From contig NZ_JMKT01000017.1 in assembly GCF_000686525.1 (NCBI RefSeq), positions 1 to 64,000 on the forward strand: 64,000 nt of DNA, written 5' to 3'. Source of the DNA: Desulfonatronovibrio hydrogenovorans DSM 9292 (GTDB taxonomy: Bacteria; Desulfobacterota; Desulfovibrionia; Desulfovibrionales; Desulfonatronovibrionaceae). Below the pieces are notes generated by a model, which made no database searches, was not told the DNA's origin, and saw only the letters and a list, made by a program, of their open reading frames with translations. Position numbers and translations under genes: made by a program. This document shows positions 1-64,000 of the stretch, in pieces; the stretch's first letter is position 1; the number at the start of each line of letters is the position of its first letter.

Positions 1-247
1 GACCGGGACCATGCATTTCGGTGATCTGGATGACATGAAGCAGCTGGCTGAAGAAAGGCTGGCTGAAGTCAAAAAGATATACCCCAATGCCGTCCTTGGT
101 GACCCCAATGCGGTCCGGGTCATCTACCTGTTCCATGAACGGCCCAACCAGTTTCATCCCAGGGCTGTCTCAAGCGTGGGACCCAGACTCTACAACCGCA
201 AAGAAGTTTTTGCCAGACTGTTCAGGTCCGGCAGAAACCTGAGCTGA
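1..247 (+). CDS. Formate dehydrogenase iron-sulfur (beta) subunit, C-terminal part
   Basis: The frame is open from base 2 and ends at TGA 245-247, so most of the gene lies left of the window. The first residues (TGTMHFGD) fit the stretch that follows the last ferredoxin-type cysteine block of FdhB-like subunits, and VRVIYLF about 40 residues on fits the usual C-terminal block of that family. Such subunits pass electrons from the Mo/W catalytic subunit of formate dehydrogenase to c-type cytochromes. No cluster cysteine is visible in the part present, so the name rests on the tail alone. The tungstate and molybdate uptake genes at 3.3-7.0 kb fit the cofactor need of such an enzyme. Confidence 0.68.
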   Translation, partial: TGTMHFGDLDDMKQLAEERLAEVKKIYPNAVLGDPNAVRVIYLFHERPNQFHPRAVSSVGPRLYNRKEVFARLFRSGRNLS

Positions 248-286
248 CCATGCCCCTCCTCCCGGCCTGAGATTTTTTCAGGTCGT

Positions 287-331
287 AACTCCGGTCTGCC
301 AGGTGCTGGGTGGCGCCTGCAGACCGGAGTT
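287..331. terminator. Bidirectional terminator hairpin
   Basis: A perfect 13 bp inverted repeat (287-299 with 319-331) lies between the convergent formate dehydrogenase and amidohydrolase genes. The right arm runs into the amidohydrolase stop codon at 331-333. A short T-rich stretch (TTAATTTT) follows on the plus strand. Position and symmetry suggest it ends transcription from both sides. Confidence 0.65.
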
Positions 332-1140
332 TAATTTTCCAGGCCGGAAACAAATTCCCCAAGAAACTTCCTGCCATTATTCAAAATCTGGTCTATCTGA
401 ACATCGTTTAATCCGGCCTTTTTCTGCAGCATCTGCACCTCCTGGCCTGGATCAAAAAGGGGATAATCACTCCCGAAAAAAAGACGCTCCCTAGGATGCC
501 TGTCCAGGATGATCTTGAGCAGTCCCTTGTCTATAAAGGACAAGGAACTTGAGGTGTCCAGATAAATATCAGTACCAGCCAGATGCTCTATGGAGTCCTC
601 CCAGTGCAGATAGCCGCCAAGATGAGCGGCCACAATATTCAACAGCGGAAAATTGCTTTTAATCCTGGCCAGCTTGCCCGGGCTTGATGGATTCTGATCC
701 GGTGGCAGCCGGTCTCCCACATGGAACATCATGATAAATCGCTGTCCAATGGTCTCAAAAATCGGTCCCAGCCCAGGATCATTCAGATCAAAACCCTGAA
801 AGTCCGGATGCAGCTTGATTCCTTTAATTCCCTTCTGCTCCAGCCTGTCCAGCTCCTTTTCCCATTGAGTATAACCTGGATGGATGGTTCCAAAAGCAGT
901 CAGTCTGGGATAATCCCGGTTCAATGACAGGGCCCAGTTGTTAGCCGGGATGACCTGGTCCGGACTGGTTGCGGCTGTGTGGACCACTGCCCTGTCAATC
1001 CCGGCCTGATCCAGAAAACCAAAAAGATCTTCCACCAGTCCGGTGCCCACCGGCCTGATTCCGTAATGATCCTTAAGCTGATCCAAAACCTTGTCCGCTA
1101 TCTTGGGATGAAAAACATGGGTATGAAAATCTATGGACAT
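331..1140 (-). CDS. Amidohydrolase family (TIM-barrel metal-dependent hydrolase)
   Basis: A protein of 269 residues with the pattern of the amidohydrolase-2 family: FHTHVF near the N-terminus (H6, H8), IKLHPDF with H111, MFHVGD with H140, AAHLGG with H173 and FGSDYP with D225, which would be the metal and catalytic ligands. Members hydrolyse or decarboxylate small substrates; the substrate cannot be read from sequence. The open frame extends upstream to 1233, but the ATG at 1140 is preceded by AAGGAG at a normal distance and starts directly at the conserved HxH strand, so the 31-residue extension is rejected. It is convergent with the formate dehydrogenase gene and shares its terminator. Confidence 0.85.
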   Translation of the reverse strand: MSIDFHTHVFHPKIADKVLDQLKDHYGIRPVGTGLVEDLFGFLDQAGIDRAVVHTAATSPDQVIPANNWALSLNRDYPRLTAFGTIHPGYTQWEKELDRLEQKGIKGIKLHPDFQGFDLNDPGLGPIFETIGQRFIMMFHVGDRLPPDQNPSSPGKLARIKSNFPLLNIVAAHLGGYLHWEDSIEHLAGTDIYLDTSSSLSFIDKGLLKIILDRHPRERLFFGSDYPLFDPGQEVQMLQKKAGLNDVQIDQILNNGRKFLGEFVSGLEN

Positions 1141-1246
1141 TTTATAGTAAAACTCCTTTTTCAAGTCAGGGATCATCTTTATGTCCCTGGCCAGCCCGGC
1201 AAAGGCCTCTGCCGTCTGACCCAACCAGGTCATAAATTGAACTGAC

Positions 1247-1338
1247 TAGGGGTTTTCCCTGAAGGAAAAGTCAGGTACACTTTTTCTCCAGCCAGGGCAA
1301 CCTGTTGCATTGATTGCCCTGATGCGGCCGAACCCCTA
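1247..1338 (+). other. Nested inverted repeats, possible structured leader
   Basis: Three complementary pairs can be read in this intergenic stretch: an outer 8 bp pair TAGGGGTT/AACCCCTA (1247-1254 with 1331-1338), a hairpin TTTTCC/GGAAAA (1253-1258 with 1264-1269, sharing two bases with the outer arm) and a hairpin AGGGCAA/TTGCCCT (1294-1300 with 1314-1320). They could form a closed multi-branch fold ending 18 nt before the next start codon. It does not match any riboswitch or small RNA I can recognise. Stability was not calculated. Confidence 0.3.
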
Positions 1339-1356
1339 ACCATCTGACATCTGCCA

Positions 1357-1671
1357 ATGATTGACAAAAGCAGCAGCATCCCTGCCATTCTGGAGAGACT
1401 CCAGAACCTGCCCGTAGGCCACTATCTCGACGTCCGGACCTACAAGCGCAATCGCTTTGTCCTGCTGGTCAAAAAAGGAGAGGATGACTTTCTGATCATT
1501 GAAAACGGGTATTTCCAGGAGCGGTTTGAAAATATCCCCATGAAAAAGATCAAAAAACTGTTCAAGACCCTCTTGAAGAAGGAATTCCCCCGCAGCACCA
1601 AGATCCGGGTCTATAACATGGGGGAGTATGATGAGCAGACTGCAGAGAATATTGAAAGAAAGGTATTATAA
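1357..1671 (+). CDS. Conserved hypothetical protein, about 104 residues
   Basis: A short, strongly charged, soluble protein with no signal peptide or membrane segment. The N-terminal half has a strand-like pattern (LDVRTYKRNRFVLLVKK, then FLIIENGYF) and the middle is lysine-rich (MKKIKKLFKTLLKKEFPRS), which suggests a small alpha/beta fold. I think related proteins occur in other sulfate reducers but know no function. No clear Shine-Dalgarno sequence precedes the ATG. It converges on the aldehyde dehydrogenase with 23 nt between the stops. Confidence 0.7.
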   Translation: MIDKSSSIPAILERLQNLPVGHYLDVRTYKRNRFVLLVKKGEDDFLIIENGYFQERFENIPMKKIKKLFKTLLKKEFPRSTKIRVYNMGEYDEQTAENIERKVL

Positions 1672-1694
1672 TATTGGGGCAAAACCAGTTCCTG

Positions 1695-3134
1695 TCATCC
1701 CATCCCGGCCATGCAGGTATATTTGAGAACCGTGTAGTCTTCCAACCCGTAACAGGATCCTTCCCGTCCGAAACCACTTTCCTTGATCCCTCCAAAGGGG
1801 GCTTCGCAGGTGGAAATAAGACTGTCATTTACACCGACCAAACCAAATTCCAGGGCTTCGGATATCCGCCAGGCCCTCCCAAGATCCCTGGTGTATACAT
1901 ACCCGGCCAGACCGTATTCAGTGTTGTTGGCCATGGCTATCGCCTGGTCCTCTGTTTCAAATTTAACAACCGGTGCCAGTGGTCCAAACGTCTCTTCCTT
2001 GAACAGGAGCATTTTGGGCCGGATGTCTGCAATCACAGTAGGCTGGTAAAAATTGCCCCCCAGACTGTGACGCTGTCCGCCAATGAGGAGCCGGCCTCCT
2101 CTTTGCACAGCATCAGCAACCTGGTTCTCCACATGGGACACTGCCGCCTCATCAATTAGTGGTCCTAAATCAGAGCCTTCATTTAAGCCATCACCTGGTT
2201 GCAGCTTGCTGACTGCCTTGGAAAATTTGGCAAGAAAGACATCATATATTTCTGCCTGCACCAGGAATCGGTTAGCGCAAATACAGGTTTGTCCAGCGTT
2301 ACGGAACTTACTTTTGATACTTCCCTCAATTGCAAGTTCCAAGTCAGCATCTTCAAAAATCAGAAAAGGAGCATTTCCTCCAAGTTCCAAGGAGATTTTC
2401 TTTACTGTGCCTGAACACTGTTGCAGCAATTTTTTTCCTACCCGGGTTGAACCGGTGAAGCTGACTTTACGGACCTTGGGGTTAGATGTCAGTTCTGCCC
2501 CGATTTTTACAGGCGACCCAGTCACTACATTAAACACTCCCTTGGGTATTCTCGCCTGCTGGCTCAGTTCTGCCAATGCCAGTGCAGAAAATGGAGTCTG
2601 GCTGGCCGGCTTAATCACTACAGGACAACCAACCGCAAGTGCCGGGCCTGCCTTGCGACAAATCATCCCTGCGGGAAAATTCCAAGGTGTGATGATTCCC
2701 ACCACCCCGACCGGTTCGCGGCTGACCAGAATACGTTTTTCCCGCCATGGCGAAGGAATTATTTTTCCATATGCCCGCCTGCCTTCCTCGGCAAACCATC
2801 TCAAATACTCGGCTCCAGACCTGATCTCTTTCCTGGACTCTCCCAGAGGCTTGCCCTGCTCAAGGGTCATCAGCCTGGCCAGCTCATCTTCATGGTCCAG
2901 GACCAGCCCATAAAAATCCATAATTAATGAGCATCGCTCCAAAGCGGTCCTCTGTCTCCAGTTCTGCCAAGCTGCACAGGCCGCCTCAATCGCCCTGGAA
3001 GTCTCCTCCCCTCCACAATCAGGCACCTGTCCCAGAACCTCTAAAGAGGATGGATTTTCAACATCCATGGTCCTGCCCGAGTCTGCTATGACCCAGTCCC
3101 CATTTATGTAGCAGGTTGACCTGCCCATAATCAT
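1695..3134 (-). CDS. NAD(P)-dependent aldehyde dehydrogenase, succinate-semialdehyde type
   Basis: About 479 residues, the usual length of the family. The general-base glutamate is in LELGGNAPFLIF, the catalytic cysteine in NAGQTCICANRF, the cofactor fold shows FTGSTRVGK, and TPWNFP is present. These details resemble GabD-type succinate-semialdehyde dehydrogenases, which oxidise the aldehyde to the acid; the true substrate is unproven. The frame can start at TTG 3170, but ATG 3134 has a purine-rich GGTAAGGGTGG upstream and is preferred. It lies 126 nt behind the ModA-like gene in the same direction, so it may be read through from the tungstate operon. Confidence 0.88.
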   Translation of the reverse strand: MIMGRSTCYINGDWVIADSGRTMDVENPSSLEVLGQVPDCGGEETSRAIEAACAAWQNWRQRTALERCSLIMDFYGLVLDHEDELARLMTLEQGKPLGESRKEIRSGAEYLRWFAEEGRRAYGKIIPSPWREKRILVSREPVGVVGIITPWNFPAGMICRKAGPALAVGCPVVIKPASQTPFSALALAELSQQARIPKGVFNVVTGSPVKIGAELTSNPKVRKVSFTGSTRVGKKLLQQCSGTVKKISLELGGNAPFLIFEDADLELAIEGSIKSKFRNAGQTCICANRFLVQAEIYDVFLAKFSKAVSKLQPGDGLNEGSDLGPLIDEAAVSHVENQVADAVQRGGRLLIGGQRHSLGGNFYQPTVIADIRPKMLLFKEETFGPLAPVVKFETEDQAIAMANNTEYGLAGYVYTRDLGRAWRISEALEFGLVGVNDSLISTCEAPFGGIKESGFGREGSCYGLEDYTVLKYTCMAGMG

Positions 3135-3260
3135 ATCTGCAAAATCCACCCTTACCTCTCTCAATGTCAAACAGCAGGATCAGAAAAGTAATTAATGTTT
3201 ACTATAAGAAAAACCATGTTATCTGCCGCTGCTTTGCTTTTCTTTCACCCGACCATCACC

Positions 3261-4073
3261 TTATTTTACAGGCAGTGCCTCTGCAATAAAACCGTGATCC
3301 GATAATACGGACTGGCCTTCAGGACTTAATATGAACATGGCAAAACGCCAGGCTTCCTCAGGTGAACCATCAAGAACGATGAGGCCGTAATCAGCACCCA
3401 CTGCCAATTCTTGGGGAATATGGATGATCTGAAGCTGAGAAAGTTCTTTTTTTGCCAGGACCGCATTGGTGCAGTATGTTAGAAAAATATCGGCCCTGTC
3501 CTCGTCCATGACCCAAGCATACTGGTTCCGTTCCAGTGGAGCTGCAGGACTGTCAGGGCCGCCGGTCAACTGCAGGGCCTTTCCCGAAAGTTTTTTAAAG
3601 CTTCCTGGTTCAACCTTGTCTGCCCGCTGAAACAATTCCCAGGCGTAATCTCCTGATGGATCTGCCCTGGGAGTTGAGGTTCCGACCCGAGTCTCAGGAT
3701 CCAGTAAAACTTCCAACATGCTGGAGGGGGAAACTTTAACAGCTGGTTGAGCAAGAGCGCAGAGATTATTTCTGGCAAAGAGCACCACCGGCCCCTTTTG
3801 TCCGTTACTGACAAGAGTCATGGGATGTTCCATGTTGGCCGAGGCAAAAACATTCACATTTTCTCCCTGCTCAATACGCTGACGTAAGAGTCCAGATGGA
3901 GCAAACTCAGTGGTCACGACATTTCCGGTTGACTGTTCAAAGGCAGCAGCTACATCTCCCAGGGCGGACCTGAGGCTTCCTGCTGCGTACAACGTGATCT
4001 TTCCAGCTGCTGCGCTTGTGGCAACAAGTATAACAATAACCGCCACAAAAAAACTCAATCTTAACCTTTTCAT
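3261..4073 (-). CDS. ModA-like periplasmic oxyanion-binding protein
   Basis: 270 residues with a signal peptide (KRLRLSFF then a hydrophobic core to about residue 23). The ModA-type start of the mature protein is clear: LYAAGSLRSALGDV, then FAPSGLLRQRIEQG and VFASANMEHP, regions that contact molybdate or tungstate in this family. ATG 4073 has GGAG seven bases upstream. It lies 34 nt behind tupC with no matching ModB nearby, so it most likely delivers its ligand to the TupBC membrane complex or acts as a second receptor. It is not homologous in sequence to the TupA protein encoded at the head of the same block. Confidence 0.82.
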   Translation of the reverse strand: MKRLRLSFFVAVIVILVATSAAAGKITLYAAGSLRSALGDVAAAFEQSTGNVVTTEFAPSGLLRQRIEQGENVNVFASANMEHPMTLVSNGQKGPVVLFARNNLCALAQPAVKVSPSSMLEVLLDPETRVGTSTPRADPSGDYAWELFQRADKVEPGSFKKLSGKALQLTGGPDSPAAPLERNQYAWVMDEDRADIFLTYCTNAVLAKKELSQLQIIHIPQELAVGADYGLIVLDGSPEEAWRFAMFILSPEGQSVLSDHGFIAEALPVK

Positions 4074-4107
4074 GTCTTTTCTCCATCAATCAATCACATT
4101 ACTATTA

Positions 4108-5121
4108 TTACCCTACTTCCACTGCACCTTCTTCAAACTCAACCCTGACCTCATCCCCCACCAAGAACCGCTTGTCCGCAACATCCTGAGGGGTCAAAAT
4201 AGTTCTTATGGGAAAACCCACATCCAAAAGCACCTTTATCTGATTATCCTCAGCAGTCATCTGCTGAATCTTTCCGGTATGCACAGAATTACTTGATACT
4301 CTCTGGTCTTGTCTCAAGTCAGATATCCGAATCATTTCCGGCCGGACAAAAACTCTGCACCTTCCCCTTATCCCGGTCTCCACTTTAAGTTTGACATGAT
4401 CACCCAGGATGCAGACTGGTTGATCATTTTCATGAACAATATTCCCGGTAAGCAGATTTTCCCCTCCAGGGCCACTCAGCCTGCCTTCAAACATAAAAAC
4501 CTTTTCTTGACTGAGTCTCGCAGCCTCCAGCCTCTTATGGGTTGAAAATATAATGGATATTCCTAGCTCATTACGTATATCCTGTACCACCCTTTCAATA
4601 AGAGCCTGGTTCTCCACGTCTACACTAGCTGTGGGTTCGTCAAAAAGCATGACCTCAGGCTGGCAGGCAATGGCTCTGGCAATGGCCACCCGCTGGGTCT
4701 CACCCCCGGAAAGCAGATGCGCCGGGCGATGCGCAAATTCTTTCATCCCCACCAGTTCCAGACTCTCCACGGCAAGCCTGGAACGATTATCCTGGGATAA
4801 CCCCCGCATTTTCGGACCGTACTCTACATTTTTTAAAACAGTGGTGCTGAACATGATGGGGTGCTGATCCACCAGCACCACCCTGCGCCTCAGGGGGTAA
4901 AGATATTTTTCCTTCCACTGAACCTGTTGACCGGAAAAAAAAAGCTGGCCTGAAAACGGGGGCTTAAGAAAGGCCAGGATGTGCAGCAATGTGGTTTTGC
5001 CACTTCCATTGGGACCAAGCAGGGCATAACTGCCACCTGCATCAAGATGAAGATGCTCAATATCCAGCACAGTCCGGTTTCCAAAGACCTGTTTAAGGTC
5101 TTTCAATTCGTACAGACTCAC
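4108..5121 (-). CDS. tupC: Tungstate ABC transporter ATP-binding protein
   Basis: The ATPase domain has Walker A GPNGSGKT (around residue 38), signature LSGGETQRVAIA and Walker B VMLFDEPTAS. At 337 residues it is longer than a minimal TupC; the last 120 residues (with VRPEMIRIS and a closing VRVEFEEGAVEVG) resemble the TOBE/OB extension of molybdate and sulfate ATPases, which can bind oxyanions and lower transport activity. Translation starts at GTG 5121, overlapping the tupB stop as GTGA, so the two proteins are coupled. It powers tungstate import across the inner membrane. Confidence 0.86.
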   Translation of the reverse strand: MSLYELKDLKQVFGNRTVLDIEHLHLDAGGSYALLGPNGSGKTTLLHILAFLKPPFSGQLFFSGQQVQWKEKYLYPLRRRVVLVDQHPIMFSTTVLKNVEYGPKMRGLSQDNRSRLAVESLELVGMKEFAHRPAHLLSGGETQRVAIARAIACQPEVMLFDEPTASVDVENQALIERVVQDIRNELGISIIFSTHKRLEAARLSQEKVFMFEGRLSGPGGENLLTGNIVHENDQPVCILGDHVKLKVETGIRGRCRVFVRPEMIRISDLRQDQRVSSNSVHTGKIQQMTAEDNQIKVLLDVGFPIRTILTPQDVADKRFLVGDEVRVEFEEGAVEVG

Positions 5122-5819
5122 CGGCTGCCTCCATACCTGCCCTGCACCACCTGCAGGACAATATTCATGATCAGACTGACAAACAAAAGAACCACTCCCA
5201 AAGCCACAGCCAGGACAAATTCTCCCTTATTGTGTTCCAGAGCCATGGCCGTGGTCATGGTCCTGGTGAAACCCTTAATATTGCCGCCCAGCATCATGGC
5301 AATCCCGATTTCAGCGATGACCCTGCCGAATGCGGCAATAATCGCAGCCAGAATCCCGAAACGTGCTTCCCTGGCAATGGCCAGGGAAGTCTGAATCACA
5401 TTAGCACCCAGAGTCATGGCTGTTCTGCGGTACCTGGCGTCAATCCTGCTTACTGCAGATATTGTAAAGGTGGTCACCCAGGGCAGAATCAGGATGATCT
5501 GGCCGATGACTATGGCCGCTGGTGTATAAAGCAGGCCCAGGTGTCCCAACATTCCCCTGCGGGACAAAAAAGCATAAACAAAAAGACCAATGACCACGGT
5601 TGGCAAAGCCAGCAGGGTGTTCAACACCGTGATTACGCCTCTTTTTCCCCTGAATTCGTTGACTGCAATGACAAAACCCAGAGGTACGCCCAGTATCGAG
5701 GCCACCAGGGTGGAAAAAAAGCTTACATAAAGCGATATGTAAACAATGAAATAAAGTTCAGGGTCCAGGGACCAGAGCATACGCATGGCCTCGCCCAGAC
5801 TTTGAACCAGAAAATCCAT
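5118..5819 (-). CDS. tupB: Tungstate ABC transporter permease
   Basis: 233 residues with about five hydrophobic membrane segments. The cytoplasmic EAA-type loop that docks on the ATPase is visible as MTLGANVIQTSLAIAREARFG, and a second TupB/WtpB-like block reads GRVIAEIGIAMMLGGNI. It forms the tungstate channel with TupC and receives ligand from TupA. Its start lies 338 nt downstream of the tupA stop, an unusually wide gap for this operon, and the gap holds a hairpin repeat. Confidence 0.88.
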   Translation of the reverse strand: MDFLVQSLGEAMRMLWSLDPELYFIVYISLYVSFFSTLVASILGVPLGFVIAVNEFRGKRGVITVLNTLLALPTVVIGLFVYAFLSRRGMLGHLGLLYTPAAIVIGQIILILPWVTTFTISAVSRIDARYRRTAMTLGANVIQTSLAIAREARFGILAAIIAAFGRVIAEIGIAMMLGGNIKGFTRTMTTAMALEHNKGEFVLAVALGVVLLFVSLIMNIVLQVVQGRYGGSR

Positions 5820-6046
5820 CAGCTAGAATCCTTATACAGCATAAAAGCCTGACTAATTGTGCTGTTTATGGGTCCTGAATCATTCAGACAACTGTGCATG
5901 TTGATCATCCATGACCTTAACTGCAAAATAACCTTTTCATATCTTCAAAGCTACTGCCATGCTTTTTTTGCACAACATGCACCGTCTACACCTTCAGCGA
6001 CAACCCTGACCGAAGCAGGAAATTAAACTACAATCGTTGACAAGCC

Positions 6047-6098
6047 TGTCATTGCGAGCCCGCTACCTGCCAGGCAGATAGCGGGGTAAGGCAATCAC
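6047..6098. repeat. REP-like imperfect palindrome between tupA and tupB
   Basis: The 338 nt gap between tupA and tupB has no gene. It holds an imperfect inverted repeat: left arm 6051-6071 (ATTGCGAGCCCGCTACCTGCC) and right arm 6073-6095, its near complement, with a short CTGCCAGGCAG palindrome at the tip. The TCATTGCGAG ... GGCAATCAC ends resemble a family of dispersed intergenic repeats that I recall from several bacterial genomes. Its place after the binding protein gene suggests a role in mRNA end protection or partial termination, giving more TupA than TupBC. No other clear signal was seen in the rest of the gap. Confidence 0.5.
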
Positions 6099-6157
6099 AA
6101 GGTTACGACGGGCTGGTTTGAATTTCACTAAACCAGATCTGATCCGCAAATGCCTGT

Positions 6158-7006
6158 TTACCGGGCATCAGGAAAGAACAAGGGTTGGCCGTGGAGCTGA
6201 TAGGAGCCGATCACTTCCTGCCCCCGGTCCGAAACCAGCCACTCAGCCAGTGTCCTGGCCAAATCATACTTAACATGGGGGTGCTTTTCTGGATTGACCG
6301 GAATAACTCCATAAGGATTCTGGAGCATATCCCCTCCTTCATAAACTATCCCCAGGTCATAAGTTTCCTGTCGGCCAAGCTTGTAGTGCAGGTAAGTCCC
6401 CCTGTCAGCCAGAACATATCCATTCTGCTCTTCAGCAAAAAGCAGCGCAGCGCCCATGCCCTGTCCAATGGAAAAATACCAGCCACTGCCGTCCCTTGGC
6501 TCCTGGGCGTTGTTGAGTTCCAGTCCGGATTCAGTCCAAAGCTGTTTCTCTCTGGCATGGGTCCCGCTGTCATCCCCTCTGGAAACGAATGGCGCCCTGG
6601 CCTGGGCAATGAGGCTCATGGCCTGAGCTGCATTATCTGCATCCCTGATCCCTGCAGGGTCAATCTCAGGCCCAACAATTATAAAGTCATTATACATGAC
6701 ATAATAACGCTTGGTGCCGTAACCATCTTCGACAAACTGTTTTTCCCTTTCCACATCATGGACAAAGACCACGTCTGCATTTCCGTCCATGCCATCTCTG
6801 AGAGCTGCACCAGTTCCCTTGGACATGACCCTGACCGTGATGCCTGTGTCCTCTTTAAACTCAGGCAGCAGATAATCAAGCAGCCCGGAAGCCTCGGTGC
6901 TGGTGGTGGTGCTCATTGTTATGACTTTATCCTGAGCCTGAATAACCCCTGGACCTGAAAAAATAAACCCTGCCAGACAAAACAATAGAAACAGCTTTTT
7001 CATCAT
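6158..7006 (-). CDS. tupA: Tungstate-binding periplasmic protein
   Basis: 282 residues with a signal peptide (KKLFLLFCLAGFIF up to about residue 25). The mature start shows the TupA hallmark TMSTTTSTEASGLLDYLLP, followed by MSKGTGAALRDGMDGNADVV and RGDDSGTHAREK, which line the oxyanion pocket in this family. It binds tungstate with high affinity and hands it to TupBC. The frame opens at TTG 7009, but ATG 7006 sits seven bases after AGGAGG and is preferred. It is the first gene of the tungstate block, below a promoter with an embedded palindrome. Confidence 0.92.
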   Translation of the reverse strand: MMKKLFLLFCLAGFIFSGPGVIQAQDKVITMSTTTSTEASGLLDYLLPEFKEDTGITVRVMSKGTGAALRDGMDGNADVVFVHDVEREKQFVEDGYGTKRYYVMYNDFIIVGPEIDPAGIRDADNAAQAMSLIAQARAPFVSRGDDSGTHAREKQLWTESGLELNNAQEPRDGSGWYFSIGQGMGAALLFAEEQNGYVLADRGTYLHYKLGRQETYDLGIVYEGGDMLQNPYGVIPVNPEKHPHVKYDLARTLAEWLVSDRGQEVIGSYQLHGQPLFFPDAR

Positions 7007-7151
7007 CAACCTCCCTCCTGATTACGTTTTCAGCGGACAACAACCCAGCCCGGTGCGCCCCGGATCAAAAAGACAACCAGATCCTGAACGTCTCCACAGG
7101 GCTGGACTATGAATTACATGCTAAAATTAACAGATACAGGAGGGTTGTAAA

Positions 7152-7181
7152 TTTATGTTTAAAAAAACATAGAATTGACAA
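7152..7181 (-). promoter_or_regulatory. Candidate tupA promoter with palindromic operator
   Basis: Read on the minus strand, TTGTCA (7181-7176) and CATAAA (7157-7152) are 18 nt apart. The spacer contains the inverted repeat TATGTTT-N4-AAACATA (7154-7171), seven bases per arm. A protein bound there would block the promoter. The ModE-like gene next door is the natural candidate for the binder. The remaining ~150 nt up to the tupA start form an untranslated leader with no fold that I recognise. Confidence 0.45.
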
Positions 7182-7280
7182 AGGATAAACGACTCGCCAC
7201 CAGAAATCCTCTTCTTGCCTCAGGAAAAGGTGGTTAAGCAAAATCCCAGGCAGGATAGGACTGGCGTCTTGAGATGATCA

Positions 7281-7634
7281 CTACTGTTGGGGCAGGGATT
7301 TAAAAAGACTGATAAATTCCTCAGATTCAAGGGCGGTCAGCTTATCTATGCGCCTGCGCCAGGACCAGTACGCTGACAAGACCTCCTGTCCGCGTCTGGT
7401 CAGTCCGTACCTCCGTGGTCTGGACCTGGTCAAAGTTATCAGCTCAAAGCCGAGGATCTCCTGAGTCTTGGTGATCTTACCCCAGGCTGCCCGGTAGGAC
7501 ATCCGCAAGTTCTTGGCAGCCTGTCTGAGGGAGCCTTGTTCCTTAATCCCCTGCAGAAGCAACGCCCGTCCATGGCAGAATACTGTTTCTTCTTTGGCCT
7601 GCAGCCATATATTGAGTCCAACACTGATTTCCAT
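7281..7634 (-). CDS. ModE-like winged-helix regulator without sensor domain
   Basis: 117 residues that match only the N-terminal DNA-binding half of ModE: GRALLLQGIKEQGSLRQAAK, then MSYRAAWGKI, the recognition helix region, and a wing around RSRPRRYGLT. The C-terminal molybdate-binding (TOBE) domains of full ModE are absent. The frame opens at TTG 7691, but the ATG at 7634 begins exactly where family members start. It lies upstream of tupA in the same direction and probably controls the tungstate genes. How it would sense the metal is unclear; the TOBE-like tail of TupC or a partner protein could supply the signal. Confidence 0.83.
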   Translation of the reverse strand: MEISVGLNIWLQAKEETVFCHGRALLLQGIKEQGSLRQAAKNLRMSYRAAWGKITKTQEILGFELITLTRSRPRRYGLTRRGQEVLSAYWSWRRRIDKLTALESEEFISLFKSLPQQ

Positions 7635-7684
7635 ATCAAGTACCAGCCTTTTTTTTCTGACCGGAAAACCTCCGGACCACATTG

Positions 7685-7713
7685 TTGTCAATCTTGACTG
7701 TTGGCTGTATACA
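7685..7713 (+). promoter_or_regulatory. Near-consensus sigma-70 promoter for the thioesterase gene
   Basis: TTGTCA (7685-7690) and TATACA (7708-7713) are separated by exactly 17 nt. The expected transcription start falls at about 7720-7721, which is the thioesterase ATG itself. No Shine-Dalgarno sequence lies in the intervening ACCAACCC. The mRNA is therefore predicted to be leaderless or nearly so. Confidence 0.6.
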
Positions 7714-7720
7714 CCAACCC

Positions 7721-8140
7721 ATGGAAGACGTAAAAGACTTTATCACCCAGTATGACAGATTTGCCGGGCATGCAGAAATAGTTCTGGAAGAAATTTCCTC
7801 AGGCTCGTCCAGGGCCAGGGTGAATATCCAGGAAAAGCATCTTAACGGCCTGGGTTTTGCCCACGGAGGAGCCATCTTCACCCTAGCCGACCTGGCCTTT
7901 GCTGCTGCAGCCAATTCCCGGAAGGAAGTTGCTGTGGGCATCAATGCAACTATTTCCTACATCCGGCCGGCCAAAAAAGACCAAACCCTGACTGCCACGG
8001 CCAGGGAAACATTCTCCAACCGGACCCTGTCCGGATATCTGGTTGAGGTCAGAAATGAATCCGGAGAACTGGTGGCCACGTTCCAGGGGACTGCCTACAA
8101 AAAGGGAAAGACCAGGGATCACATATGTCCATCCGCATGA
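7721..8140 (+). CDS. PaaI-like hotdog-fold thioesterase
   Basis: 139 residues with the hotdog thioesterase motif LGFAHGGAIFTLADLAFAAA, followed by VGINATISYIRPAK and a final VATFQGTAYKKG strand. Proteins of this type hydrolyse acyl-CoA thioesters, often phenylacetyl-type, in the cytoplasm; the true acyl group is unknown. The frame also allows a TTG start at 7682, but that would lie in the promoter, so ATG 7721 is chosen. It is divergent from the ModE-like gene, and its 3' end overlaps the next small gene by 16 nt. Confidence 0.82.
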   Translation: MEDVKDFITQYDRFAGHAEIVLEEISSGSSRARVNIQEKHLNGLGFAHGGAIFTLADLAFAAAANSRKEVAVGINATISYIRPAKKDQTLTATARETFSNRTLSGYLVEVRNESGELVATFQGTAYKKGKTRDHICPSA

Positions 8141-8304
8141 TTGCCCTTGAGCTCTACAGGTATGAAAAAGAACTCTCCAGCCTGAAAAAAGAACTGGCCG
8201 AAGCTTTGCCTGACCGGATGGAAGAAATCCAGCACAAGATCAACCAGGCCATGGTGGAGCGAAACAAGCTCAAGGGAATGCTTGAAGCCAAAAAAAAGCC
8301 CTGA
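8125..8304 (+). CDS. Small coiled-coil protein, 59 residues
   Basis: The frame ATG 8125 to TGA 8302-8304 encodes a protein that is almost entirely charged helix: LYRYEKELSSLKKELAEALP, DRMEEIQHKINQAMVERN, KLKGMLEAKKKP. Heptad spacing of Leu, Ile and Met suggests a helical hairpin or dimer. An AGGGA block lies about 9 nt before the ATG, and the gene overlaps the thioesterase by 16 nt, which indicates translational coupling. No function is known to me. Confidence 0.62.
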   Translation: MSIRMIALELYRYEKELSSLKKELAEALPDRMEEIQHKINQAMVERNKLKGMLEAKKKP

Positions 8305-8365
8305 ATATTACCAGCCGCGCTTTTTTCTTGCCCAAATCCGGTTATGATGTTAGCCCACATGAGCT

Positions 8366-9004
8366 ATGTTTGATATTGCACAGATGATCAGGGAGCTGGC
8401 CATTGTAGCCATTCCCCTATTGATGGGCATCACTTTTCATGAGGTGGCCCATGGTTATGTGGCCTACCGCTTTGGCGATCCTACAGCCAAGAACGCCGGC
8501 CGGCTGACCCTCAATCCTCTGAAACACCTTGATCCCATGGGCACCCTGGTCCTGGTTCTGACCAGAATGATCGGCTGGGCCAAACCTGTTCCCATCAATC
8601 CCTCATATTTTGAAGACCCGAGAAAAGGGATCTTCTGGGTTTCCCTGGCCGGTCCCCTGGCCAATTTCGGCCTGGCCGTATTTTTTTATATCCTCTTCAA
8701 CCTGGTCCTGGCCCTGCAGCCGGTCTTTTCCACCGGCCCGGCCGCAGCAGTGCTTGAGCCGGCCATGCTCATCTGTTTTTACGGCATCATCGTGAACATC
8801 ATCCTGGGCATATTCAATCTCTTCCCTATTCCGCCCCTGGATGGCAGCAAGATACTGGCCACATTTCTCCCCGGCCCAGTAGCTGGGAAGTTCATGCAGC
8901 TGGAAAAGTACGGCTTCATCATTTTGATCCTGCTGATCTTCCTGGGAGTTTTCGGGCACATCTTTGGCTACGTCTTAAATTTTGTATACAAATTCGTACT
9001 ATAG
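8366..9004 (+). CDS. Site-2 protease family (M50) membrane metalloprotease
   Basis: 212 residues with five or six membrane segments. The zinc site HEVAH (H25, E26, H29) is in the first segments and the third ligand aspartate in FPIPPLDGSKIL near residue 152, so both halves of the M50 active site are present. NPLKHLDPMGTL is typical of the short YwhC-type branch, which lacks a PDZ domain. Such enzymes cleave substrates within the membrane; the target is unknown. It is 22 nt before trpS and may be cotranscribed with it. Confidence 0.87.
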   Translation: MFDIAQMIRELAIVAIPLLMGITFHEVAHGYVAYRFGDPTAKNAGRLTLNPLKHLDPMGTLVLVLTRMIGWAKPVPINPSYFEDPRKGIFWVSLAGPLANFGLAVFFYILFNLVLALQPVFSTGPAAAVLEPAMLICFYGIIVNIILGIFNLFPIPPLDGSKILATFLPGPVAGKFMQLEKYGFIILILLIFLGVFGHIFGYVLNFVYKFVL

Positions 9005-9025
9005 CATTTCAGGAGTTTTTCATAA

Positions 9026-10024
9026 ATGGCTCTAGACCAGCAAAAACGAGTAGTTTCGGGCATGCGGCCCACCGGCCCTTTGCACCTGGGGCACTTCTTT
9101 GGAGTGCTCAAAAACTGGGTGGAATTTCAGAATAACTATAACTGTTATTATTTCGTTGCTGACTGGCACGCCCTGACCAGCGAATACAGCGACCCCCACC
9201 GAATCAAGGGTTTTGTAGGAGAACTGGTCAAGGACTGGTACGCAGCCGGCCTGGACCCTGAAAAGTGTGTCATCTTCCAGCAATCCCAGGTCAAAGCTCA
9301 TGCTGAGCTCAATCTGCTCCTGGGCATGATTACTCCTCTGGGCTGGCTGGAAAGGAATCCCACCTACAAGGAAGTCAAACAGGAACTGGTCAGCAAGGAT
9401 CTAAACACCTTCGGCTTTCTGGGCTATCCTGTGCTTCAGGCAGCAGACATCCTCATCTACCGACCGGACTTTGTTCCAGTAGGCCAGGATCAGCTGCCCC
9501 ACCTGGAGCTGACCAGGGAAATCGCCCGCAGGTTCAATCACCTGTACAGCGACTTTTTCCCCGAGCCCCAGGCCAAGCTGACTGAGACAGCCAAGCTTCC
9601 GGGCCTGGATGGGCGCAAAATGAGCAAGAGCTATGGCAACTGCATCTACATGGGAGAGGAAATGGACTCGGTCCGGCCCAAGGTCATGTCCATGCTCACC
9701 GATACCAACCGGATGCGCAAATCAGACCCTGGCGACCCTGAGGTGTGCAACCTCTACCCGTACCACCGGCTCATGACTCCCCGAGAAACAAGACAGGAGA
9801 TCAAGGCCAATTGCACTGGTGCCAAATGGGGCTGCGTGGACTGCAAAAAAATTCTTTTGACCCACCTGGAAGAATTTCTGACTCCTCTGCAGGAGAGGCG
9901 AAGAGAGCTGGATGACAAACCGGAACTGATCCAGGAAATCCTGGATACAGGCAATAAAAAGGCTTTACAGGAAGCCGGCAGAACCATGGACCTGGTCCTG
10001 GAAAAGCTGAATTTCAACTTCTAA
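9026..10024 (+). CDS. trpS: Tryptophanyl-tRNA synthetase
   Basis: 332 residues, full length for a bacterial class I TrpRS. The HIGH-type motif is PLHLGHFFG (residues 18-26) and the KMSKS loop is GRKMSKSYGN (about 196-205), with the GQDQLPHLELTREIARRFN block between them. It charges tRNA-Trp in the cytoplasm. AGGAG lies about 11 nt before the ATG. The gene converges on comEC with only 7 nt between the two stops, and no terminator is visible there. Confidence 0.96.
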   Translation: MALDQQKRVVSGMRPTGPLHLGHFFGVLKNWVEFQNNYNCYYFVADWHALTSEYSDPHRIKGFVGELVKDWYAAGLDPEKCVIFQQSQVKAHAELNLLLGMITPLGWLERNPTYKEVKQELVSKDLNTFGFLGYPVLQAADILIYRPDFVPVGQDQLPHLELTREIARRFNHLYSDFFPEPQAKLTETAKLPGLDGRKMSKSYGNCIYMGEEMDSVRPKVMSMLTDTNRMRKSDPGDPEVCNLYPYHRLMTPRETRQEIKANCTGAKWGCVDCKKILLTHLEEFLTPLQERRRELDDKPELIQEILDTGNKKALQEAGRTMDLVLEKLNFNF

Positions 10025-10031
10025 AGTCACT

Positions 10032-12500
10032 CTAAAACCAGTACGGTATCCCCTGGGGACCGGTTCGGGACCGGGCCCAGCTGATTTCTGGTTCAGTGTC
10101 AGGTCTTTTCCAGGTTATGACCACTTCCCCGTGCACAGCAGTATCAAAAAACTGAATGTTCCGGGAGGTAATTATGTCCATGACCTCCTGGTGGGGCAAA
10201 TTGAACCTGTTCATGAATCCCCTGGAAACAACAGCCAGATCCGGGTCGACCCGCTCATAAAGTTTCTGATCGGCACTGGTCCGGCTGCCGTGGTGCGGAA
10301 CAATAAGCACCTTTGAAGACAGATCCTGATCTGTGGCAAGCAGATCAGTTATGCCCTGTACCTCCAGATCTCCGGGAATAAGGGCCAGGCCATGACCGTC
10401 CCAGATCAGCCTGAGGACCAGAGATGTATCGTTGAGCCTGGGATAATCCGGCTGGTCTTCAGGATGGAGCACCTCCAGAGCCAGGTCCGGAGTCAGCTGC
10501 AGAACATCCCCCCTGGCCAGAATATCCCTTGCCACATCCTGCCTGTCCAGAGCTGTCCTGATCCTGGCCGTGTCCACCTGGCCGGGCCAGATCCCGTTAT
10601 GCAGATATTGATCCGCCCCCAGATATTTAAGAGGATAAACCAGACCACCGTAATGATCCACATGGGCATGGCTTAAGATCATCAAGTCAACTCCCTGAGG
10701 CCATCTTCTCCAGGTCAGGGAAGGAACCACCACCTGTCTGCCCAGGTCATATTCCGGGTTCCAGCTTCCTCCACCGTCAATGATTATTCTCTTTCTGTCC
10801 GGGGTCTCCAGGATTACTCCCTGCCCCTGGCCTACATCCAGAATCCTGAGCCTTAGTCCAGGGTCCTGGATGGCTTTGACCATGGGGAATGCCATCAGTC
10901 CTGCCAGAAAAACCATCCCCAGCAGGTGAGCCCTGTTTTTCAGGCTGATTTGCCGGGCATAGATCATCATTGTCAGCAGGGTCCAGTAGACCAAGGTATG
11001 CTGCCAGGCAGGCCGATGAGTTACTATGGGATGAAGGAAGTCCTTGTGGACCATGAATTCCAGAATACTGATAAACATGTTCAGACTGTGGCCTGAAATA
11101 AAAAAAAGAATATCTCCCAGCCATCCCAGACCAGGAATAAAGGAGATAAACAGACCGGCAAACCCGGCCGGCAGGATGACCAGCCCCAGGACCGGAAGCC
11201 AGGCCAGATTGAGATAAAGATGAGGGCTTAAATAATTGAAGGTCCAGGCCTGAATCGGCAGCAGGGCCAGGTTTGCTGCCAAAGTGACTCCGGCAAGACC
11301 CAGAAAGTACCGTGAAGTCCTGCATTCCCATAAGACCCGGACTCTTTGCAGACAGTTTTCCAGGATCGGCAGAAACAGGGCTATTCCGGCCACAGCAGCC
11401 AGGGACAATTGCAGCCTGAGATCAAAGATTGACCACGGATCAAGAACAAGGATTATGCCCGCAGCCATGAAAAGTCCGTCCAAAAGCACCCGTCTTTTGT
11501 TCATAAACAAAAGAACCCCCCAGCAGGCAAACATGATCCCCGACCGGATCAGAGTGGGGGGTGCCTGGCCCATCCAGATATATGTCAGGCAGAAGGGGGC
11601 AGCCAGGAGAACACCCAGCTTTGTGTAGGGGAAAAAAAGATAGATTCTTGGATGAATCAGGCCTGCCAGCCATGCCAGGACAAAGCCCATACCGGCCATT
11701 ATTCCAAGGTGCAGACCGGAAAGGGCCAGGCTGTGGCCCAGAGAGGCCAGGCGGATAGTATCCATGAGGCCCGGGTCAACCAGAGATCGGTCGCCAAAGA
11801 ACAGAGCCAGGGCAAGCCCTTGCACCTGCTCCCGCCTCTGATCGGAAAGGCCTGAAAGATCATACCCTGAACTGACCTGTTCCTTCAGAATCTGTCTGGA
11901 TCTGGACGACCTGCCTGGATCACCGTCCAGCTCACGCCAGAAATGCCCGCCCCTGGTATAGCTTCTCCAGTGCACATCCTGAATTCTCCAGAAAAACTCA
12001 CTGTTCCAGACCCCGAAATTGGCCAGACCCTGAATTGGCCGGACATTCAGGTGAGCCTGGACCAGCTGTCCGGGAAAGAGGGAAACTGGAGCGTCCTGCC
12101 AGGTCCAGACCAGTTTTCCGGCTAAAGCTTCAGTCCTGTCTCCCCTGCCCAGGGCCAGGTCACCAAGAATGATTCTTTGCCGCTGTCCGGGCAAAAAGGC
12201 AACATTTTCAACCTGTCCCTGAACCACCACCCTCTCACTGGACTTGATCTGCTCAGGAACAAAATCAGGGACTGCCGGTAGCCTGATCCAGACCAGGGCA
12301 AGACCGACCATAAAGGCCAGAACAATCAGAAAATTCAGCCGAACTTGTTTCTTAAAGGGAACAAAGGCGAGCAGCAGGACAAGGGCGGACAGTCCGACCC
12401 AGGGATACTTCAGTGACCAGATCCCCAGGACATAAGCCCCGACCAGCTTTTGCCAGGGAAGAAGGCCCTGGGGGAGGGATGGATCTGAAAAATGACGCAC
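10032..12500 (-). CDS. comEC: ComEC/Rec2 family DNA uptake channel
   Basis: 822 residues in the order expected for ComEC: an N-terminal OB-like periplasmic part, a competence-domain membrane core with the block LSLAGLHLGIMAG-type (here ALSGLHLGIMAGMGFVLAW), and a C-terminal metallo-beta-lactamase-like domain with LSHAHVDHYGGL and a later VPHHGSRTS. It would carry single-stranded DNA across the inner membrane. Translation appears to start at GTG 12500. It is the last gene of the lipoprotein-aroQ-efp-ftsK-comEC series, 30 nt behind ftsK. No other competence gene is in the window. Confidence 0.9.
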   Translation of the reverse strand: MRHFSDPSLPQGLLPWQKLVGAYVLGIWSLKYPWVGLSALVLLLAFVPFKKQVRLNFLIVLAFMVGLALVWIRLPAVPDFVPEQIKSSERVVVQGQVENVAFLPGQRQRIILGDLALGRGDRTEALAGKLVWTWQDAPVSLFPGQLVQAHLNVRPIQGLANFGVWNSEFFWRIQDVHWRSYTRGGHFWRELDGDPGRSSRSRQILKEQVSSGYDLSGLSDQRREQVQGLALALFFGDRSLVDPGLMDTIRLASLGHSLALSGLHLGIMAGMGFVLAWLAGLIHPRIYLFFPYTKLGVLLAAPFCLTYIWMGQAPPTLIRSGIMFACWGVLLFMNKRRVLLDGLFMAAGIILVLDPWSIFDLRLQLSLAAVAGIALFLPILENCLQRVRVLWECRTSRYFLGLAGVTLAANLALLPIQAWTFNYLSPHLYLNLAWLPVLGLVILPAGFAGLFISFIPGLGWLGDILFFISGHSLNMFISILEFMVHKDFLHPIVTHRPAWQHTLVYWTLLTMMIYARQISLKNRAHLLGMVFLAGLMAFPMVKAIQDPGLRLRILDVGQGQGVILETPDRKRIIIDGGGSWNPEYDLGRQVVVPSLTWRRWPQGVDLMILSHAHVDHYGGLVYPLKYLGADQYLHNGIWPGQVDTARIRTALDRQDVARDILARGDVLQLTPDLALEVLHPEDQPDYPRLNDTSLVLRLIWDGHGLALIPGDLEVQGITDLLATDQDLSSKVLIVPHHGSRTSADQKLYERVDPDLAVVSRGFMNRFNLPHQEVMDIITSRNIQFFDTAVHGEVVITWKRPDTEPEISWARSRTGPQGIPYWF

Positions 12501-12530
12501 TGCATTTCAGGGGGTTGATGTGATCTATGC

Positions 12531-14675
12531 TCACTGCTTCTTCAAGACCTGCCTGGGTTTGCTTCCTTCCTGAGGGCCAAGGATGCCGTCTTTTTCCATC
12601 TGTTCAATGAACAGGGCGGCCTTGTTGTAGCCGATGCGAAAACGCCTCTGGATCAGAGAAATGGAACCTTTTCCCTGGTCCAGGATGAACTCTACAGCCT
12701 GAACATACTTGGGATCATCAATAATGGGATCATTTTCATATCCGTCCGGGCCGTTACTGGAATCATTTTTTTTCCATTGAGCAAAGTCCAGGTCAAACTC
12801 AGGATTTCCTTTGCTCTTCCAGAAATCCACCACCCTGGCGATCTCGTCTTCGTCCACAAAAGCGCCGTGGGTCCTCTGGAGCTGTCCACCACTGCTCTTG
12901 AAGAGCATGTCACCATGACCCAGGAGATATTCCGCTCCAACCGCATCCAGAATGGTCCTGGAATCATGCTTGGAGCTGACCTGGAAGGCTATGCGCGACG
13001 GGAAATTAGCCTTGATTATCCCGGTAACGACGTCAACCGAAGGTCTCTGGGTGGCCAGGATGATGTGCATACCCGAGGCCCTGGCCAGCTGGGCCAGACG
13101 GACTATGTCCACTTCAACTTCCTTGGCTGCGGTAAGCATCAGATCAGCCATTTCATCAATGATCAAAACCAGGTAAGGCATGGGCTCCAGGTCTTCAAGA
13201 CCTTCTGGTCGCTCCTGGCCCATGGAAGCCAGCTTTTGGTTGAATCCCTCGATATTGCGCACTCCCATTCTGGCCATGCGGTCATACCGGCTTTCCATTT
13301 CAAACACAGCCCAGTCCAGGGCATTTTTGGCCAGGTGCATATCTGTGACCACCGGATGAACCAGGTGGGGGAGATCGTTGTAGACCGCCAGTTCAATCCG
13401 TTTGGGATCTATAAGCAGAAGTTTGAGCTCGTCAGGTGTGAATCTGAAGATAAGGCTTAAGATCAGGGAATTGAGACAGACGCTTTTCCCGGCTCCGGTA
13501 GCTCCAGCCACCAGCAGATGAGGCATCCGGGCCAGGTCCTCCACCCTGGACTGTCCCTGGATATCCTTGCCCAGGGCCAGGGGGAGTTTGAGCTTGGCCT
13601 TGTAAAATACAGGAGACTCCAGAATCTCCCGCAGATAGACCATCTGCCGATGCTCGTTGGGTATTTCCACACCAATGGTGTCTTTGCCGGGCAAAGGAGC
13701 CACAATCCTGACTGCAGAAGCCTTGAGGGCCAGGGCCAGGTCATCGCCCAGGTTGGCTATCCGGCTGATCTTTATTCCCGGAGCTGGCTTGAACTCGAAC
13801 ATGGTCACCACTGGTCCGGGCTGGACATGCTGCACTTCGCCCTGAACCGAAAAATCTTCCAGACAGGACTTGAGGGCTGCAGACATCTCTGTCAAGCGCT
13901 CCCGGTCAACCAGGGGTCCATCGTTGCTGGCAGCAGACAGCAGGTCCAGGGGAGGAAGGGCGTATCCGGTCAGATCATTATTTTTAATCCTTGGCTCTGA
14001 AGCCCGGACCGGACCAGGCTTGACCGGACTTGTCCGGCTCTGGTCTTTTTTTTCTGGTTCCCTGTGGGATGAGCTGCCTTTTTCGGCCCTGGGAGTAAGT
14101 TTTTTTTTGAGATCAGCTGCTGATCCAGGCAGATCTGCCTGCCGCACTGCCTCACCAGCCCTGGAAAAAAGAAAGGCCCAGGAAAAGCCCGTAGCCAGCT
14201 GCAGCCCGGCCAGGGTCAGAAAGATATTGGTCAGAAATGTTCCCCAGAAATATAGGACTGAAAAAGACCAGGAATAAATCATCCTGCCGACAAAACCGCC
14301 GCCCTCCACTCCCAGGATGGCAATGCCTTCCTTGACTGCGGGAAATTCGGCCCAGACCAGCAGACAGAGGTAAAGAATAACCAGTCCGGCCCAGCGCCAC
14401 CACAGGATCTTCAGGGAAGGACGGAAAAGGACCAGGGAAAGATACACCAGGACCACAGGCCAGACAAAGGCCCCCATGCCCAGGAATTCAACAAAGGTCC
14501 CTCCTGTGAATGACCCTATTTTTCCGACTGGGTTAAGGATTTCAGAACCAGTGCCGGGATGGTGGTTAAATGTCGGGTCCTGGGGAGAAAAACCGGCCAG
14601 GCTCACTCCCAGGAACACGGCTGCAAACAGCAGCAGCAGGGCCGGGAGTTCTCGTAAGAGTCTGCTTCCATCCAT
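12531..14675 (-). CDS. ftsK: FtsK/SpoIIIE DNA translocase
   Basis: 714 residues: four membrane segments in the first 170, a short charged linker (about 180-240), the motor with Walker A GATGAGKS (391-398) and Walker B LVLIIDEMADL, and a C-terminal gamma winged helix (EFILDQGKGSISLIQRRFRI onwards) that reads polar sequence signals on DNA. It moves chromosome ends through the division septum. The linker is short compared with E. coli FtsK, as is usual outside the enterics. It follows efp by 18 nt. Confidence 0.94.
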   Translation of the reverse strand: MDGSRLLRELPALLLLFAAVFLGVSLAGFSPQDPTFNHHPGTGSEILNPVGKIGSFTGGTFVEFLGMGAFVWPVVLVYLSLVLFRPSLKILWWRWAGLVILYLCLLVWAEFPAVKEGIAILGVEGGGFVGRMIYSWSFSVLYFWGTFLTNIFLTLAGLQLATGFSWAFLFSRAGEAVRQADLPGSAADLKKKLTPRAEKGSSSHREPEKKDQSRTSPVKPGPVRASEPRIKNNDLTGYALPPLDLLSAASNDGPLVDRERLTEMSAALKSCLEDFSVQGEVQHVQPGPVVTMFEFKPAPGIKISRIANLGDDLALALKASAVRIVAPLPGKDTIGVEIPNEHRQMVYLREILESPVFYKAKLKLPLALGKDIQGQSRVEDLARMPHLLVAGATGAGKSVCLNSLILSLIFRFTPDELKLLLIDPKRIELAVYNDLPHLVHPVVTDMHLAKNALDWAVFEMESRYDRMARMGVRNIEGFNQKLASMGQERPEGLEDLEPMPYLVLIIDEMADLMLTAAKEVEVDIVRLAQLARASGMHIILATQRPSVDVVTGIIKANFPSRIAFQVSSKHDSRTILDAVGAEYLLGHGDMLFKSSGGQLQRTHGAFVDEDEIARVVDFWKSKGNPEFDLDFAQWKKNDSSNGPDGYENDPIIDDPKYVQAVEFILDQGKGSISLIQRRFRIGYNKAALFIEQMEKDGILGPQEGSKPRQVLKKQ

Positions 14676-14693
14676 CAGAATAACATCTCGGGT

Positions 14694-15257
14694 TTACTGA
14701 GACTCTCTGCCCAGATATTCCCGGGAACGGGTGTCCACCTTGACCATATCCCCCTGATTCACGAACAAAGGGACATTTATGACCACCCCAGTTTCCAGGG
14801 TAGCTGGCTTGGATGCTCCGGACACAGTGTCTCCCTTGATGCCGGGCTCAGTCTCCTTGATCTGAAGTACCACTGCCGCAGGCAGCTCAATGTCCAGGGG
14901 CTGTCCGTTGTAGAACAGGGTCTTGACGGTCTGACCATCTTTGAGAAAGCCGCCCTTGTCTTTCATGGCCTCATCCTGGATGGTCACCTGTTCATAGGTG
15001 CTCATATCCATGAACACAAAACCGCTTCCATCATGATAAAGATACTGCATGTCCCTGGTTTCCATGTCTGGTTTGCCCACCTTTTCACCAGAACGGAAGG
15101 TCTGGTCAATGGCTCCTCCGGTCAGCAGATTTTTCAGCTTGGTCCTGACAAAGGCTCCACCCTTACCAGGTTTGACATGCAGAAAATCCATTATTTCATA
15201 GGGAGTATTGTCGATTTCGATCTTAAGACCTTTTCGAAAGTCAGTGGTGGAAAGCAT
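14694..15257 (-). CDS. efp: Elongation factor P
   Basis: 187 residues with the three-domain EF-P pattern. The tip loop that reaches the ribosomal peptidyl-transferase centre is [15 protein letters not shown], with Lys32 as the residue modified in many bacteria; no modification enzyme is encoded here. The C-terminal block [16 protein letters not shown] is characteristic. It relieves stalling at proline runs, which fits the Pro-Ala linker of the VWA-OmpA protein at 34.3 kb. The start ATG overlaps the aroQ stop by one base (TAATG). Confidence 0.95.
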
Positions 15258-15739
15258 TATTCATCCTCCGCAATGGTATTGTTGGCATCCAGGCAATCCA
15301 CAACAGCCTGTAATCCATAGATATAACTCATGATCCCGAATCCGGCAACCACCCCGAGGGCGTGGCGGGCAGTCAGGCTTTGCTGCCTGATCCGGTCCCT
15401 GCTCCAGATGTTGCTCAGATGGACTTCAACAAAGGGAATCTTGATCCAGCCGAGGCAGTCTGCCAGAGCCAGACTGGTATGGGTCAATGCTCCGGGATTG
15501 ATCACCATTCCTCTGGTTTTATTCTGCCAGGCACTTTCAAGTCTGTCGATGATCCGCCCTTCGCCGTTGGCCTGAAAAAAATCCAGCTCTACCCTGTCCA
15601 GCAGCCCTGGATGGTCTTTCTTGAGGATTGCAGAAAGTTCATCCATGCCCCTGGTCCCGTAAACACCAGTATCCCTTTGACCAAGGTACCCGAGGTTGGG
15701 TCCGTTCACCACCAGCACGGAATACTTTTCTAAAGCCAT
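15257..15739 (-). CDS. aroQ: Type II 3-dehydroquinate dehydratase
   Basis: 160 residues, a little longer than the typical 145-150. Family landmarks are [19 protein letters not shown] near the N-terminus with the catalytic loop (the usual Arg and Tyr), [19 protein letters not shown], and [12 protein letters not shown] with the catalytic His. It removes water from 3-dehydroquinate in the shikimate pathway. It starts one base after the lipoprotein stop and overlaps efp by one base. Confidence 0.95.
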
Positions 15740-15740
15740 C

Positions 15741-16550
15741 TCACTTCATCTCCGTTGGGACCGGGACCGGCTCCCTGGTCCTGGGCTTGACCATGACTTC
15801 ATCGGTCATGGGCGTGGGCAGAACTGGCTCCTCCTGAACAGTGGTTCGTTTCCGGGCGGCCAGGTCCATATTGGCCAGAAATATCAGATCCTCTCTGTTG
15901 ACCTCGTGTCTGGTTTCCATCATCAGACCCTGGGCCAGGGTGGAATTGTCATATCCGGCATTAGGCTCTAAGCCTGGATCATCCACCACCTGGATTATTT
16001 TCCCGGACCCGAAGATGCTGATCAGGTTCCGGCCCTGTTCAGTCACCCTGCGCCCCACGAAAAAATAGGCTGGTAACTCTTCTGGAATCGTCTCAAAAAG
16101 GAGCAGAGTGACCCTGTCACCTCTGGCCACAATGGTTCTTTCCTCTTCCAGACCAACAATTTCCCCGGCCGAGCTGAAAAAAGGATAAACCGTTACTGAA
16201 CACTGGAATTCCTGAACCAGATCCCCGGTCAACGGGGCAATAACCGGATCAATCTCTCCCTGGAACCGGAAAAAGCCGGAATCAGGATCAGAGCGGTCAG
16301 CATAACTTCCCCTGACAAGAGGCTGGAGCTGGAGGATCTTTCTGGCGGTATGCCTGAAGCAGTCGTCAGCCGCCACTGTCCGGAAGAACAGATCAGGGTC
16401 AAGCTCCTCTCCGGTCAGGGTCACGCTGAAGCCGGACTGCTCAGTAATATGGTAATCAGGGCTTTCCGGATAGAAAAAGTCTTCGACCTCGGCCTTTTTG
16501 CAGGAAAGCAGGATCAGGGCCATGCACATCAAAGCCGCTAGTTTTCGCAT
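15741..16550 (-). CDS. Hypothetical lipoprotein, 269 residues
   Basis: The signal peptide MRKLAALMCMALILLSC ends in a lipobox (LLSC, Cys17), so the protein should be lipid-anchored. The body has no motif I recognise; it is rich in acidic residues, and the tail (after about 235) is a Pro/Val/Thr-rich segment (VLPTPMTDEVMVKPRTREPV) that looks like a disordered linker. It heads a tightly packed operon with aroQ, efp, ftsK and comEC, which are unrelated in function. It faces engB divergently across 79 nt. Confidence 0.78.
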   Translation of the reverse strand: MRKLAALMCMALILLSCKKAEVEDFFYPESPDYHITEQSGFSVTLTGEELDPDLFFRTVAADDCFRHTARKILQLQPLVRGSYADRSDPDSGFFRFQGEIDPVIAPLTGDLVQEFQCSVTVYPFFSSAGEIVGLEEERTIVARGDRVTLLLFETIPEELPAYFFVGRRVTEQGRNLISIFGSGKIIQVVDDPGLEPNAGYDNSTLAQGLMMETRHEVNREDLIFLANMDLAARKRTTVQEEPVLPTPMTDEVMVKPRTREPVPVPTEMK

Positions 16551-16629
16551 AATCGCACCTCAAGGTGGCCAATTGTTTACAAACCGGCTCAAGTTATTTA
16601 GAAAGTCCCGATCTGGCCGGGAGAAAAAC

Positions 16630-17208
16630 ATGCGCGAACTGATTCTGGAAAAAACAGCCTACACCGCTGATCAGCTGTCTGGCAACAACCTGCCTCAGGT
16701 AGCTTTGGCCGGGAGATCCAATGTCGGCAAGTCATCCCTCATCAACACCCTTGGACAACGAAGGGGCCTGGCCAAGATCAGCTCCACCCCAGGAAAAACC
16801 AGGAGCATCAATTTTTACCTGGTCAAGCCTGAAAACTTTTACCTGGTTGATCTGCCCGGATATGGATATGCCAAGCGCTCAAAATCCGAACGGGAAAACT
16901 GGGGACTGCTCATCCAGGGTTATCTTGAAGACAACCCCTACCTCAAGTCCGTGGTCCTGCTCATTGACTCCCGGATCCCGCCTCAGGTCATGGACATGGA
17001 ACTGGCCCAGTACATCCGCTCTCTCAACCTCGGGCTGATACCGGTCCTGACCAAAACAGACAAATGCAAACAAAAGCAGATCAGCGACACCAGCGCCACC
17101 TGGTCCGGAATCCTGGGGTTCAGCCGGGGGCCGGTGATCTTTTCATCCAAAACCGGTAAAGGCAAAGACACCCTGTGGGCCAGGATTCTGGCCGGTACTG
17201 GGCTTTGA
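16630..17208 (+). CDS. engB: Ribosome biogenesis GTPase EngB/YihA/YsxC
   Basis: 192 residues, full length. GTPase motifs: G1 GRSNVGKSSL, G2-region SSTPGKTRSINF, G3 DLPGYGYA, G4 LTKTDK, G5 FSSKTG. It helps late assembly of the large ribosomal subunit. The frame is open upstream to 16498, but ATG 16630 has GGGAG seven bases before it and begins at the family's usual N-terminus (MRELILEKTAYTADQL). It converges on lptG with 28 nt between stops. Confidence 0.95.
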   Translation: MRELILEKTAYTADQLSGNNLPQVALAGRSNVGKSSLINTLGQRRGLAKISSTPGKTRSINFYLVKPENFYLVDLPGYGYAKRSKSERENWGLLIQGYLEDNPYLKSVVLLIDSRIPPQVMDMELAQYIRSLNLGLIPVLTKTDKCKQKQISDTSATWSGILGFSRGPVIFSSKTGKGKDTLWARILAGTGL

Positions 17209-17236
17209 CCTCCCTTCCGGTCCCCAAAAAAAATCT

Positions 17237-18307
17237 TCAGTTCCGTTCTGACCAGAGTATCTGGCCCAGCCCTAGTACTCCAAAAACAATATTGGCCAGC
17301 CACGCCCCCAAGACAGGAGCAATGATCCCTTCTTCAGCGTAACTAACCCCGAACACATAAACCGTGTAATACAAAAACACAATGACCAGACTGAGGGTTA
17401 CCAGGGCATAGATATTCCGTATCAGCGTGGCCAGGGCCAGGGCCAGGATGGTCATCACCACCAGGGCAAAGGCATAGGCTATCTTGCTGTGCCAGGCCGT
17501 GGCCAGCCTTTCAACATTGGAACCGCTCTCCCTGAGGTCAGAGATGATTCCCCCCAGGGTGAATATGGACAGGGATTCATAGGGAAGTCTGGAGGCCATG
17601 GCTGAAAAAGAGGACAGGTCTGTTTTCAGGACCAGTTCATGAGTGTCCTTTTCCAGTTTCTGGAACTCATGGGTCCTTATTATTACCGGATTTTCCAGGA
17701 TCCATTCTCCGGGCCTGGCAGTAAACCTCCCGGCCTGGATAACTTCCCGGATCCGGTCACTGCCATCCAGCTGGTAAACAGTGATTCCCCTGCCTTCACC
17801 CCTCTTTGGCCAGGCCTTTTCTGCAAAAACTATGGTCTGTCCCTCTTTGAACCAGAGATCTTCAATGCCCCGGTCAGCAACGTCCCTTTGCCGGATGTCC
17901 ACATCCCAGATGGTTTTGGTCTCCTGATACCCTTTTATACCCATGGTTTCGGAAAAAAAGAGCAAAGCAATAAAAAACAGCAGGGAATAAACAATGAAAA
18001 AACCGGCCGGTCTGACAAAGGAAATAGAGTTGGTTTCCAGGGCAACCATTTCATTGCTCTGAAACATCAGAGCAACCTGGACTATGACTGCCAGCATGAA
18101 TATGGCCGGCATGATCTGGGCGATGATCAGCGGTATTTTGTAAAGAAAATACATCAGGGCTGTTCCCATGGGAATCCCTGAGTCAACTATGGCGTTCATC
18201 CTGGTCAAAAAATCCACAATCAGGTAGATGGCTATCCCGGAAAACAGGATGATCAGCATCAAAAAAAGGTTCTGCTTGAAAAGATATCTGTTAAGTATGG
18301 TGAACAT
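17237..18307 (-). CDS. lptG: LPS export permease LptG
   Basis: 356 residues of the YjgP/YjgQ family: three N-terminal membrane segments, a periplasmic beta-jellyroll region (about 125-260), and three C-terminal segments. LNRYLFKQNLFLMLIILFSG and TRMNAIVDSGIPM are typical N-terminal blocks. With LptF and the ATPase LptB (not in the window) it extracts lipopolysaccharide from the inner membrane. It overlaps lptF by 17 nt, so the pair is translated together. Confidence 0.92.
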   Translation of the reverse strand: MFTILNRYLFKQNLFLMLIILFSGIAIYLIVDFLTRMNAIVDSGIPMGTALMYFLYKIPLIIAQIMPAIFMLAVIVQVALMFQSNEMVALETNSISFVRPAGFFIVYSLLFFIALLFFSETMGIKGYQETKTIWDVDIRQRDVADRGIEDLWFKEGQTIVFAEKAWPKRGEGRGITVYQLDGSDRIREVIQAGRFTARPGEWILENPVIIRTHEFQKLEKDTHELVLKTDLSSFSAMASRLPYESLSIFTLGGIISDLRESGSNVERLATAWHSKIAYAFALVVMTILALALATLIRNIYALVTLSLVIVFLYYTVYVFGVSYAEEGIIAPVLGAWLANIVFGVLGLGQILWSERN

Positions 18308-19448
18308 TCTTTTTGGTGGTTAACTTGGAGATTATTTCAGTCAGATTGAGTTCCCTGCCCTGACTGAAAAAATAAAAACCGGCCATGGCCAGGCCCGCAA
18401 AAATCAGATTCGGAGCCCACAATGCCGCAATGACCGGGATCCGTCCCATCTCCCCAAGACTGTAGCCGGTTGTGAACAGACCATAATAGGCCAGAAAGCA
18501 CAAGATGGCCAAAAGCAGACCCCAGTTTCTGCCTATTCCCTGCAGGCTCATGCCCAGAGGAACGGCAAAGAAACCCAGGACCAGACAGGCCACAGGCAGG
18601 GCAAACCTCTTGTGTTGCTCCAGGACCATGAGCCGGTACTGGCCGCTTTGGGGATCGCTCTCGGCCTTTGCCCGGCTAAGCTCGGACCAGGACATCTCCT
18701 CAGGATCCTTGTCCCTCAGTCTGATGTCACCCAGCAGTCCGAACAGGTCCAGCCTGACCCGGTACTCTCCAAAGGAGACCACCGACAGCTCCGGCTGGTC
18801 CAGACTGTAAATCCGGCCTTTTTCCAGGATGAAAAAGATCTCACCCTGCCTGGATTCGGAGATTATCCTTCCCCTGGGCGCCACAATGGTCATGGGACTG
18901 TCAGCCTGGGTCTCATCATGAATAAAGACGTTTCTCATCTCACCGGTCTCCAGATCAGTCTGCTGGGCAAAAATGGCCAGTCCTGGAATATGGCGGCTGA
19001 ACACCCCGGGCTGGATCGACAACTCAGTCTGCTGCCGGATCATATCTACAGCAATTGCCCTGAAATTGTCAGCTCCCTTTGAAACCAGATCCATGGAAAC
19101 ATAAAAAGTGAGTACCAGGGCGGCAAAAGAAAAGATCAGAGGGGAAAGGACCAGGTTTTTTATGGAAATCCCGCTGGTCTGCAAGGCTGTCAATTCCCGG
19201 TCCGAGGCCATGCGCAGGAAGCACAGGAAGATGCTCAGCATGCAGGCTATGGGAATGACCAGGCCAAGAAAGGACGGGCTGAGAAAAACAAAGGCTTTGA
19301 ATACGTCCAGGATGGCAATGTTCTGACCCACAAAGATATCCTTGAGGTCGATCATCCTGCCGATGACAATAAGGGACAGCATGGAAGAAAGGGTTACAGC
19401 GAAAATCAGCCCTACTTCCTTGATTATCTGCCTGTGGAGAATTTTCAT
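18291..19448 (-). CDS. lptF: LPS export permease LptF
   Basis: 385 residues of the same fold as LptG, beginning LHRQIIKEVGLIFAVTL. Three segments, a periplasmic domain with the run QQTELSIQPGVFSRHIPGL, and three further segments with ALPVACLVLGFFAVPLGM, a block seen in LptF. It pairs with LptG to form the membrane part of the LPS extractor. Its ATG overlaps the end of the small upstream gene as ATGA. Confidence 0.93.
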   Translation of the reverse strand: MKILHRQIIKEVGLIFAVTLSSMLSLIVIGRMIDLKDIFVGQNIAILDVFKAFVFLSPSFLGLVIPIACMLSIFLCFLRMASDRELTALQTSGISIKNLVLSPLIFSFAALVLTFYVSMDLVSKGADNFRAIAVDMIRQQTELSIQPGVFSRHIPGLAIFAQQTDLETGEMRNVFIHDETQADSPMTIVAPRGRIISESRQGEIFFILEKGRIYSLDQPELSVVSFGEYRVRLDLFGLLGDIRLRDKDPEEMSWSELSRAKAESDPQSGQYRLMVLEQHKRFALPVACLVLGFFAVPLGMSLQGIGRNWGLLLAILCFLAYYGLFTTGYSLGEMGRIPVIAALWAPNLIFAGLAMAGFYFFSQGRELNLTEIISKLTTKKNVHHT

Positions 19449-19636
19449 TCAGACTTGGGGATGTTATCAGGATCTTTGAAAAACTTGCGCACAAACTGCT
19501 CCTCTTTGGGACTCAAGTTAAATCTCATGCCAGCCTGGGCCAGGAGCCCGTCCAGATCCCTGCCGTCCAGCAGTTCCTCTCCTATCCATTTCACAGCCCG
19601 TCGGGCATTTTTATCTTCAGGCATAATGGTGGACAT
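19445..19636 (-). CDS. Small conserved protein upstream of lptF, 63 residues
   Basis: A soluble, helical, charged protein: ARRAVKWIGEELLDGRDL, LLAQAGMRFNLSPKEEQFV, RKFFKDPDNIPKSE. No signal peptide or known motif. It is judged real because it starts 10 nt after the radical SAM gene, its stop overlaps the lptF ATG by 4 nt, and there is a GGAGGAATT block before its ATG. Its role, perhaps in folding or expression of LptF, is not known. Confidence 0.68.
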   Translation of the reverse strand: MSTIMPEDKNARRAVKWIGEELLDGRDLDGLLAQAGMRFNLSPKEEQFVRKFFKDPDNIPKSE

Positions 19637-19646
19637 AATTCCTCCT

Positions 19647-21032
19647 TTACTCGAGCAAGGTCATTTTCAGTTGCAATACCTGCTGAACAGCTTCCTGCCA
19701 GCGCTTCTTCCCCTCCCAGGAAAAACCTCCAGCAACGCATGGCCAGATGGAGTTGTTATGGCATAACGGGTCATCCAGGGGAAAAGTCGACTCCTCAACC
19801 GCCCGCTCAAACATTGGCGTACCAGGAATGGGAGAGTAATGGTTGAGTTCCGGCCTGATTCCAAGACTCAAAACCTCTCTGACGGTTTTTATTATTTCCC
19901 GGTCCTGTTGGCCCGGCAGTCCGGCCATGACATACACCACCAGGTCCTGCCGGGAAAAGCCGGCCTCCAGCAGATTGGCCACTCCCTTCCGCCACTGCCT
20001 GAAGTCCAGTTTATGGTCCTGCCGCTGTCTGAAATCAGCTGTCTCAAGACCAAGCCTGACCGTGACCAGCCCGGCTCTCTTCAGGAGTCTGCAGATCTGC
20101 GGCGTAAGATAACGTATATGCAGGGCATTGGGCGCATGCAACCTTAAATTGTATTTGCTTTCAATAATAAAATCCAGCACAGGATAAAGCATCTTTTCCG
20201 GATTGACCAGAAGGGCATCATCATAAAAGGCGAAGTCCCTGACTCCGCGTTCATAATCCTGCCTGATCCCTTTTATCACCCTGGCCGGGTCAGCCTGTCT
20301 GAATCCATTGTAAAGCCTGGAAGATGCGCAGTACGGACAGTTGAAAGGACAGCCCCTGGAGCCCATGATTAATGAAAATTCCGGATCCCTGTAATATGAC
20401 GTATCCAGAGCCAGACCAGCCTGATCCGGAAGAGCCGGGGCTGCCCGGCCAGCCAGGGACCAGACCCTTGCCCAGTTGTCTGGACGTTCAAGGGGACCGG
20501 ACACCACCAGATCAGCACCCATTGCCTCTGCATGTTCACGGCACAAAGTGGCATATATCCCCCCCAGGCAGATCTTTGCTTCTGGGAAAATCTGCCTGGC
20601 CATTTTTATGGCTGAACCAACCCCTGGATACCAGTAGGTCATAAGAGAAGTAACAAGAATGAGATCCGGGGCCGGATCAAGGCCGGACAAGGCCTGGGCA
20701 GACATATCCCTGGCAAGACCGTACCTGCTGTATTGCCTTGGAATATTTTTTAATACCCAGGGTTTGGGCAGGAAAGTTTTGGGATAATGCCCCCGACCGG
20801 TTGCTGCAGCACGGGGCCAGTGAGGGCCTGGAACCATCCGGTCCATGAAGTCGGCAAGGGCCGTATCCGCCCCTGATCTGGAAAACATGTCCAGGCAGCA
20901 GAGGAGCCCGGCCGGCCTGGACCAGACATTAAAGGCTGCAAAGTCATATATCCAGGGGTTGATGCCCAGTACCCGGAGAGGATCCGACCTACCTGAGGAT
21001 TTCCAGGTAATGAACGGCTGTCTTGGCCTCAT
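19647..21032 (-). CDS. Radical SAM enzyme with degenerate B12-binding-like N-terminal domain
   Basis: About 461 residues. The 4Fe-4S/SAM motif is GCPFNCPYCASS (CxxxCxxC), followed by GVRDFAFYDDALL, a strand typical of the B12-binding radical SAM group (HemN/Elp3-like barrel). The first 180 residues resemble a cobalamin-binding Rossmann domain (LGGIYATLCREHAEAMGADLVVSG), but the DxHxxG cobalamin ligand motif is missing. The substrate is unknown. ATG 21032 is used; a TTG at 21053 is also possible. The 5' end overlaps the TPR lipoprotein gene by 44 nt. Confidence 0.82.
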   Translation of the reverse strand: MRPRQPFITWKSSGRSDPLRVLGINPWIYDFAAFNVWSRPAGLLCCLDMFSRSGADTALADFMDRMVPGPHWPRAAATGRGHYPKTFLPKPWVLKNIPRQYSRYGLARDMSAQALSGLDPAPDLILVTSLMTYWYPGVGSAIKMARQIFPEAKICLGGIYATLCREHAEAMGADLVVSGPLERPDNWARVWSLAGRAAPALPDQAGLALDTSYYRDPEFSLIMGSRGCPFNCPYCASSRLYNGFRQADPARVIKGIRQDYERGVRDFAFYDDALLVNPEKMLYPVLDFIIESKYNLRLHAPNALHIRYLTPQICRLLKRAGLVTVRLGLETADFRQRQDHKLDFRQWRKGVANLLEAGFSRQDLVVYVMAGLPGQQDREIIKTVREVLSLGIRPELNHYSPIPGTPMFERAVEESTFPLDDPLCHNNSIWPCVAGGFSWEGKKRWQEAVQQVLQLKMTLLE

Positions 21033-21744
21033 GGGATCTGGGGTCCTGTTCAATTATCTGGGCAAAGGCATTTTTTGCATCCTGGTCCCTGCCAAGACTC
21101 AGAAGTGCTTCGGCCAGCCTGAGTCGCAGCCGGGAACTGTCTGGTCTGACTGATACTCCGGCCTGGAGTGTCTCAAGTGCTTCCTGATGTCGGCCGGTTC
21201 TCTGCAAAAAATCAGCAGTCTGTTCATAAAGGGGGGTATAGCGCCGGTTCTTTTCCATTCCCAGCCTGGACCAGGCCAGAGCCTGATCCAGCTTGCCCTG
21301 CATGGCATAGAGTGATGCAAGATTGTAAGCAGCAAACTCAGGAGTCATATACTCTTCCAGATCCAGGGCCTGTTCAAAGGCTGATCTGGCAGCCCCGAAT
21401 TCTCCCCTGGCTTGCTGGACCTGCCCCAGGTTATTCCAGGCCTCGCCAAAGTCCGGAGCAATGGCCACCGCCCTTTCATAAGCCTGGGCCGCCTTGTCCA
21501 GATCATCCAGGACTGTATGGGTCAGCCCCAGACTGAAATAAAGCCGGGGATCATCAGGAGCCAGATCCTGGACAATTCTTAGCTGCTCCAGGGCCATCCT
21601 GGGTTCGGAGTCAATAAGGTACCTTTCAGCCAGTTCCAGACGGATGGAGATCTGCTCCCTGGAAACTCCAGTATCCCTGGCTGTGCCGTAGGCACATCCG
21701 GCCAGGACCAGGATAAGACAAAGCAGTAGCAGCGATCTGATCAT
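20989..21744 (-). CDS. TPR-repeat lipoprotein (PilF/PilW-like)
   Basis: About 251 residues. A signal peptide with lipobox LAGC (Cys17 from ATG 21744) is followed by five or six tetratricopeptide repeats, for example LYFSLGLTHTVLDDLDKAAQ, AWNNLGQVQQARGEFGAARS and RLAEALLSLGRDQDAKNAFA. Single lipoproteins of this shape act as assembly factors for pilus secretins, but no pilus gene is here, so a general scaffold role is all that can be said. The frame extends to ATG 21783; the shorter start gives a cleaner signal peptide. Confidence 0.82.
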   Translation of the reverse strand: MIRSLLLLCLILVLAGCAYGTARDTGVSREQISIRLELAERYLIDSEPRMALEQLRIVQDLAPDDPRLYFSLGLTHTVLDDLDKAAQAYERAVAIAPDFGEAWNNLGQVQQARGEFGAARSAFEQALDLEEYMTPEFAAYNLASLYAMQGKLDQALAWSRLGMEKNRRYTPLYEQTADFLQRTGRHQEALETLQAGVSVRPDSSRLRLRLAEALLSLGRDQDAKNAFAQIIEQDPRSHEAKTAVHYLEILR

Positions 21745-21821
21745 CTCACATACCCGGTTGTCGGAAAAACTGTCCAGTACCATTTCCTGTTCATAGATAC
21801 AGCCATGCAGGGACTATAGAG

Positions 21822-22700
21822 TTATATGACCTTATTCAGAGAATACTCGATAATGGCCTCGGCCCCTCTGGCCTGAAGCAGGGGTACCAGATCCCTGACC
21901 TGATCTTCCTCCACCACTATCTCAACCGAAAGCCAGTCAGTGTTGTAGAGGTTGGCCACTGTGGGAGCGGTCATGCTGGGCAAAAGATCCATGATCGCAT
22001 CCATCCGTTCCTGGGGCACGTTCATCTTGAGACCCACCAGCCTGTCCGCCCTGAGGGCTCCGTGGAGCAGGGTATTGATGGTCTGAATCTTTTTTCTTTT
22101 CCAGGGATCATCCCAGGCCTGCTTGTTGGCGATGAACTGGGTGTTGGTCTGAAGAAGATCAGCAATGATTCTCAGCCCGTGGGCCTTGATGGTTGTACCG
22201 GTTTCCGTCACCTCCACAATGGCATCAGCCAGTCCTTCCACCACCTTGGCCTCTGTGGCACCCCAGGAAAATTCCACTTCCACCGGGATGCCGGCATTCT
22301 GAAAGTAATTATGAGTGAAGTTTCTGAGTTCCGTAGCGATTTTCTTTCCAGCCAGGTCTTCGGGTCGCTTAAAAGGGGAGTCCCCGGCCACGGCCAGGAC
22401 CCATCTGGCCGGGCGGTTGCTGACTTTGGAGTAAATCAGGTCTGAAACCACCACCACGTCGGACTCGTTCTCCATGATCCAGTCCTTGCCGGTCAGACCA
22501 GCGTCCATGGTGCCATTCTCCACGTACCTGGATATTTCCTGGGCCCGGCAGAGGGAACAGACCAGTTCTGAATCGTTGACCTCGGGAAAGTAATTCCGGT
22601 GATGGGGCTTGATCTTCCAGCCGGCCCTTGCAAACAGGCGCATGGTGGCTTCCTGGAGTGAGCCCTTGGGTATGCCCAGCTTCAATACATTGTTATTCAT
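21822..22700 (-). CDS. hisG: ATP phosphoribosyltransferase, long form
   Basis: 292 residues, the long HisG type with a C-terminal regulatory domain (from about 215: VGLKMNVPQERMDAIMDLLP ... VEIVVEEDQVRDLVPLLQ) that senses histidine. The catalytic part shows LGIPKGSLQEAT, DAGLTGKDWIMENESDVVVV and the PRPP-binding strand DAIVEVTETGTTIKAHGL. It does the first step of histidine synthesis. It directly follows hisI with no gap, so the two form a unit even though the other his genes lie elsewhere. Confidence 0.95.
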   Translation of the reverse strand: MNNNVLKLGIPKGSLQEATMRLFARAGWKIKPHHRNYFPEVNDSELVCSLCRAQEISRYVENGTMDAGLTGKDWIMENESDVVVVSDLIYSKVSNRPARWVLAVAGDSPFKRPEDLAGKKIATELRNFTHNYFQNAGIPVEVEFSWGATEAKVVEGLADAIVEVTETGTTIKAHGLRIIADLLQTNTQFIANKQAWDDPWKRKKIQTINTLLHGALRADRLVGLKMNVPQERMDAIMDLLPSMTAPTVANLYNTDWLSVEIVVEEDQVRDLVPLLQARGAEAIIEYSLNKVI

Positions 22701-23072
22701 TTATTTATAAACCTCCTTGGGATCAAAAACAATTTTTTCGCAAACCTCGAACCTGCCATCCTGGACCCTGGTAAAGAAACAGCTTTTGTAACCCTTATGG
22801 CAGGCAGCCCCGCCAACCTGCTCAACCCGGTACAAAATGGTATCATAATCGCAATCCAGCCGCAGCTCCTTTATCTTCTGAACATGGCCTGAAGTTCCGC
22901 CCTTGTGCCAGATACAATCTCTGCTCCGGCTGTAGTAGTGAGCTTCTCCTGTCTCCAGGGTCCTGTTCCAGGCTTCCTGATTGACGTAGGCCAGCATAAG
23001 CACCTGGCCGGTGGAATGTTCCTGGACAATGGCCGGCAGCAAGCCGTTTCCCTTGGCAAAATCCGGTTTCAA
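22701..23072 (-). CDS. hisI: Phosphoribosyl-AMP cyclohydrolase
   Basis: 123 residues, the monofunctional form without a HisE fusion. The metal and active-site blocks are [34 protein letters not shown] and [13 protein letters not shown], holding the zinc cysteines. It opens the ring of phosphoribosyl-AMP in step three of histidine synthesis. The stop directly abuts the hisG ATG. Confidence 0.95.
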
Positions 23073-23217
23073 AACTTAACTCCTTTATCTCGTTTTTTTA
23101 ATCTGGACAACAGGTCCCCTGGGGACTTCCTGCACTTAATGCCTCTGGATCAGGCCCTGCCCCCTGTAATATCGATGTGCTGCTGATTCAACCTTATGTG
23201 CCCAGCTTGATACATAA

Positions 23218-24258
23218 TCATGATTCAGACGAACACCTGGCCTTGAGCTGGCCGCAGGCAGCATGGATATCAGCCCCCATACTCTTGCGCAGCATGACGG
23301 TAAAATCTTTAGACCTTAAATAATCCTGAAAAGCAGCAATGGATTCCTCGCTGGAACATTTAAAACCAGCTCCCTCTCCTGGATTATACCTCAACAGATT
23401 GATCTTGCATTTAAGACCGGACAGAAGCCTGACCAGGTCCCTGGCCTGGGAGGGGCTGTCATTCACTCCCTTGAGCATCACATATTCCATGGTGATTCTT
23501 TCTCTGGGAGCCAGGGGATAAGACTTCAGGTCATCCATGAGAGCCCCCAGCTCATATTCTGCTGCACCGGGCATCAAGGATTTTCTCAGGCTTTGGTCAG
23601 GCGCATGCAGGGATATGGCTGGCAAGGCCAGGTTTGAACGTCCAAAATCCATCAACCTGCCCCTGACCCCAACTGTGGACAGGGTTATTCTACGCCTGGA
23701 AAAATTCAGGGCCTGGGCATGCCGGAATATATTCAGGGCCTTTTGAACTTCCGTCCAGTTCAGAAGGGGTTCACCCATGCCCATTATGACCAGATTGCTC
23801 ACAGCAAGGGGATCACCCTGGTCCTTGAGGAACCTTACCGCTGAAACCACCTGCCCGGCTATCTCTCCGCAGGTCAGATTCCTTTCAAAGCCCATCTTCC
23901 CTGTGCTGCAGAACCTGCATCCCATTGGACATCCCACCTGGGTGGAAAGACATTGGGTGTAGTGAGTTCCGGCTGGAATGAGAACCGTCTCAACAACCTT
24001 CTCATCATCCATGGTCATGAGAAATTTCACGGTTCCGTCAGTACTGGTCTCAGCCCTGCTCACCCTGGGATGAAAAATCCTGTACTCCAGGCCCAGTTTT
24101 GAACGAAGAGCCTTGGAAACATTGGTCATGAATTCAAAGCTGGTGACCCCTCCGGCCCAAATCCACTTCATAACCTGATCAGCCCGGTAAGCGGGCTCAC
24201 CCAGGCTCTCCATCAAACCTGCAGCCCCGACCGGATCCAGGTCAAGAATGTTTTTTAT
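23218..24258 (-). CDS. rlmN: 23S rRNA/tRNA adenine-C2 methyltransferase RlmN
   Basis: The radical SAM core has GCPMGCRFCSTGKMGF, and the C-terminal cysteine that carries the methyl in catalysis is in ADIHAACGQL. It methylates A2503 of 23S rRNA and A37 of some tRNAs. The start is unusual. The first ATG (24213) or TTG (24216) would remove about 14 residues (IKNILDLDPVGAAGL) that match the normal RlmN N-terminus. An in-frame ATA at 24258-24256 lies eight bases after AGGAG and overlaps the TAA stop of the HD gene as ATAA, in the place where an ATGA overlap would be expected. I therefore propose an ATA start; if not used, the protein begins at 24213 or 24216. Confidence 0.9.
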   Translation of the reverse strand: MKNILDLDPVGAAGLMESLGEPAYRADQVMKWIWAGGVTSFEFMTNVSKALRSKLGLEYRIFHPRVSRAETSTDGTVKFLMTMDDEKVVETVLIPAGTHYTQCLSTQVGCPMGCRFCSTGKMGFERNLTCGEIAGQVVSAVRFLKDQGDPLAVSNLVIMGMGEPLLNWTEVQKALNIFRHAQALNFSRRRITLSTVGVRGRLMDFGRSNLALPAISLHAPDQSLRKSLMPGAAEYELGALMDDLKSYPLAPRERITMEYVMLKGVNDSPSQARDLVRLLSGLKCKINLLRYNPGEGAGFKCSSEESIAAFQDYLRSKDFTVMLRKSMGADIHAACGQLKARCSSES

Positions 24259-25580
24259 TGAATCTTCTCCTTTTCCTGATATTTCATAATGAATTCAATG
24301 GCATCAGGAACCGAGGAAACATCTCCGGCCACCTGGGCCTGCAGAAGAGCCTCTCTGATCAGCCCCACAGCCGGTCCAGGCTTGATTCCGGTGAAATCCA
24401 TGATCTCATGGCCATTGAGCAGGGGCTCCAGCATTTCTTCGGACAATTCGGCCCGGTCCAGCATCTTCATATTATGATTGAACTCTTTGTAGCTCCCGTT
24501 CCTGGCCTTGATGTCCGCCCTAGCCATCTCAATGAGCCGCGGATATTCATCCAGGGCCTTGAATCTTCTGATGCCGCGATCTGTGAGCATGAAATGAAAC
24601 CGCATATGATGCCTGACCAGATGACAGATGAGATCAACCTCATCGGTATTGAACCTGAGTCTCTTAAGGATCTTTCTGGTCACCTTGGCTCCGATCCGGT
24701 GATGCTGGTAAAAGGTGATCTTGCCGTCAAAATATTCACCGGCGAACAGCTTGCCCACGTCATGAAACAGGCAGGATATTGTTCCGTACCAGTCATAAGG
24801 AAGCTCCTCAGGATAGCGGCGCATGGTTTCCACAGTATGTTCCCAGACTGTTTCCTCTCCTTGGTCAGGGTTCTTGATCTGTTTGACCCGGCTGAGGGAA
24901 GCCAGTTCCGGAACAAGTCCGTGCAGGATCATGCTGTCAAAGAGCAGCTCCACAAAGCTGTGCATGTTCTCAGCTTCCACTTTACGCCATTCATCCATGA
25001 AATCGGTCACTGAAACATAATCCAGGACCCGGCGGCTGGCCCTGATCAAAGCCAGCCAGGTATTGCCCTCTATGGGCAGATGATAGTTGGCTGAAAAACG
25101 TAGTGCCCGAATGGCCCGAAGGTAATCCTTTTTCAGGGTTTCATCGGGAATTCCTTCCAGGCAGATATGGCCGGAATCCAGCTTTTCAAAACCATCGTAA
25201 ACATCCTGGGCCTTGGGGATATAGGGGCAGGCCCAGGAAAGGGGCAGATCCCCCACAGCCTCCAGCTTTTTCATCAGTCTCGGGGTCAGCCTGGCTATTG
25301 TACCGTCGGTATATGAGCTCTCAATGATGTCCGCCGGATAAAAATTAAAAGTCACTTCTCCCTGTTTCAAGATCCCGGTAAAGTCTGCAGACCGGGACGG
25401 TTCCATATTGGGAAAAAGCTTGCCAAGGCCCTCGGCATCAAGCTCGGTGCAGATATCCACCTCCAGGTCCTGATCGGACAGGGCTCTTTTCTGCAGAGGT
25501 GCATTTATGACATACGCATCATAGCCGTTGCGCATAATGGTTTTGCAAAGGGCTGCTGCGTCTTTTATGGGTTGGGGCAT
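24255..25580 (-). CDS. HD-domain protein with degenerate CCA-adding/poly(A) polymerase head
   Basis: 441 residues with the layout of class II tRNA nucleotidyltransferases. The substrate-proximal block DYLRAIRALRFSANY and an HD phosphohydrolase domain (WEHTV H248, FHDVGK H273/D274, HHRIG, HLVRHHMRF) are intact. At the N-terminus GYDAYVINAPLQKR stands where active enzymes have the Gly-Gly-x-Val-Arg-Asp motif, and LEVDI replaces the DxD metal pair. Nucleotide transfer therefore looks lost, while phosphohydrolase activity on a nucleotide or RNA end remains possible. It is translationally coupled to rlmN. Confidence 0.8.
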   Translation of the reverse strand: MPQPIKDAAALCKTIMRNGYDAYVINAPLQKRALSDQDLEVDICTELDAEGLGKLFPNMEPSRSADFTGILKQGEVTFNFYPADIIESSYTDGTIARLTPRLMKKLEAVGDLPLSWACPYIPKAQDVYDGFEKLDSGHICLEGIPDETLKKDYLRAIRALRFSANYHLPIEGNTWLALIRASRRVLDYVSVTDFMDEWRKVEAENMHSFVELLFDSMILHGLVPELASLSRVKQIKNPDQGEETVWEHTVETMRRYPEELPYDWYGTISCLFHDVGKLFAGEYFDGKITFYQHHRIGAKVTRKILKRLRFNTDEVDLICHLVRHHMRFHFMLTDRGIRRFKALDEYPRLIEMARADIKARNGSYKEFNHNMKMLDRAELSEEMLEPLLNGHEIMDFTGIKPGPAVGLIREALLQAQVAGDVSSVPDAIEFIMKYQEKEKIQ

Positions 25581-25745
25581 CTTTGTCTCCTTATGGGCCG
25601 ATGGATAAATCCTTCAAGGTCTAGGCGCTGGAAAATAGAAACCATTTCGAATAGCTTGAAAAGCTGATTTCCTCAAGTCCGGGATATCTGCATTTTCCGG
25701 CAATCCTCCACACCCTGATTCAAATCAGTCTGGCCTGAATGGATT

Positions 25746-26657
25746 TCAGTTCTTAAGGGTTCCCTGGAAATCATTCCATGAATCAAGTCCCAGTTCCATT
25801 GCCAGCTTCTCAACTTCGCTGACCAGACTGAACACCCTGTCCGGCCGGGTAAAAGTGGCCGTGCCAACCTGGACTGCTGAAGCTCCGACCAGAATGAACT
25901 CCAGCACGTCCCTGGCCGAACTGATTCCCCCGAGACCTATAACCGGCAGGCTGACCTTTTTGCAGACCTCATGGACCATTTTAAGGGCTACAGGCTTTAT
26001 GGCCGGTCCGGACAGTCCTCCAAACTTATTGGCCAGACAGGGTTTCCTGGTGTAAATATCCACGGCCATTCCACCCAGAGTGTTGATCAGGGATATGGCG
26101 TCAGCACCGGCTGATTCCACGGCCCGGGCAATGACCGTTACATCGGACACATTGGGGCTCAATTTTATTATTACCGGTTTTGAACCTGCACTCTTTTTGA
26201 CCACTTCAGTCACCCGGGCTGCCTGGACCGGATCCTGGCCGAACTGGATTCCACCCTCCCGGACGTTGGGGCAGGAGATATTGACCTCCAGAGCGGCTAC
26301 TCCCTGTTCCCTGCTCAGAATGTCAGCCAGTCTGGCAAAATCCTCTCTGGTCTGCCCGTACAGATTGACAATCACCGGGGTTGTTTTCCAGGGAAGCAGG
26401 CCCAGCTTTTCCTTTAAAAAGGCCTCAACACCGATATTCTGAAGTCCGATGGCATTGAGCATGCCGCAGGGAGTTTCCACTATTCTGGGCATAGGGTTGC
26501 CCTGTCTGGGTTCCAGGGACAAACCCTTGACCACTACAGCCCCGAGGTCTTCCAGTCGACCGTAAGGTTTAAACTCCAGGCCGTAACCAAAAGTACCCGA
26601 TGCAGTCATAATCGGGTTTTTGAGCTTCAACATGCCCAGTTTTACACTTATATCCAT
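25746..26657 (-). CDS. pyrD: Dihydroorotate dehydrogenase B, catalytic subunit
   Basis: 303 residues. The class 1B catalytic cysteine is in LEVNISCPNVREGG; FMN-binding blocks PIMTASGTFGYG, KPVIIKLSPNVSD and VIGLGGISSARDVLEF are all present. With PyrK it oxidises dihydroorotate using NAD+. The frame runs up to 26885, but ATG 26657 has AAAGG five bases before it and starts at the normal N-terminus (MDISVKLGMLKLKNP), so the 76-residue extension is dropped. It lies 128 nt after pyrK, the last gene of a long minus-strand series. Confidence 0.95.
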   Translation of the reverse strand: MDISVKLGMLKLKNPIMTASGTFGYGLEFKPYGRLEDLGAVVVKGLSLEPRQGNPMPRIVETPCGMLNAIGLQNIGVEAFLKEKLGLLPWKTTPVIVNLYGQTREDFARLADILSREQGVAALEVNISCPNVREGGIQFGQDPVQAARVTEVVKKSAGSKPVIIKLSPNVSDVTVIARAVESAGADAISLINTLGGMAVDIYTRKPCLANKFGGLSGPAIKPVALKMVHEVCKKVSLPVIGLGGISSARDVLEFILVGASAVQVGTATFTRPDRVFSLVSEVEKLAMELGLDSWNDFQGTLKN

Positions 26658-26785
26658 ATCAGCCTTTCCATTGAAACTTATTCTGCTGCTTGTGCCCAGC
26701 CTCTGGCCTGGTCCTGGCCAGTCCCAAACCGGCCCCAAATGGCAGGAGTGAACCTGACGGTCAACGCCAAATTCCCAGAACCGGC

Positions 26786-27577
26786 TCAAACCTCCCAGAC
26801 AATTCTGTCCGCCCTGAAAACCGGACCATGAGTGCAGGTCTGAACATAGCCCTGATCCGAGGTCCGGGCAACACAGCCCAGACATGCTCCAACCCCGCAG
26901 GCCATCTTGTTTTCAAGGGAAACATAGGTTTCGGCCTTGTATTTCAGGGACAGGGAAGACACAACCCTGAGCAAAGGGGTTGGACCACAGGCCAGGATTC
27001 TGCCCAGCCCGGAAAACTCCTGAATTCTCTTTTCAAGCATCTCCTGAAACAGGACCAGGTCAGATTGACCTTCCTGCCGCGCATATTGCTTATCCATTCC
27101 CTGGGGCAGCTCATCCAAGGGATAGCACTCTATTCCGACCCGGTGACCAAAAAGGAGACTGACTTTTTCCGGATGAGGATGATTTTTACAAAGCCCGATA
27201 AAGGGGGCGATTCCCATGCCTCCGGCCAGGATCAAAAGCCGGTCGTCAGGATCAAACTTGAATCCATTCCCCAGGGGTCCCCAGAGGTCCACCCTGCTTC
27301 CAGGCGTAAGCCGGCTGATCAGCCGGGTTCCCCTGCCCACGACCTGAATGAAAAGCCTCAGGCCATTGCGGTTTACCTCGCAGATGGAAAACGGTCTGGG
27401 CCAGACCGGATCATTATCCCAGTTTTCAGGCCTGATCATGACAAATTGACCTGGAGTATAATCCCATTCCGGAAGGTCCAGATAAAGGCTGATAAAGCCA
27501 TCTGAACCAGCTGGAGTGACCATACGGACCATGGTCCGGACGCAGGTCCTGGACTCATGGTTATTCAGCTGCTTCAT
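26786..27577 (-). CDS. pyrK: Dihydroorotate dehydrogenase B, electron-transfer subunit
   Basis: 263 residues with the flavodoxin reductase fold: FAD block WPRPFSICEV, NAD block LLILAGGMGIAPFIGL, and the 2Fe-2S cysteines in CGVGACLGC plus VQTCTHGP. It takes electrons from PyrD to NAD+. Its ATG lies inside the 3' end of recN (17 nt overlap), so translation is probably coupled to it. Confidence 0.94.
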   Translation of the reverse strand: MKQLNNHESRTCVRTMVRMVTPAGSDGFISLYLDLPEWDYTPGQFVMIRPENWDNDPVWPRPFSICEVNRNGLRLFIQVVGRGTRLISRLTPGSRVDLWGPLGNGFKFDPDDRLLILAGGMGIAPFIGLCKNHPHPEKVSLLFGHRVGIECYPLDELPQGMDKQYARQEGQSDLVLFQEMLEKRIQEFSGLGRILACGPTPLLRVVSSLSLKYKAETYVSLENKMACGVGACLGCVARTSDQGYVQTCTHGPVFRADRIVWEV

Positions 27578-29162
27578 GCTTCAGCTCCTCAGCCAATTCA
27601 AGGCCCTTTTCTCCTCCCACCATCCTGGCCAGTTCCTGCTTGGATTCCTGCTGATTAAGACTGGTGCAGAGGGTGTAGGTTTCCTGGTTGACCACCCTTT
27701 TCCGGACCAGGAAGTGTTTCTGGGCCAGACAGGCCAGCTGGGCCCAATGGGTGATCAGCAGTATCTGCCGGTCTTGGGCTAAGCTCCTGATCCTTTCACC
27801 CACCTGGTTCAGGATTGTTCCACCGATTCCGGCATCCACCTCGTCAAACAGCAGGGTGGGAAGGTTTTCCTGGGATCTTAGCCCCACCAGGGCCAGCAGG
27901 AATCTGGACAGCTCTCCGCCAGAGGCTATCATGTCCAGGGGCTGGGCCGGCTGCCCGGGATTGGGCACCCATAAGAGCCGCAGCTTATTTTCCTGAACAT
28001 CAGGATATATTTCCTCCGGACTGAACTGGAATTCAATCCTGACATGGCCGGAAAAACCCAGAAATCCGAGTTCCTTCTCCAGGCTGGCCTTAAGGATCTC
28101 TGCCTCCCTGAACCTCAAGTCGTCAAGTCCGGCCACAACCTTCAGAAGCTCGGTCTTCAGTCCAGTCTCTTTTTTTTGCAGCTGCTTAAGACTTAGTTCA
28201 CCCTGGTCCAAAAAGGATATATTCTCTTCAATCTCCTGGTGCAGAGACAGGATTCCCTCCAGGCTCCGATTCAGCTTCCTCCTCAATTGGGCCAGCTCCC
28301 AGAGCCTGGATTCCACGGATTCCAGTTCAGCAGTGTCCGACTGGGTTCCGGTGGATCGCAGAGTCCTGTCCACATCTTCCAGAACAGACTGAAAATTCTC
28401 CAGCTCATCAGTATGGGAGGTTAAATGGGGATTATTTTCAGACAGAAATGTCAGGACCTTTTTGAGCTCATAAAATGAATCCAGAAGCTTGATTTCAGGG
28501 CTGTGCAGAATTTCCAGGGCTCTGTGGACAGATTCAGCCACTTCAGCTCTGGTTTTTATCTCGTCTCTTTTTTGAATCAACTCCTCTTCCTCACCCGGTC
28601 TGGGTTTGACCTTGTCGATCTGAGTCCGCTGGAACTCAAGGTAATCCCTTTTTTCAGTCAAGGATGCCAGCTTGGCAGCCAGGTCATTTTGCTCGGATGA
28701 AATTTTCTGCAATTCGGCCAGCAACTGGTTCCGCCGGTTCAATAGAGATTTATCAGCCAGAAACGAGTCAAGGATCTGCTGATGAAAGGTCCTTTTCAAA
28801 AGCTTCTGCTGACCGTGCTGGCTGGTGTGGATCAGCAGTTTCTCCCTCAGACCCTGGACCCTGTCCTGAGAAGCCAGAGAGTCGTTGAGCAAAAACCTGC
28901 TCCTGCCAGTGGAAGACACCAGTTCTCTTTTAAGTATTATTTCCTGGCCATCCACTGCAAACAAGGCCTCCACCATAGCCTTCTCCTTGCCCGGCCTGAT
29001 CATCGAGGTCTTGATCCTCTCACCCAGGATAAAGTCCAGGGCTTTCAGAATAAAAGACTTGCCTGCTCCGGACTCCCCGGTCAGGACATTAAGACCTGGA
29101 TGAAATTCCAGCTCCATATCCTCAATCAGGGCCAGATTCTTGATCCTCAATATTTCAAGCAT
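27561..29162 (-). CDS. recN: DNA repair protein RecN
   Basis: 533 residues, an SMC-like ATPase: Walker A TGESGAGKSF near residue 35, a long coiled coil (about 150-360), signature MIASGGELSRFLLAL, Walker B LPTLLFDEVDAGIGG. It acts at double-strand breaks. The frame starts at 29189, but ATG 29162 begins at the standard MLEILRIKNLALIE. That start overlaps the stop of the glycosyltransferase gene by 8 nt. Confidence 0.94.
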   Translation of the reverse strand: MLEILRIKNLALIEDMELEFHPGLNVLTGESGAGKSFILKALDFILGERIKTSMIRPGKEKAMVEALFAVDGQEIILKRELVSSTGRSRFLLNDSLASQDRVQGLREKLLIHTSQHGQQKLLKRTFHQQILDSFLADKSLLNRRNQLLAELQKISSEQNDLAAKLASLTEKRDYLEFQRTQIDKVKPRPGEEEELIQKRDEIKTRAEVAESVHRALEILHSPEIKLLDSFYELKKVLTFLSENNPHLTSHTDELENFQSVLEDVDRTLRSTGTQSDTAELESVESRLWELAQLRRKLNRSLEGILSLHQEIEENISFLDQGELSLKQLQKKETGLKTELLKVVAGLDDLRFREAEILKASLEKELGFLGFSGHVRIEFQFSPEEIYPDVQENKLRLLWVPNPGQPAQPLDMIASGGELSRFLLALVGLRSQENLPTLLFDEVDAGIGGTILNQVGERIRSLAQDRQILLITHWAQLACLAQKHFLVRKRVVNQETYTLCTSLNQQESKQELARMVGGEKGLELAEELKHEAAE

Positions 29163-30819
29163 GTTTTTCCATGGGCAAATTGTTGTCATGGGCCGGTCCC
29201 TGGTCCATGGCCTTTAGACAACGCACCAGGTATCCCCCGGGATCTCTGGCGGTCAACAAGGACAGGAACAGTTCCGACTCTTTGTCTCTTCCGGCATATT
29301 TCCAGGCCAGATACAGCTCTTCCAGACCGGCCTGCAGCCGGAAACTCCTGAGGTGAAAAATACCCAGGTTCAGGCTTGTCCGCCAGTTGGTCCGGTCATG
29401 GAGACTTTCATGGGAAAGAATCCTCAGCACCACTGATTCAAGTCCCATCTGCCCCTGGATCAGCCTTTTAATCCCGGACAAAACATCCCTGTTCTCTGGA
29501 CTCAGTTTTGAAGCTGTCAGCAGACATTCCAGGGCTGATCCTGGAAGATGGATGTCCGGGTCAAACATGAATCCCTGACGAAAGCGCAGACCTTTTCTTG
29601 CAAGTTCCTTAGCCCAGAACAGGTAGAGTTGCAAAGGAGAATCAGGGGTGCTGACCGGCTGTCTCCGGCACAGGAAATACCTTCTCCAGAACTGGATGGC
29701 CAGATCAAACCTTTTGATGCCCATGGCAGAAGTGGAACAGACCAGATTGACCTGCAGGTCGTAGTCAAACTGATTTTTCTCCAGGATCGGAATAAGCAGG
29801 CCTGTCAGGCTGTTGGGCTCAAAGTTATGGAAACGGACAATGGCAGCCAGGACTTCCTCGTCCACCGGCAGGGAAAAAAGCATCTCCCTGATCTGCTCCT
29901 TTTTCATGGAAAACCGGCTGCATTCCCAGAGTTCAAAAAGCGCAAGGTAAAGATCCTTCAGGCCCCTGGATTTCTTTTTGCTCTTACCCTGAATTATACT
30001 GAACAGGCCTTCCAGCTCAGCTGCTCTGTGTTCTGGAAGATGTCTGCTCCGGGCTGCGTTCCAGCCCCTAAAGGCGATCTTTCTGGCCATCTCGGGATTA
30101 GCCAGGTAATAGTCCATTTTTTCCTTTAACTCCAGGACATTCTCAAAGACCACGACCTCCTGGTCCGGAAGATAAATATCTTCCATCTCTTCCATGAGCC
30201 TCTGACTGAAAACCAGAGCGCCGCAGGATGTGGCCTCAAAGATCCTGAAGTTGACCTCTCCGGCAATGGACTCATTGGGTACGCATCTGGAGGATGCATA
30301 AAGATCCAGCATCTGTTTAAACGGCAGACTCTTGACTACACGGGCCTGGTAATACTCCTGGAGAAAATCCGCCATCCATTTGCGAACTTCCCTGTATCTT
30401 GTGATTCGGCCAACAAAGGAAACATCATGCTCCCTTTTGTTCCAGGGCACCCACTCCCGGTCACATCCGAACCAGGGCAGCCATTGCGCTTCAATGCTGT
30501 GCTCCCTGAAGCGTTTCTTCCATGACTTCTGGGTGGTAAGGACCAGATCAAAATAACGTCCATATATCTTCTGCCAGAAAAAGTTCAGATGGGTATCAAT
30601 GGACCAGTAGATTTTCGGGCAGGAAAAAAGATCCAGACCAGCCAGGAGGACCCGGGGGCCAAGGGTTTCCTGCTGGATGACCAGATCCGGTTCAAACTCC
30701 CTTGCCTTGGGATGTTCGGGCAGAGACAGGATGCCTGGCTCCGGCTTGAGTTCAAGGACTTCATGACCTTTGGCCTTAAGCTGCCCGGACAGGGAAAGGT
30801 TAACTGCAATTATCCGCAT
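29155..30819 (-). CDS. CgeB-family glycosyltransferase
   Basis: 554 residues. The N-terminal 300 form a GT-B-like fold with LVLTTQKSWKKRF, WLPWFGCDREWVPW, VSFVGRITRYREVR and the donor-site block ARSRCVPNESIAGEVNFR-type (SSRCVPNES then NFRIFEATSCGALVFSQ), all typical of the CgeB/spore-maturation-like glycosyltransferases. The C-terminal 250 residues are helical and TPR-like. It probably adds sugars to surface structures; acceptor unknown. It sits between orphan permeases and recN, unrelated in function, with short gaps or overlaps on both sides. Confidence 0.8.
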   Translation of the reverse strand: MRIIAVNLSLSGQLKAKGHEVLELKPEPGILSLPEHPKAREFEPDLVIQQETLGPRVLLAGLDLFSCPKIYWSIDTHLNFFWQKIYGRYFDLVLTTQKSWKKRFREHSIEAQWLPWFGCDREWVPWNKREHDVSFVGRITRYREVRKWMADFLQEYYQARVVKSLPFKQMLDLYASSRCVPNESIAGEVNFRIFEATSCGALVFSQRLMEEMEDIYLPDQEVVVFENVLELKEKMDYYLANPEMARKIAFRGWNAARSRHLPEHRAAELEGLFSIIQGKSKKKSRGLKDLYLALFELWECSRFSMKKEQIREMLFSLPVDEEVLAAIVRFHNFEPNSLTGLLIPILEKNQFDYDLQVNLVCSTSAMGIKRFDLAIQFWRRYFLCRRQPVSTPDSPLQLYLFWAKELARKGLRFRQGFMFDPDIHLPGSALECLLTASKLSPENRDVLSGIKRLIQGQMGLESVVLRILSHESLHDRTNWRTSLNLGIFHLRSFRLQAGLEELYLAWKYAGRDKESELFLSLLTARDPGGYLVRCLKAMDQGPAHDNNLPMEKHA

Positions 30820-30823
30820 GGAC

Positions 30824-31666
30824 TCAGTTCCGCTTCAGTCTGGGATCAAGTATGTCCCTGATACTTTCACCCAGCAGGTTGTAGCCAAGGACCGTGATCA
30901 GGATGCTCAAACCCGGGAATATTGACAGCCAGGGAGCGATGCCCATGACATCCTTGCCTTCCATGAGGATATTGCCCCAACTGGGGGTGGGAGGCTGAAC
31001 ACCAAGCCCCAGGAAGCTCAAGGCAGATTCTGTGAGGATGGCTGCGGCAATCCCCAGGGTAGCTGAAACAAGGACCGGGGGCATGGCATTGGGCAGGATG
31101 TGCACCAGCAGGATCCGGCCTGTACCTGCCCCGCATAGCCTGGCTGCATGAACAAATTCTCTTTCCCGCAGAGTCAGTGTTTCCGCCCGGACCAGCCTGG
31201 CCACGCCCATCCAGGAGGTCAGGCCGATAACAATCATGATATTGGTCAGGCTGGGCTCCAGAAAAGCGATGACCGCAAGAATCAGAAAAAAGGACGGAAA
31301 ACAGAGCATGACGTCCACGAAACGCATGATAACTTCGTCCACAAGCCTGCCAAAATATCCGGCAATAAGCCCCAGGACTATGCCGATGGCCAGGGATATG
31401 CCCACAGCAACAAACCCGACCCAAAGAGAGATCCGGGCTCCGTAAACCAGTCTGGAAAAAACATCCCTGCCCAGGTTGTCCGTGCCCAGCAGATATTCAG
31501 CTGACGGCGGATGCAGGATGGCGTCCACATTGATCCCTGTAGGATCATAAGGAGCTATAAGCGGGGCAAATACCGCAGCCAGGCTCATGAAGCCCACAAT
31601 GGACAGACCCAGAGTAAGCAGAATGTACCTTGATGAAAATAGGGCCAGTAAAAAGCGGTAAATCAT
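30824..31666 (-). CDS. Peptide/nickel-type ABC transporter permease (DppC-like)
   Basis: About 280 residues, five to six membrane segments, OppC/DppC N-terminal domain followed by the ABC permease loop (EREFVHAARLCGAGTGRILL). HPPSAEYLLGTDNLGRDVFS and LGVQPPTPSWGNIL are standard DppC blocks. It imports small peptides or metal complexes with DppB. ATG 31666 is preceded by GGAAGGG and lies just after the dppB stop; the longer frame to 31714 is rejected. No binding protein or ATPase gene of this system is in the window. Confidence 0.9.
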   Translation of the reverse strand: MIYRFLLALFSSRYILLTLGLSIVGFMSLAAVFAPLIAPYDPTGINVDAILHPPSAEYLLGTDNLGRDVFSRLVYGARISLWVGFVAVGISLAIGIVLGLIAGYFGRLVDEVIMRFVDVMLCFPSFFLILAVIAFLEPSLTNIMIVIGLTSWMGVARLVRAETLTLREREFVHAARLCGAGTGRILLVHILPNAMPPVLVSATLGIAAAILTESALSFLGLGVQPPTPSWGNILMEGKDVMGIAPWLSIFPGLSILITVLGYNLLGESIRDILDPRLKRN

Positions 31667-31667
31667 C

Positions 31668-32660
31668 TTAAGCCCTTCCTGCACCAAGTCTGATTCTGGG
31701 ATCAGCCAGGGCATATCCCAGGTCTGCCAGCAGATTTCCGGCCAGGGTCAGGACCGAAACCAGGACCAGGTTGCCCATGATCAAAGGGTAGTCCCTGGCC
31801 AGGACCGACTGGTAAAACAGCTGACCCAGACCTGGCAGGGAAAATATTGATTCCACTATCACGCTTCCTCCGATGAGGGTGGGCACGGACAGGCCAAGGA
31901 TGGTGATCACTGGCATCAGGGCGTTGCGCATGGCATGTTTGAAAACAACTATCCTGGTGGGAAGCCCCTTGGCCCGGGCAGTAAGGATATAGTCCTGACG
32001 CAGTACTTCCAGCATGGAGGTCCGCATGAACCGTGACATTCCAGCCAGGCCGGTGATGGTGAACACAAAGACAGGCAGGGTCAGATGTCTGACCAGGTCA
32101 ACCACCTTCCCCCAGAAGCTCAGGTATTCAAAGTCCAGGGAGGTCACTCCGGAAATGGGAAAGACCGGCCAGTAAATGCCCAGGGCCATCATCAGAAGCA
32201 GGGCCAGCCAGAAACTGGGCATGGCAAAACCAATGAACACCAAAATGGTCATGGAGCGGTCAAACCACCCCCCCTGGTAAAGGGCGGAAAAGACTCCGAT
32301 AGGGATGCTTATTCCCAGGATGAGCACCAGGGAAATGATGTTCAGGCTGAGGGTCAGGGGAAGGCGTTCCTTGATTTTGTCCCAGACCGGGCGGTGATCA
32401 CCACTCAGGGACTGGCCGAAATCAAGCTTGACAATTCTTTTGACCCAGTTTGCATACTGGATGTGAACCGGATCGTCCAGGCCGTAAATCTTTTCCAGAC
32501 GTTCCCTGGCCTCGGCTCCGGCAGTTGGACTCAGGGTGGTCTGCATGTCCGTGGGAGAGCCCGGGGCAAGATGAATGATCCAGAAGCTCAGGACAGTTAT
32601 CCCGAAAAATACCGTGCTCAGCCAGAGTATTTTGGCAAGTAGCCGTTTAACTAAAATCAC
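31668..32660 (-). CDS. Peptide/nickel-type ABC transporter permease (DppB-like)
   Basis: 330 residues, six membrane segments, with the EAA loop RQDYILTARAKGLPTRIVVF and the C-terminal block ESIFSLPGLGQLFYQSVLARD typical of DppB. The N-terminal FWIIHLAPGSPTD block is also standard. It starts at GTG 32660, 14 nt after gpsA. It is a pair with the DppC-like gene behind it but lacks its ATPases and binding protein here, so those must be encoded elsewhere. Confidence 0.9.
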   Translation of the reverse strand: MILVKRLLAKILWLSTVFFGITVLSFWIIHLAPGSPTDMQTTLSPTAGAEARERLEKIYGLDDPVHIQYANWVKRIVKLDFGQSLSGDHRPVWDKIKERLPLTLSLNIISLVLILGISIPIGVFSALYQGGWFDRSMTILVFIGFAMPSFWLALLLMMALGIYWPVFPISGVTSLDFEYLSFWGKVVDLVRHLTLPVFVFTITGLAGMSRFMRTSMLEVLRQDYILTARAKGLPTRIVVFKHAMRNALMPVITILGLSVPTLIGGSVIVESIFSLPGLGQLFYQSVLARDYPLIMGNLVLVSVLTLAGNLLADLGYALADPRIRLGAGRA

Positions 32661-32674
32661 CTGTCTAGGTCCGG

Positions 32675-33679
32675 TTACTGTTCTATTTTAAGCTCCCTGG
32701 ACATGAGCTCCTCAACAGCTCTCCGGGGATTTTTCCGTTCAAAAAGCACTGCGTTCACCTGCTGGGTTATGGGCATGTCTACACCCAGTTCCGTGCTCAG
32801 ACGATGGACTGATTCCGTGGTCTTGACTCCTTCGGCAACGGTCTTTTTTTCGGCCAGGATTTCATCCAGGGTTTTGCCCCTTCCCAGTTCAAGCCCCACC
32901 TGCCGGTTACGACTGAGATCTCCGGTGCAGGTCAGGACCAGATCGCCCATTCCGGACAGACCCATGAATGTCTTTTCCCTTCCCCCCAGGGCCACTCCCA
33001 GCCGACTCATTTCCACAAGTCCCCTGGTGATCAGGGCTGCCCTGGCATCATGTCCGAATTCCAGACCGTCTGAAATCCCGGCAGCAATGGCCATGATATT
33101 TTTCAGGGCCCCGCCAAGTTCCACCCCGCGAAAATCGGGATTGGCATAAACCCGGAAAAAATCCGTAGACATGATGTCCTGCAGTGTCCTGCCAAGGTCC
33201 AGATCACTGCAGCCAAGGCTGACTGCAGTGGGGAGTCTCCGGCTGACTTCATGTGCAAAGGATGGACCTGAAATAACAGCATACCTGGGTTCAAGGCCCT
33301 CAAGAGCTTCCTGGATCACGCTGGACTGAGGCTTCAGGGTGGTCAGTTCCACCCCCTTGCTGGCACAGATCATGACAGGACTATCAGGAAAGATGTCTTT
33401 AAATGACTCCAGGATGCTGCGCATGAACTGACAGGGTATGACTACCAGAAAATAATCTGCGCCCTGGATGATTTCTTCGGCGTCACTGCTAACCTTCAGG
33501 TCTGGGCAGATTTTTATCCCGGGCAGATACCAGGTGTTTTCCTTTTTTGCCTTAATCTCCCGGCATAATTCATCTTCCCTGACCCACAACCCCACCTTCA
33601 AACCCTTTCTGCACAGCATATCCGCCAGGGTGGTTCCCCAGCTTCCTCCTCCAAGCACTGCAACCTTTATCATGTTCAT
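32675..33679 (-). CDS. gpsA: Glycerol-3-phosphate dehydrogenase [NAD(P)+]
   Basis: 334 residues. The dinucleotide motif is VAVLGGGSWGTTLA; the substrate-domain blocks are ASKGVEL, AVISGPSFAHEV, LGGALKNIMAIAAG (catalytic Lys) and MGLSGMGDLVLTCTG. It makes sn-glycerol-3-phosphate for phospholipids. ATG 33679 follows GGAG by about five bases; a second ATG six bases on is also usable, and the frame's 18-residue extension upstream is rejected. First gene of the long series that ends with pyrD. Confidence 0.95.
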   Translation of the reverse strand: MNMIKVAVLGGGSWGTTLADMLCRKGLKVGLWVREDELCREIKAKKENTWYLPGIKICPDLKVSSDAEEIIQGADYFLVVIPCQFMRSILESFKDIFPDSPVMICASKGVELTTLKPQSSVIQEALEGLEPRYAVISGPSFAHEVSRRLPTAVSLGCSDLDLGRTLQDIMSTDFFRVYANPDFRGVELGGALKNIMAIAAGISDGLEFGHDARAALITRGLVEMSRLGVALGGREKTFMGLSGMGDLVLTCTGDLSRNRQVGLELGRGKTLDEILAEKKTVAEGVKTTESVHRLSTELGVDMPITQQVNAVLFERKNPRRAVEELMSRELKIEQ

Positions 33680-33819
33680 TTTTCTCCGTTGTGATGAGTA
33701 AATTATACCAGGTACCCTGAGTTTGTCAGGCACAGAATCAATTTTGGGAGATCATGTCCTGTGAGCCAGGGACAAGTACAGGTCCCTGTAACCTTATCTC
33801 GCTGGGTGAAGAATCCGAT

Positions 33820-34263
33820 TCATTCCCAACTGTTCTGCACATACCTGAATATTTCTGTAATTTTGCGGTAGCGGACTGGGGAAAACGGCCCCTGGGAAGC
33901 CGTGACCTGACACGGTCCATGGCTTTCATAGGTACTTTCAATATACTGCATGATCCCGATGAACGGAGTCATGCCTGAATTGGTAGGCTTGACTTCAACG
34001 GTAATGGTGGATGGATCGACCTTCAGATAACGTCCCACAAACAGGGCGTCCCTGGCTTCAATAAATATATTTTCCGGGGTGTGCACGAAACTGCGGTTGA
34101 TGGTCCTGATCCTGATGTGGGCAAAGTCAAGAAAATGGGAGTGGAGAGAATGATCTTTGGCAAGAACAGCCGACACCTCCTGGGTCCTCCCCTGACAGGG
34201 AAAGCTCACCAGCAGGGCCAGAATAAATAAAGTAAAGATTGGGTTCTTTTTCATGTTATTCAT
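33820..34263 (-). CDS. Hypothetical secreted protein, 147 residues
   Basis: A signal peptide (MKKNPIFTLFILALLVSFPCQG) is followed by about 120 residues without a motif known to me. A strand-rich pattern is visible (HIRIRTINRSFVH, IFIEARDALFVGRYL, TITVEVKPT), suggesting a small beta domain in the periplasm. It lies behind the strong terminator of the VWA-OmpA gene, so it is probably transcribed separately. No Shine-Dalgarno sequence stands out. Confidence 0.62.
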   Translation of the reverse strand: MNNMKKNPIFTLFILALLVSFPCQGRTQEVSAVLAKDHSLHSHFLDFAHIRIRTINRSFVHTPENIFIEARDALFVGRYLKVDPSTITVEVKPTNSGMTPFIGIMQYIESTYESHGPCQVTASQGPFSPVRYRKITEIFRYVQNSWE

Positions 34264-34300
34264 TCAGACGAGTTACTATTAATAATGAGCCCTCCTGATC

Positions 34301-34334
34301 AAAAAAGCCCGGCAGTCAAAATTGACTGCCGGGC
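34301..34334 (-). terminator. Rho-independent terminator of the VWA-OmpA gene
   Basis: On the minus strand a 13 bp perfect stem (34334-34322 with 34319-34307, GCCCGGCAGTCAA/TTGACTGCCGGGC) with a two-base tip is followed at once by TTTTTT (34306-34301). It starts 8 nt after the stop codon at 34343. This is a textbook intrinsic terminator and marks the end of that transcript. Confidence 0.9.
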
Positions 34335-34342
34335 AGCACTGG

Positions 34343-35422
34343 TTATTCGAGGTGCATTTCAACCCTGCGGTTGAGAGACCTGCCTTCTCTGGTATTGTTG
34401 TCAAATCTGGGCTGGGTCAAACCGTATCCCCTGGTCTCCAGGCGATCAGGATTTATACCCTGTTCCACCAGAAAATCAGCCACAGACTGAGCCCTTCTCT
34501 GGGAAAGACCCAGGTTGTACTGGGCCGGACCGATATTGCAGGTGTGTCCTTCCACAACAACTCCCTTGTCGGTTCCCTTGATGATCAGGGCGGCTTCCTT
34601 GAGAATATCTTCATATTCAGGCTTGATCCGGGCACTGTCAAAATCAAAGGTGACGTTGCTGAACACGATCACCTCTTCAACGGGTTCCGGAGCAGGGGCC
34701 GGGGCCGGGGCTGGAGCAGGGGCCGGGGCTGGCTCAACAGCTACTTCCCGGACATTGTAGAACACCTGCTGCATGAAATCAGCCCTGACAAAATCCTTGG
34801 CCAAATCTCCGGCATCAACCGCAACCGAGCAGGGATTCATGCCGGCCAGTTCTTCAACCATGGCCTTCTCGGCCGGGCTCTGGGCCAGACTGACAAAATG
34901 AAAGCATATCCTGTTGCCGTATCTGGCATACATATCCTGCATCACTTCTTTGGGGTGAGGTCCGATATTGGATTCTCCATCGGTCACAGCCACCACAGCT
35001 ATGCGGTCCTGGAGGCGGGATACAGGAGCGTCCAGGGATTGAAGTCCGGCACCCATGGGAGTCCGACGACCAAAGATTTCAAAGTCCGTGGGGATTTCAT
35101 TAAAGGCGGTGTTCAATGCCTGGCGGTCAAAACCGGACACAGGTCTGAACTCCTTGTAAGGACCATAGGTATAAACCCCGAAATTGGCCTCAAGTTCAGG
35201 CATCTCTTCGTTCATAAGTACCAGAAGTTCCCTGGCCACAAGACTTTTGTCCATCCCCAGTTCTTCGTATTCAAAGCCCATGGATCCGGAATTGTCCACA
35301 TAAAACACAAAATTCTCAGCCTTGGGCTCAATAATGACCTGGGTTTGAGCTGATACAGAGCTGGCCAGAGCCACCATCAGCATAAAGCCCAAGCACAGCA
35401 AGCCGATTTTTATCAATTTCAT
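34343..35422 (-). CDS. Secreted VWA-OmpA fusion protein
   Basis: 359 residues: signal peptide (to about 25, ending VSAQ), a von Willebrand A domain with the metal site DNSGSMG (43-49), later T/D positions in RRTPMGAG and VAVTDGESN, then a Pro-Ala linker (about 230-247) and a C-terminal OmpA peptidoglycan-binding domain (NVTFDFDSARIKPEY, VEGHTCNIGPAQYN, LSQRRAQSVADFL, GYGLTQPRF, NRRVEMHL). It should be periplasmic, tethered to the cell wall by the OmpA domain and presenting a metal-dependent adhesion domain. No beta-barrel is present. A strong terminator follows. Confidence 0.88.
   Translation of the reverse strand: MKLIKIGLLCLGFMLMVALASSVSAQTQVIIEPKAENFVFYVDNSGSMGFEYEELGMDKSLVARELLVLMNEEMPELEANFGVYTYGPYKEFRPVSGFDRQALNTAFNEIPTDFEIFGRRTPMGAGLQSLDAPVSRLQDRIAVVAVTDGESNIGPHPKEVMQDMYARYGNRICFHFVSLAQSPAEKAMVEELAGMNPCSVAVDAGDLAKDFVRADFMQQVFYNVREVAVEPAPAPAPAPAPAPAPEPVEEVIVFSNVTFDFDSARIKPEYEDILKEAALIIKGTDKGVVVEGHTCNIGPAQYNLGLSQRRAQSVADFLVEQGINPDRLETRGYGLTQPRFDNNTREGRSLNRRVEMHLE
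34687..34731 (-). repeat. Short GC-rich repeat coding the Pro-Ala linker
   Basis: The plus strand reads as repeats of the units GGGGCC and GGAGCAGGGG, for example GGGGCCGGGGCCGGGGCTGG, encoding (Pro-Ala)n of the linker in the VWA-OmpA protein. Such runs can change length by slippage without breaking the frame when a six-base unit is gained or lost. Confidence 0.6.
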
Positions 35423-35498
35423 ATGCCCTCTCCTTAGTGATACAGGTTAATAACGTGAATCCGGCCACCAGGACAAAATCCAGCAACCACCATCAGGC

Positions 35499-36224
35499 TC
35501 AGGCAGGCTTGAGCTTGGGAATTGAGACTTTGAACGTAACTTCTTCATTCCCGGTTTGCAGATCAAGCTTCCACCCGAGCAATCCAGCAGCATAAGCCGA
35601 AACAGGAAGCCCCATGCCGAGATGCTCTGGTTTGGACGAACTCCCCTCAAGCCAGGGATCAAGATCCGGCATCCTGGTCCTGGATGAAACCGACAGGTCA
35701 ATGCCCTCTCCCTGGAGAGCTGCCCGGATCACTATCCTGGACTCTCTGCTCCCGTCCATCTCCTGATAGGCTTCCACTGCATTTCTTATCCCCTGTTCAA
35801 GGCAAAGAGTCAAGTGAAAAGCAGGGACCAGAATATTAATATCATCAGCACCTGTATCCTGTTCACAGGTAATTTTGTGTTTAAAATAAAGATCATTTTC
35901 CCAGAACTCGATCAGCCAGCCGATATATTCAGCCACATTGATCTGGACCGGGCTTTTCTGAGAATAAAAAGCACATTGTCCGTTTTTATGCAGGGCGGCC
36001 ACCATTTTCGCAGTCCCCCCTGCCGACCTGGACAATTTGTCCTGGAATTTGCCCAAAGGCTCTTTCGGGCTTGAACCGGACTTGGCCACCAGCATGGAGA
36101 GCTGCATGTCCACAACATGGATGAAATTGTTCAGATTGTGGATGAGTCCGTTGATCTTTCCCCCCTGGCCGGCCATAAGGTACATTTCAGCCAGGGCCAT
36201 GTACTGTTCATTTGTCAGCTTCAC
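35499..36224 (-). CDS. Histidine-kinase-like protein, atypical
   Basis: About 241 residues. A helix with LIHNLNNFIHVVDMQLSML aligns with the dimerisation/phosphoacceptor region of kinases (His-x-x-Asn-Asn), and the C-terminal half is an ATPase-like domain with N-box LEQGIRNAVEAYQE and a LGMGLPVS G2-box. The G1 box (DxGxG) is not recognisable; SVSSRTRMPDL stands there. It has no sensor or membrane part. It may be a pseudokinase or phosphotransfer partner. The start is uncertain (TTG 36266, GTG 36224 or ATG 36200); with GTG it overlaps the PilZ gene by 17 nt. Confidence 0.68.
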   Translation of the reverse strand: MKLTNEQYMALAEMYLMAGQGGKINGLIHNLNNFIHVVDMQLSMLVAKSGSSPKEPLGKFQDKLSRSAGGTAKMVAALHKNGQCAFYSQKSPVQINVAEYIGWLIEFWENDLYFKHKITCEQDTGADDINILVPAFHLTLCLEQGIRNAVEAYQEMDGSRESRIVIRAALQGEGIDLSVSSRTRMPDLDPWLEGSSSKPEHLGMGLPVSAYAAGLLGWKLDLQTGNEEVTFKVSIPKLKPA

Positions 36225-36747
36225 TTCTCTTGCCCCGAATCTGTTCCCGTTGTTCCTGAAAGACAAACTGAACGATCTTTTCCCGGTCTATGTCTCTGAT
36301 ACTGGTAAAACTGACCACCCAGACCGGAATATTCTTGACCTTGACCCTGCGATGGATATTACCCACAACTCCCACCACCTTCAGGGGAAACTGGGACAGA
36401 ATCAGGGCCATCTCCAGGGTGTCACCAACTTCAAAGGATTCATCAGATATGAATTGAAGTCCGGCACCGCTTATTTCGATCACTTCAGCTGAAATAGGAA
36501 AATCATCCTGAATATTTCCCTGACTCAGCAGGCTCAGAATCATGTTCAGCTTTTCATCCATTCTCTGGAAAAAAGCAATGAGCTCCCTGGGGACATGCGA
36601 GCCATAAAGATTTTTAGTGGACTGTTCCTCCATGTCGCAGGCAAAGCAACCCGTAAAAATGGGTTTGGCATTGGCAAATGGAGTTCTGCGGGCATAGGCC
36701 TTTATCCTGGTTTCCACCCTTGAGTAGTTTCTCTCCTGGCTGCTCAT
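36208..36747 (-). CDS. PilZ-domain protein (c-di-GMP binding)
   Basis: 179 residues. A PilZ-like module runs from about 80 to 170: the D/N-x-S-x-x-G type block is EISGAGLQFISDE, followed by GDTLEMALILSQFPLKVVGV and the closing DREKIVQFVFQEQRE helix. A RNYSRVETR block with paired arginines at the N-terminus resembles the flexible c-di-GMP clamp. The middle (residues 40-75) is a helix. It likely couples c-di-GMP to the kinase-like protein encoded just downstream, whose frame overlaps its end. Confidence 0.75.
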   Translation of the reverse strand: MSSQERNYSRVETRIKAYARRTPFANAKPIFTGCFACDMEEQSTKNLYGSHVPRELIAFFQRMDEKLNMILSLLSQGNIQDDFPISAEVIEISGAGLQFISDESFEVGDTLEMALILSQFPLKVVGVVGNIHRRVKVKNIPVWVVSFTSIRDIDREKIVQFVFQEQREQIRGKRSEADK

Positions 36748-36773
36748 GGCTCATCTCCTTGGGTTGCTGCTGA

Positions 36774-37208
36774 TCAGAAGTCTCCGTTGGCTTCGGCGTG
36801 CATGGCCTCCACCGGACAGACCCTGGTGCACATTCCGCAGGCAGTGCACTTGTGGCTGTCAAACAGGACCTGCCTGGTTTCCTGATCCAGATAAAGGGCT
36901 CCGGCAAGGCACAACGCAGTGCACAAGCCGCAGTGGGTGCAGGAATCTTCATCCCTGGTGATGGACTGGGCCACGTCCCGGATGCTGATGCCGTGCTCCT
37001 GAAGATAGGATATGCCCTTTTTGTAGTCTTCCTCCTTGCCTGACAGTTCCAGGATCATATGACCTTCCTCCCTGGGACTGATTCTGGCCTTGAGGATATT
37101 AAAGGTCAGGTCGTATTGCTTGGCCAGATTGTACATCATGGGCCTGCGGACCACGTCCGGCGAAAAATGTAGAGAAATAATCCTGGAATAAGGTTTCGAT
37201 GCAGTCAT
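36774..37208 (-). CDS. NIL-domain ferredoxin, two 4Fe-4S clusters
   Basis: 144 residues. The first 75 form a NIL domain (FSPDVVRRPMMYNLAKQYD, a fold also found on methionine transporter ATPases), and the rest is a 2[4Fe-4S] ferredoxin with cysteines at 90, 93, 96, 100 and 121, 124, 127, 131. Such proteins occur in sulfate reducers and methanogens and are thought to act in sulfur or methionine/homocysteine chemistry, but this is not proven here. ATG 37208 has a GGA seven bases before it; a TTG at 37229 is possible. Confidence 0.86.
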   Translation of the reverse strand: MTASKPYSRIISLHFSPDVVRRPMMYNLAKQYDLTFNILKARISPREEGHMILELSGKEEDYKKGISYLQEHGISIRDVAQSITRDEDSCTHCGLCTALCLAGALYLDQETRQVLFDSHKCTACGMCTRVCPVEAMHAEANGDF

Positions 37209-37275
37209 CTGATATCCGTTACTGGTCAACTGTTAAACTGTTATTTTTTGTGCTGAACCCCAAAAGACTTCCCCC

Positions 37276-37292
37276 AAAAAGGAACCTGTTCC
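37276..37292 (-). terminator. Possible weak terminator after the CpoB-like gene
   Basis: On the minus strand the five-base pair GGAAC/GTTCC (37292-37288 with 37285-37281) with a very short loop is followed by TTTTT. A second hairpin, GGCCTGC/GCAGGCC, lies a little upstream near 37320. The stem is short, so this is a tentative call. Confidence 0.3.
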
Positions 37293-37341
37293 CGGGGTCA
37301 CACTATCTGGCAGAACAGGCCTGCTAAGGCAGGCCAGGACC

Positions 37342-38199
37342 CTAGCGGTCGGACATGAAGGCCTTGGCCCTTCTGGCCTCAGCCGTATCTGGATATTTCT
37401 GCAGCAGCTCGTTCAGCACCAGGCGTCCGGCTTCTTCCCGACCCAGATGAAAAAAAGACATGCCCTGCTTAAGCATGCTGGCGCTCATTTTATTACTGTC
37501 GGAAAAATTTGTGATGACCTCCTGGTAGGCCAGCACGGCCTGGGCATACCTTTCCAACTGGTAAAAACTTTCCCCCTGCCAGAAATGGGCATTGGATGTC
37601 AGAGGGTGATCCGGAAAATTATCAGCAAACTCCTCCCACAAAGATTGGGCCAGTTCATAATTTCGATCATAAAAAGAATCCAGGGCCCGCTGATAAAGAG
37701 CCCTGGCCGAGTCTCCAGGCTGGATCGGCTCAAACTCATCCACTGTTTCCGGCCTGGTCTCCTGCTCAGGCATCTCCAGGCCCAGCTGGCTGGAAATCAT
37801 CTGCACGGACCTGTCCAGCTCCCTGGTCTTGGCCCTCATGTCTTCAATGGCCTGCCGGTTGTCCTCCCTGGTTTCTGCTCTGTCCAGGGTATCTCTTTCC
37901 AACGAATCCAGCCTGCCGGTAAGGGTGGCCACCTGGACTTTAAGGGACTGAACCTCGGCCCACAGGTTGGCCTGGGTTGCCTGGACCGAGCCTCCGGCCT
38001 CGGTCAGCCCCTGTTCAATGGCCTCAAGCTGGGCCTTTTGCTCTTCAAGGGTCTGCCTGAAAACCTGTCTGTCATTTTGCTGCTGTCTTTCCAGGGACCT
38101 GACCTGAAACCGCAGGGTATCCACATCAGACTGGGTAGTAACGCAGGAAGCCAGCAGAAAACAGAAAGCAAAAATTATCAGAAGCTTAGGGTTCAGCAT
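37342..38199 (-). CDS. CpoB/YbgF-like lipoprotein, coiled coil plus TPR
   Basis: 285 residues: lipobox LASC (Cys19), a coiled coil (about 25-140, many Gln/Glu/Leu heptads such as VRSLERQQQNDRQVFRQTL), a linker, and a TPR-like tail (ALYQRALDSFYDRNYELAQ, HFWQGESFYQLERYAQAV, MLKQGMSFFHLGREEAGR) as in the Tol-Pal accessory protein CpoB. It probably helps coordinate envelope constriction. No tolQRAB or pal genes are in the window. It overlaps the PLDc_N gene by 14 nt at its start. Confidence 0.8.
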   Translation of the reverse strand: MLNPKLLIIFAFCFLLASCVTTQSDVDTLRFQVRSLERQQQNDRQVFRQTLEEQKAQLEAIEQGLTEAGGSVQATQANLWAEVQSLKVQVATLTGRLDSLERDTLDRAETREDNRQAIEDMRAKTRELDRSVQMISSQLGLEMPEQETRPETVDEFEPIQPGDSARALYQRALDSFYDRNYELAQSLWEEFADNFPDHPLTSNAHFWQGESFYQLERYAQAVLAYQEVITNFSDSNKMSASMLKQGMSFFHLGREEAGRLVLNELLQKYPDTAEARRAKAFMSDR

Positions 38200-38404
38200 G
38201 GTTTACAACCCTCCTTCTTCCGAAGAAAAGATATGCCAGTCCACCCAGCACCGGAATAAACACGGCCACGGCAATCCAGGCCATCTTTTCCTGTGCTGTC
38301 TGGAAATCATGTTTAAAAATGTGCAGGATGGCCCATAAGTTGGGCAGGATCGGCAAAAAAACCAGAACAATGAGCAGGGGATTTTCAAAAAAAACATCAT
38401 ACAT
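38186..38404 (-). CDS. Small membrane protein with PLDc_N domain, 72 residues
   Basis: Two hydrophobic segments separated by a charged loop (HIFKHDFQTAQEKMAWI) and an end of GGLAYLFFGRRRVV. This matches the phospholipase-D-nuclease N-terminal domain of cardiolipin synthases, found alone in many bacteria. It has no catalytic part. Its role is not known to me. The gene overlaps the next reading frame by 14 nt. Confidence 0.78.
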   Translation of the reverse strand: MYDVFFENPLLIVLVFLPILPNLWAILHIFKHDFQTAQEKMAWIAVAVFIPVLGGLAYLFFGRRRVVNHAEP

Positions 38405-38433
38405 GGTCTTATACCTGACTTGATATTTGGAGA

Positions 38434-39189
38434 TTATTTATAATGACCTGTCTTTCTATAAACAAGAATCAGGCCGGCGACAAGAACTCCCAGGGCCAGA
38501 ACCTGATTCACGCTGACAATGCCAAGCTCCCGGGAAAGGTCGTTGCGCAGCAAGTCAACAGTCATCCCGGCCAGTGGATACAGGACCAGGAACAGCCCGG
38601 CAATCCGGCCCTGATCCCTTGTTCGGGCTTTTACGCCAAGAAGAAGGATAAAGCAAACAAGGGCAACCAGCGCATGGTAGATCTGGGTGGGATGCAGGGC
38701 CTTGAAAAGCGGTCCCAGGGAGTCAGGATGGGTGAACACTGCACACCAGGGCAGATCGCATGGCTTACCGTATCCGCATCCGGCAGCAAAACAACCCAGC
38801 CAGCCCACAAAAAGCCCCAGGGCAATTCCGGGTGCAGCAGCATCCAGCCAGGGAAGAATGGGCTGTTTTCTGCGGGCCAGAAAAATAATCATTAATAGCC
38901 CGGCTGAAACTGCACCACCCATAAAAATCAGGCCACCCTTCCAGAACTTGAAGATTCCCAAGGGATCATCCGTAAAAACCCCAGGATTGAAGGCCACGTA
39001 CAGAAGCCTTGCTCCGGCCAGTCCTCCCAGGAGTACATAAAAGCCGATATCCAAAACAAGCCTCTGGTCCAGACCCTTCTGGACCGCTTCCCGCATGGTC
39101 CAGGCCATGCCGAGCAAAAAAGCGGCTGCAATAAAGAAACCGAAAGAGTAAAGCTTAAAAAGGCCTGCTTCAATCAGAACCGGATGCAT
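38434..39189 (-). CDS. lgt: Prolipoprotein diacylglyceryl transferase, conserved Arg replaced
   Basis: 251 residues, seven or so membrane segments. Family blocks are visible: GGLAGARLLYV, FWKGGLIFMGG, the central VGWLGCFAAGCGYGKPC, ALHPTQIYHALVAL and LRNDLSRE. It puts a diacylglyceryl group on lipoprotein cysteines. In the central block Trp130 stands where almost all Lgt have the essential Arg (G-R-x-G), from a CGG to TGG-type change. ATG 39189 lies inside the end of lspA (20 nt overlap); the longer frame upstream is rejected. The many lipobox proteins in this window need this enzyme. Confidence 0.9.
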   Translation of the reverse strand: MHPVLIEAGLFKLYSFGFFIAAAFLLGMAWTMREAVQKGLDQRLVLDIGFYVLLGGLAGARLLYVAFNPGVFTDDPLGIFKFWKGGLIFMGGAVSAGLLMIIFLARRKQPILPWLDAAAPGIALGLFVGWLGCFAAGCGYGKPCDLPWCAVFTHPDSLGPLFKALHPTQIYHALVALVCFILLLGVKARTRDQGRIAGLFLVLYPLAGMTVDLLRNDLSRELGIVSVNQVLALGVLVAGLILVYRKTGHYK

Positions 39190-39664
39190 ATCTCTTTTTC
39201 TTGTAAAATGAGACCAGCAGCAGAATTGCCCCAACTGAAATGGCCATGTCAGCCACGTTAAAGGCCGGCCAGTGATGGCTGCCCATGTAAAAATCCAGAA
39301 AGTCGATGACCATTCCCAGTCTGATCCGGTCAATAAGGTTTCCCAGAGCCCCGCCCAGTATAAGACCCAGAGCAGTGAACAGGTACACATCTCTTCTGTG
39401 CACAGTTCTCAGGAGATGGAAAATCAGAACCACGGCCAGCCCTGTAACTCCAATGAAAAAATAGGTCTGCATATTTCCTTCCAGGTCGGCCAGAAAGCCG
39501 AAGGCCGCACCCTTGTTCAGGACATGAACCAGGTTGAAGAATCCCGGGATCACGGTCCTGGTTTCCCAAAGGGGTATGGCACTCTGCACCCATATCTTGG
39601 TGGCCTGGTCCAGGACAAGAATGACCCCGGCCAGAATAAAGACAATTTTGTGTTTCAACGACAT
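39170..39664 (-). CDS. lspA: Signal peptidase II
   Basis: 164 residues, four membrane segments. The catalytic aspartates are in GNLIDRIRLGMVIDF and FNVADMAIS, and the N-terminal VLDQATKIWVQ is typical. It removes lipoprotein signal peptides after Lgt has acted. ATG 39664 has GAGG at the ideal distance; ATG 39676 (overlapping the ileS stop) is the other candidate. The ileS-lspA-lgt order is common and functionally sensible. Confidence 0.95.
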   Translation of the reverse strand: MSLKHKIVFILAGVILVLDQATKIWVQSAIPLWETRTVIPGFFNLVHVLNKGAAFGFLADLEGNMQTYFFIGVTGLAVVLIFHLLRTVHRRDVYLFTALGLILGGALGNLIDRIRLGMVIDFLDFYMGSHHWPAFNVADMAISVGAILLLVSFYKKKRYASGSD

Positions 39665-39675
39665 GTTATTCCTCA

Positions 39676-42495
39676 TTAATCCTGACGGGTTCCTTGAATT
39701 TCTCTAATAATCCCGGCACATCTGGGACAGGCCTTTTCCTGGTCCAGATCCTGGCTGTAGATCCAGCATCTGGCACATTTCTCCCCGGGCGCCCTTTCCA
39801 CCTTGATCTTTAACCCCTCCAGTTCCAGGCTGCTGAAGATTCCTGCCGGAGCCTCTGCCTCAGGTCGGACCAGGGCCCTGGACACAATGAAAATATAACC
39901 CAGGTCATCTTCCAACTCTTTCAGGGACTGGTACTTGGTCTCATCAACATACAGGGTCACCAGGCTGTCCAGAGAATGGCCCAACTCCTTGGACTTTCTG
40001 TAGGGTTCAATGGCCTTTGTCACTTCCTGACGCACCTCGTACACCATGTTCCACAGACTTTTTTCATCCTCATCCATAAGAGGGTAGCCTGAGAAATCAG
40101 GACGTAGGCCGAACACGGTTTTACTGCTAGTCCGCAATTGCTCAGGCAGATGCTGATATATTTCCTCAGCAGTAAAACTCAGAACAGGAGCCATATTGGC
40201 AAGCATGGCCTGGAGCATCAGGTAAAGAGAGGTCTGGGCCGACCTGCGCTCCAGGCTTCCCGGAGCATAGACATAGAGCCGGTCCTTGATGATATCAAGG
40301 TAAAAGGAAGACAGCTCCACCACGCACAGATTATGCAAGGTATGAAATATCTTGTGAAACTCAAACCTGTTGTAGGCTTTTTGCATGGCCTGGTGTTTTT
40401 CCAGGACCAGGGACAGGGCGTAACGGTCCAGATCAAGCATGTCCCTGGGTTCCACCATATCCTGGCCCGGGTCAAAATCAAACAGATTTCCCAGAAAGTA
40501 GCGGGAAGTGTTCCTGATCCTGCGGTAGGCATCCACCAGCCGGTTCAGGATCTCATCCGAAATGCGCACATCCTCCTGATAATCAACAGCAGCCACCCAG
40601 ATCCGCAGAATCTCGGCCCCGAACTTGTCAATTATCTCCTGGGGGGCGATGACATTGCCCAGAGATTTGGACATTTTTCTACCGTCACCATCAACCACAT
40701 AGCCATGAGTCAGGACCGACCGGTAGGGAGCCTGCCCCCTGGTACCCATGGAGGCCAGCAAAGAGCTGTGAAACCATCCTCTGTGCTGATCAGTGCCTTC
40801 AAGATACATATCCGCCGGAAAAGCGCATTCCGGCCTCTTTTCCAGAACTGCTGCAAAACTGGTCCCTGAATCAAACCAGACATCCAGAATATCATCCTCT
40901 TTTTTCCACTCCCTGGAGCCACAGTCCGGACAGGTCAGGTCCTCAGGCACCACATCGGTTATGTCCGCTTCAAACCAGTAGTCGCAGCCCCGTTCATGTT
41001 TCTCAAACCGGTCTGTTATGGAAAATATCCAGTCCGGATCCATATAGGTATGATCACATTTGGCGCAAAGCAGAGCAATAATTGGAACGCCCCAGTTGCG
41101 CTGGCGGGAGATGCACCAGTCTGGGCGGTTCTCAATCATGGAATAGATGCGTTGCCTTCCCCAGGAAGGTATCCATTCAACATCATTTGTGATGGCCTCA
41201 AGGGCCTTTTGCCTGAGGTCGTTTTTATCCATGGAAATGAACCACTGGGTCGTGGCCCTGAAGATAACGGGCTGCTTGCAGCGCCAGCAATGCGGATAGG
41301 AATGGGATATCTTTTTTTCAGCCAGGAGCAGACCACTGCTTTTCAGCTTTTCAATGACCAGCGGATTGGCCTGATAAACATTCTGTCCAGCCAGAAAACC
41401 CACCTCTTCCAGAAAACGCCCCTGGTCATCCAGAGGTGAAAGTACTTCCAGACCGTACTTCTGTCCGGTTTCATAGTCTTCCCGGCCATGTCCCGGTGCA
41501 GTATGCACCAGACCGGTCCCGGCTTCCAGCGTAACATAATCAGCCAGCACAACCGGAGCCTGCCTGTCCATGAAGGGATGCACTGCTTTTATTCCTTCCA
41601 GATCCTTGCCTGTTGCCCGACCAAGGACCTCATAATTATTCCACCCAAAGATCTCGGACAGGTCCTTGACCTGTTCACTGGCCAGAATGAAGAATTTGGC
41701 CCCTGATTTGACCAGGCTGTATTCAAATTCAGGATGAACCGCTACAGCCGTGTTGCCCGGGATGGTCCAGGGCGTCGTGGTCCAGATTACAGCAAAGGTT
41801 GCCGCAGGGTCAGCCTGAGAAAACACTTCCCTGATCCTGAGGTCGGTTACTGGAAATGCAACGTAGATTGAAGGCGAAGTATGGTCAGCATATTCAACCT
41901 CAGCCTCAGCCAGGGCTGTTTCACAGTCAATGCACCAGTAAATGGGCTTTTTACCCCGGACTACAGAGCCCTTCTTGATGAAATTGCCAAGCTCCCTGGC
42001 TGTGGCTGCCTCATAAGCAGGATGCATGGTCTGATAGGGGTCATCCCACTGACCCATAACTCCCAGCCTGATGAACTCTTTACGCTGGATATCCAGGAAC
42101 TTGGCTGCATATTCCCGGCAGATCCTGCGGATCACTATGGGCGGGACAACCTTGTTTTTAGCCCTGAGTTCCTGGGCAACCTTGTGCTCAATGGGCAGAC
42201 CGTGACAGTCCCAGCCCGGCACGTATTCAGCCCTGAAGCCCTGCATATTCCTGGATTTGACAATAAAGTCCTTGAGCACCTTGTTCATGGCCGTACCCAT
42301 GTGAATATGGCCGTTGGCATAGGGAGGTCCGTCATGGAGCACATAAGGCTGACCTTCCTGGTTGGCATGGACCATCTGCTGGTAGGCATTGATCTTTTTC
42401 CAGAATTCCAGCATCCGGGGCTCATTCTGGGTCAGATTGGCCCGCATGGGAAAGGAAGTCTTGGGAAGGTTCAGAGTTTTCTTGTAGTCCGTCAT
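39676..42495 (-). CDS. ileS: Isoleucyl-tRNA synthetase
   Basis: 939 residues, complete. HIGH motif [20 protein letters not shown] motif [12 protein letters not shown], editing-domain block [13 protein letters not shown], and a C-terminal zinc finger [20 protein letters not shown]. It charges tRNA-Ile and edits valine. A leader with interleaved inverted repeats lies 34-85 nt before the start. The stop overlaps the longer lspA start by one base. Confidence 0.97.
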
Positions 42496-42528
42496 ATCAG
42501 AGCGTCCGCCTTTATTATGTTATTATCC

Positions 42529-42580
42529 TGATTCATATCCAGCAAAGACAAGTTTTGAAAGTGAATCATAGCTTGCTGGA
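42529..42580 (-). other. Interleaved inverted repeats in the ileS leader
   Basis: Four short blocks lie in the order a-b-a'-b': TGATTCA (42529-42535), TCCAGCAA (42538-42545), TGAATCA (42562-42568), TTGCTGGA (42573-42580). a pairs with a' and b with b', which gives either two exclusive hairpins or a pseudoknot. Together with the metal-operon promoter, this is the structure found in the 325 nt gap between ileS and the metal operon; no gene is seen there. The arms are only 7 and 8 bp, so chance cannot be excluded. Confidence 0.3.
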
Positions 42581-42710
42581 AGTCAAGTTTTTATCAGAGT
42601 GGCCTTGCCTTATGACCATCCAGTCCACACCCTTCTGGACAGCTGAGACCTCTTTGCACCTCCTTGCATAATATTTATCAATTAAGTGTCACCAATTCAT
42701 AAATAATATC

Positions 42711-42743
42711 TTGAAATTGAATTTTGATTATCATAAAATAATC
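42711..42743 (+). promoter_or_regulatory. Metal-importer promoter with overlapping palindrome
   Basis: TTGAAA (42711-42716) and TAAAAT (42734-42739) are spaced by exactly 17 nt, a good sigma-70 promoter. GATTAT-N6-ATAATC (42726-42743) overlaps the -10 box, where a repressor would block the polymerase. The AT-rich GATTATCAT core resembles half of a Fur box, but I cannot assign the regulator. The predicted transcript starts about 75 nt before the first binding protein gene. Confidence 0.55.
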
Positions 42744-42820
42744 GCAAAACGTTTCAGAAATTTCATTGCTTCGTCCGCAAATATTAACCTCCTGCCAACC
42801 TTTTTAAAGGAGCTTCTGTC

Positions 42821-43969
42821 ATGATCAGCCGGCTTTTCCCAAAAAACACCCTGCCTGCTTTGGCCTGTTTTTTTCTGGCCATGGCTATTCTCATGTTGCT
42901 GTCTGTTCAGGCTCAGGCCGGACAATCCCTGTCCATTACCGATGTCATGGGAAGAACGCATGAGCTCAAGGAGCCAGCCCAGCGGGTCATCTGTTCCGGC
43001 TCTGGCTGCCTGCGTCTTTTGACCTACCTTCAAGCCCAGGACAGGATAGTGGCGGTGGACAGTGCTGAAAAGGGAGGTTTACCCTTTTCCACTGATGCCA
43101 GACCCTATGCCATTGCCAATCCAGGTTTTGGCGACTATCCCCTGTTCGGGGAATTCAGGGGTCAGGACAGCCCGGAACTCATTGCCGGCCTTGATCCCCA
43201 GCCTCAGGTCATTTTCAAGACTTACGCCACCAGGGACGGAGGGGTGGATACTCTCCAGGCCAAAACCGGTATTCCGGTCATTGCCCTGAATTACGGAAAC
43301 CTGACCTTTGCCCGCAATGACCTTGATCAAACCCTGACCATCATGGGCAGAGTCTTGGGTCTGGAAGAACGATCCAGGGAAGTAATCTCCTATTTTAATT
43401 CCCTGCAGGAAGATCTGGAGCAGAGGGTCTTGGGCCTTAATCCGGACCAGAACCCCACTGTCTACGTAGGTGGAGTATCTCAGCGCGGCGGTCATGGATT
43501 TCAGTCAACCGAGACTGCTTACGCTCCTTTTGAATTTCTCAGAGCCCGTAACGTGGCCGGCCATCTCGGCTCCCCTGACAAGGGATCCTCCCATGCCAGC
43601 GTGGCCAAGGAAAAATTGATCATCTGGGATCCGGACATAATCTTTCTGGACATATCCACCACCCGCCTGGATGGAATGGCCAACGGACTGGAACAGCTTC
43701 GCAATGATTCAGCCTATCAGGCCCTGAGGGCTGTTCAGCAGGGCAGGATTTACGGAGTGTTTCCATATAACTTCTATACCCAGAACTTTGAAAGCATCTT
43801 TGCCAATGCCTATTTCATAGGAAAAACCATTTATCCGGACCAGTTCTCAGACATAGATCCCCTGCAAAAAGCCGAAGAAATATCCATCTTTCTGAACAAC
43901 GGCCCGGCCTTTGAAATCATCAACCACCAGTTCAACAACCTGGGCTTCAGCCGGATTAATCTGGAGTAG
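42821..43969 (+). CDS. Metal-chelate-binding protein of the FepB/BtuF class
   Basis: 382 residues with a signal peptide (to about 33, ending QAQAG). The PF01497 class is shown by MGRTHELKEPAQRVICSGSG and the two-lobe layout with a backbone helix, and the YNFYTQNFESIFANAYFIGK block is common in a subfamily found in methanogens and sulfate reducers. Proteins of this class usually feed BtuCD/FecCD permeases, which are absent here. It heads the operon below a good promoter and AAAGGAG, 39 nt before the second binding protein gene. Ligand unknown: a metal chelate or siderophore is likely. Confidence 0.82.
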   Translation: MISRLFPKNTLPALACFFLAMAILMLLSVQAQAGQSLSITDVMGRTHELKEPAQRVICSGSGCLRLLTYLQAQDRIVAVDSAEKGGLPFSTDARPYAIANPGFGDYPLFGEFRGQDSPELIAGLDPQPQVIFKTYATRDGGVDTLQAKTGIPVIALNYGNLTFARNDLDQTLTIMGRVLGLEERSREVISYFNSLQEDLEQRVLGLNPDQNPTVYVGGVSQRGGHGFQSTETAYAPFEFLRARNVAGHLGSPDKGSSHASVAKEKLIIWDPDIIFLDISTTRLDGMANGLEQLRNDSAYQALRAVQQGRIYGVFPYNFYTQNFESIFANAYFIGKTIYPDQFSDIDPLQKAEEISIFLNNGPAFEIINHQFNNLGFSRINLE

Positions 43970-44008
43970 CTCCTTATAACTCTGTCTGCTGCAACCTGGA
44001 GGATTACC

Positions 44009-45553
44009 ATGTTTGACAAAGCTTTTTTTGCAAAACTGACTCTGATTTTTTTAGCCTTTGGATTTGGCCTGATCCCGGTGAACCCTGCCCTGGCTGACCA
44101 GCCCCTGGTCGTGGTCTCCCCCTGGAAGGCCAACTCCCTGGATCCTTCTAATTCAGGCTTTGTTTTCACCCGAATGGGCTGTCTGGAAACACTGGTCACT
44201 TCAGACCGCCAGGGTGGCATCACCCCCATGCTGGCCACAGAGTGGAGCACTTCACCTGACGGGCTGACCTGGTCCTTTTATTTGCGGGAAAATGTCAAAT
44301 TTCACGACGGCACACCCCTGAATGCCCTGGCCGCATCCAGGGCCCTCAATCACGCCCTGGACAAGGGGGCTTTCCAGGGTGTGGATATTGAAAAGATCCA
44401 ACCAGCCGGGGACCTGGTCCTGACTGTAAAAACCAGATCTCCCTTTTCAGCCCTGCCATCTTTTTTAGCCAACTTTTCGGCTGCCATCGGTGCGCCAGCC
44501 ATGTATGATCAGGATTTTGACCGGGTCATTGGCACAGGCATGTATGAATTCGTATCTCACAGGGGCCTGACTGACTTTGAATTCAGGGCCTTTGCTGACT
44601 ATTGGGGCGATCCAGCGCAGATAGCCCGGGCTCAGTACCGGGCTATTCCCAATGGTGAAACCAGGGCTCTGATGGCTGAATCCGGTGAAGCACACCTCTC
44701 CTTAACCCTTTCTCCTGAGTCTTCCGCCAGACTGGATGGGCTAAGGGGAATCACTATGTACAGCACAGCCCTGCCCAGGGTCAGACTGATCAAACTGAAT
44801 TGCTCCCTGCCTCTGTTCAATGATCCAGGAGTCCGCAGGGCCATGTCCATGGCCATAGACAGGCCGGCTATAGCCGCTTCCCTGCTGGATAATCCCGACA
44901 TTGCCTCAACCCAGCTTTTACCTAGAGTTTCGGCCTGGCATAACCAGGATCTTGGCGTTCCAGAGCATTTTGCCTTTAATCCAGAAATGGCCTCTCAGCT
45001 GCTCGAGCAGGCCGGATGGACCAGAGGCTCTGACGGAATTCGGACTAAAGACGGACAGCGGTTTTCCTTTGAAATAATCACCTATGCATCCCGCCCCACT
45101 CTGCCTCTGGTGGCCCAGGCCATCCAGGCCCAGTTCAAGGAAGTGGGCATTGAAATGCGGATCGTGACAACTGAAGCTGGAATCATTCCTCAGCGACATA
45201 ATGACAATACCCTGGAAGCCGCCTTTCTGGCCAGGAACTACGGCCAGATTCCGGATGCCATAGCCACCATCCTGGCTGATTTTGGACCGGCAGACAGAAG
45301 AGGGGGCTGGGGGGCCATGGGATGGGAATCTGATGAATTTTATTCACTTTTGAACGACTACATGAACGAGTTCGACTCCCAAAAGGGCCGGGACATCGGC
45401 TGGAAGATTTCAGAAATTCTGAACACTGACCTGCCTGTAATCCCTGTAGCCTGGTACGATGACCATGTGGCCGTGTCCGGCAAAATCAAGGGATTCAACC
45501 AGGATCCTTTTGAACTCAGGCCCTACCCTGAAGGAGTCCATTTCCAACAGTGA
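44009..45553 (+). CDS. Peptide/nickel-type extracellular binding protein (NikA/DppA class)
   Basis: 514 residues, signal peptide (to about 30) and the SBP_bac_5 fold: LVVVSPWKANSLDPSN start, LDPSNSGFVFTRMGCLETLV, WSTSPDGLTWSFYLRENVKF and RRAMSMAIDRPAIAASLL are all standard. It delivers ligand to the DppB/C-like permeases encoded next. Translation follows AGGAGG. The end overlaps the permease start as GTGA (the permease begins at GTG). A nickel or metallophore ligand is suggested by the operon, but a peptide cannot be ruled out. Confidence 0.87.
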   Translation: MFDKAFFAKLTLIFLAFGFGLIPVNPALADQPLVVVSPWKANSLDPSNSGFVFTRMGCLETLVTSDRQGGITPMLATEWSTSPDGLTWSFYLRENVKFHDGTPLNALAASRALNHALDKGAFQGVDIEKIQPAGDLVLTVKTRSPFSALPSFLANFSAAIGAPAMYDQDFDRVIGTGMYEFVSHRGLTDFEFRAFADYWGDPAQIARAQYRAIPNGETRALMAESGEAHLSLTLSPESSARLDGLRGITMYSTALPRVRLIKLNCSLPLFNDPGVRRAMSMAIDRPAIAASLLDNPDIASTQLLPRVSAWHNQDLGVPEHFAFNPEMASQLLEQAGWTRGSDGIRTKDGQRFSFEIITYASRPTLPLVAQAIQAQFKEVGIEMRIVTTEAGIIPQRHNDNTLEAAFLARNYGQIPDAIATILADFGPADRRGGWGAMGWESDEFYSLLNDYMNEFDSQKGRDIGWKISEILNTDLPVIPVAWYDDHVAVSGKIKGFNQDPFELRPYPEGVHFQQ

Positions 45554-46488
45554 TCCTTGTTGTCCTGAACCGGATATCACAGCTGGTGGTCATCGCCCTG
45601 ACGGTGGCCACCCTTACTTTTCTGGTCACCTGGTTTGGCCCTGGAGACATCGCCACCCAGGTAGCCATTGCCAGATACGATCTGGACCGGGTCACCCCTG
45701 AACTCATCCAGTCCGTAAGAGTCCAGGAAGGGCTGGACCGTTCAGGCTTTTATCAGTTTTCAAAATGGATTGGCAGGACAATAACCCTTGATCTGGGCAG
45801 CTCTCTGGTTACTGGTCAGGGGGTGGGATCAATCCTGGCCTACCATTTCTCCCACACTGTCAAACTGGCCTTGGTTGCCATGGTTTTTTCCCTGGCCATG
45901 GCTCTTCCTCTGGGCATCGCTGGAGGCATAAGACCGGAATCCCGCTTCAATCGGATCCTGCAGGCCATTTCCTCTCTTCTGGTCTCAATACCTCCTTATA
46001 TCCTGGCTGTACTGCTCATACTGGTATTCGGGGTATATTTGTCCATCCTGCCTGTGGCCGGTTTTTCCAGACCAGAACACGTTATTCTTCCCGCCCTGAC
46101 CCTTGGTCTGGGACTTTTTGCCATGAGCAACAGGATTATAGCCGCTTCTGTGAACACCGTCAGGAGTGCTGGATATTATGCCTTTGCCAGGACAAAGGGT
46201 TTGCCACGGTACCAGGTCCTGGTCAGACACGGTCTGAGAAACGCTTCAGCTCCGGTCCTTACCTTTTTGGGGCTGCAATTTGCCTTTCTTCTGGATGGAG
46301 TGGTCATTATTGAGAACATTTTTGCCTGGCCCGGGATTGGGCACCTGCTCCTGGAGTCCATCATGGCCAGAGACATCCCGGTCATTCAGGGTGCTGCCAT
46401 GCTCATCGGAGCCATTTACGTAACCATCAATACCCTGGTGGATCTGACCCTGCTCTGGCTGAACCCGGTGGCCACAGATCAGCCCTGA
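45550..46488 (+). CDS. Nik/Dpp-type ABC permease, first subunit
   Basis: 312 residues, six membrane segments. The docking loop reads YYAFARTKGLPRYQVLVRHG and the C-terminal block is ENIFAWPGIGHLLLESIMARDIPV, as in NikB/DppB. It starts at GTG 45550, coupled to the binding protein. It forms the inner-membrane channel with the next protein. Confidence 0.9.
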   Translation: MILVVLNRISQLVVIALTVATLTFLVTWFGPGDIATQVAIARYDLDRVTPELIQSVRVQEGLDRSGFYQFSKWIGRTITLDLGSSLVTGQGVGSILAYHFSHTVKLALVAMVFSLAMALPLGIAGGIRPESRFNRILQAISSLLVSIPPYILAVLLILVFGVYLSILPVAGFSRPEHVILPALTLGLGLFAMSNRIIAASVNTVRSAGYYAFARTKGLPRYQVLVRHGLRNASAPVLTFLGLQFAFLLDGVVIIENIFAWPGIGHLLLESIMARDIPVIQGAAMLIGAIYVTINTLVDLTLLWLNPVATDQP

Positions 46489-46497
46489 AAAAACAGC

Positions 46498-47310
46498 ATG
46501 ACTATTACCCGTCCAAATTTCAGGAACAGCCTGCACCTGCTCCCGGCCCTGACCCTCTTGTCCGTACCTGTTGTCCTGGGCCTGTTATCCCTTGCCCCAA
46601 ACATTGATCCCTACACTCAGAACCTTATGAACAGGCTGGCTGGACCAGGAATGTCGCATCCCCTGGGAACCGACCAGTTCGGACGCTGTCTTCTGGCCAG
46701 GATAGCTCACGGTACTTATCTCTCCCTAGGGGCAGCTGTGCTCATATCCTTAGGCTCAGCTCTTATGGGTGCAGTTCTGGGCATGGTAGCCGGATACAAA
46801 AAAGGCTTTATTGATGCAGCCATCAGCCGGCTTGTAGACACCACCCTGGCCTTTCCAGGCATTCTTCTGGCCCTGATGATCACCGGGCTGACCAGTGGGG
46901 GTATCATGGTTCTGGCCATGGCCCTGATCATCACCACCTGGCCGGACTACTGCAGGGTAGCCCGGTCTGTTACCAGGACCTGCTCTTCAGCACCGTACAT
47001 CCAGGCAGGAATCATCTTGGGCTTTCCAACATGGTTTATACTGTACCGCTACATCCTGCCCCAGGTTGCCAGACCAGTCCTTCCTCTGGTATCTCTGGGC
47101 ATCGGTAAATCCCTGCTGGCCTTGTCTTCCCTGGGTTTTCTGGGCATTGGCGTGAGGCCACCCATACCTGAGTGGGGGGCCATGATTTCCGACGGCCTGC
47201 CATATCTTAGGACAGCGCCTCATCTCTCCCTGATACCCTCGGCTCTTGTCTTTATAACGGTTTTCAGCTGCCTCATACTATCTGGCAAGATGAAGCTTAA
47301 AAACTATTGA
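46498..47310 (+). CDS. Nik/Dpp-type ABC permease, second subunit
   Basis: 270 residues with the DppC/NikC pattern: HPLGTDQFGRCLLARIAHG, a docking loop SAPYIQAGIILGFPTWFIL and LGIGVRPPIPEWGAMISDGL. It completes the membrane pair. It starts 9 nt after the first permease gene. A 126 nt gap without a gene follows before the ATPases. Confidence 0.9.
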   Translation: MTITRPNFRNSLHLLPALTLLSVPVVLGLLSLAPNIDPYTQNLMNRLAGPGMSHPLGTDQFGRCLLARIAHGTYLSLGAAVLISLGSALMGAVLGMVAGYKKGFIDAAISRLVDTTLAFPGILLALMITGLTSGGIMVLAMALIITTWPDYCRVARSVTRTCSSAPYIQAGIILGFPTWFILYRYILPQVARPVLPLVSLGIGKSLLALSSLGFLGIGVRPPIPEWGAMISDGLPYLRTAPHLSLIPSALVFITVFSCLILSGKMKLKNY

Positions 47311-47436
47311 CCCAGGGATGACAGCCCGGACCATCTGGATATGATGAACTATACTTTAAATATTATTCTTGCGTTTTTGAATGTACCAGCTTTGTGGTTT
47401 TTTACTGTGAAATAACACCTGAAACCTTGAGAATCC

Positions 47437-48204
47437 ATGCTGATTATTGAGAACCTGAACATCTGCGCAAAAAACAGTCCGGACAACCTGCTGGTTAATG
47501 AAGTCAGCCTGTTCCTGCCGGAAAAGAACGTTTACAACCTGGTAGGAGAGACCGGCAGCGGCAAGTCTCTGCTGGCCCTGGCCGTAGCTGGACTGCTTTC
47601 TGAAGATCTCCAGGCCCAGGGCCGGATAACCATCAATGGACTGTCCTCCAGACCTGCCAGGAATGAACAGGCCCAGGCCAGTACCTTCCTGGTTCCTCAG
47701 GAACCGGGCATTGCCCTGAATCCGACCCTGAAAGTCAAATCACAGGTTGCTGAAATATTCAGATGGCCCCGGGCAAAGCCCAGAAAACAGTCCATGGCCA
47801 GGGCAGCCAGCATCCTGGTTCGTCTGGGACTCTCCGGGACTGCTGTGAACAGTTATCCCCATGAGCTTTCAGGAGGGATGAAACAGAGATGTGCCATAGC
47901 CATGGCCCTGGCCTCCCCAGCCCCGTTGATCATTGTGGACGAGCCCACCAAAGGCCTGGATGCACATCTGAAAGACCAGGTGGTGGATCTGCTGAAAAAG
48001 CTGGTAAAAAACGGCAAGACCCTTTTGTGTATCACCCACGACTTTACAGTGGCCGGACTTCTTGGGGGCCAAACAGGGGTGATGCTCCAGGGCAAAATCA
48101 TTGAGCAGGGGGTCACAGAGCAGGTCCTGCATAAACCTGAAGCCAAGTATACCAGGGACCTGATCAGGGCTCTTCCGGAAAACGGCCTGTGTGCTCCCTT
48201 ATAG
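47437..48204 (+). CDS. ABC ATPase, NikD/DppD-like
   Basis: 255 residues: Walker A VGETGSGKSLLAL, signature LSGGMKQRCAIAMALA, Walker B PLIIVDEPTKGLD, and the switch ITHDFTV. The C-terminal OppD/F motif with the iron-sulfur-like cysteines is short here. It hydrolyses ATP for import through the two permeases. A second ATPase follows with overlapping ends (48191-48204). Confidence 0.9.
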   Translation: MLIIENLNICAKNSPDNLLVNEVSLFLPEKNVYNLVGETGSGKSLLALAVAGLLSEDLQAQGRITINGLSSRPARNEQAQASTFLVPQEPGIALNPTLKVKSQVAEIFRWPRAKPRKQSMARAASILVRLGLSGTAVNSYPHELSGGMKQRCAIAMALASPAPLIIVDEPTKGLDAHLKDQVVDLLKKLVKNGKTLLCITHDFTVAGLLGGQTGVMLQGKIIEQGVTEQVLHKPEAKYTRDLIRALPENGLCAPL

Positions 48205-48940
48205 TCAAATGAACAGGACATCTATTCCGTCTCCAGCCATTGTTGAACTGAAGGCAGTGCACAAATCCTTTACCAGGGGTCTGTTCCAAAAACAGGTGCA
48301 CAGAGTTTTAGGTCCAGTAGAGCTTGCAGTGCACCCAGGCCGGGTTGTAGGTCTTTTCGGGCCCTCAGGCTCGGGCAAGTCAACCCTTGGCAACATTATC
48401 CTCAACCTGACCCGGCCCGACTCCGGTCAGGTCTTCTGGAACGGGCATGACCTGAACGACTTGTCTCTAACTCAAAAGAATGGTCTGCGCCCCAGATTTC
48501 AAAAAATTTTCCAGGACCCAGCCCTGACCTTTGCCCCTTTTCAAAGTCTGGACAGGTCTTTCCAGGATGTAATCCGTTTTTTGTACCCGGACAGCCAAGA
48601 ACAGGCCCGGAGCAAACTGGCCTCTCTGATGCAGAGTATGAATCTGGGCATGGAGCTACTTACGCGCACTCCGGACAAAGTCTCAGGGGGGGAGATTCAG
48701 AGGCTGGCCTTGATCAGGTGCCTGCTGGCAGATCCTTTATTTCTGGTGGCGGATGAACCAACTTCAAGACTGGACCCTCTGGTCCAGGCCCAGGTGGCCC
48801 GGACCATTCAGGCCCAGGGCCCTGACAAAGGAATGGGAGTGCTGTTCATCAGCCATGACTTTGCACTGCTCAAAGCCCTGTGCCATGAAGTGTTTAAACT
48901 GGAGAATGGAATTCTCAGCCGCATGTGGCTGAGAGAATAA
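48191..48940 (+). CDS. ABC ATPase, NikE/DppF-like
   Basis: About 249 residues: Walker A FGPSGSGKSTLGN, signature VSGGEIQRLALIRCLL, Walker B LFLVADEPTSRLD and switch ISHDFALLK. Pairs with the other ATPase. The start may be GTG 48191, overlapping the upstream gene, or ATG 48209; neither has a strong Shine-Dalgarno sequence. The 3' end overlaps the opposite-strand methyltransferase gene by 26 nt. Confidence 0.88.
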   Translation: MLPYSQMNRTSIPSPAIVELKAVHKSFTRGLFQKQVHRVLGPVELAVHPGRVVGLFGPSGSGKSTLGNIILNLTRPDSGQVFWNGHDLNDLSLTQKNGLRPRFQKIFQDPALTFAPFQSLDRSFQDVIRFLYPDSQEQARSKLASLMQSMNLGMELLTRTPDKVSGGEIQRLALIRCLLADPLFLVADEPTSRLDPLVQAQVARTIQAQGPDKGMGVLFISHDFALLKALCHEVFKLENGILSRMWLRE

Positions 48941-49655
48941 AGAACCGGCCATAGCCTGGAAAACATTTTCCATTAGCCGTGTATGGATTTTCATCAAACT
49001 CATGCTCATGGCTGACGATGGAGCTGAACCCGCAATCAACAAGAAGCTCGCTGGCCTGACTGGCATAAAGACCCGCCCCAAAGGGCAGATCAGGGTCGAC
49101 TTTTTTATACATCTGCTTGAATTTTTCCGGATGAGAAGCACCTTTTCCGGTAATTTTCTGGATACCTTCCAGCATGAAGCTACTCACCCTCTGGAGAAGA
49201 GTGACCGGTCTCCACATTCCATCGGATATCACCAGCCTTCCGCCGGGTCTGAGCAGAATGGACCAGTTCCTGAGGGTAGTCCAGGGATCCTTGAGGGTCC
49301 AGATCAGATTCCTGGTAACTATGGCGTCCATGGTTCCCGGGGCAAAAGGGGGGTCATCTGCCCCGGCCTGCATAAACTTCACCTCCAGGCCCATCCTGGC
49401 GGCCTTTTTTGATGCAATGTCCAGCATCCTGGAAGAGATATCAATTCCAGTGACCTTGAATCCCTGACCAGCCAGACCCAGGGCCAGGAATCCCGTTCCT
49501 GTGCCCGCATCCAGCACCTTAGATCCGGCCGGCAGGGACAAGACCCTGGAATATATGTCAACCCAGGGTTCATGTCTGCAGGAAGTGGAGTCAAAGCTTA
49601 CCGCCCTCCAGTTCCAGTAACTGGATATATGTCTGCAAACTGACAAATCCTTCAT
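48915..49655 (-). CDS. Class I SAM-dependent methyltransferase next to the metal importer
   Basis: 246 residues. The SAM motif is KVLDAGTGTGFLALGLA with VTGIDISSRML after it and PFAPGTMDAIVTRNLIWTL as motif IV, then LRPGGRLVISDG. The N-terminal block SYWNWRAVSFDSTS is a pattern I have seen in methyltransferases near metal importers of sulfate reducers and methanogens. A role in making or altering a metal chelator is a reasonable guess, not shown. It faces the importer convergently, its 3' end overlapping the last ATPase gene. Confidence 0.78.
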   Translation of the reverse strand: MKDLSVCRHISSYWNWRAVSFDSTSCRHEPWVDIYSRVLSLPAGSKVLDAGTGTGFLALGLAGQGFKVTGIDISSRMLDIASKKAARMGLEVKFMQAGADDPPFAPGTMDAIVTRNLIWTLKDPWTTLRNWSILLRPGGRLVISDGMWRPVTLLQRVSSFMLEGIQKITGKGASHPEKFKQMYKKVDPDLPFGAGLYASQASELLVDCGFSSIVSHEHEFDENPYTANGKCFPGYGRFFILSATCG

Positions 49656-49747
49656 AAAATCCTGCCTCTTTAATGTTATTGATTGTAAAAAGGTAACATC
49701 TAAGGCCGGATCAGGTCAAGAAAAATCAATCCAGCTCCAGGTCTGAC

Positions 49748-49766
49748 AGTTTTTTAAAAAAACTGA
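49748..49766. repeat. A/T-rich perfect palindrome
   Basis: CAGTTTTTT-A-AAAAAACTG, nine bases per arm, lies between marR and the methyltransferase gene. It could be a weak transcription stop for the marR transcript or a binding site for the methyltransferase promoter. The stem is almost all A-T, so its stability is low. Confidence 0.3.
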
Positions 49767-49791
49767 ATACGTGATATCTCGAGCCAGCCAA

Positions 49792-50208
49792 TCAAAAATT
49801 GGCCAGCATCCTTCTGAGACATTCAGCCAGGGCAGTCATGTCTTCCCTGCTCATGTCTGCTGTCAGCTCCTGGGTCAGGCGGCTGTGCAGCTTGTGGTGC
49901 TCGTCAGCATGAGCCCGGCCCTTGTCCGTGAGCAGGACCCTTATGGAACGCCGATCGGTTTCATGGGGACGGCGCTCCACCAGACCGGCCTTTTCCAGCC
50001 GATCCACCAGTACAGTCAGCGATCCGGTGGTTACTCCCATTTTCTCGGCCAGCTCCTTCATTTTAAGGGCTCCCTGGGAGTTGAGAATCTCAACAGTATG
50101 CATCTGGGACAGGGTCAGGGGCTCACCCCTGACCACTTCGTGCTCCCAGGAAGAAAATTTTTCATAAAACTCAACCAGTAATTTGGTCAGCTCTTCAACC
50201 TGTTCCAT
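49792..50208 (-). CDS. MarR-family regulator with zinc-ligand-like histidines
   Basis: 138 residues, a winged helix with wing DRRSIRVLLT and recognition helix TGSLTVLVDRLEKAG. ADEHHKLHSRL (E103, H104, H108) matches the spacing of the E-H-x-x-x-H zinc site in the AdcR/ZitR branch of MarR, and H37 in LSQMH matches the histidine of its other half. Zinc or a similar metal as effector is therefore proposed. It starts at ATG 50208 after AGGAG, 14 nt inside the end of the metal ATPase gene, so it likely controls its own operon. Confidence 0.84.
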   Translation of the reverse strand: MEQVEELTKLLVEFYEKFSSWEHEVVRGEPLTLSQMHTVEILNSQGALKMKELAEKMGVTTGSLTVLVDRLEKAGLVERRPHETDRRSIRVLLTDKGRAHADEHHKLHSRLTQELTADMSREDMTALAECLRRMLANF

Positions 50209-52105
50209 GACTGCTCCTTTTGAAACGTGCAAAAGCCAGGCTGGCCGATGACAGGACTACGATAACCGAGCCAATGTTGTGAAAAACTGCAGCCTGGATA
50301 GGACTAAGAAAACCGGCTGCGCTTCCCCAGACAGCCAGGAAATTGAAGCCCACCCCCAGAAAGACATTGATCTTGATCAGCCTGACCATCCTCCTGCCCA
50401 TGGATACAATAACGGGCAGAGTGGACAGGTCATCCCTGACCAGGGCAATGTCAGCAGTTTCCAGGGCCACGTCGGTCCCTTTTTCGCCCATGGCAATGCC
50501 AATGTCAGCCTTGGCCAGAGCAGGGGCATCATTGATTCCGTCCCCCACAAAAGTCACTTTATGCCCTTTATTCTGAAAATCTTCAATAATGCCCAGCTTC
50601 CGGTCCGGTTTGAGCTCCCACCAGAAGCTCTTGATGCCTGAGTCTCTGGCAATGGTGGCCACTGCCTTTTCATGATCCCCGGACAGGATACCTGTCCGGC
50701 CCATGCCCAGCCTTTCAAGGTCGCTGATCACCCCTCTGATGCCGGGCCGCAGTTCATCCCGGACACTGATCAGGCCTACAGCATCCTTGTCCAGGTAGAC
50801 CACCAGGGGTGTGGCTCCGGAGTCCCGGATCAGACTGATCTTTTCCTGAAAAAGAGGAGGCAGGGCAGCTGTACCGCCATTCATGTACGGGCTGCCAACC
50901 TCCACCAGTCTGTTGTCCAAAAGAACAGCCCTGATGCCCAGGCCGATTTCCGAAAGGACTTCCCTGGCCTTCTGGACCCTTACCCCGGCATAGTGGGCTG
51001 CCTTGACCACTGCCCTGGCCAAAGGATGGGTGCAGTCCTTTTCCACGCAGGCCGCCAACCCCAGGATATCATCCCTGGAATACTTTTTTCCCAGAGCCAC
51101 CTGACTGACTCTTGGCTCTCCCCTGGTCAGAGTCCCGGTCTTGTCAAACAGGATCACATCAGAAGCAGCCAGCTCTTCCAGATATACTCCGGCCTTGACC
51201 AGGACCCCGGAGCTGGCCAGCCGACCTACAGCAGCCACAGTGGCAGTAGGAGCAGCCATGATCAGGGCACAGGGACAGCCTGCAATAAGAACAGCCACAG
51301 CCCTGCTTATTTCACCGGAAAAAAACCAGGTTAAACCGGCAATGGTCAGGATCAGAGGGGTAAACCAGCCTGCGTACCGGTCAATGAACCGGGTGGCCCT
51401 GGGCTTATGGGCTTCAGCCCTTTCCACCAGCCTGATTATCCTGCCCAGCATGGTGTCCCGGCCTACTTTCAGGGCTTCAATCACAACCACCCCATTATGA
51501 TTGAGGGTTCCGGCCATGACCTGATCACCCTCCTGCTTCATACCGGGCACAGATTCACCGGTAATGGCTGACTCGTCCACCATGGTCTTACCCTGAATGA
51601 TCCTGGCGTCCACCGGAATCCTTTCACCGGGTTTGACCAGCAGCTGATCCCCTGGCCTGAGCTTGTCCACAGCCACTCTGACTTCTTTTTCACCCTGGAC
51701 AAGAGTGGCCTCCTGAGGAGTGACTGCAGCCAGCCGATGTATGGATCTGCGGGCACAATCACTGGTCACTTCCTCCACCAGCGCCCCCAAAGTCATGATA
51801 AAGGCCACCACCGCTGCAGTCAGGTACTCCCCTTGGACCAGACAGGCCACAATGGCCAGGCTGACCAGCTCATCCACATTGACCTGTCTTTTTAAAAGCC
51901 CCTTAACAGCCCCGATGATGATGGGAAATCCGTTGACACCAACAGAGGCCAGCACAAGAAGGATGGACACCAGTTCCGGAGTCCAGCCCTGTCCCTGCCA
52001 TAGATAACCGGCCAGAGCAGCCAGGCCTCCAGACAGGGTCACATAAAACTTTCTGGTGGTGAGCAGCTCCTGGTAAACCCCAAGATTGGAAAAACGGCCG
52101 ATCAT
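50195..52105 (-). CDS. P1B-type heavy-metal ATPase without N-terminal metal domain
   Basis: 636 residues. Order: eight membrane segments with CPC (277-279) in segment six, DKTGTLT with the phosphorylated Asp321, SGDHEKAVATIA, GDGINDAPAL. No N-terminal HMA/CxxC domain is present. The last segments read GVGFNFLAV and AAVFHNIGSVIVVLSSASL; the HNxGS block lacks the Asp of ZntA-type Zn/Cd pumps, so the exported metal is not fixed by sequence. It pumps a metal out of the cytoplasm. ATG 52105 follows GGAGG, below twin palindromes, and marR follows in the same operon. Confidence 0.9.
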   Translation of the reverse strand: MIGRFSNLGVYQELLTTRKFYVTLSGGLAALAGYLWQGQGWTPELVSILLVLASVGVNGFPIIIGAVKGLLKRQVNVDELVSLAIVACLVQGEYLTAAVVAFIMTLGALVEEVTSDCARRSIHRLAAVTPQEATLVQGEKEVRVAVDKLRPGDQLLVKPGERIPVDARIIQGKTMVDESAITGESVPGMKQEGDQVMAGTLNHNGVVVIEALKVGRDTMLGRIIRLVERAEAHKPRATRFIDRYAGWFTPLILTIAGLTWFFSGEISRAVAVLIAGCPCALIMAAPTATVAAVGRLASSGVLVKAGVYLEELAASDVILFDKTGTLTRGEPRVSQVALGKKYSRDDILGLAACVEKDCTHPLARAVVKAAHYAGVRVQKAREVLSEIGLGIRAVLLDNRLVEVGSPYMNGGTAALPPLFQEKISLIRDSGATPLVVYLDKDAVGLISVRDELRPGIRGVISDLERLGMGRTGILSGDHEKAVATIARDSGIKSFWWELKPDRKLGIIEDFQNKGHKVTFVGDGINDAPALAKADIGIAMGEKGTDVALETADIALVRDDLSTLPVIVSMGRRMVRLIKINVFLGVGFNFLAVWGSAAGFLSPIQAAVFHNIGSVIVVLSSASLAFARFKRSSHGTG

Positions 52106-52127
52106 AATTGTTTCCTCCGACTGATAA

Positions 52128-52172
52128 TAATTTGATCAAATTAATTTATAATCAAACATCTTGATAATCAAG
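52128..52172 (-). promoter_or_regulatory. Twin palindromic operators before the metal ATPase gene
   Basis: A 16 bp perfect palindrome TAATTTGATCAAATTA (52128-52143) and CTTGAT-A-ATCAAG (52160-52172) share TTGAT/ATCAA half-sites. Their centres are about 30 bp apart, three helical turns. On the minus strand a TATAAA box lies between them, with TTGATT 15 nt upstream as a loose -35. The layout fits binding of two MarR dimers over the promoter. Confidence 0.55.
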
Positions 52173-52190
52173 GCATATTTAAAAAGGCAT

Positions 52191-52210
52191 TTTGACATCC
52201 CCTGGTCAAA
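52191..52210 (+). promoter_or_regulatory. Inverted repeat with TTGACA upstream of the isochorismatase-like gene
   Basis: TTTGAC-N8-GTCAAA (52191-52210) contains a consensus -35 hexamer TTGACA. No good -10 box is found at 17 nt. It could be a binding site for a regulator of the hydrolase gene at 52282. Weak evidence. Confidence 0.3.
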
Positions 52211-52281
52211 GTAAGTAAACCATCATTAATACGGTCTGACCCCTGTGTTACCCTTATTAAAGATTTAACGGAGAAACTCTG

Positions 52282-52929
52282 ATGAAAAACACTGCCCTGT
52301 TGCTCATTGACATGCAAAATGAAGCATCATTCAACATCAAAGAAATGGATCAGGCCCTGGACAATGCCGCTCTTGTTTTGTCCTCCTGCCGGAAAGCGGG
52401 CATACCTGTGCTCTATTCCCGCCATACCCACAGACCGGACGGCCTGGATGCATCACTGGATGAGCCAATCCCGGAAAAGGGTAATATCGCCTATTGCCAG
52501 GGCACTTCAGCTGTGGAAATTGATGACCGGGTCCGCCCCCGGCCTGGTGAGCCTGTCATTGATAAACACCGCTGGAGCAGCTTTTTTGCCACTGAACTGG
52601 ATCTGCTTCTGCGTGCCATGGACATAAGGAATCTGGTGGTGGGGGGATTCGTCACTGACGGATGCGTTCTAAACACTGTGTATGACGCCTTTTTCAGGGA
52701 CTACCGGATAACCCTGGTCAAAGACATGATGGCCGCCTCCAGTCTGACAGCCCACGCCTGCAGCATCATCAATATGGCCAACTGGGTCTACGGAATCACC
52801 ATTCTCAAAGCCGATGAAACTGTAAAAATGGTCAGCGGCCGGGATTACCGGGCATGGCACTGGAAGGAACCGGACCAGTTCCATCCAGAACCAGAAGAAA
52901 TCATGGAAGTTTACGCCAGCCTGGAATGA
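52282..52929 (+). CDS. Isochorismatase-family cysteine hydrolase
   Basis: 215 residues. The catalytic triad is D10 (LLLIDMQNE), K95 (VIDKHRWSSFF) and C128 (GGFVTDGCVLNT). Such enzymes hydrolyse amides or enol ethers, for example nicotinamide or N-carbamoyl compounds; the substrate is not clear. GGAG lies 10 nt before ATG 52282. It stands alone, divergent from the metal ATPase operon and followed by a dispersed repeat. Confidence 0.87.
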   Translation: MKNTALLLIDMQNEASFNIKEMDQALDNAALVLSSCRKAGIPVLYSRHTHRPDGLDASLDEPIPEKGNIAYCQGTSAVEIDDRVRPRPGEPVIDKHRWSSFFATELDLLLRAMDIRNLVVGGFVTDGCVLNTVYDAFFRDYRITLVKDMMAASSLTAHACSIINMANWVYGITILKADETVKMVSGRDYRAWHWKEPDQFHPEPEEIMEVYASLE

Positions 52930-52955
52930 ACAGCGCTGGACCTCTCCATTCCTTA

Positions 52956-53113
52956 GCAGGCTGTTTAAAATCTCCCAATTGCCGCGTCGCTCCAAAAAGT
53001 TCAAACTCTTACGCATGGATAACTACGCTGCGACCTTGAACTTTTTTTGCTTCTTGCCCTTTGGAATTTTTGAACAGCCTGCCTGATAAGGACTTTTTCA
53101 CACTGTTAAGGAC
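52956..53113. repeat. Dispersed hairpin repeat, MITE-like, copy 1
   Basis: The region is bounded by a 10 bp perfect inverted repeat GCAGGCTGTT/AACAGCCTGC (52956-52965 with 53073-53082) and has an inner pair AAAAAGTTCAA/TTGAACTTTTTT, so the 127 bp core can fold as a long imperfect hairpin. A 31 nt tail to 53113 is shared with a copy at 56191-56230 in reverse (36 of 40 bases identical over 53074-53113). I recall similar sequence from other sulfate-reducer genomes, unverified. It has no gene. Confidence 0.72.
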
Positions 53114-53133
53114 TTATCCTGGACACCCAGGGC

Positions 53134-54384
53134 TCACTGCCCGGCAATGGCCCTTTCCCTTTCAAACAGAGTCGGATGGGAATAATAAAACCCGCTGTAC
53201 AGGGGGTGCGGGGTCAGATTGGACAGATTCTCCCGGCTCAGCTTCCTCAGGGCTCTGACCATGGGATCAGGCCCAACGTGCCGGGCCGCAAATCTGTCTG
53301 ACTCGTATTCGTGTTTCCTGGACAGCTGGGCCAGGGCAGGAGAGAGCCAGAAGGAAACTGCCCCGAACAAAAGACCGAACAGCAACAGGCCGGGGCCGGG
53401 CCCACTCAGTTCATGATCAAACCCAAAGGCCTGAATGAACCAGGGCACACTTACAAGCCAGGCCAGGATCCAGAGCCCTGCCAGACTCATCAGGGCCGAT
53501 ACAGCCAGCATCCTGGGGACATGACCCTTTTTATAGTGGCCTATCTCATGGGCCAGCACAGCCTCCAGTTCATCTTCCTTCATCTGATCGATCAGGGTGT
53601 CAAAAAGGACGATCCGCCTGAACCTGCCAAAACCGGTAAAAAAAGCATTGGAATGGCCGGACCTCTTGCTTCCGTCCATGACCTGGATGGTCCGGGCCTT
53701 GAACCCGGTCCTGTCGGCCAGGTTCATCAGTCTCTGCCTCAATTCTCCCTGGGGCAGAGGGGTGAGTTTGTTGAACCAGGGCAGGATGATCATGGGATAG
53801 AGAACCATCATGATCAACTGAAAGATGAACAGGGCCAGAAAGGCCCACAGCCACCATAAATCGCCCAGGTTCATGACCAGAAAGATGATCAGACAAAGCA
53901 CCGGCATCCCCAGAACCAGACTGATGACAAGCCCCTTGAACTTGTCTGTGACCCACAGCCTGACAGTGCTCCTGTTGAATCCAAAGCGTTCTTCCAGGTT
54001 AAACCGGTTATAGTACTCAAGGGGAACTCCAGGCAGGGAGATAAGGATCAGGGCAGCGATCATGAAGGCTGCTTCCCTGAGGATTGATATTTCCGATCCC
54101 GGTCCGCTGAACAGGGAATACAGCCAAGGCAGAACCCCGGAAAAAAGGATCAGAATCAGGACCAGGACTTCATACACTCCATTAAAAAGTCCCAGCCTCT
54201 CCTTGGCCAGAGAATAATCCACTGACTTTTGATAGGTCTTTTGATCCATGACCTCCAGAATTTCCAATGGTGGAGCCTTTTGTCTGCGCCTTGCTTCCTG
54301 CATGTTCAGCCAGGACAGAAAACTCTCCCAGCAAAGCTTGCCAAATATCAGCATCAAAACCGTGATTACTACTGTCTTCTCCAT
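53134..54384 (-). CDS. M48 family (Ste24/CaaX-type) membrane metalloprotease
   Basis: 416 residues. Membrane segments at the N-terminus, in the middle and after the active site; zinc motif LAHEIGHYKKGH (H279, E280, H283), the third ligand in HEYESDRFA, and the C-terminal HPTLFERERA block. NRFNLEERFGFNRST and DGSKRSGHSNAFFTGFG are typical of the Ste24/HtpX-related group. It degrades or trims membrane proteins; bacterial substrates are not known. It is separated from the YgiQ-like gene by two bases, so the two form an operon. Confidence 0.9.
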   Translation of the reverse strand: MEKTVVITVLMLIFGKLCWESFLSWLNMQEARRRQKAPPLEILEVMDQKTYQKSVDYSLAKERLGLFNGVYEVLVLILILFSGVLPWLYSLFSGPGSEISILREAAFMIAALILISLPGVPLEYYNRFNLEERFGFNRSTVRLWVTDKFKGLVISLVLGMPVLCLIIFLVMNLGDLWWLWAFLALFIFQLIMMVLYPMIILPWFNKLTPLPQGELRQRLMNLADRTGFKARTIQVMDGSKRSGHSNAFFTGFGRFRRIVLFDTLIDQMKEDELEAVLAHEIGHYKKGHVPRMLAVSALMSLAGLWILAWLVSVPWFIQAFGFDHELSGPGPGLLLFGLLFGAVSFWLSPALAQLSRKHEYESDRFAARHVGPDPMVRALRKLSRENLSNLTPHPLYSGFYYSHPTLFERERAIAGQ

Positions 54385-54386
54385 GA

Positions 54387-56189
54387 TCAGTCCTTTTTAT
54401 TTCTGCCTTTTCCAGATTTTCCAAAAGCCCTGGACCTTTTTTTCTTATCCCTCCCAGGGACCGACCTGCCGGGTATACTCTTTTTAATCGCCTCTTTCTG
54501 GCGCTGCTTTCCTGTCAGCCCTTTTTCCGTCCAGACTTTTTGACCGGTCAGGGGGTCAGCCCCGGTGTAATACATGACCGTGGACCTGGTGGCAGGGGTG
54601 GGCGTAAATATCTGGACCTGCTCCGGAACAAACCTGAGGTTCGTTTGGGCAAACCGGCTGAAGACCTGCATCTCCTTCAGAGTGCAGCCGGGATGAGCCG
54701 CCATCACATAGCAGGAAAGAAAAATATTTTTCCTGAATCTTCGGGCCAGTTTTCTGTAAAGACCGGCAAAGGCCTCGGCCTTGTCAGCTGGAGGCTTGTT
54801 CATGAGCTTCAAAATGCCGTCAGAGCAGTGTTCCGGAGCAATCTTCATCTGGCCGGCCACATGATGTCTGATCACCTGCTCCAGATAGGCCGGACCATGT
54901 CTGGTATCGGCCAGGACCAGATCATGGCGGATCCCGGAAGCAATATTTACCCTTTTCACCCCGGGCAGGGCCTTAAGCCTGGCCAGGAGACGTTTCTGTT
55001 TGTGATGCCCTTGACCAAGCCTGGAGCAGACCCCCTTAAAACCGATGCACTGTCTGTCTGAGCAGGGATCACCACGCAGCAAACGGTCACATCCTGATCC
55101 GTACATGTTGGCTGTGGGACCGCCCACATCCCTGATGATTCCGCTGAAACCAGGTTCTCCTGCCATGGCTTGAGCTTCCCGCACTATGCTGTCCAGACTG
55201 CGGCTGATCACGCTCCGTCCCTGGTGGACTGCAATGGCGCAAAACGAACACTCCCCAAAACATCCCCGGTGGGTAGTGATGGATTCCCTTATGGTTTCCA
55301 CTGCCCTGACTTCACCTTTAGCTCTGCATAACGGATGGACATCATTAACAAAGGGCAGCTCATGAATCCGGTCCAGCTCCTTTCTGGTCAGCAGTTGGGG
55401 CTGGGGGTGATGGACAAGGTACCTGGGTCCGTATTTCTGGACCATTCCCTGCCCAGCAGGTCCAAGACTGTTTCTGTAAAATATCCGGAACATCCGCCCA
55501 AAGGCTTCAGGATCATGCTGGACTGCTTCATAGCCCGGCAGAACAAGGTAGTCATCCGGGGCCAGGTCCGACATAACACATGTTCCAGGAATACTTTCCA
55601 ACCCCTGGTCACTGGAAAGCCTGGAAGCAATTTCCAGAACCGGCTTTTCACCCATGCCGTAAACCAGGATGTCAGCCTTGGAGTCCAGAAGGATACTCCT
55701 GCGCACCCGGTTGGTCCGCTGATCATAGTGGGCTACTCTGCGCAGGCTGGCTTCAATTCCTCCCAACACAATGGGCACCGTATCCTTGAAATACCTGCGG
55801 ATCAGATTTGCGTAGACAATGCAGGCCCGATCCGGCCTTTGGTCATTTTTGCCGCCTGGAGTAAAGTCGCACTGCCTGCGGGGCTTGCCCAGGGCCGTGA
55901 AATTGGCCACTTCCGAATCAACACAGCCTGCACTGACCCCCCAGAAAAGCCTGGGCTGACCCAGGGCGGTTATGTCCTGGGGACCTGAGGTGTCTGGCTG
56001 GGCAATAATTCCCACGCTGTATCCTGCTCCTTCCAGGACCCGGCCAATGACGGCCACTCCGGAAAAAGCTGAATCAATATATGCATCCCCGCTGACCAGG
56101 ATTACGTCTGGACGGCTTATTCCCCGGACCAGAAACTCATCCCGGGTCATTGACAAATATTTTTTTCCAGACATAATTTCAGCTTTCAT
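54387..56189 (-). CDS. YgiQ-family radical SAM protein
   Basis: About 600 residues. The cluster motif is THRGCFGECSFCAIAVHQGR (CxxxCxxC), with the family blocks VLGGIEASLRRVAHYDQRT, DVGGPTANMYGSGC and HVAGQMKIAPEHC, and a Lys/Arg-rich tail. The function of YgiQ is unknown. The frame begins at 56273, but the part upstream of ATG 56189 (NSLFDKDFFTLLKT) is a translation of the dispersed repeat, so that start is rejected. ATG 56174 is a further option. Confidence 0.88.
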   Translation of the reverse strand: MKAEIMSGKKYLSMTRDEFLVRGISRPDVILVSGDAYIDSAFSGVAVIGRVLEGAGYSVGIIAQPDTSGPQDITALGQPRLFWGVSAGCVDSEVANFTALGKPRRQCDFTPGGKNDQRPDRACIVYANLIRRYFKDTVPIVLGGIEASLRRVAHYDQRTNRVRRSILLDSKADILVYGMGEKPVLEIASRLSSDQGLESIPGTCVMSDLAPDDYLVLPGYEAVQHDPEAFGRMFRIFYRNSLGPAGQGMVQKYGPRYLVHHPQPQLLTRKELDRIHELPFVNDVHPLCRAKGEVRAVETIRESITTHRGCFGECSFCAIAVHQGRSVISRSLDSIVREAQAMAGEPGFSGIIRDVGGPTANMYGSGCDRLLRGDPCSDRQCIGFKGVCSRLGQGHHKQKRLLARLKALPGVKRVNIASGIRHDLVLADTRHGPAYLEQVIRHHVAGQMKIAPEHCSDGILKLMNKPPADKAEAFAGLYRKLARRFRKNIFLSCYVMAAHPGCTLKEMQVFSRFAQTNLRFVPEQVQIFTPTPATRSTVMYYTGADPLTGQKVWTEKGLTGKQRQKEAIKKSIPGRSVPGRDKKKRSRAFGKSGKGRNKKD

Positions 56190-56190
56190 G

Positions 56191-56230
56191 GTCTTTAGCA
56201 GTGTGAAAAAGTCCTTATCAAACAGGCTGT
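56191..56230 (-). repeat. Dispersed repeat, copy 2, inverted
   Basis: The reverse complement matches 53074-53113 at 36 of 40 positions (ACAGCCTG..TGATAAGGACTTTTTCACACTG). It lies directly upstream of the YgiQ-like start and, with the first copy, brackets the protease and YgiQ-like genes as inverted repeats about 3.1 kb apart. The rest of the 127 bp hairpin is not visible on this side, so it is a partial copy. Confidence 0.75.
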
Positions 56231-56427
56231 TTGATTTATTACCTCTTTTCTGTGACCTTGCAGTAACTTTCAAAACATGTCAGTCACCTTGGCCAGCCAC
56301 GGGGTGCATCCAAAATATTTTGTTAAAAAATCAGCTTAGCTGCCAGTCAGGGGATTATCCTCTTTATTCTTCAGCTGCATGGGATCACTGCTGGCTCAAC
56401 CACTAAACCTGACCAGATAAAATTATC

Positions 56428-57456
56428 ATGACCACACTGACCTGGATTGGCATTGCAGTCTGCATATCACAATCAGCAATGCTCTCTGGACTGAACCTGG
56501 CCTGTTTCACCATCAGCAAGCTTCAGCTGGAGATGGAGGCCTCCAAAAACAATGGGCACGCCCTCAAGGTCCTGTCCCTCAGACAGGATTCAAATTTTCT
56601 CCTGGTCACCATCCTCTGGTCCAACGTAGGTGTCAACGTTTTACTGGCTCTCCTGTCCGGTTCGGTCCTGACCGGGGTCCTGGCCTTTTTCTTTTCCACT
56701 GTGGTCATCACCATCTTCGGAGAGATAATGCCTCAGGCCTACTTTTCCCGAAACGCCCTTAAAATGGGAGCCCTGCTCTCACCTGTGCTCAGGGTATATC
56801 AGGTGATCCTTTATCCTGTTGCCAAACCCACAGCCCTGATCCTGGATCGCTGGCTGGGCCCTGAAGCCATCACCTATTTCAAGGAACACGATTTGCGTCA
56901 GCTCATTGAAATGCACATGAAATCCTCTGAAAGCGAAATCGACCGGGTCGAAGGCAAGGGCAGCCTCAACTTTCTGGCTTTGGACGACCTGCCGGTGGCT
57001 GCCGAAGGTGAGGCCATAGATCCTCAAAGTATAATCAGGATTGAATTTAACGGCAATAAACCGGTATTCCCGGAAATCACTTCTGATCTTGAAAACGACT
57101 TCCTGACCAGGGTCCAGGCTTCTGGGAAAAAATGGATCATTCTGACCGACCAGGACGGTGAACCGCGACTGACCCTGAATTCTGACAAGTTTCTCCGTGA
57201 CGCACTTTTTAATCCGGACAAATCCAGCCCTTCAAGACATTGTCACCGACCCATAATCGTGAAAAACGGCCTCATGAGTTTGGGCCAGGTTATCCCTCGC
57301 CTCAAGGTCAATCCGGAAAGGGCGGACGACGATGTCATCGACCAGGACATCATTTTGTACTGGGGGGAAGAAAAGCACGTTATCACCGGCTCGGATATCC
57401 TGGGTCGGCTTTTGCGGGGAATTGTCCGAACCGCCCCTGTCTCAGGAATGAAATAA
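56428..57456 (+). CDS. DUF21/CNNM-like membrane protein without CBS domain
   Basis: 342 residues. The first 180 form the DUF21 fold with four membrane segments (SQSAMLSGLNLACFTISKLQ, VVITIFGEIMPQAYFSRNAL, followed by VYQVILYPVAKPTALILDRWLG), found in CorC/CNNM-type ion handling proteins. The C-terminal half is soluble and mixed alpha/beta, without recognisable CBS repeats. Magnesium or cobalt handling is likely but unproven. The ATG has no clear Shine-Dalgarno sequence. Confidence 0.78.
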   Translation: MTTLTWIGIAVCISQSAMLSGLNLACFTISKLQLEMEASKNNGHALKVLSLRQDSNFLLVTILWSNVGVNVLLALLSGSVLTGVLAFFFSTVVITIFGEIMPQAYFSRNALKMGALLSPVLRVYQVILYPVAKPTALILDRWLGPEAITYFKEHDLRQLIEMHMKSSESEIDRVEGKGSLNFLALDDLPVAAEGEAIDPQSIIRIEFNGNKPVFPEITSDLENDFLTRVQASGKKWIILTDQDGEPRLTLNSDKFLRDALFNPDKSSPSRHCHRPIIVKNGLMSLGQVIPRLKVNPERADDDVIDQDIILYWGEEKHVITGSDILGRLLRGIVRTAPVSGMK

Positions 57457-57580
57457 AGACCTGTTTGCAAAACAAGGCTTCCTTTGACTTAAAGTACTTG
57501 GCAGATATCGACCACACCAAACTTGAAAGAGTCTAAAAATTCCAGACTCCAAAGATCGTACAACCCACAGGAGGTGCAGC

Positions 57581-59569
57581 TTGGCCGAGAATAAATCTGA
57601 CCACCAGCGTTCCTGGTACAAAATCAATCCCCCGGTCTTTTTTGGATCCGCTGTAATTACGGTCCTGTTCGTAGTGTTTACCCTGCTCAGCCCGGACAAA
57701 GCTGCTGAGATATTCGGGAGCATCCAGGGATGGATTACTGAGACAGTGGGCTGGTTTTACATCCTGGCAGTGGCCTCCTTTCTTTTATTCGTGGTCTTTC
57801 TGGGTCTGTCCAAATTCGGCAGCATCAAATTAGGGCCGGACCACAGTGAACCCGATTACTCCTACATGTCCTGGTTTGCCATGCTCTTTTCAGCCGGCAT
57901 GGGCATTGGTCTCATGTTTTTCGGGGTGGCAGAGCCTGTCATGCATTACATGAGTCCCCCGGTGGGAGAGGCTGAAAGTATTGAGGCCGCCCGGGAGGCC
58001 ATGAAGATTACTTTCTTTCACTGGGGAGTCCATGCCTGGGCCATTTATGCGGTGGTGGCCATTTCCCTGGCTTACTTTTCCTACCGCCATGACCTTCCTT
58101 TGACCATCAGGTCGGCCTTTTACCCCCTGATCGGGGAGCGCATCCACGGACCCCTGGGGCATGCCATCGACATCTTTGCCGTATTCGGGACCATGTTCGG
58201 CGTGGCCACATCCCTGGGACTGGGGGTTATGCAGGTCAATGCCGGTCTTGAATACCTGTTTGGTGTACCCAACACGGTGTTTGTGCAGATAATCCTGATT
58301 GCAGTCATTACCGCCATGGCCACGATTTCGGTTGTGCTGGGGCTGGACGGAGGAATCCGCAGACTGTCAGAGCTGAACATGATCCTGGCTGTGTCCATTG
58401 TGGGCTTTGTCCTGGTGGCAGGGCCAACAGTATTTTTGATGCAGGCCTTTACTCAGAATGTCGGCGCTTATGTGGCTGACATCATCTCCATGACATTCAA
58501 CCTCTATGCCTATGAGCCCACCACCTGGCTGGGCGGATGGACCCTTTTCTACTGGGGATGGTGGATTGCCTGGTCCCCCTTTGTGGGCATGTTCATTGCC
58601 CGGGTCTCCAAAGGCCGGAGCATCAGGGAATTTGTCATGGGAGTGCTCATGGTCCCGGTGGGCTTCACCTTCATGTGGATGACCTTTTTCGGCAACACAG
58701 CCCTGCACATGATTCTGGTCCAGGGCATAACCCAGCTGGGAGATGCCGTGTCCGCAGACACCACTGTGGCCCTTTTTCAATTTTTTGAACATCTTCCCTT
58801 TTCCACCCTGGCCTCTCTGGTTGCCACCATCCTGGTGGTGACATTCTTTGTCACATCTTCAGACTCGGGCTCTCTGGTCATTGACATGCTGACTTCAGGG
58901 GGTGAAGAGGATGCTCCTGTCTGGCAGAGAATTTTCTGGGCCTGCACCGAAGGAGTCGTAGCTGCAGCCCTTCTTTTGGCAGGAGGACTGGGTGCCCTGC
59001 AAACCGCAACCATTGCCAGCGCCCTGCCCTTTACCGTGATCATGCTTCTCATGTGCTGGGGCCTGCTCCGGGCTCTGCGTATTGAAGTGGTCAAACGGGC
59101 AAGTCTGCGCACCGCCACCCTGATGCCCACAATTCCTCACCACAGTCCGGATTCCTGGAAAAAAAGGCTAAAAACTCTTATCCACCAGCCCACCATGGAT
59201 GAAGTTAAAACCTTTATCAGGGATACTGCTAAGCCAGCCCTGAATGAGGTGGTCCAGGAACTGAAAAAAAGAGACGTCAAGGCCAGGGTTCTGGACGAAG
59301 ATGATGGCCGGGTCTGGATGGAGGTCCTGCACGGTGAAGAGATTGACTTTTTCTATTCGGTCCGGCCAAGACCCCACACCCCGCCCGCCTTTGCCCTGCG
59401 CGACACCAAAAAGGACCGCACGGAAAAACTGAAGTATTACCGGGCCGAAGTCCATTTAAGTGAAGGCGGCCAGGACTATGACGTAATGAACTGGACCAGG
59501 GAACAGATCATCACTGATGTCCTGGATCATTATGAAAAACACCTTCATTTTCTGAGTGTGGTCAGGTAG
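57581..59569 (+). CDS. BCCT family betaine/choline/carnitine transporter with long C-terminal tail
   Basis: 662 residues, twelve membrane segments. The sodium/substrate motif GMGIG (106-110) is present with FFGVAEPVMHY, and FYWGWWIAWSPFVGMFIARVS is the BCCT signature. A soluble tail of about 130 residues (from 530, with VVQELKKRDVKARVLDED and VDYDVMNW-type ends: EGGQDYDVMNWTREQIITD) is like that of BetT-type choline carriers, where it senses osmotic stress. It starts at TTG 57581 with AGGAGG six bases before it. Betaine or choline uptake for salt protection is likely. Confidence 0.92.
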   Translation: MAENKSDHQRSWYKINPPVFFGSAVITVLFVVFTLLSPDKAAEIFGSIQGWITETVGWFYILAVASFLLFVVFLGLSKFGSIKLGPDHSEPDYSYMSWFAMLFSAGMGIGLMFFGVAEPVMHYMSPPVGEAESIEAAREAMKITFFHWGVHAWAIYAVVAISLAYFSYRHDLPLTIRSAFYPLIGERIHGPLGHAIDIFAVFGTMFGVATSLGLGVMQVNAGLEYLFGVPNTVFVQIILIAVITAMATISVVLGLDGGIRRLSELNMILAVSIVGFVLVAGPTVFLMQAFTQNVGAYVADIISMTFNLYAYEPTTWLGGWTLFYWGWWIAWSPFVGMFIARVSKGRSIREFVMGVLMVPVGFTFMWMTFFGNTALHMILVQGITQLGDAVSADTTVALFQFFEHLPFSTLASLVATILVVTFFVTSSDSGSLVIDMLTSGGEEDAPVWQRIFWACTEGVVAAALLLAGGLGALQTATIASALPFTVIMLLMCWGLLRALRIEVVKRASLRTATLMPTIPHHSPDSWKKRLKTLIHQPTMDEVKTFIRDTAKPALNEVVQELKKRDVKARVLDEDDGRVWMEVLHGEEIDFFYSVRPRPHTPPAFALRDTKKDRTEKLKYYRAEVHLSEGGQDYDVMNWTREQIITDVLDHYEKHLHFLSVVR

Positions 59570-59587
59570 AGACGCCCTTCAGCAGAT

Positions 59588-59621
59588 CCTGTCCGGGCCT
59601 CTAAGACCAGGCCCGGACAGG
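59588..59621. terminator. Strong hairpin between the convergent BCCT and rpe genes
   Basis: CCTGTCCGGGCCT and its exact complement AGGCCCGGACAGG (59588-59600 with 59609-59621) make a 13 bp GC-rich stem with an eight-base loop, 19 nt after the BCCT stop. No T-run follows on either strand, so it may be a processing or pausing structure rather than a full terminator. Confidence 0.55.
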
Positions 59622-59649
59622 AAACAATCCAGAAACAATCAGGTACCGG

Positions 59650-59672
59650 AAAAAATTAATGGTTTCCATTAA
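59650..59672 (-). terminator. Terminator after rpe
   Basis: On the minus strand TTAATGG-AAA-CCATTAA (59672-59656) is followed by TTTTTT (59655-59650), 20 nt beyond the rpe stop. The stem is seven bases and AT-rich, but the T-run and place fit an intrinsic terminator. Confidence 0.55.
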
Positions 59673-59692
59673 GGCCAGCCTGGAGATATCTT

Positions 59693-60370
59693 TTAGGCCT
59701 GGCCCAGGGCAGCCTTTTCAAAGACCTTTAATCTTTCCCGGTAGGGAGGATATCCGAAAAAAGCCGACCCAGATACCAGAACATCAGCCCCCTGACTGAC
59801 CAGTTCATATGTATTCTCTGGAGTAACCCCCCCGTCCACCTGGATCAGGGTCCGGGCATTTTTTTTCCTGATCATTTCCTTGAGATCCCTGATCTTGTCC
59901 ATGCTGAACGGAATAAATTTCTGCCCCCCGAATCCGGGATTGACACTCATGATAAGAACCATGTCAAGCTGTGGCAGAATATACTCAAGGACATTCAAAG
60001 GGGTATGCGGGTTCAGGGACACAGCCGGTTTCACTCCCAGGCGGGCGATTTCAGCCACTGTACGTTCCAGGTGAGTACAGGCCTCAGCATGGACACACAA
60101 AAGATCAGCCCCGGCCCTGGCAAAGTCCTCCAGATATCTGTCGGGGTCCTTGATCATCAAATGGACGTCAAAGAAGAGGCGGCTTTTTTTCCGACAGGCA
60201 GCCACCACCGGAGGGCCAAAGGTGATGTTGGGCACAAAGGCCCCATCCATGATGTCCCAATGGACCCAGGTCAGGCCTGCCTCTTCCAGATCAGTCAGTT
60301 CCTGGCCCAGCCGGGTAAAATCAGAAGATAAAAGGGAAGGGGAAATTATAACTGAATTATCACTTTTCAT
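59693..60370 (-). CDS. rpe: Ribulose-phosphate 3-epimerase
   Basis: 225 residues, TIM barrel. Catalytic and metal positions are in ISPSLLSSDFTRLG, VHWDIMDGAFVPNITFGP, FDVHLMIKDPDRYL, MSVNPGFGGQKFI and IQVDGGVTPEN. It interconverts ribulose-5-phosphate and xylulose-5-phosphate. ATG 60370 lies seven bases after GGAG; the GTG just upstream is rejected. With glpX upstream in the same direction it forms a sugar-phosphate pair. Confidence 0.96.
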   Translation of the reverse strand: MKSDNSVIISPSLLSSDFTRLGQELTDLEEAGLTWVHWDIMDGAFVPNITFGPPVVAACRKKSRLFFDVHLMIKDPDRYLEDFARAGADLLCVHAEACTHLERTVAEIARLGVKPAVSLNPHTPLNVLEYILPQLDMVLIMSVNPGFGGQKFIPFSMDKIRDLKEMIRKKNARTLIQVDGGVTPENTYELVSQGADVLVSGSAFFGYPPYRERLKVFEKAALGQA

Positions 60371-60539
60371 CACGCTTCTCCAAATGGTTGCAACAAGGCA
60401 TTGCCCGGCCTAATGGGGTTCCCATGAGGCTGGGGCTGCCTTTATGGGAAAAACCTGGACCAGGCCGGCTGGCAATGGGTTTATTAAACAAGGTCCGGCA
60501 GCAGCCAGGACCGGACAGTGGTCAAAAAAACAGCCAGAG

Positions 60540-61529
60540 TCATCTGTACTTGATGGCGCTGACCCGCATGAGCTTGTCAAAGGAGTGCAGGGCCTCGATG
60601 CGTCTGAAAGTTCCTGTTCTACCGCGCATAACCATGGAATGGGTAATGGCTCCTTCTCCGGTAAACTCCACTCCCTTGAGAAAGGTTCCACCGGAAATGC
60701 CGGTGGCTGCAAAAAATACGTCATCGCTGGAAATCATCTCTTCCAGGGTCAGGACCTGGTTCAGATTGTACCCGGCATTCAGCAAGGCCTTGGTTTCCTC
60801 TTCTGACTGGGGATCAAGCATGCCCTGCATCTCTCCGCCCATGACCCGGATGGCCGTGGCTGCCAGCACACCTTCGGGAGTGCCGCCGGTACCCATCATT
60901 ACATCCACGTCTCCTCCCGGAGTAACAGCCATGAGGGCTCCGGCCACGTCTCCATCTGTATGGAGCTGGATCCTGGCGCCGGCCTGACGAATCTCACTGA
61001 TCAGATCCCTGTGCCGGGGCTTGTCCAGGACAAAGACCACCAGGTCGTCCACTGCCTTGCCAATGGCCCTGGCCACCTTACGCAGATTTTCAGCCACCGG
61101 CATTTTGATGTCCACCTGGTATTTGGCCTGGGCCGGAACAACCAGCTTCTTCATATAATAGGCAGGGCCGGGATCGTACATTGACCCTTTGGGGGCCAGA
61201 GCCACCACTGCAATGGCATTGGGCCGCCCGTAGGCCAGAAGCCTTGTTCCTTCAACCGGGTCAACCGCCACATCCATTTCCGGACCTTTGCCGGTACCCA
61301 GTTTTTCGCCATTGTAAAGCATGGGGGCCTCATCCTTTTCCCCTTCACCTATAACCACTGTTCCCCTGATCTCCAGAGCATTGAAACTGAGGCGCATGGC
61401 ATCCACTGCAGCCTTGTCCCCCTGGACCTTGTCTCCCCGGCCCAGCCAGCGGGAGGAAGACAAGGCAGCGGCCTCAGTAACCCGAACCAGGTCAAGGGCC
61501 AGATTTCGATCAGGTGCTTCCTGAATCAT
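60540..61529 (-). CDS. glpX: Fructose-1,6-bisphosphatase, class II
   Basis: 329 residues. The class II blocks VIGEGEKDEAPMLYNGEKLG, DVAVDPVEGTRLLAYG, MMGTGGTPEGVLAATAIR and FFAATGISGGTFLKGV are all present. It removes the 1-phosphate of fructose-1,6-bisphosphate in gluconeogenesis. The frame opens 60 residues earlier, but ATG 61529 has AGGAG seven bases before it and starts at the family N-terminus (MIQEAPDRNLALDLVRV). Confidence 0.95.
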   Translation of the reverse strand: MIQEAPDRNLALDLVRVTEAAALSSSRWLGRGDKVQGDKAAVDAMRLSFNALEIRGTVVIGEGEKDEAPMLYNGEKLGTGKGPEMDVAVDPVEGTRLLAYGRPNAIAVVALAPKGSMYDPGPAYYMKKLVVPAQAKYQVDIKMPVAENLRKVARAIGKAVDDLVVFVLDKPRHRDLISEIRQAGARIQLHTDGDVAGALMAVTPGGDVDVMMGTGGTPEGVLAATAIRVMGGEMQGMLDPQSEEETKALLNAGYNLNQVLTLEEMISSDDVFFAATGISGGTFLKGVEFTGEGAITHSMVMRGRTGTFRRIEALHSFDKLMRVSAIKYR

Positions 61530-61753
61530 GGCTACTCCTTTGTTATTGTTGGCAGTTTTGATTCTCTTTTTTCTGGACACTGGACTGTCCTTTTGCTGGT
61601 TCAAAAACATAGGATATCTCCCCTGGAAATTAAAGAGAAAAAATCCAGTACTCCAGGTCCTGCTAAACTGTTTTCTCAGCCTTTGAGGATTGAGCCCTCT
61701 GACTTCCATAGATGCCAGGCAGCAGATTGAAGCAGTCCACCTTTTTCCTGTTC

Positions 61754-61780
61754 TTGAAAATCAGCCCACAATTGTATACA
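61754..61780 (+). promoter_or_regulatory. Promoter just before the histidine kinase gene
   Basis: TATACA (61775-61780) is preceded by TTGAAA (61754-61759) at a short 15 nt or TTCTTG (61751-61756) at 18 nt. Transcription would begin near 61787, three bases from the kinase ATG, and no Shine-Dalgarno sequence is present. This would give a nearly leaderless mRNA. The rest of the 260 nt gap to glpX shows no gene. Confidence 0.45.
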
Positions 61781-61789
61781 TAGTGACAC

Positions 61790-63343
61790 ATGTGCAACAA
61801 AAGACAAAAGCCCTTGGGCAGAATCCATGGATTCCTGGCCAGCTTCAGCCTCCGGGCCGCCCTGGTGGCATATGTCATCATTCCCCTGACCCTGGCCCTT
61901 GGCATTACTGGTCACCTGGCTCTGTCCGCCCTGGAAAAAAACGTCGAACAAAGCATGCAGCGGGATCTGGAACTCATTGCCAAGTCCCTCCAGCTTCCCC
62001 TGAGCTATGCTCTGGAATGGGACGAAACAAGGGCCATCTACAGTGCCCTGGATTCAGTCTTTTCCATTGGTGAAATCTACAGTGCCTATCTTTATGATCA
62101 GGATGGAAAGGAAGTGGCCCTGGCCGGAGCTCTGGAGGCTGAACCTGAAAGCGAAAAGCTCATCGGGCTCCTTGACGAAGGTGAAGAGCATGGAGAATAC
62201 GGAGACGTGGCTGGAAGTGAAGTCTACTCTTACTTCATACCTTTGACGGATTCAGGGGGAAGGGTAAGTGGAATGCTCCAGCTGACCCGCAAAAAAAGCG
62301 ATTTCATAGAATACATCCAAAGCATCAGGACCCAGGGACAGGTGGTCATGGGCCTAGGCCTGCTCATCATGACCGGCCTGGTGCTCTACGGCCAGCACCG
62401 GGCCCTGGGCAGACATTTTGCCAAACTCATCAAGAGCATGTCCAGAGTGGCTGACGGAGATACCAGACACCGCTTTGAAGCCAAAGGTCCCAGAGAGATC
62501 ATGGTCATCGGCCGTCAGTTCAACCAGATGTTGGACAGCATTGATGAAGCCCAGATTGAGCTGAAAAAGAGACGCCAAAAACAGGAACACCTCCAGGAGC
62601 AGCTCAGAAGATCTGAGAAGCTGGCCGCCATTGGCCGGCTTTCAGCCGGCATAGCCCATGAACTGGGTACACCTTTGAGCACTGTCAGCGCCAAAGCCCA
62701 GCGGGCCCTGCGGCACAAGGATATTCCCGGACATCTGGCTGAATCCTTCCAAAGCATCCGGGGTGAAGTCAGCCGCATGGAATATATTATCAGACAGCTT
62801 CTGGATTTCAGCCGAAGTTCCTCACTTCAGAAAAGGCAGACCTCCTTGAGCATGCTGGCCCATTCATCCCTGGCTGCGGTTTCTGAAGAGGCTGTCAGGC
62901 TGAACTGCCAGATCAGGGCAGATGGAGAACGCCTGAAAAAAAATATCCTGGTTGATCCCATCCGCATTGAACAGGCCCTGGTCAATCTTTTGCGCAATGC
63001 AATCCATGCAGCCGGTCAGGGCCAGGTAGTTCTTTCCTGGGGGATGGATCATAAAAATGCCTGGCTCCAGGTGGATGACAATGGACCAGGAATATCAGCC
63101 GAGATCAGACAAAGGATATTTGAGCCTTTTTTCACTACCAAAAACGTAGGCTCTGGAACAGGACTGGGGCTGTCAGTGGCCCATGGAATCATTGAAGAAC
63201 ACAAAGGTAGGATCATGGTGGTTCCAAGCAGTCTCGGCGGAGCCTGCTTCCGGATCACCCTTCCCCTTAACAGCCCGGAAAAAAACAACCAGACCGGCCT
63301 GGAAAGCAAATCTGACCGGTCTTCTTTAGAGGATGGATCATGA
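61790..63343 (+). CDS. Membrane sensor histidine kinase
   Basis: 517 residues: membrane segment (22-45), periplasmic sensor part (about 46-182) without a motif I recognise, second segment (184-201), HAMP (about 202-260), dimerisation helix with phosphoacceptor His290 in GIAHELGTPLST, and an ATPase domain with LVNLLRNAIHAA, VDDNGPGIS, FEPFFTTK and GTGLGLSVAHGI. It is coupled to the response regulator by an ATGA overlap. The stimulus is not predictable from sequence. Confidence 0.93.
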   Translation: MCNKRQKPLGRIHGFLASFSLRAALVAYVIIPLTLALGITGHLALSALEKNVEQSMQRDLELIAKSLQLPLSYALEWDETRAIYSALDSVFSIGEIYSAYLYDQDGKEVALAGALEAEPESEKLIGLLDEGEEHGEYGDVAGSEVYSYFIPLTDSGGRVSGMLQLTRKKSDFIEYIQSIRTQGQVVMGLGLLIMTGLVLYGQHRALGRHFAKLIKSMSRVADGDTRHRFEAKGPREIMVIGRQFNQMLDSIDEAQIELKKRRQKQEHLQEQLRRSEKLAAIGRLSAGIAHELGTPLSTVSAKAQRALRHKDIPGHLAESFQSIRGEVSRMEYIIRQLLDFSRSSSLQKRQTSLSMLAHSSLAAVSEEAVRLNCQIRADGERLKKNILVDPIRIEQALVNLLRNAIHAAGQGQVVLSWGMDHKNAWLQVDDNGPGISAEIRQRIFEPFFTTKNVGSGTGLGLSVAHGIIEEHKGRIMVVPSSLGGACFRITLPLNSPEKNNQTGLESKSDRSSLEDGS

Positions 63344-64000
63344 CAATCCACACCCTGCCGGATAATGCCCGGATACTCATTGTTGAAGACGACCAGGAAC
63401 TGGGAAATCTGCTCAAGGAGGAAGTTCTGGACCATGGACTTGAGGCCCGGTGGACCGGAAGTGCAGAAGAAGCAGCCCAGATCATGGAAAAATGGCTTCC
63501 AGACATGGTCATCACCGATCTGAGGCTGCCCGGGGCCAACGGACTGGATCTGCTCTTGAAGACCCACAGGGATTACCCTGAAACCCCGCCCGACTTTCTG
63601 GTCATCACCGCTTTTGGCACCATTTCCAAAGCTGTGGAGACCCTCAAGGCCGGAGCTGAGGATTTTCTGACCAAACCCCTGGACCTGGACCACTTTATGA
63701 TCACTGTCAGCCGGATCCTGCGCAACCGCAGGCTTCGCATGGAAATAAGCATGATCAAGAGCCTGCTCCACGACGACGGATTTCACGGTCTTTTCGGCAA
63801 AAGCAGGGCCATGAATCTTCTGTTTGATCAGATCAGAAGGGTGGCCAAGGCTGACGGTCCGGTTCTTATTGTCGGTGAATCAGGCACTGGCAAGGAGCTG
63901 GTGGCCAGGGCTATCCACCAGGAGAGCCGTCATCATGAAGGTCCTTTTCTGGCTGTAAACTGCGCAGGGGTGCCGGAACACCTTCTGGAAAGCGAATTTT
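63340..64000 (+). CDS. Sigma-54 response regulator, NtrC family (5' part)
   Basis: Open from ATG 63340 to the window end, 220 codons visible. Receiver domain with acidic pair EDD (16-18), phospho-Asp60 in MVITDLRLPG, T/K positions ITAFGT and FLTKPLDL; then the AAA+ domain starts with FGKSRAMNLLFDQIRRVAK and Walker A GESGTGKELVARAIHQ. The GAFTGA loop and HTH lie outside the window. It is the partner of the kinase just upstream and would activate sigma-54 promoters. ATG overlaps the kinase stop, with GAGGA before it. Confidence 0.93.
   Translation, partial: MTIHTLPDNARILIVEDDQELGNLLKEEVLDHGLEARWTGSAEEAAQIMEKWLPDMVITDLRLPGANGLDLLLKTHRDYPETPPDFLVITAFGTISKAVETLKAGAEDFLTKPLDLDHFMITVSRILRNRRLRMEISMIKSLLHDDGFHGLFGKSRAMNLLFDQIRRVAKADGPVLIVGESGTGKELVARAIHQESRHHEGPFLAVNCAGVPEHLLESEF

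Follow-up and report, generated by a model that had tools for sequence, protein, structure and literature searches.

A probable AUA start codon of rlmN, shared by 16 species and overlapping the stop codon of the upstream gene, in Desulfonatronovibrio hydrogenovorans and its relatives

Several bacterial genes are described as beginning at near-cognate codons, and infC offers a close parallel to the gene discussed in this article, rlmN. The AUU, AUC and AUA starts of infC are, like the putative start of rlmN, near-cognate AUN codons that have been kept for a long time in evolution and are accompanied by a strong Shine-Dalgarno sequence (SD). The difference is that the product of infC itself discriminates against the codon at which infC starts, whereas that of rlmN is an rRNA/tRNA methyltransferase; in addition, the rlmN start overlaps the stop codon of an upstream gene. 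Another parallel is the pcnB gene of Escherichia coli, for which Binns and Masters reportedly described an AUU start in 2002; to our knowledge, this AUU is not known as part of a stop-start overlap. The pcnB gene is a chromosomal RNA-processing gene limited by a near-cognate start, as rlmN may be, the codon being AUU in pcnB (PMC13009471) and AUA in rlmN. AUA starts are reported for infC, ccpN and citZ of Staphylococcus aureus, with ccpN and citZ giving ~10–30% of the AUG level in reporters (PMC13009471). The AUA of ccpN is kept between Staphylococcus aureus and Bacillus subtilis and has a strong SD, as in rlmN, although the gene and the phylum are different and the reduction of expression, which we infer for rlmN, was demonstrated for ccpN by experiment (PMC13009471). 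In Listeria rsbW, an AUA start gives less product than ATG and more than ATT (PMC13068326).

The second group of related systems consists of four-base (−4 nt) overlaps of the NTGA form. These (PMC6728339, PMC12548453) share with rlmN the overlap of four bases, the SD located within the upstream gene and likely termination-reinitiation; they differ in that the overlap is typified by ATGA, while in rlmN it reads ATAA or ATAG and consists of a TAA or TAG stop and an AUA start. A full-text search of open-licence papers yielded no report that we recognised of an AUA or other non-canonical start for rlmN. Near-cognate starts and NTGA overlaps are both already known, and the conserved ATAA/ATAG overlap with an AUA start is a new variant.

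The junction of rlmN with the upstream HD gene

The analysed sequence, referred to as the window, is a stretch of 64,000 nucleotides from D. hydrogenovorans DSM 9292. The rlmN gene occupies positions 23218..24258 of the minus strand and, when read from ATA, encodes 346 amino acids of RlmN, the dual-specificity adenine methyltransferase of 23S rRNA (A2503) and tRNA. Its identity as RlmN follows both from the NCBIfam equivalog model TIGR00048, which matches residues 3–342 of the ATA frame with 381.8 bits against a cut-off of 290, and from the presence of the N-terminal domain (Pfam PF21016, RlmN_N, residues 3–56) together with the radical SAM motif CxxxCxxC, found in the translation as CPMGCRFC; PF04055 covers residues 105–268. 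The adjacent upstream gene (24255..25580, minus strand, 441 amino acids) is similar to CCA/poly(A) nucleotidyltransferases. It carries an HD domain (PF01966, above the cut-off) and its best NCBIfam matches are all below their cut-offs; we refer to it as the HD gene. An HD gene is located upstream of rlmN in many relatives. For the next gene downstream of rlmN, hisI (window 22701–23072), the first start in the list is TTG, and AAAGGAG occurs shortly before it.

A preliminary description of the window had noted that the rlmN frame extends to an ATA overlapping the stop codon of the HD gene, with AGGAG eight bases before it, and both observations were confirmed on the minus-strand sequence. Read on that strand, the junction consists of AAGGAG (24272–24267, the SD, located inside the HD gene), AAGATTCA (24266–24259, 8 nt), ATA (24258–24256) and AAAAAC. 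The HD gene ends with ...AAG GAG AAG ATT CAA TAA, its stop codon being at 24255..24257, and the rlmN frame over the same bases reads ...GAT TCA ATA AAA AAC ATT CTT GAC, which places start and stop in a −4 nt overlap of the form ATAA. Upstream of ATA, the rlmN frame continues through 12 open codons, none of them ATG, GTG or TTG.

The list of open reading frames, which is based on standard starts, begins rlmN at TTG 24216, followed by ATG 24213; these first canonical in-frame codons (TTG-ATG, 24211..24216, minus strand) are the standard gene-caller choice. The 15 extra residues ahead of ATG 24213 are IKNILDLDPVGAAGL, of which the fifteenth corresponds to TTG 24216. They had been taken for the usual N-terminus of RlmN, and this interpretation holds: in the ATA frame, the alignment to the RlmN models begins at residue 3, and so does that to the E. 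coli RlmN chain of PDB entry 3rf9, whose residue 19 aligns with query residue 3 (NILDLD vs NLLDLN).

Conservation and history of the ATA overlap

The genome of DSM 9292 (G000; 2.94 Mb, 16 contigs) was set against those of its relatives. In an order-wide search of 348 genomes rlmN was found in 330, and the junction was inspected in 35 genomes, namely 15 of the 18 of family f1 and 20 of the 22 of family f3; those left out were G008 (weak match only), G011 (match without the N-terminus) and G017 (no match) in f1, and G027 and G028 in f3. ATA and the HD stop together form a 4-nt overlap in 16 of the 35 genomes, comprising all six of genus g1, all five inspected of g2, two of three in g3, both of g7 and the one of g8. 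Comparison of orthologous rlmN starts, which the preliminary description had proposed as a check, finds the identical ATA in 16 species from five genera and two families. The overlap reads ATAA in nine species and ATAG in seven; although start and stop have bases in common in all 16, as in other −4 nt overlaps, the NTGA form is found in none. The codon is located at the N-terminus of the protein family and is preceded at exactly 8 nt by a six-base SD in 16/16 species (AAGGAG in 14, AGGGAG and GAGGAG in one each). Because the overlap, the ATA and the spacing of the SD recur together in 16 of the 35 inspected genomes, they represent more than chance. ATA starts are rare, which would speak for a misread base or for a recent mutation of ATG to ATA in DSM 9292, and the preliminary description had left the choice between a real start and such an error or mutation open. 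The presence of ATA in 16 species, each with its own assembly, decides for the former and reduces the probability of an error or recent mutation to practically nil.

Reading the rlmN frame back from ATA to the first stop (or to the end of the locus) gives no canonical codon in 15 of the 16 ATA species; the remaining one, L010, has a single GTG 123 codons upstream of ATA in the rlmN frame. In L008 an in-frame TAA is located directly 5' of ATA and the next ATG, GTG or TTG is codon 44, which is also the position of the next canonical start in L014. Judged from such geometry, the start at ATA is forced in some of the relatives. The same comparison bears on the proposition that RlmN starts at TTG 24216 or ATG 24213 and that ATA is an unused relic. 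Standard start codons are indeed present at these positions and GGGG occurs 8 nt before TTG 24216, but translation from there would remove the first 14–15 residues of the conserved RlmN N-terminal domain. Moreover, the first canonical codon shifts among the 16 species (codon 4, 7, 9, 12, 15, 19 or 44) and in 15 of them has no SD or one outside the range of 5–9 nt, while ATA remains in place, as do its A and its SD. On the basis of the domain alignment, the unconserved position and the poor SD, we reject the downstream codons as the main start and consider this alternative very improbable.

The other 19 inspected loci of f1 and f3 are without the ATA overlap. The HD stop precedes the aligned rlmN N-terminus by ~90–170 nt in g4 (one locus), g6 (14 loci) and one g3 genome, and by 14–15 nt in the three g9 loci. 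The nearest start, read from the printed codons, is ATG in 18 of these loci and TTG in one (L011). All 18 ATG codons are at the aligned N-terminus or at most two codons off: exactly at it in 12 g6 loci and L013, and just upstream in L115, L118, L119, L120 and L121.

A tree of HD and RlmN (41 rows, 788 columns; g6 represented by 4 of its 14 inspected loci) places f1 and f3 in one clade with support 100/100. The distribution of ATA and non-ATA junctions on this tree involves four changes, for example one gain and three losses, and four gains cost equally. Outside this clade, the HD-rlmN junction reads ATGA in all six inspected loci of genus g37 (family f6) and TTGA in one of seven f4 loci; conversion of ATGA to ATAA takes one base change, which alters start and stop together. 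Taken together, the comparative evidence indicates that the AUA start of rlmN is a true, ancient and inherited start, assisted by the SD.

Two further loci deserve separate mention. L154 and L157 (the distant genus g50, family f6) have an in-frame ATAG at the HD-rlmN junction with ATG four codons downstream; these two genomes are ambiguous and were kept out of the ATA count. The rlmN of the f4 genome G041 (L195, L196; C1:2176256-2177329) appears as two match pieces within one 407-codon open frame, an arrangement suggestive of ~30 inserted residues around position 140.

Selective constraints at the junction

The first base of ATA doubles as the third position of the final HD codon. This codon ends in A in 16/16 species with the overlap (Gln CAA in 12, Ser TCA in 2, Lys AAA in 1 and Arg CGA in 1) and in 0/19 of the f1 and f3 loci without it; hence the A goes with the overlap. 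Of the 439 codon columns of the HD gene that are filled in all 16 species, the last is the only one that ends in A throughout. The 12 species whose HD gene ends in Gln share Gln at four more columns; there, CAA is used in 0, 0, 1 and 0 of 12, compared to 12/12 for the last codon, and CAA is the minor Gln codon in these HD genes (44 CAA vs 149 CAG, final codons included). One would not expect such a pattern to arise from conservation of the protein or from common descent alone, and it indicates that the A of ATA is under selection.

The kept A also bears on the possibility that rlmN has no separate start and is expressed as an HD-RlmN fusion by −1 frameshifting as ribosomes reach the end of the HD gene, with AAGGAG acting as a stimulator. 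The arrangement would suit such a mechanism in two respects: relative to the HD gene, rlmN occupies the −1 frame, and the HD stop is preceded by an SD-like motif. However, a frameshift leaves the conserved A unexplained, the codons before the stop differ between loci (ATT CAA, ATC CAA, CTG CAA, CTT AAA, CTC TCA, CTC CGA), and in L008 a TAA directly precedes ATA in the new frame; nor was a heptamer slippery site common to these codons seen on reading the listed junction codons. We therefore reject the frameshift fusion as highly improbable.

A different question is whether a weak start as such is selected. The HD stop in the 16 ATA species is TAA in nine, TAG in seven and TGA in none, and TGA would create ATG. 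In 232 genes sampled from the genome of DSM 9292, TGA is the commonest stop (102, compared to 83 TAA and 47 TAG). Avoidance of TGA was tested with a three-state model of stop codon turnover based on control genes. The modelled probability of no TGA in 16 is 0.0015 with rlmN, hisI and infC as controls, 0.0069 when hisG is added, 0.0036 with rlmN, hisI and hisG, and 0.11 with all six controls including rplT and rpmI; the stop of rpmI is TGA in 0/15. Given a non-TGA root, the modelled probability ranges from 0.0019 to 0.14. The argument is weakened because TGA is likewise absent as the HD stop from the 19 relatives without the overlap, and TGA avoidance is only suggestive of selection for a weak start.

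The sample of 232 genes comes from 359,271 bases of the same genome (17 stretches and the window) processed with a simple gene caller, and it was also scanned for ATA in −4 nt overlaps. Six genes including rlmN have ATA in this position; the other five have ATG within 8 codons, and no AUA start is claimed for them.

Translational coupling, IF3 and biological significance

The most probable reading of these observations, to which we assign a probability of about 85%, is that rlmN starts with an initiator Met at the AUA at 24258–24256, where ribosomes held by the SD reinitiate after translating the HD gene, and that little RlmN is produced. Ribosomes finishing the HD gene would be held by AAGGAG and reinitiate at the overlapping AUA; the near-cognate codon would let only a fraction of them start, and the level of RlmN would consequently be low and tied to that of the neighbouring HD gene. 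Coupling of AUA initiation to termination of the HD gene is probable because ATA is found only together with the overlap. The AUA start could instead be real but served by de novo initiation from the strong SD, with the overlap reflecting nothing but compact packing. The strong and well-spaced SD in 16/16 species is consistent with such initiation, which we nevertheless regard as rather unlikely, considering that ATA is restricted to overlap loci (16/16 with the overlap vs 0/19 f1 and f3 loci without) and that the SD is partly paired in several folds. The accessibility of the SD in isolated local folds ranges from 0.02 to 0.77; the folds vary, and no conserved structure occluding the SD was found among them. 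The reduced output of RlmN is inferred from work in other bacteria, because AUA yields ~10–30% of AUG in reporters of S. aureus and less than ATG, though more than ATT, in Listeria rsbW.

Initiation factor IF3 acts against AUA starts, and the output of RlmN may for this reason also track IF3 activity. The infC gene, which encodes IF3, reads GGGAGGA-ATGAGCT-ATA at its start in DSM 9292 (L197, C10:75794-76294, minus strand), with seven bases between the SD-like segment and ATA, and most likely also starts at ATA. In the aligned infC starts of 28 loci, read from the printed codons, ATA is found in 24, including all 16 species with the ATA start of rlmN, and ATT in G019 (g6), G039 (g9) and the f4 genomes G046 and G048. 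ATA is also present in infC of genomes whose rlmN start differs. We regard control of rlmN by IF3 as a possibility and not as a result. A more specific proposal, which we consider unlikely, is that rlmN and infC form a small group of AUA-started genes governed by IF3, in which RlmN would rise with IF3 when discrimination by IF3 is relaxed, and that selection keeps ATAA or ATAG even though one change, of the stop to TGA, would give ATG. If this were true, methylation of A2503 and tRNA, and with it translation accuracy, would be linked to the fidelity of initiation.

Gene callers limited to ATG, GTG and TTG predict an RlmN that is clipped at its N-terminus, both in DSM 9292 and in its relatives. 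Apart from infC, few genes have a conserved AUA start, and the rlmN case spans two families. It joins a near-cognate start with a stop-start overlap in the form ATAA/ATAG, which is invisible to surveys limited to NTGA. The rlmN junction offers a natural and testable case for the question of whether start codons are discriminated as strictly by reinitiating ribosomes as by free 30S subunits.
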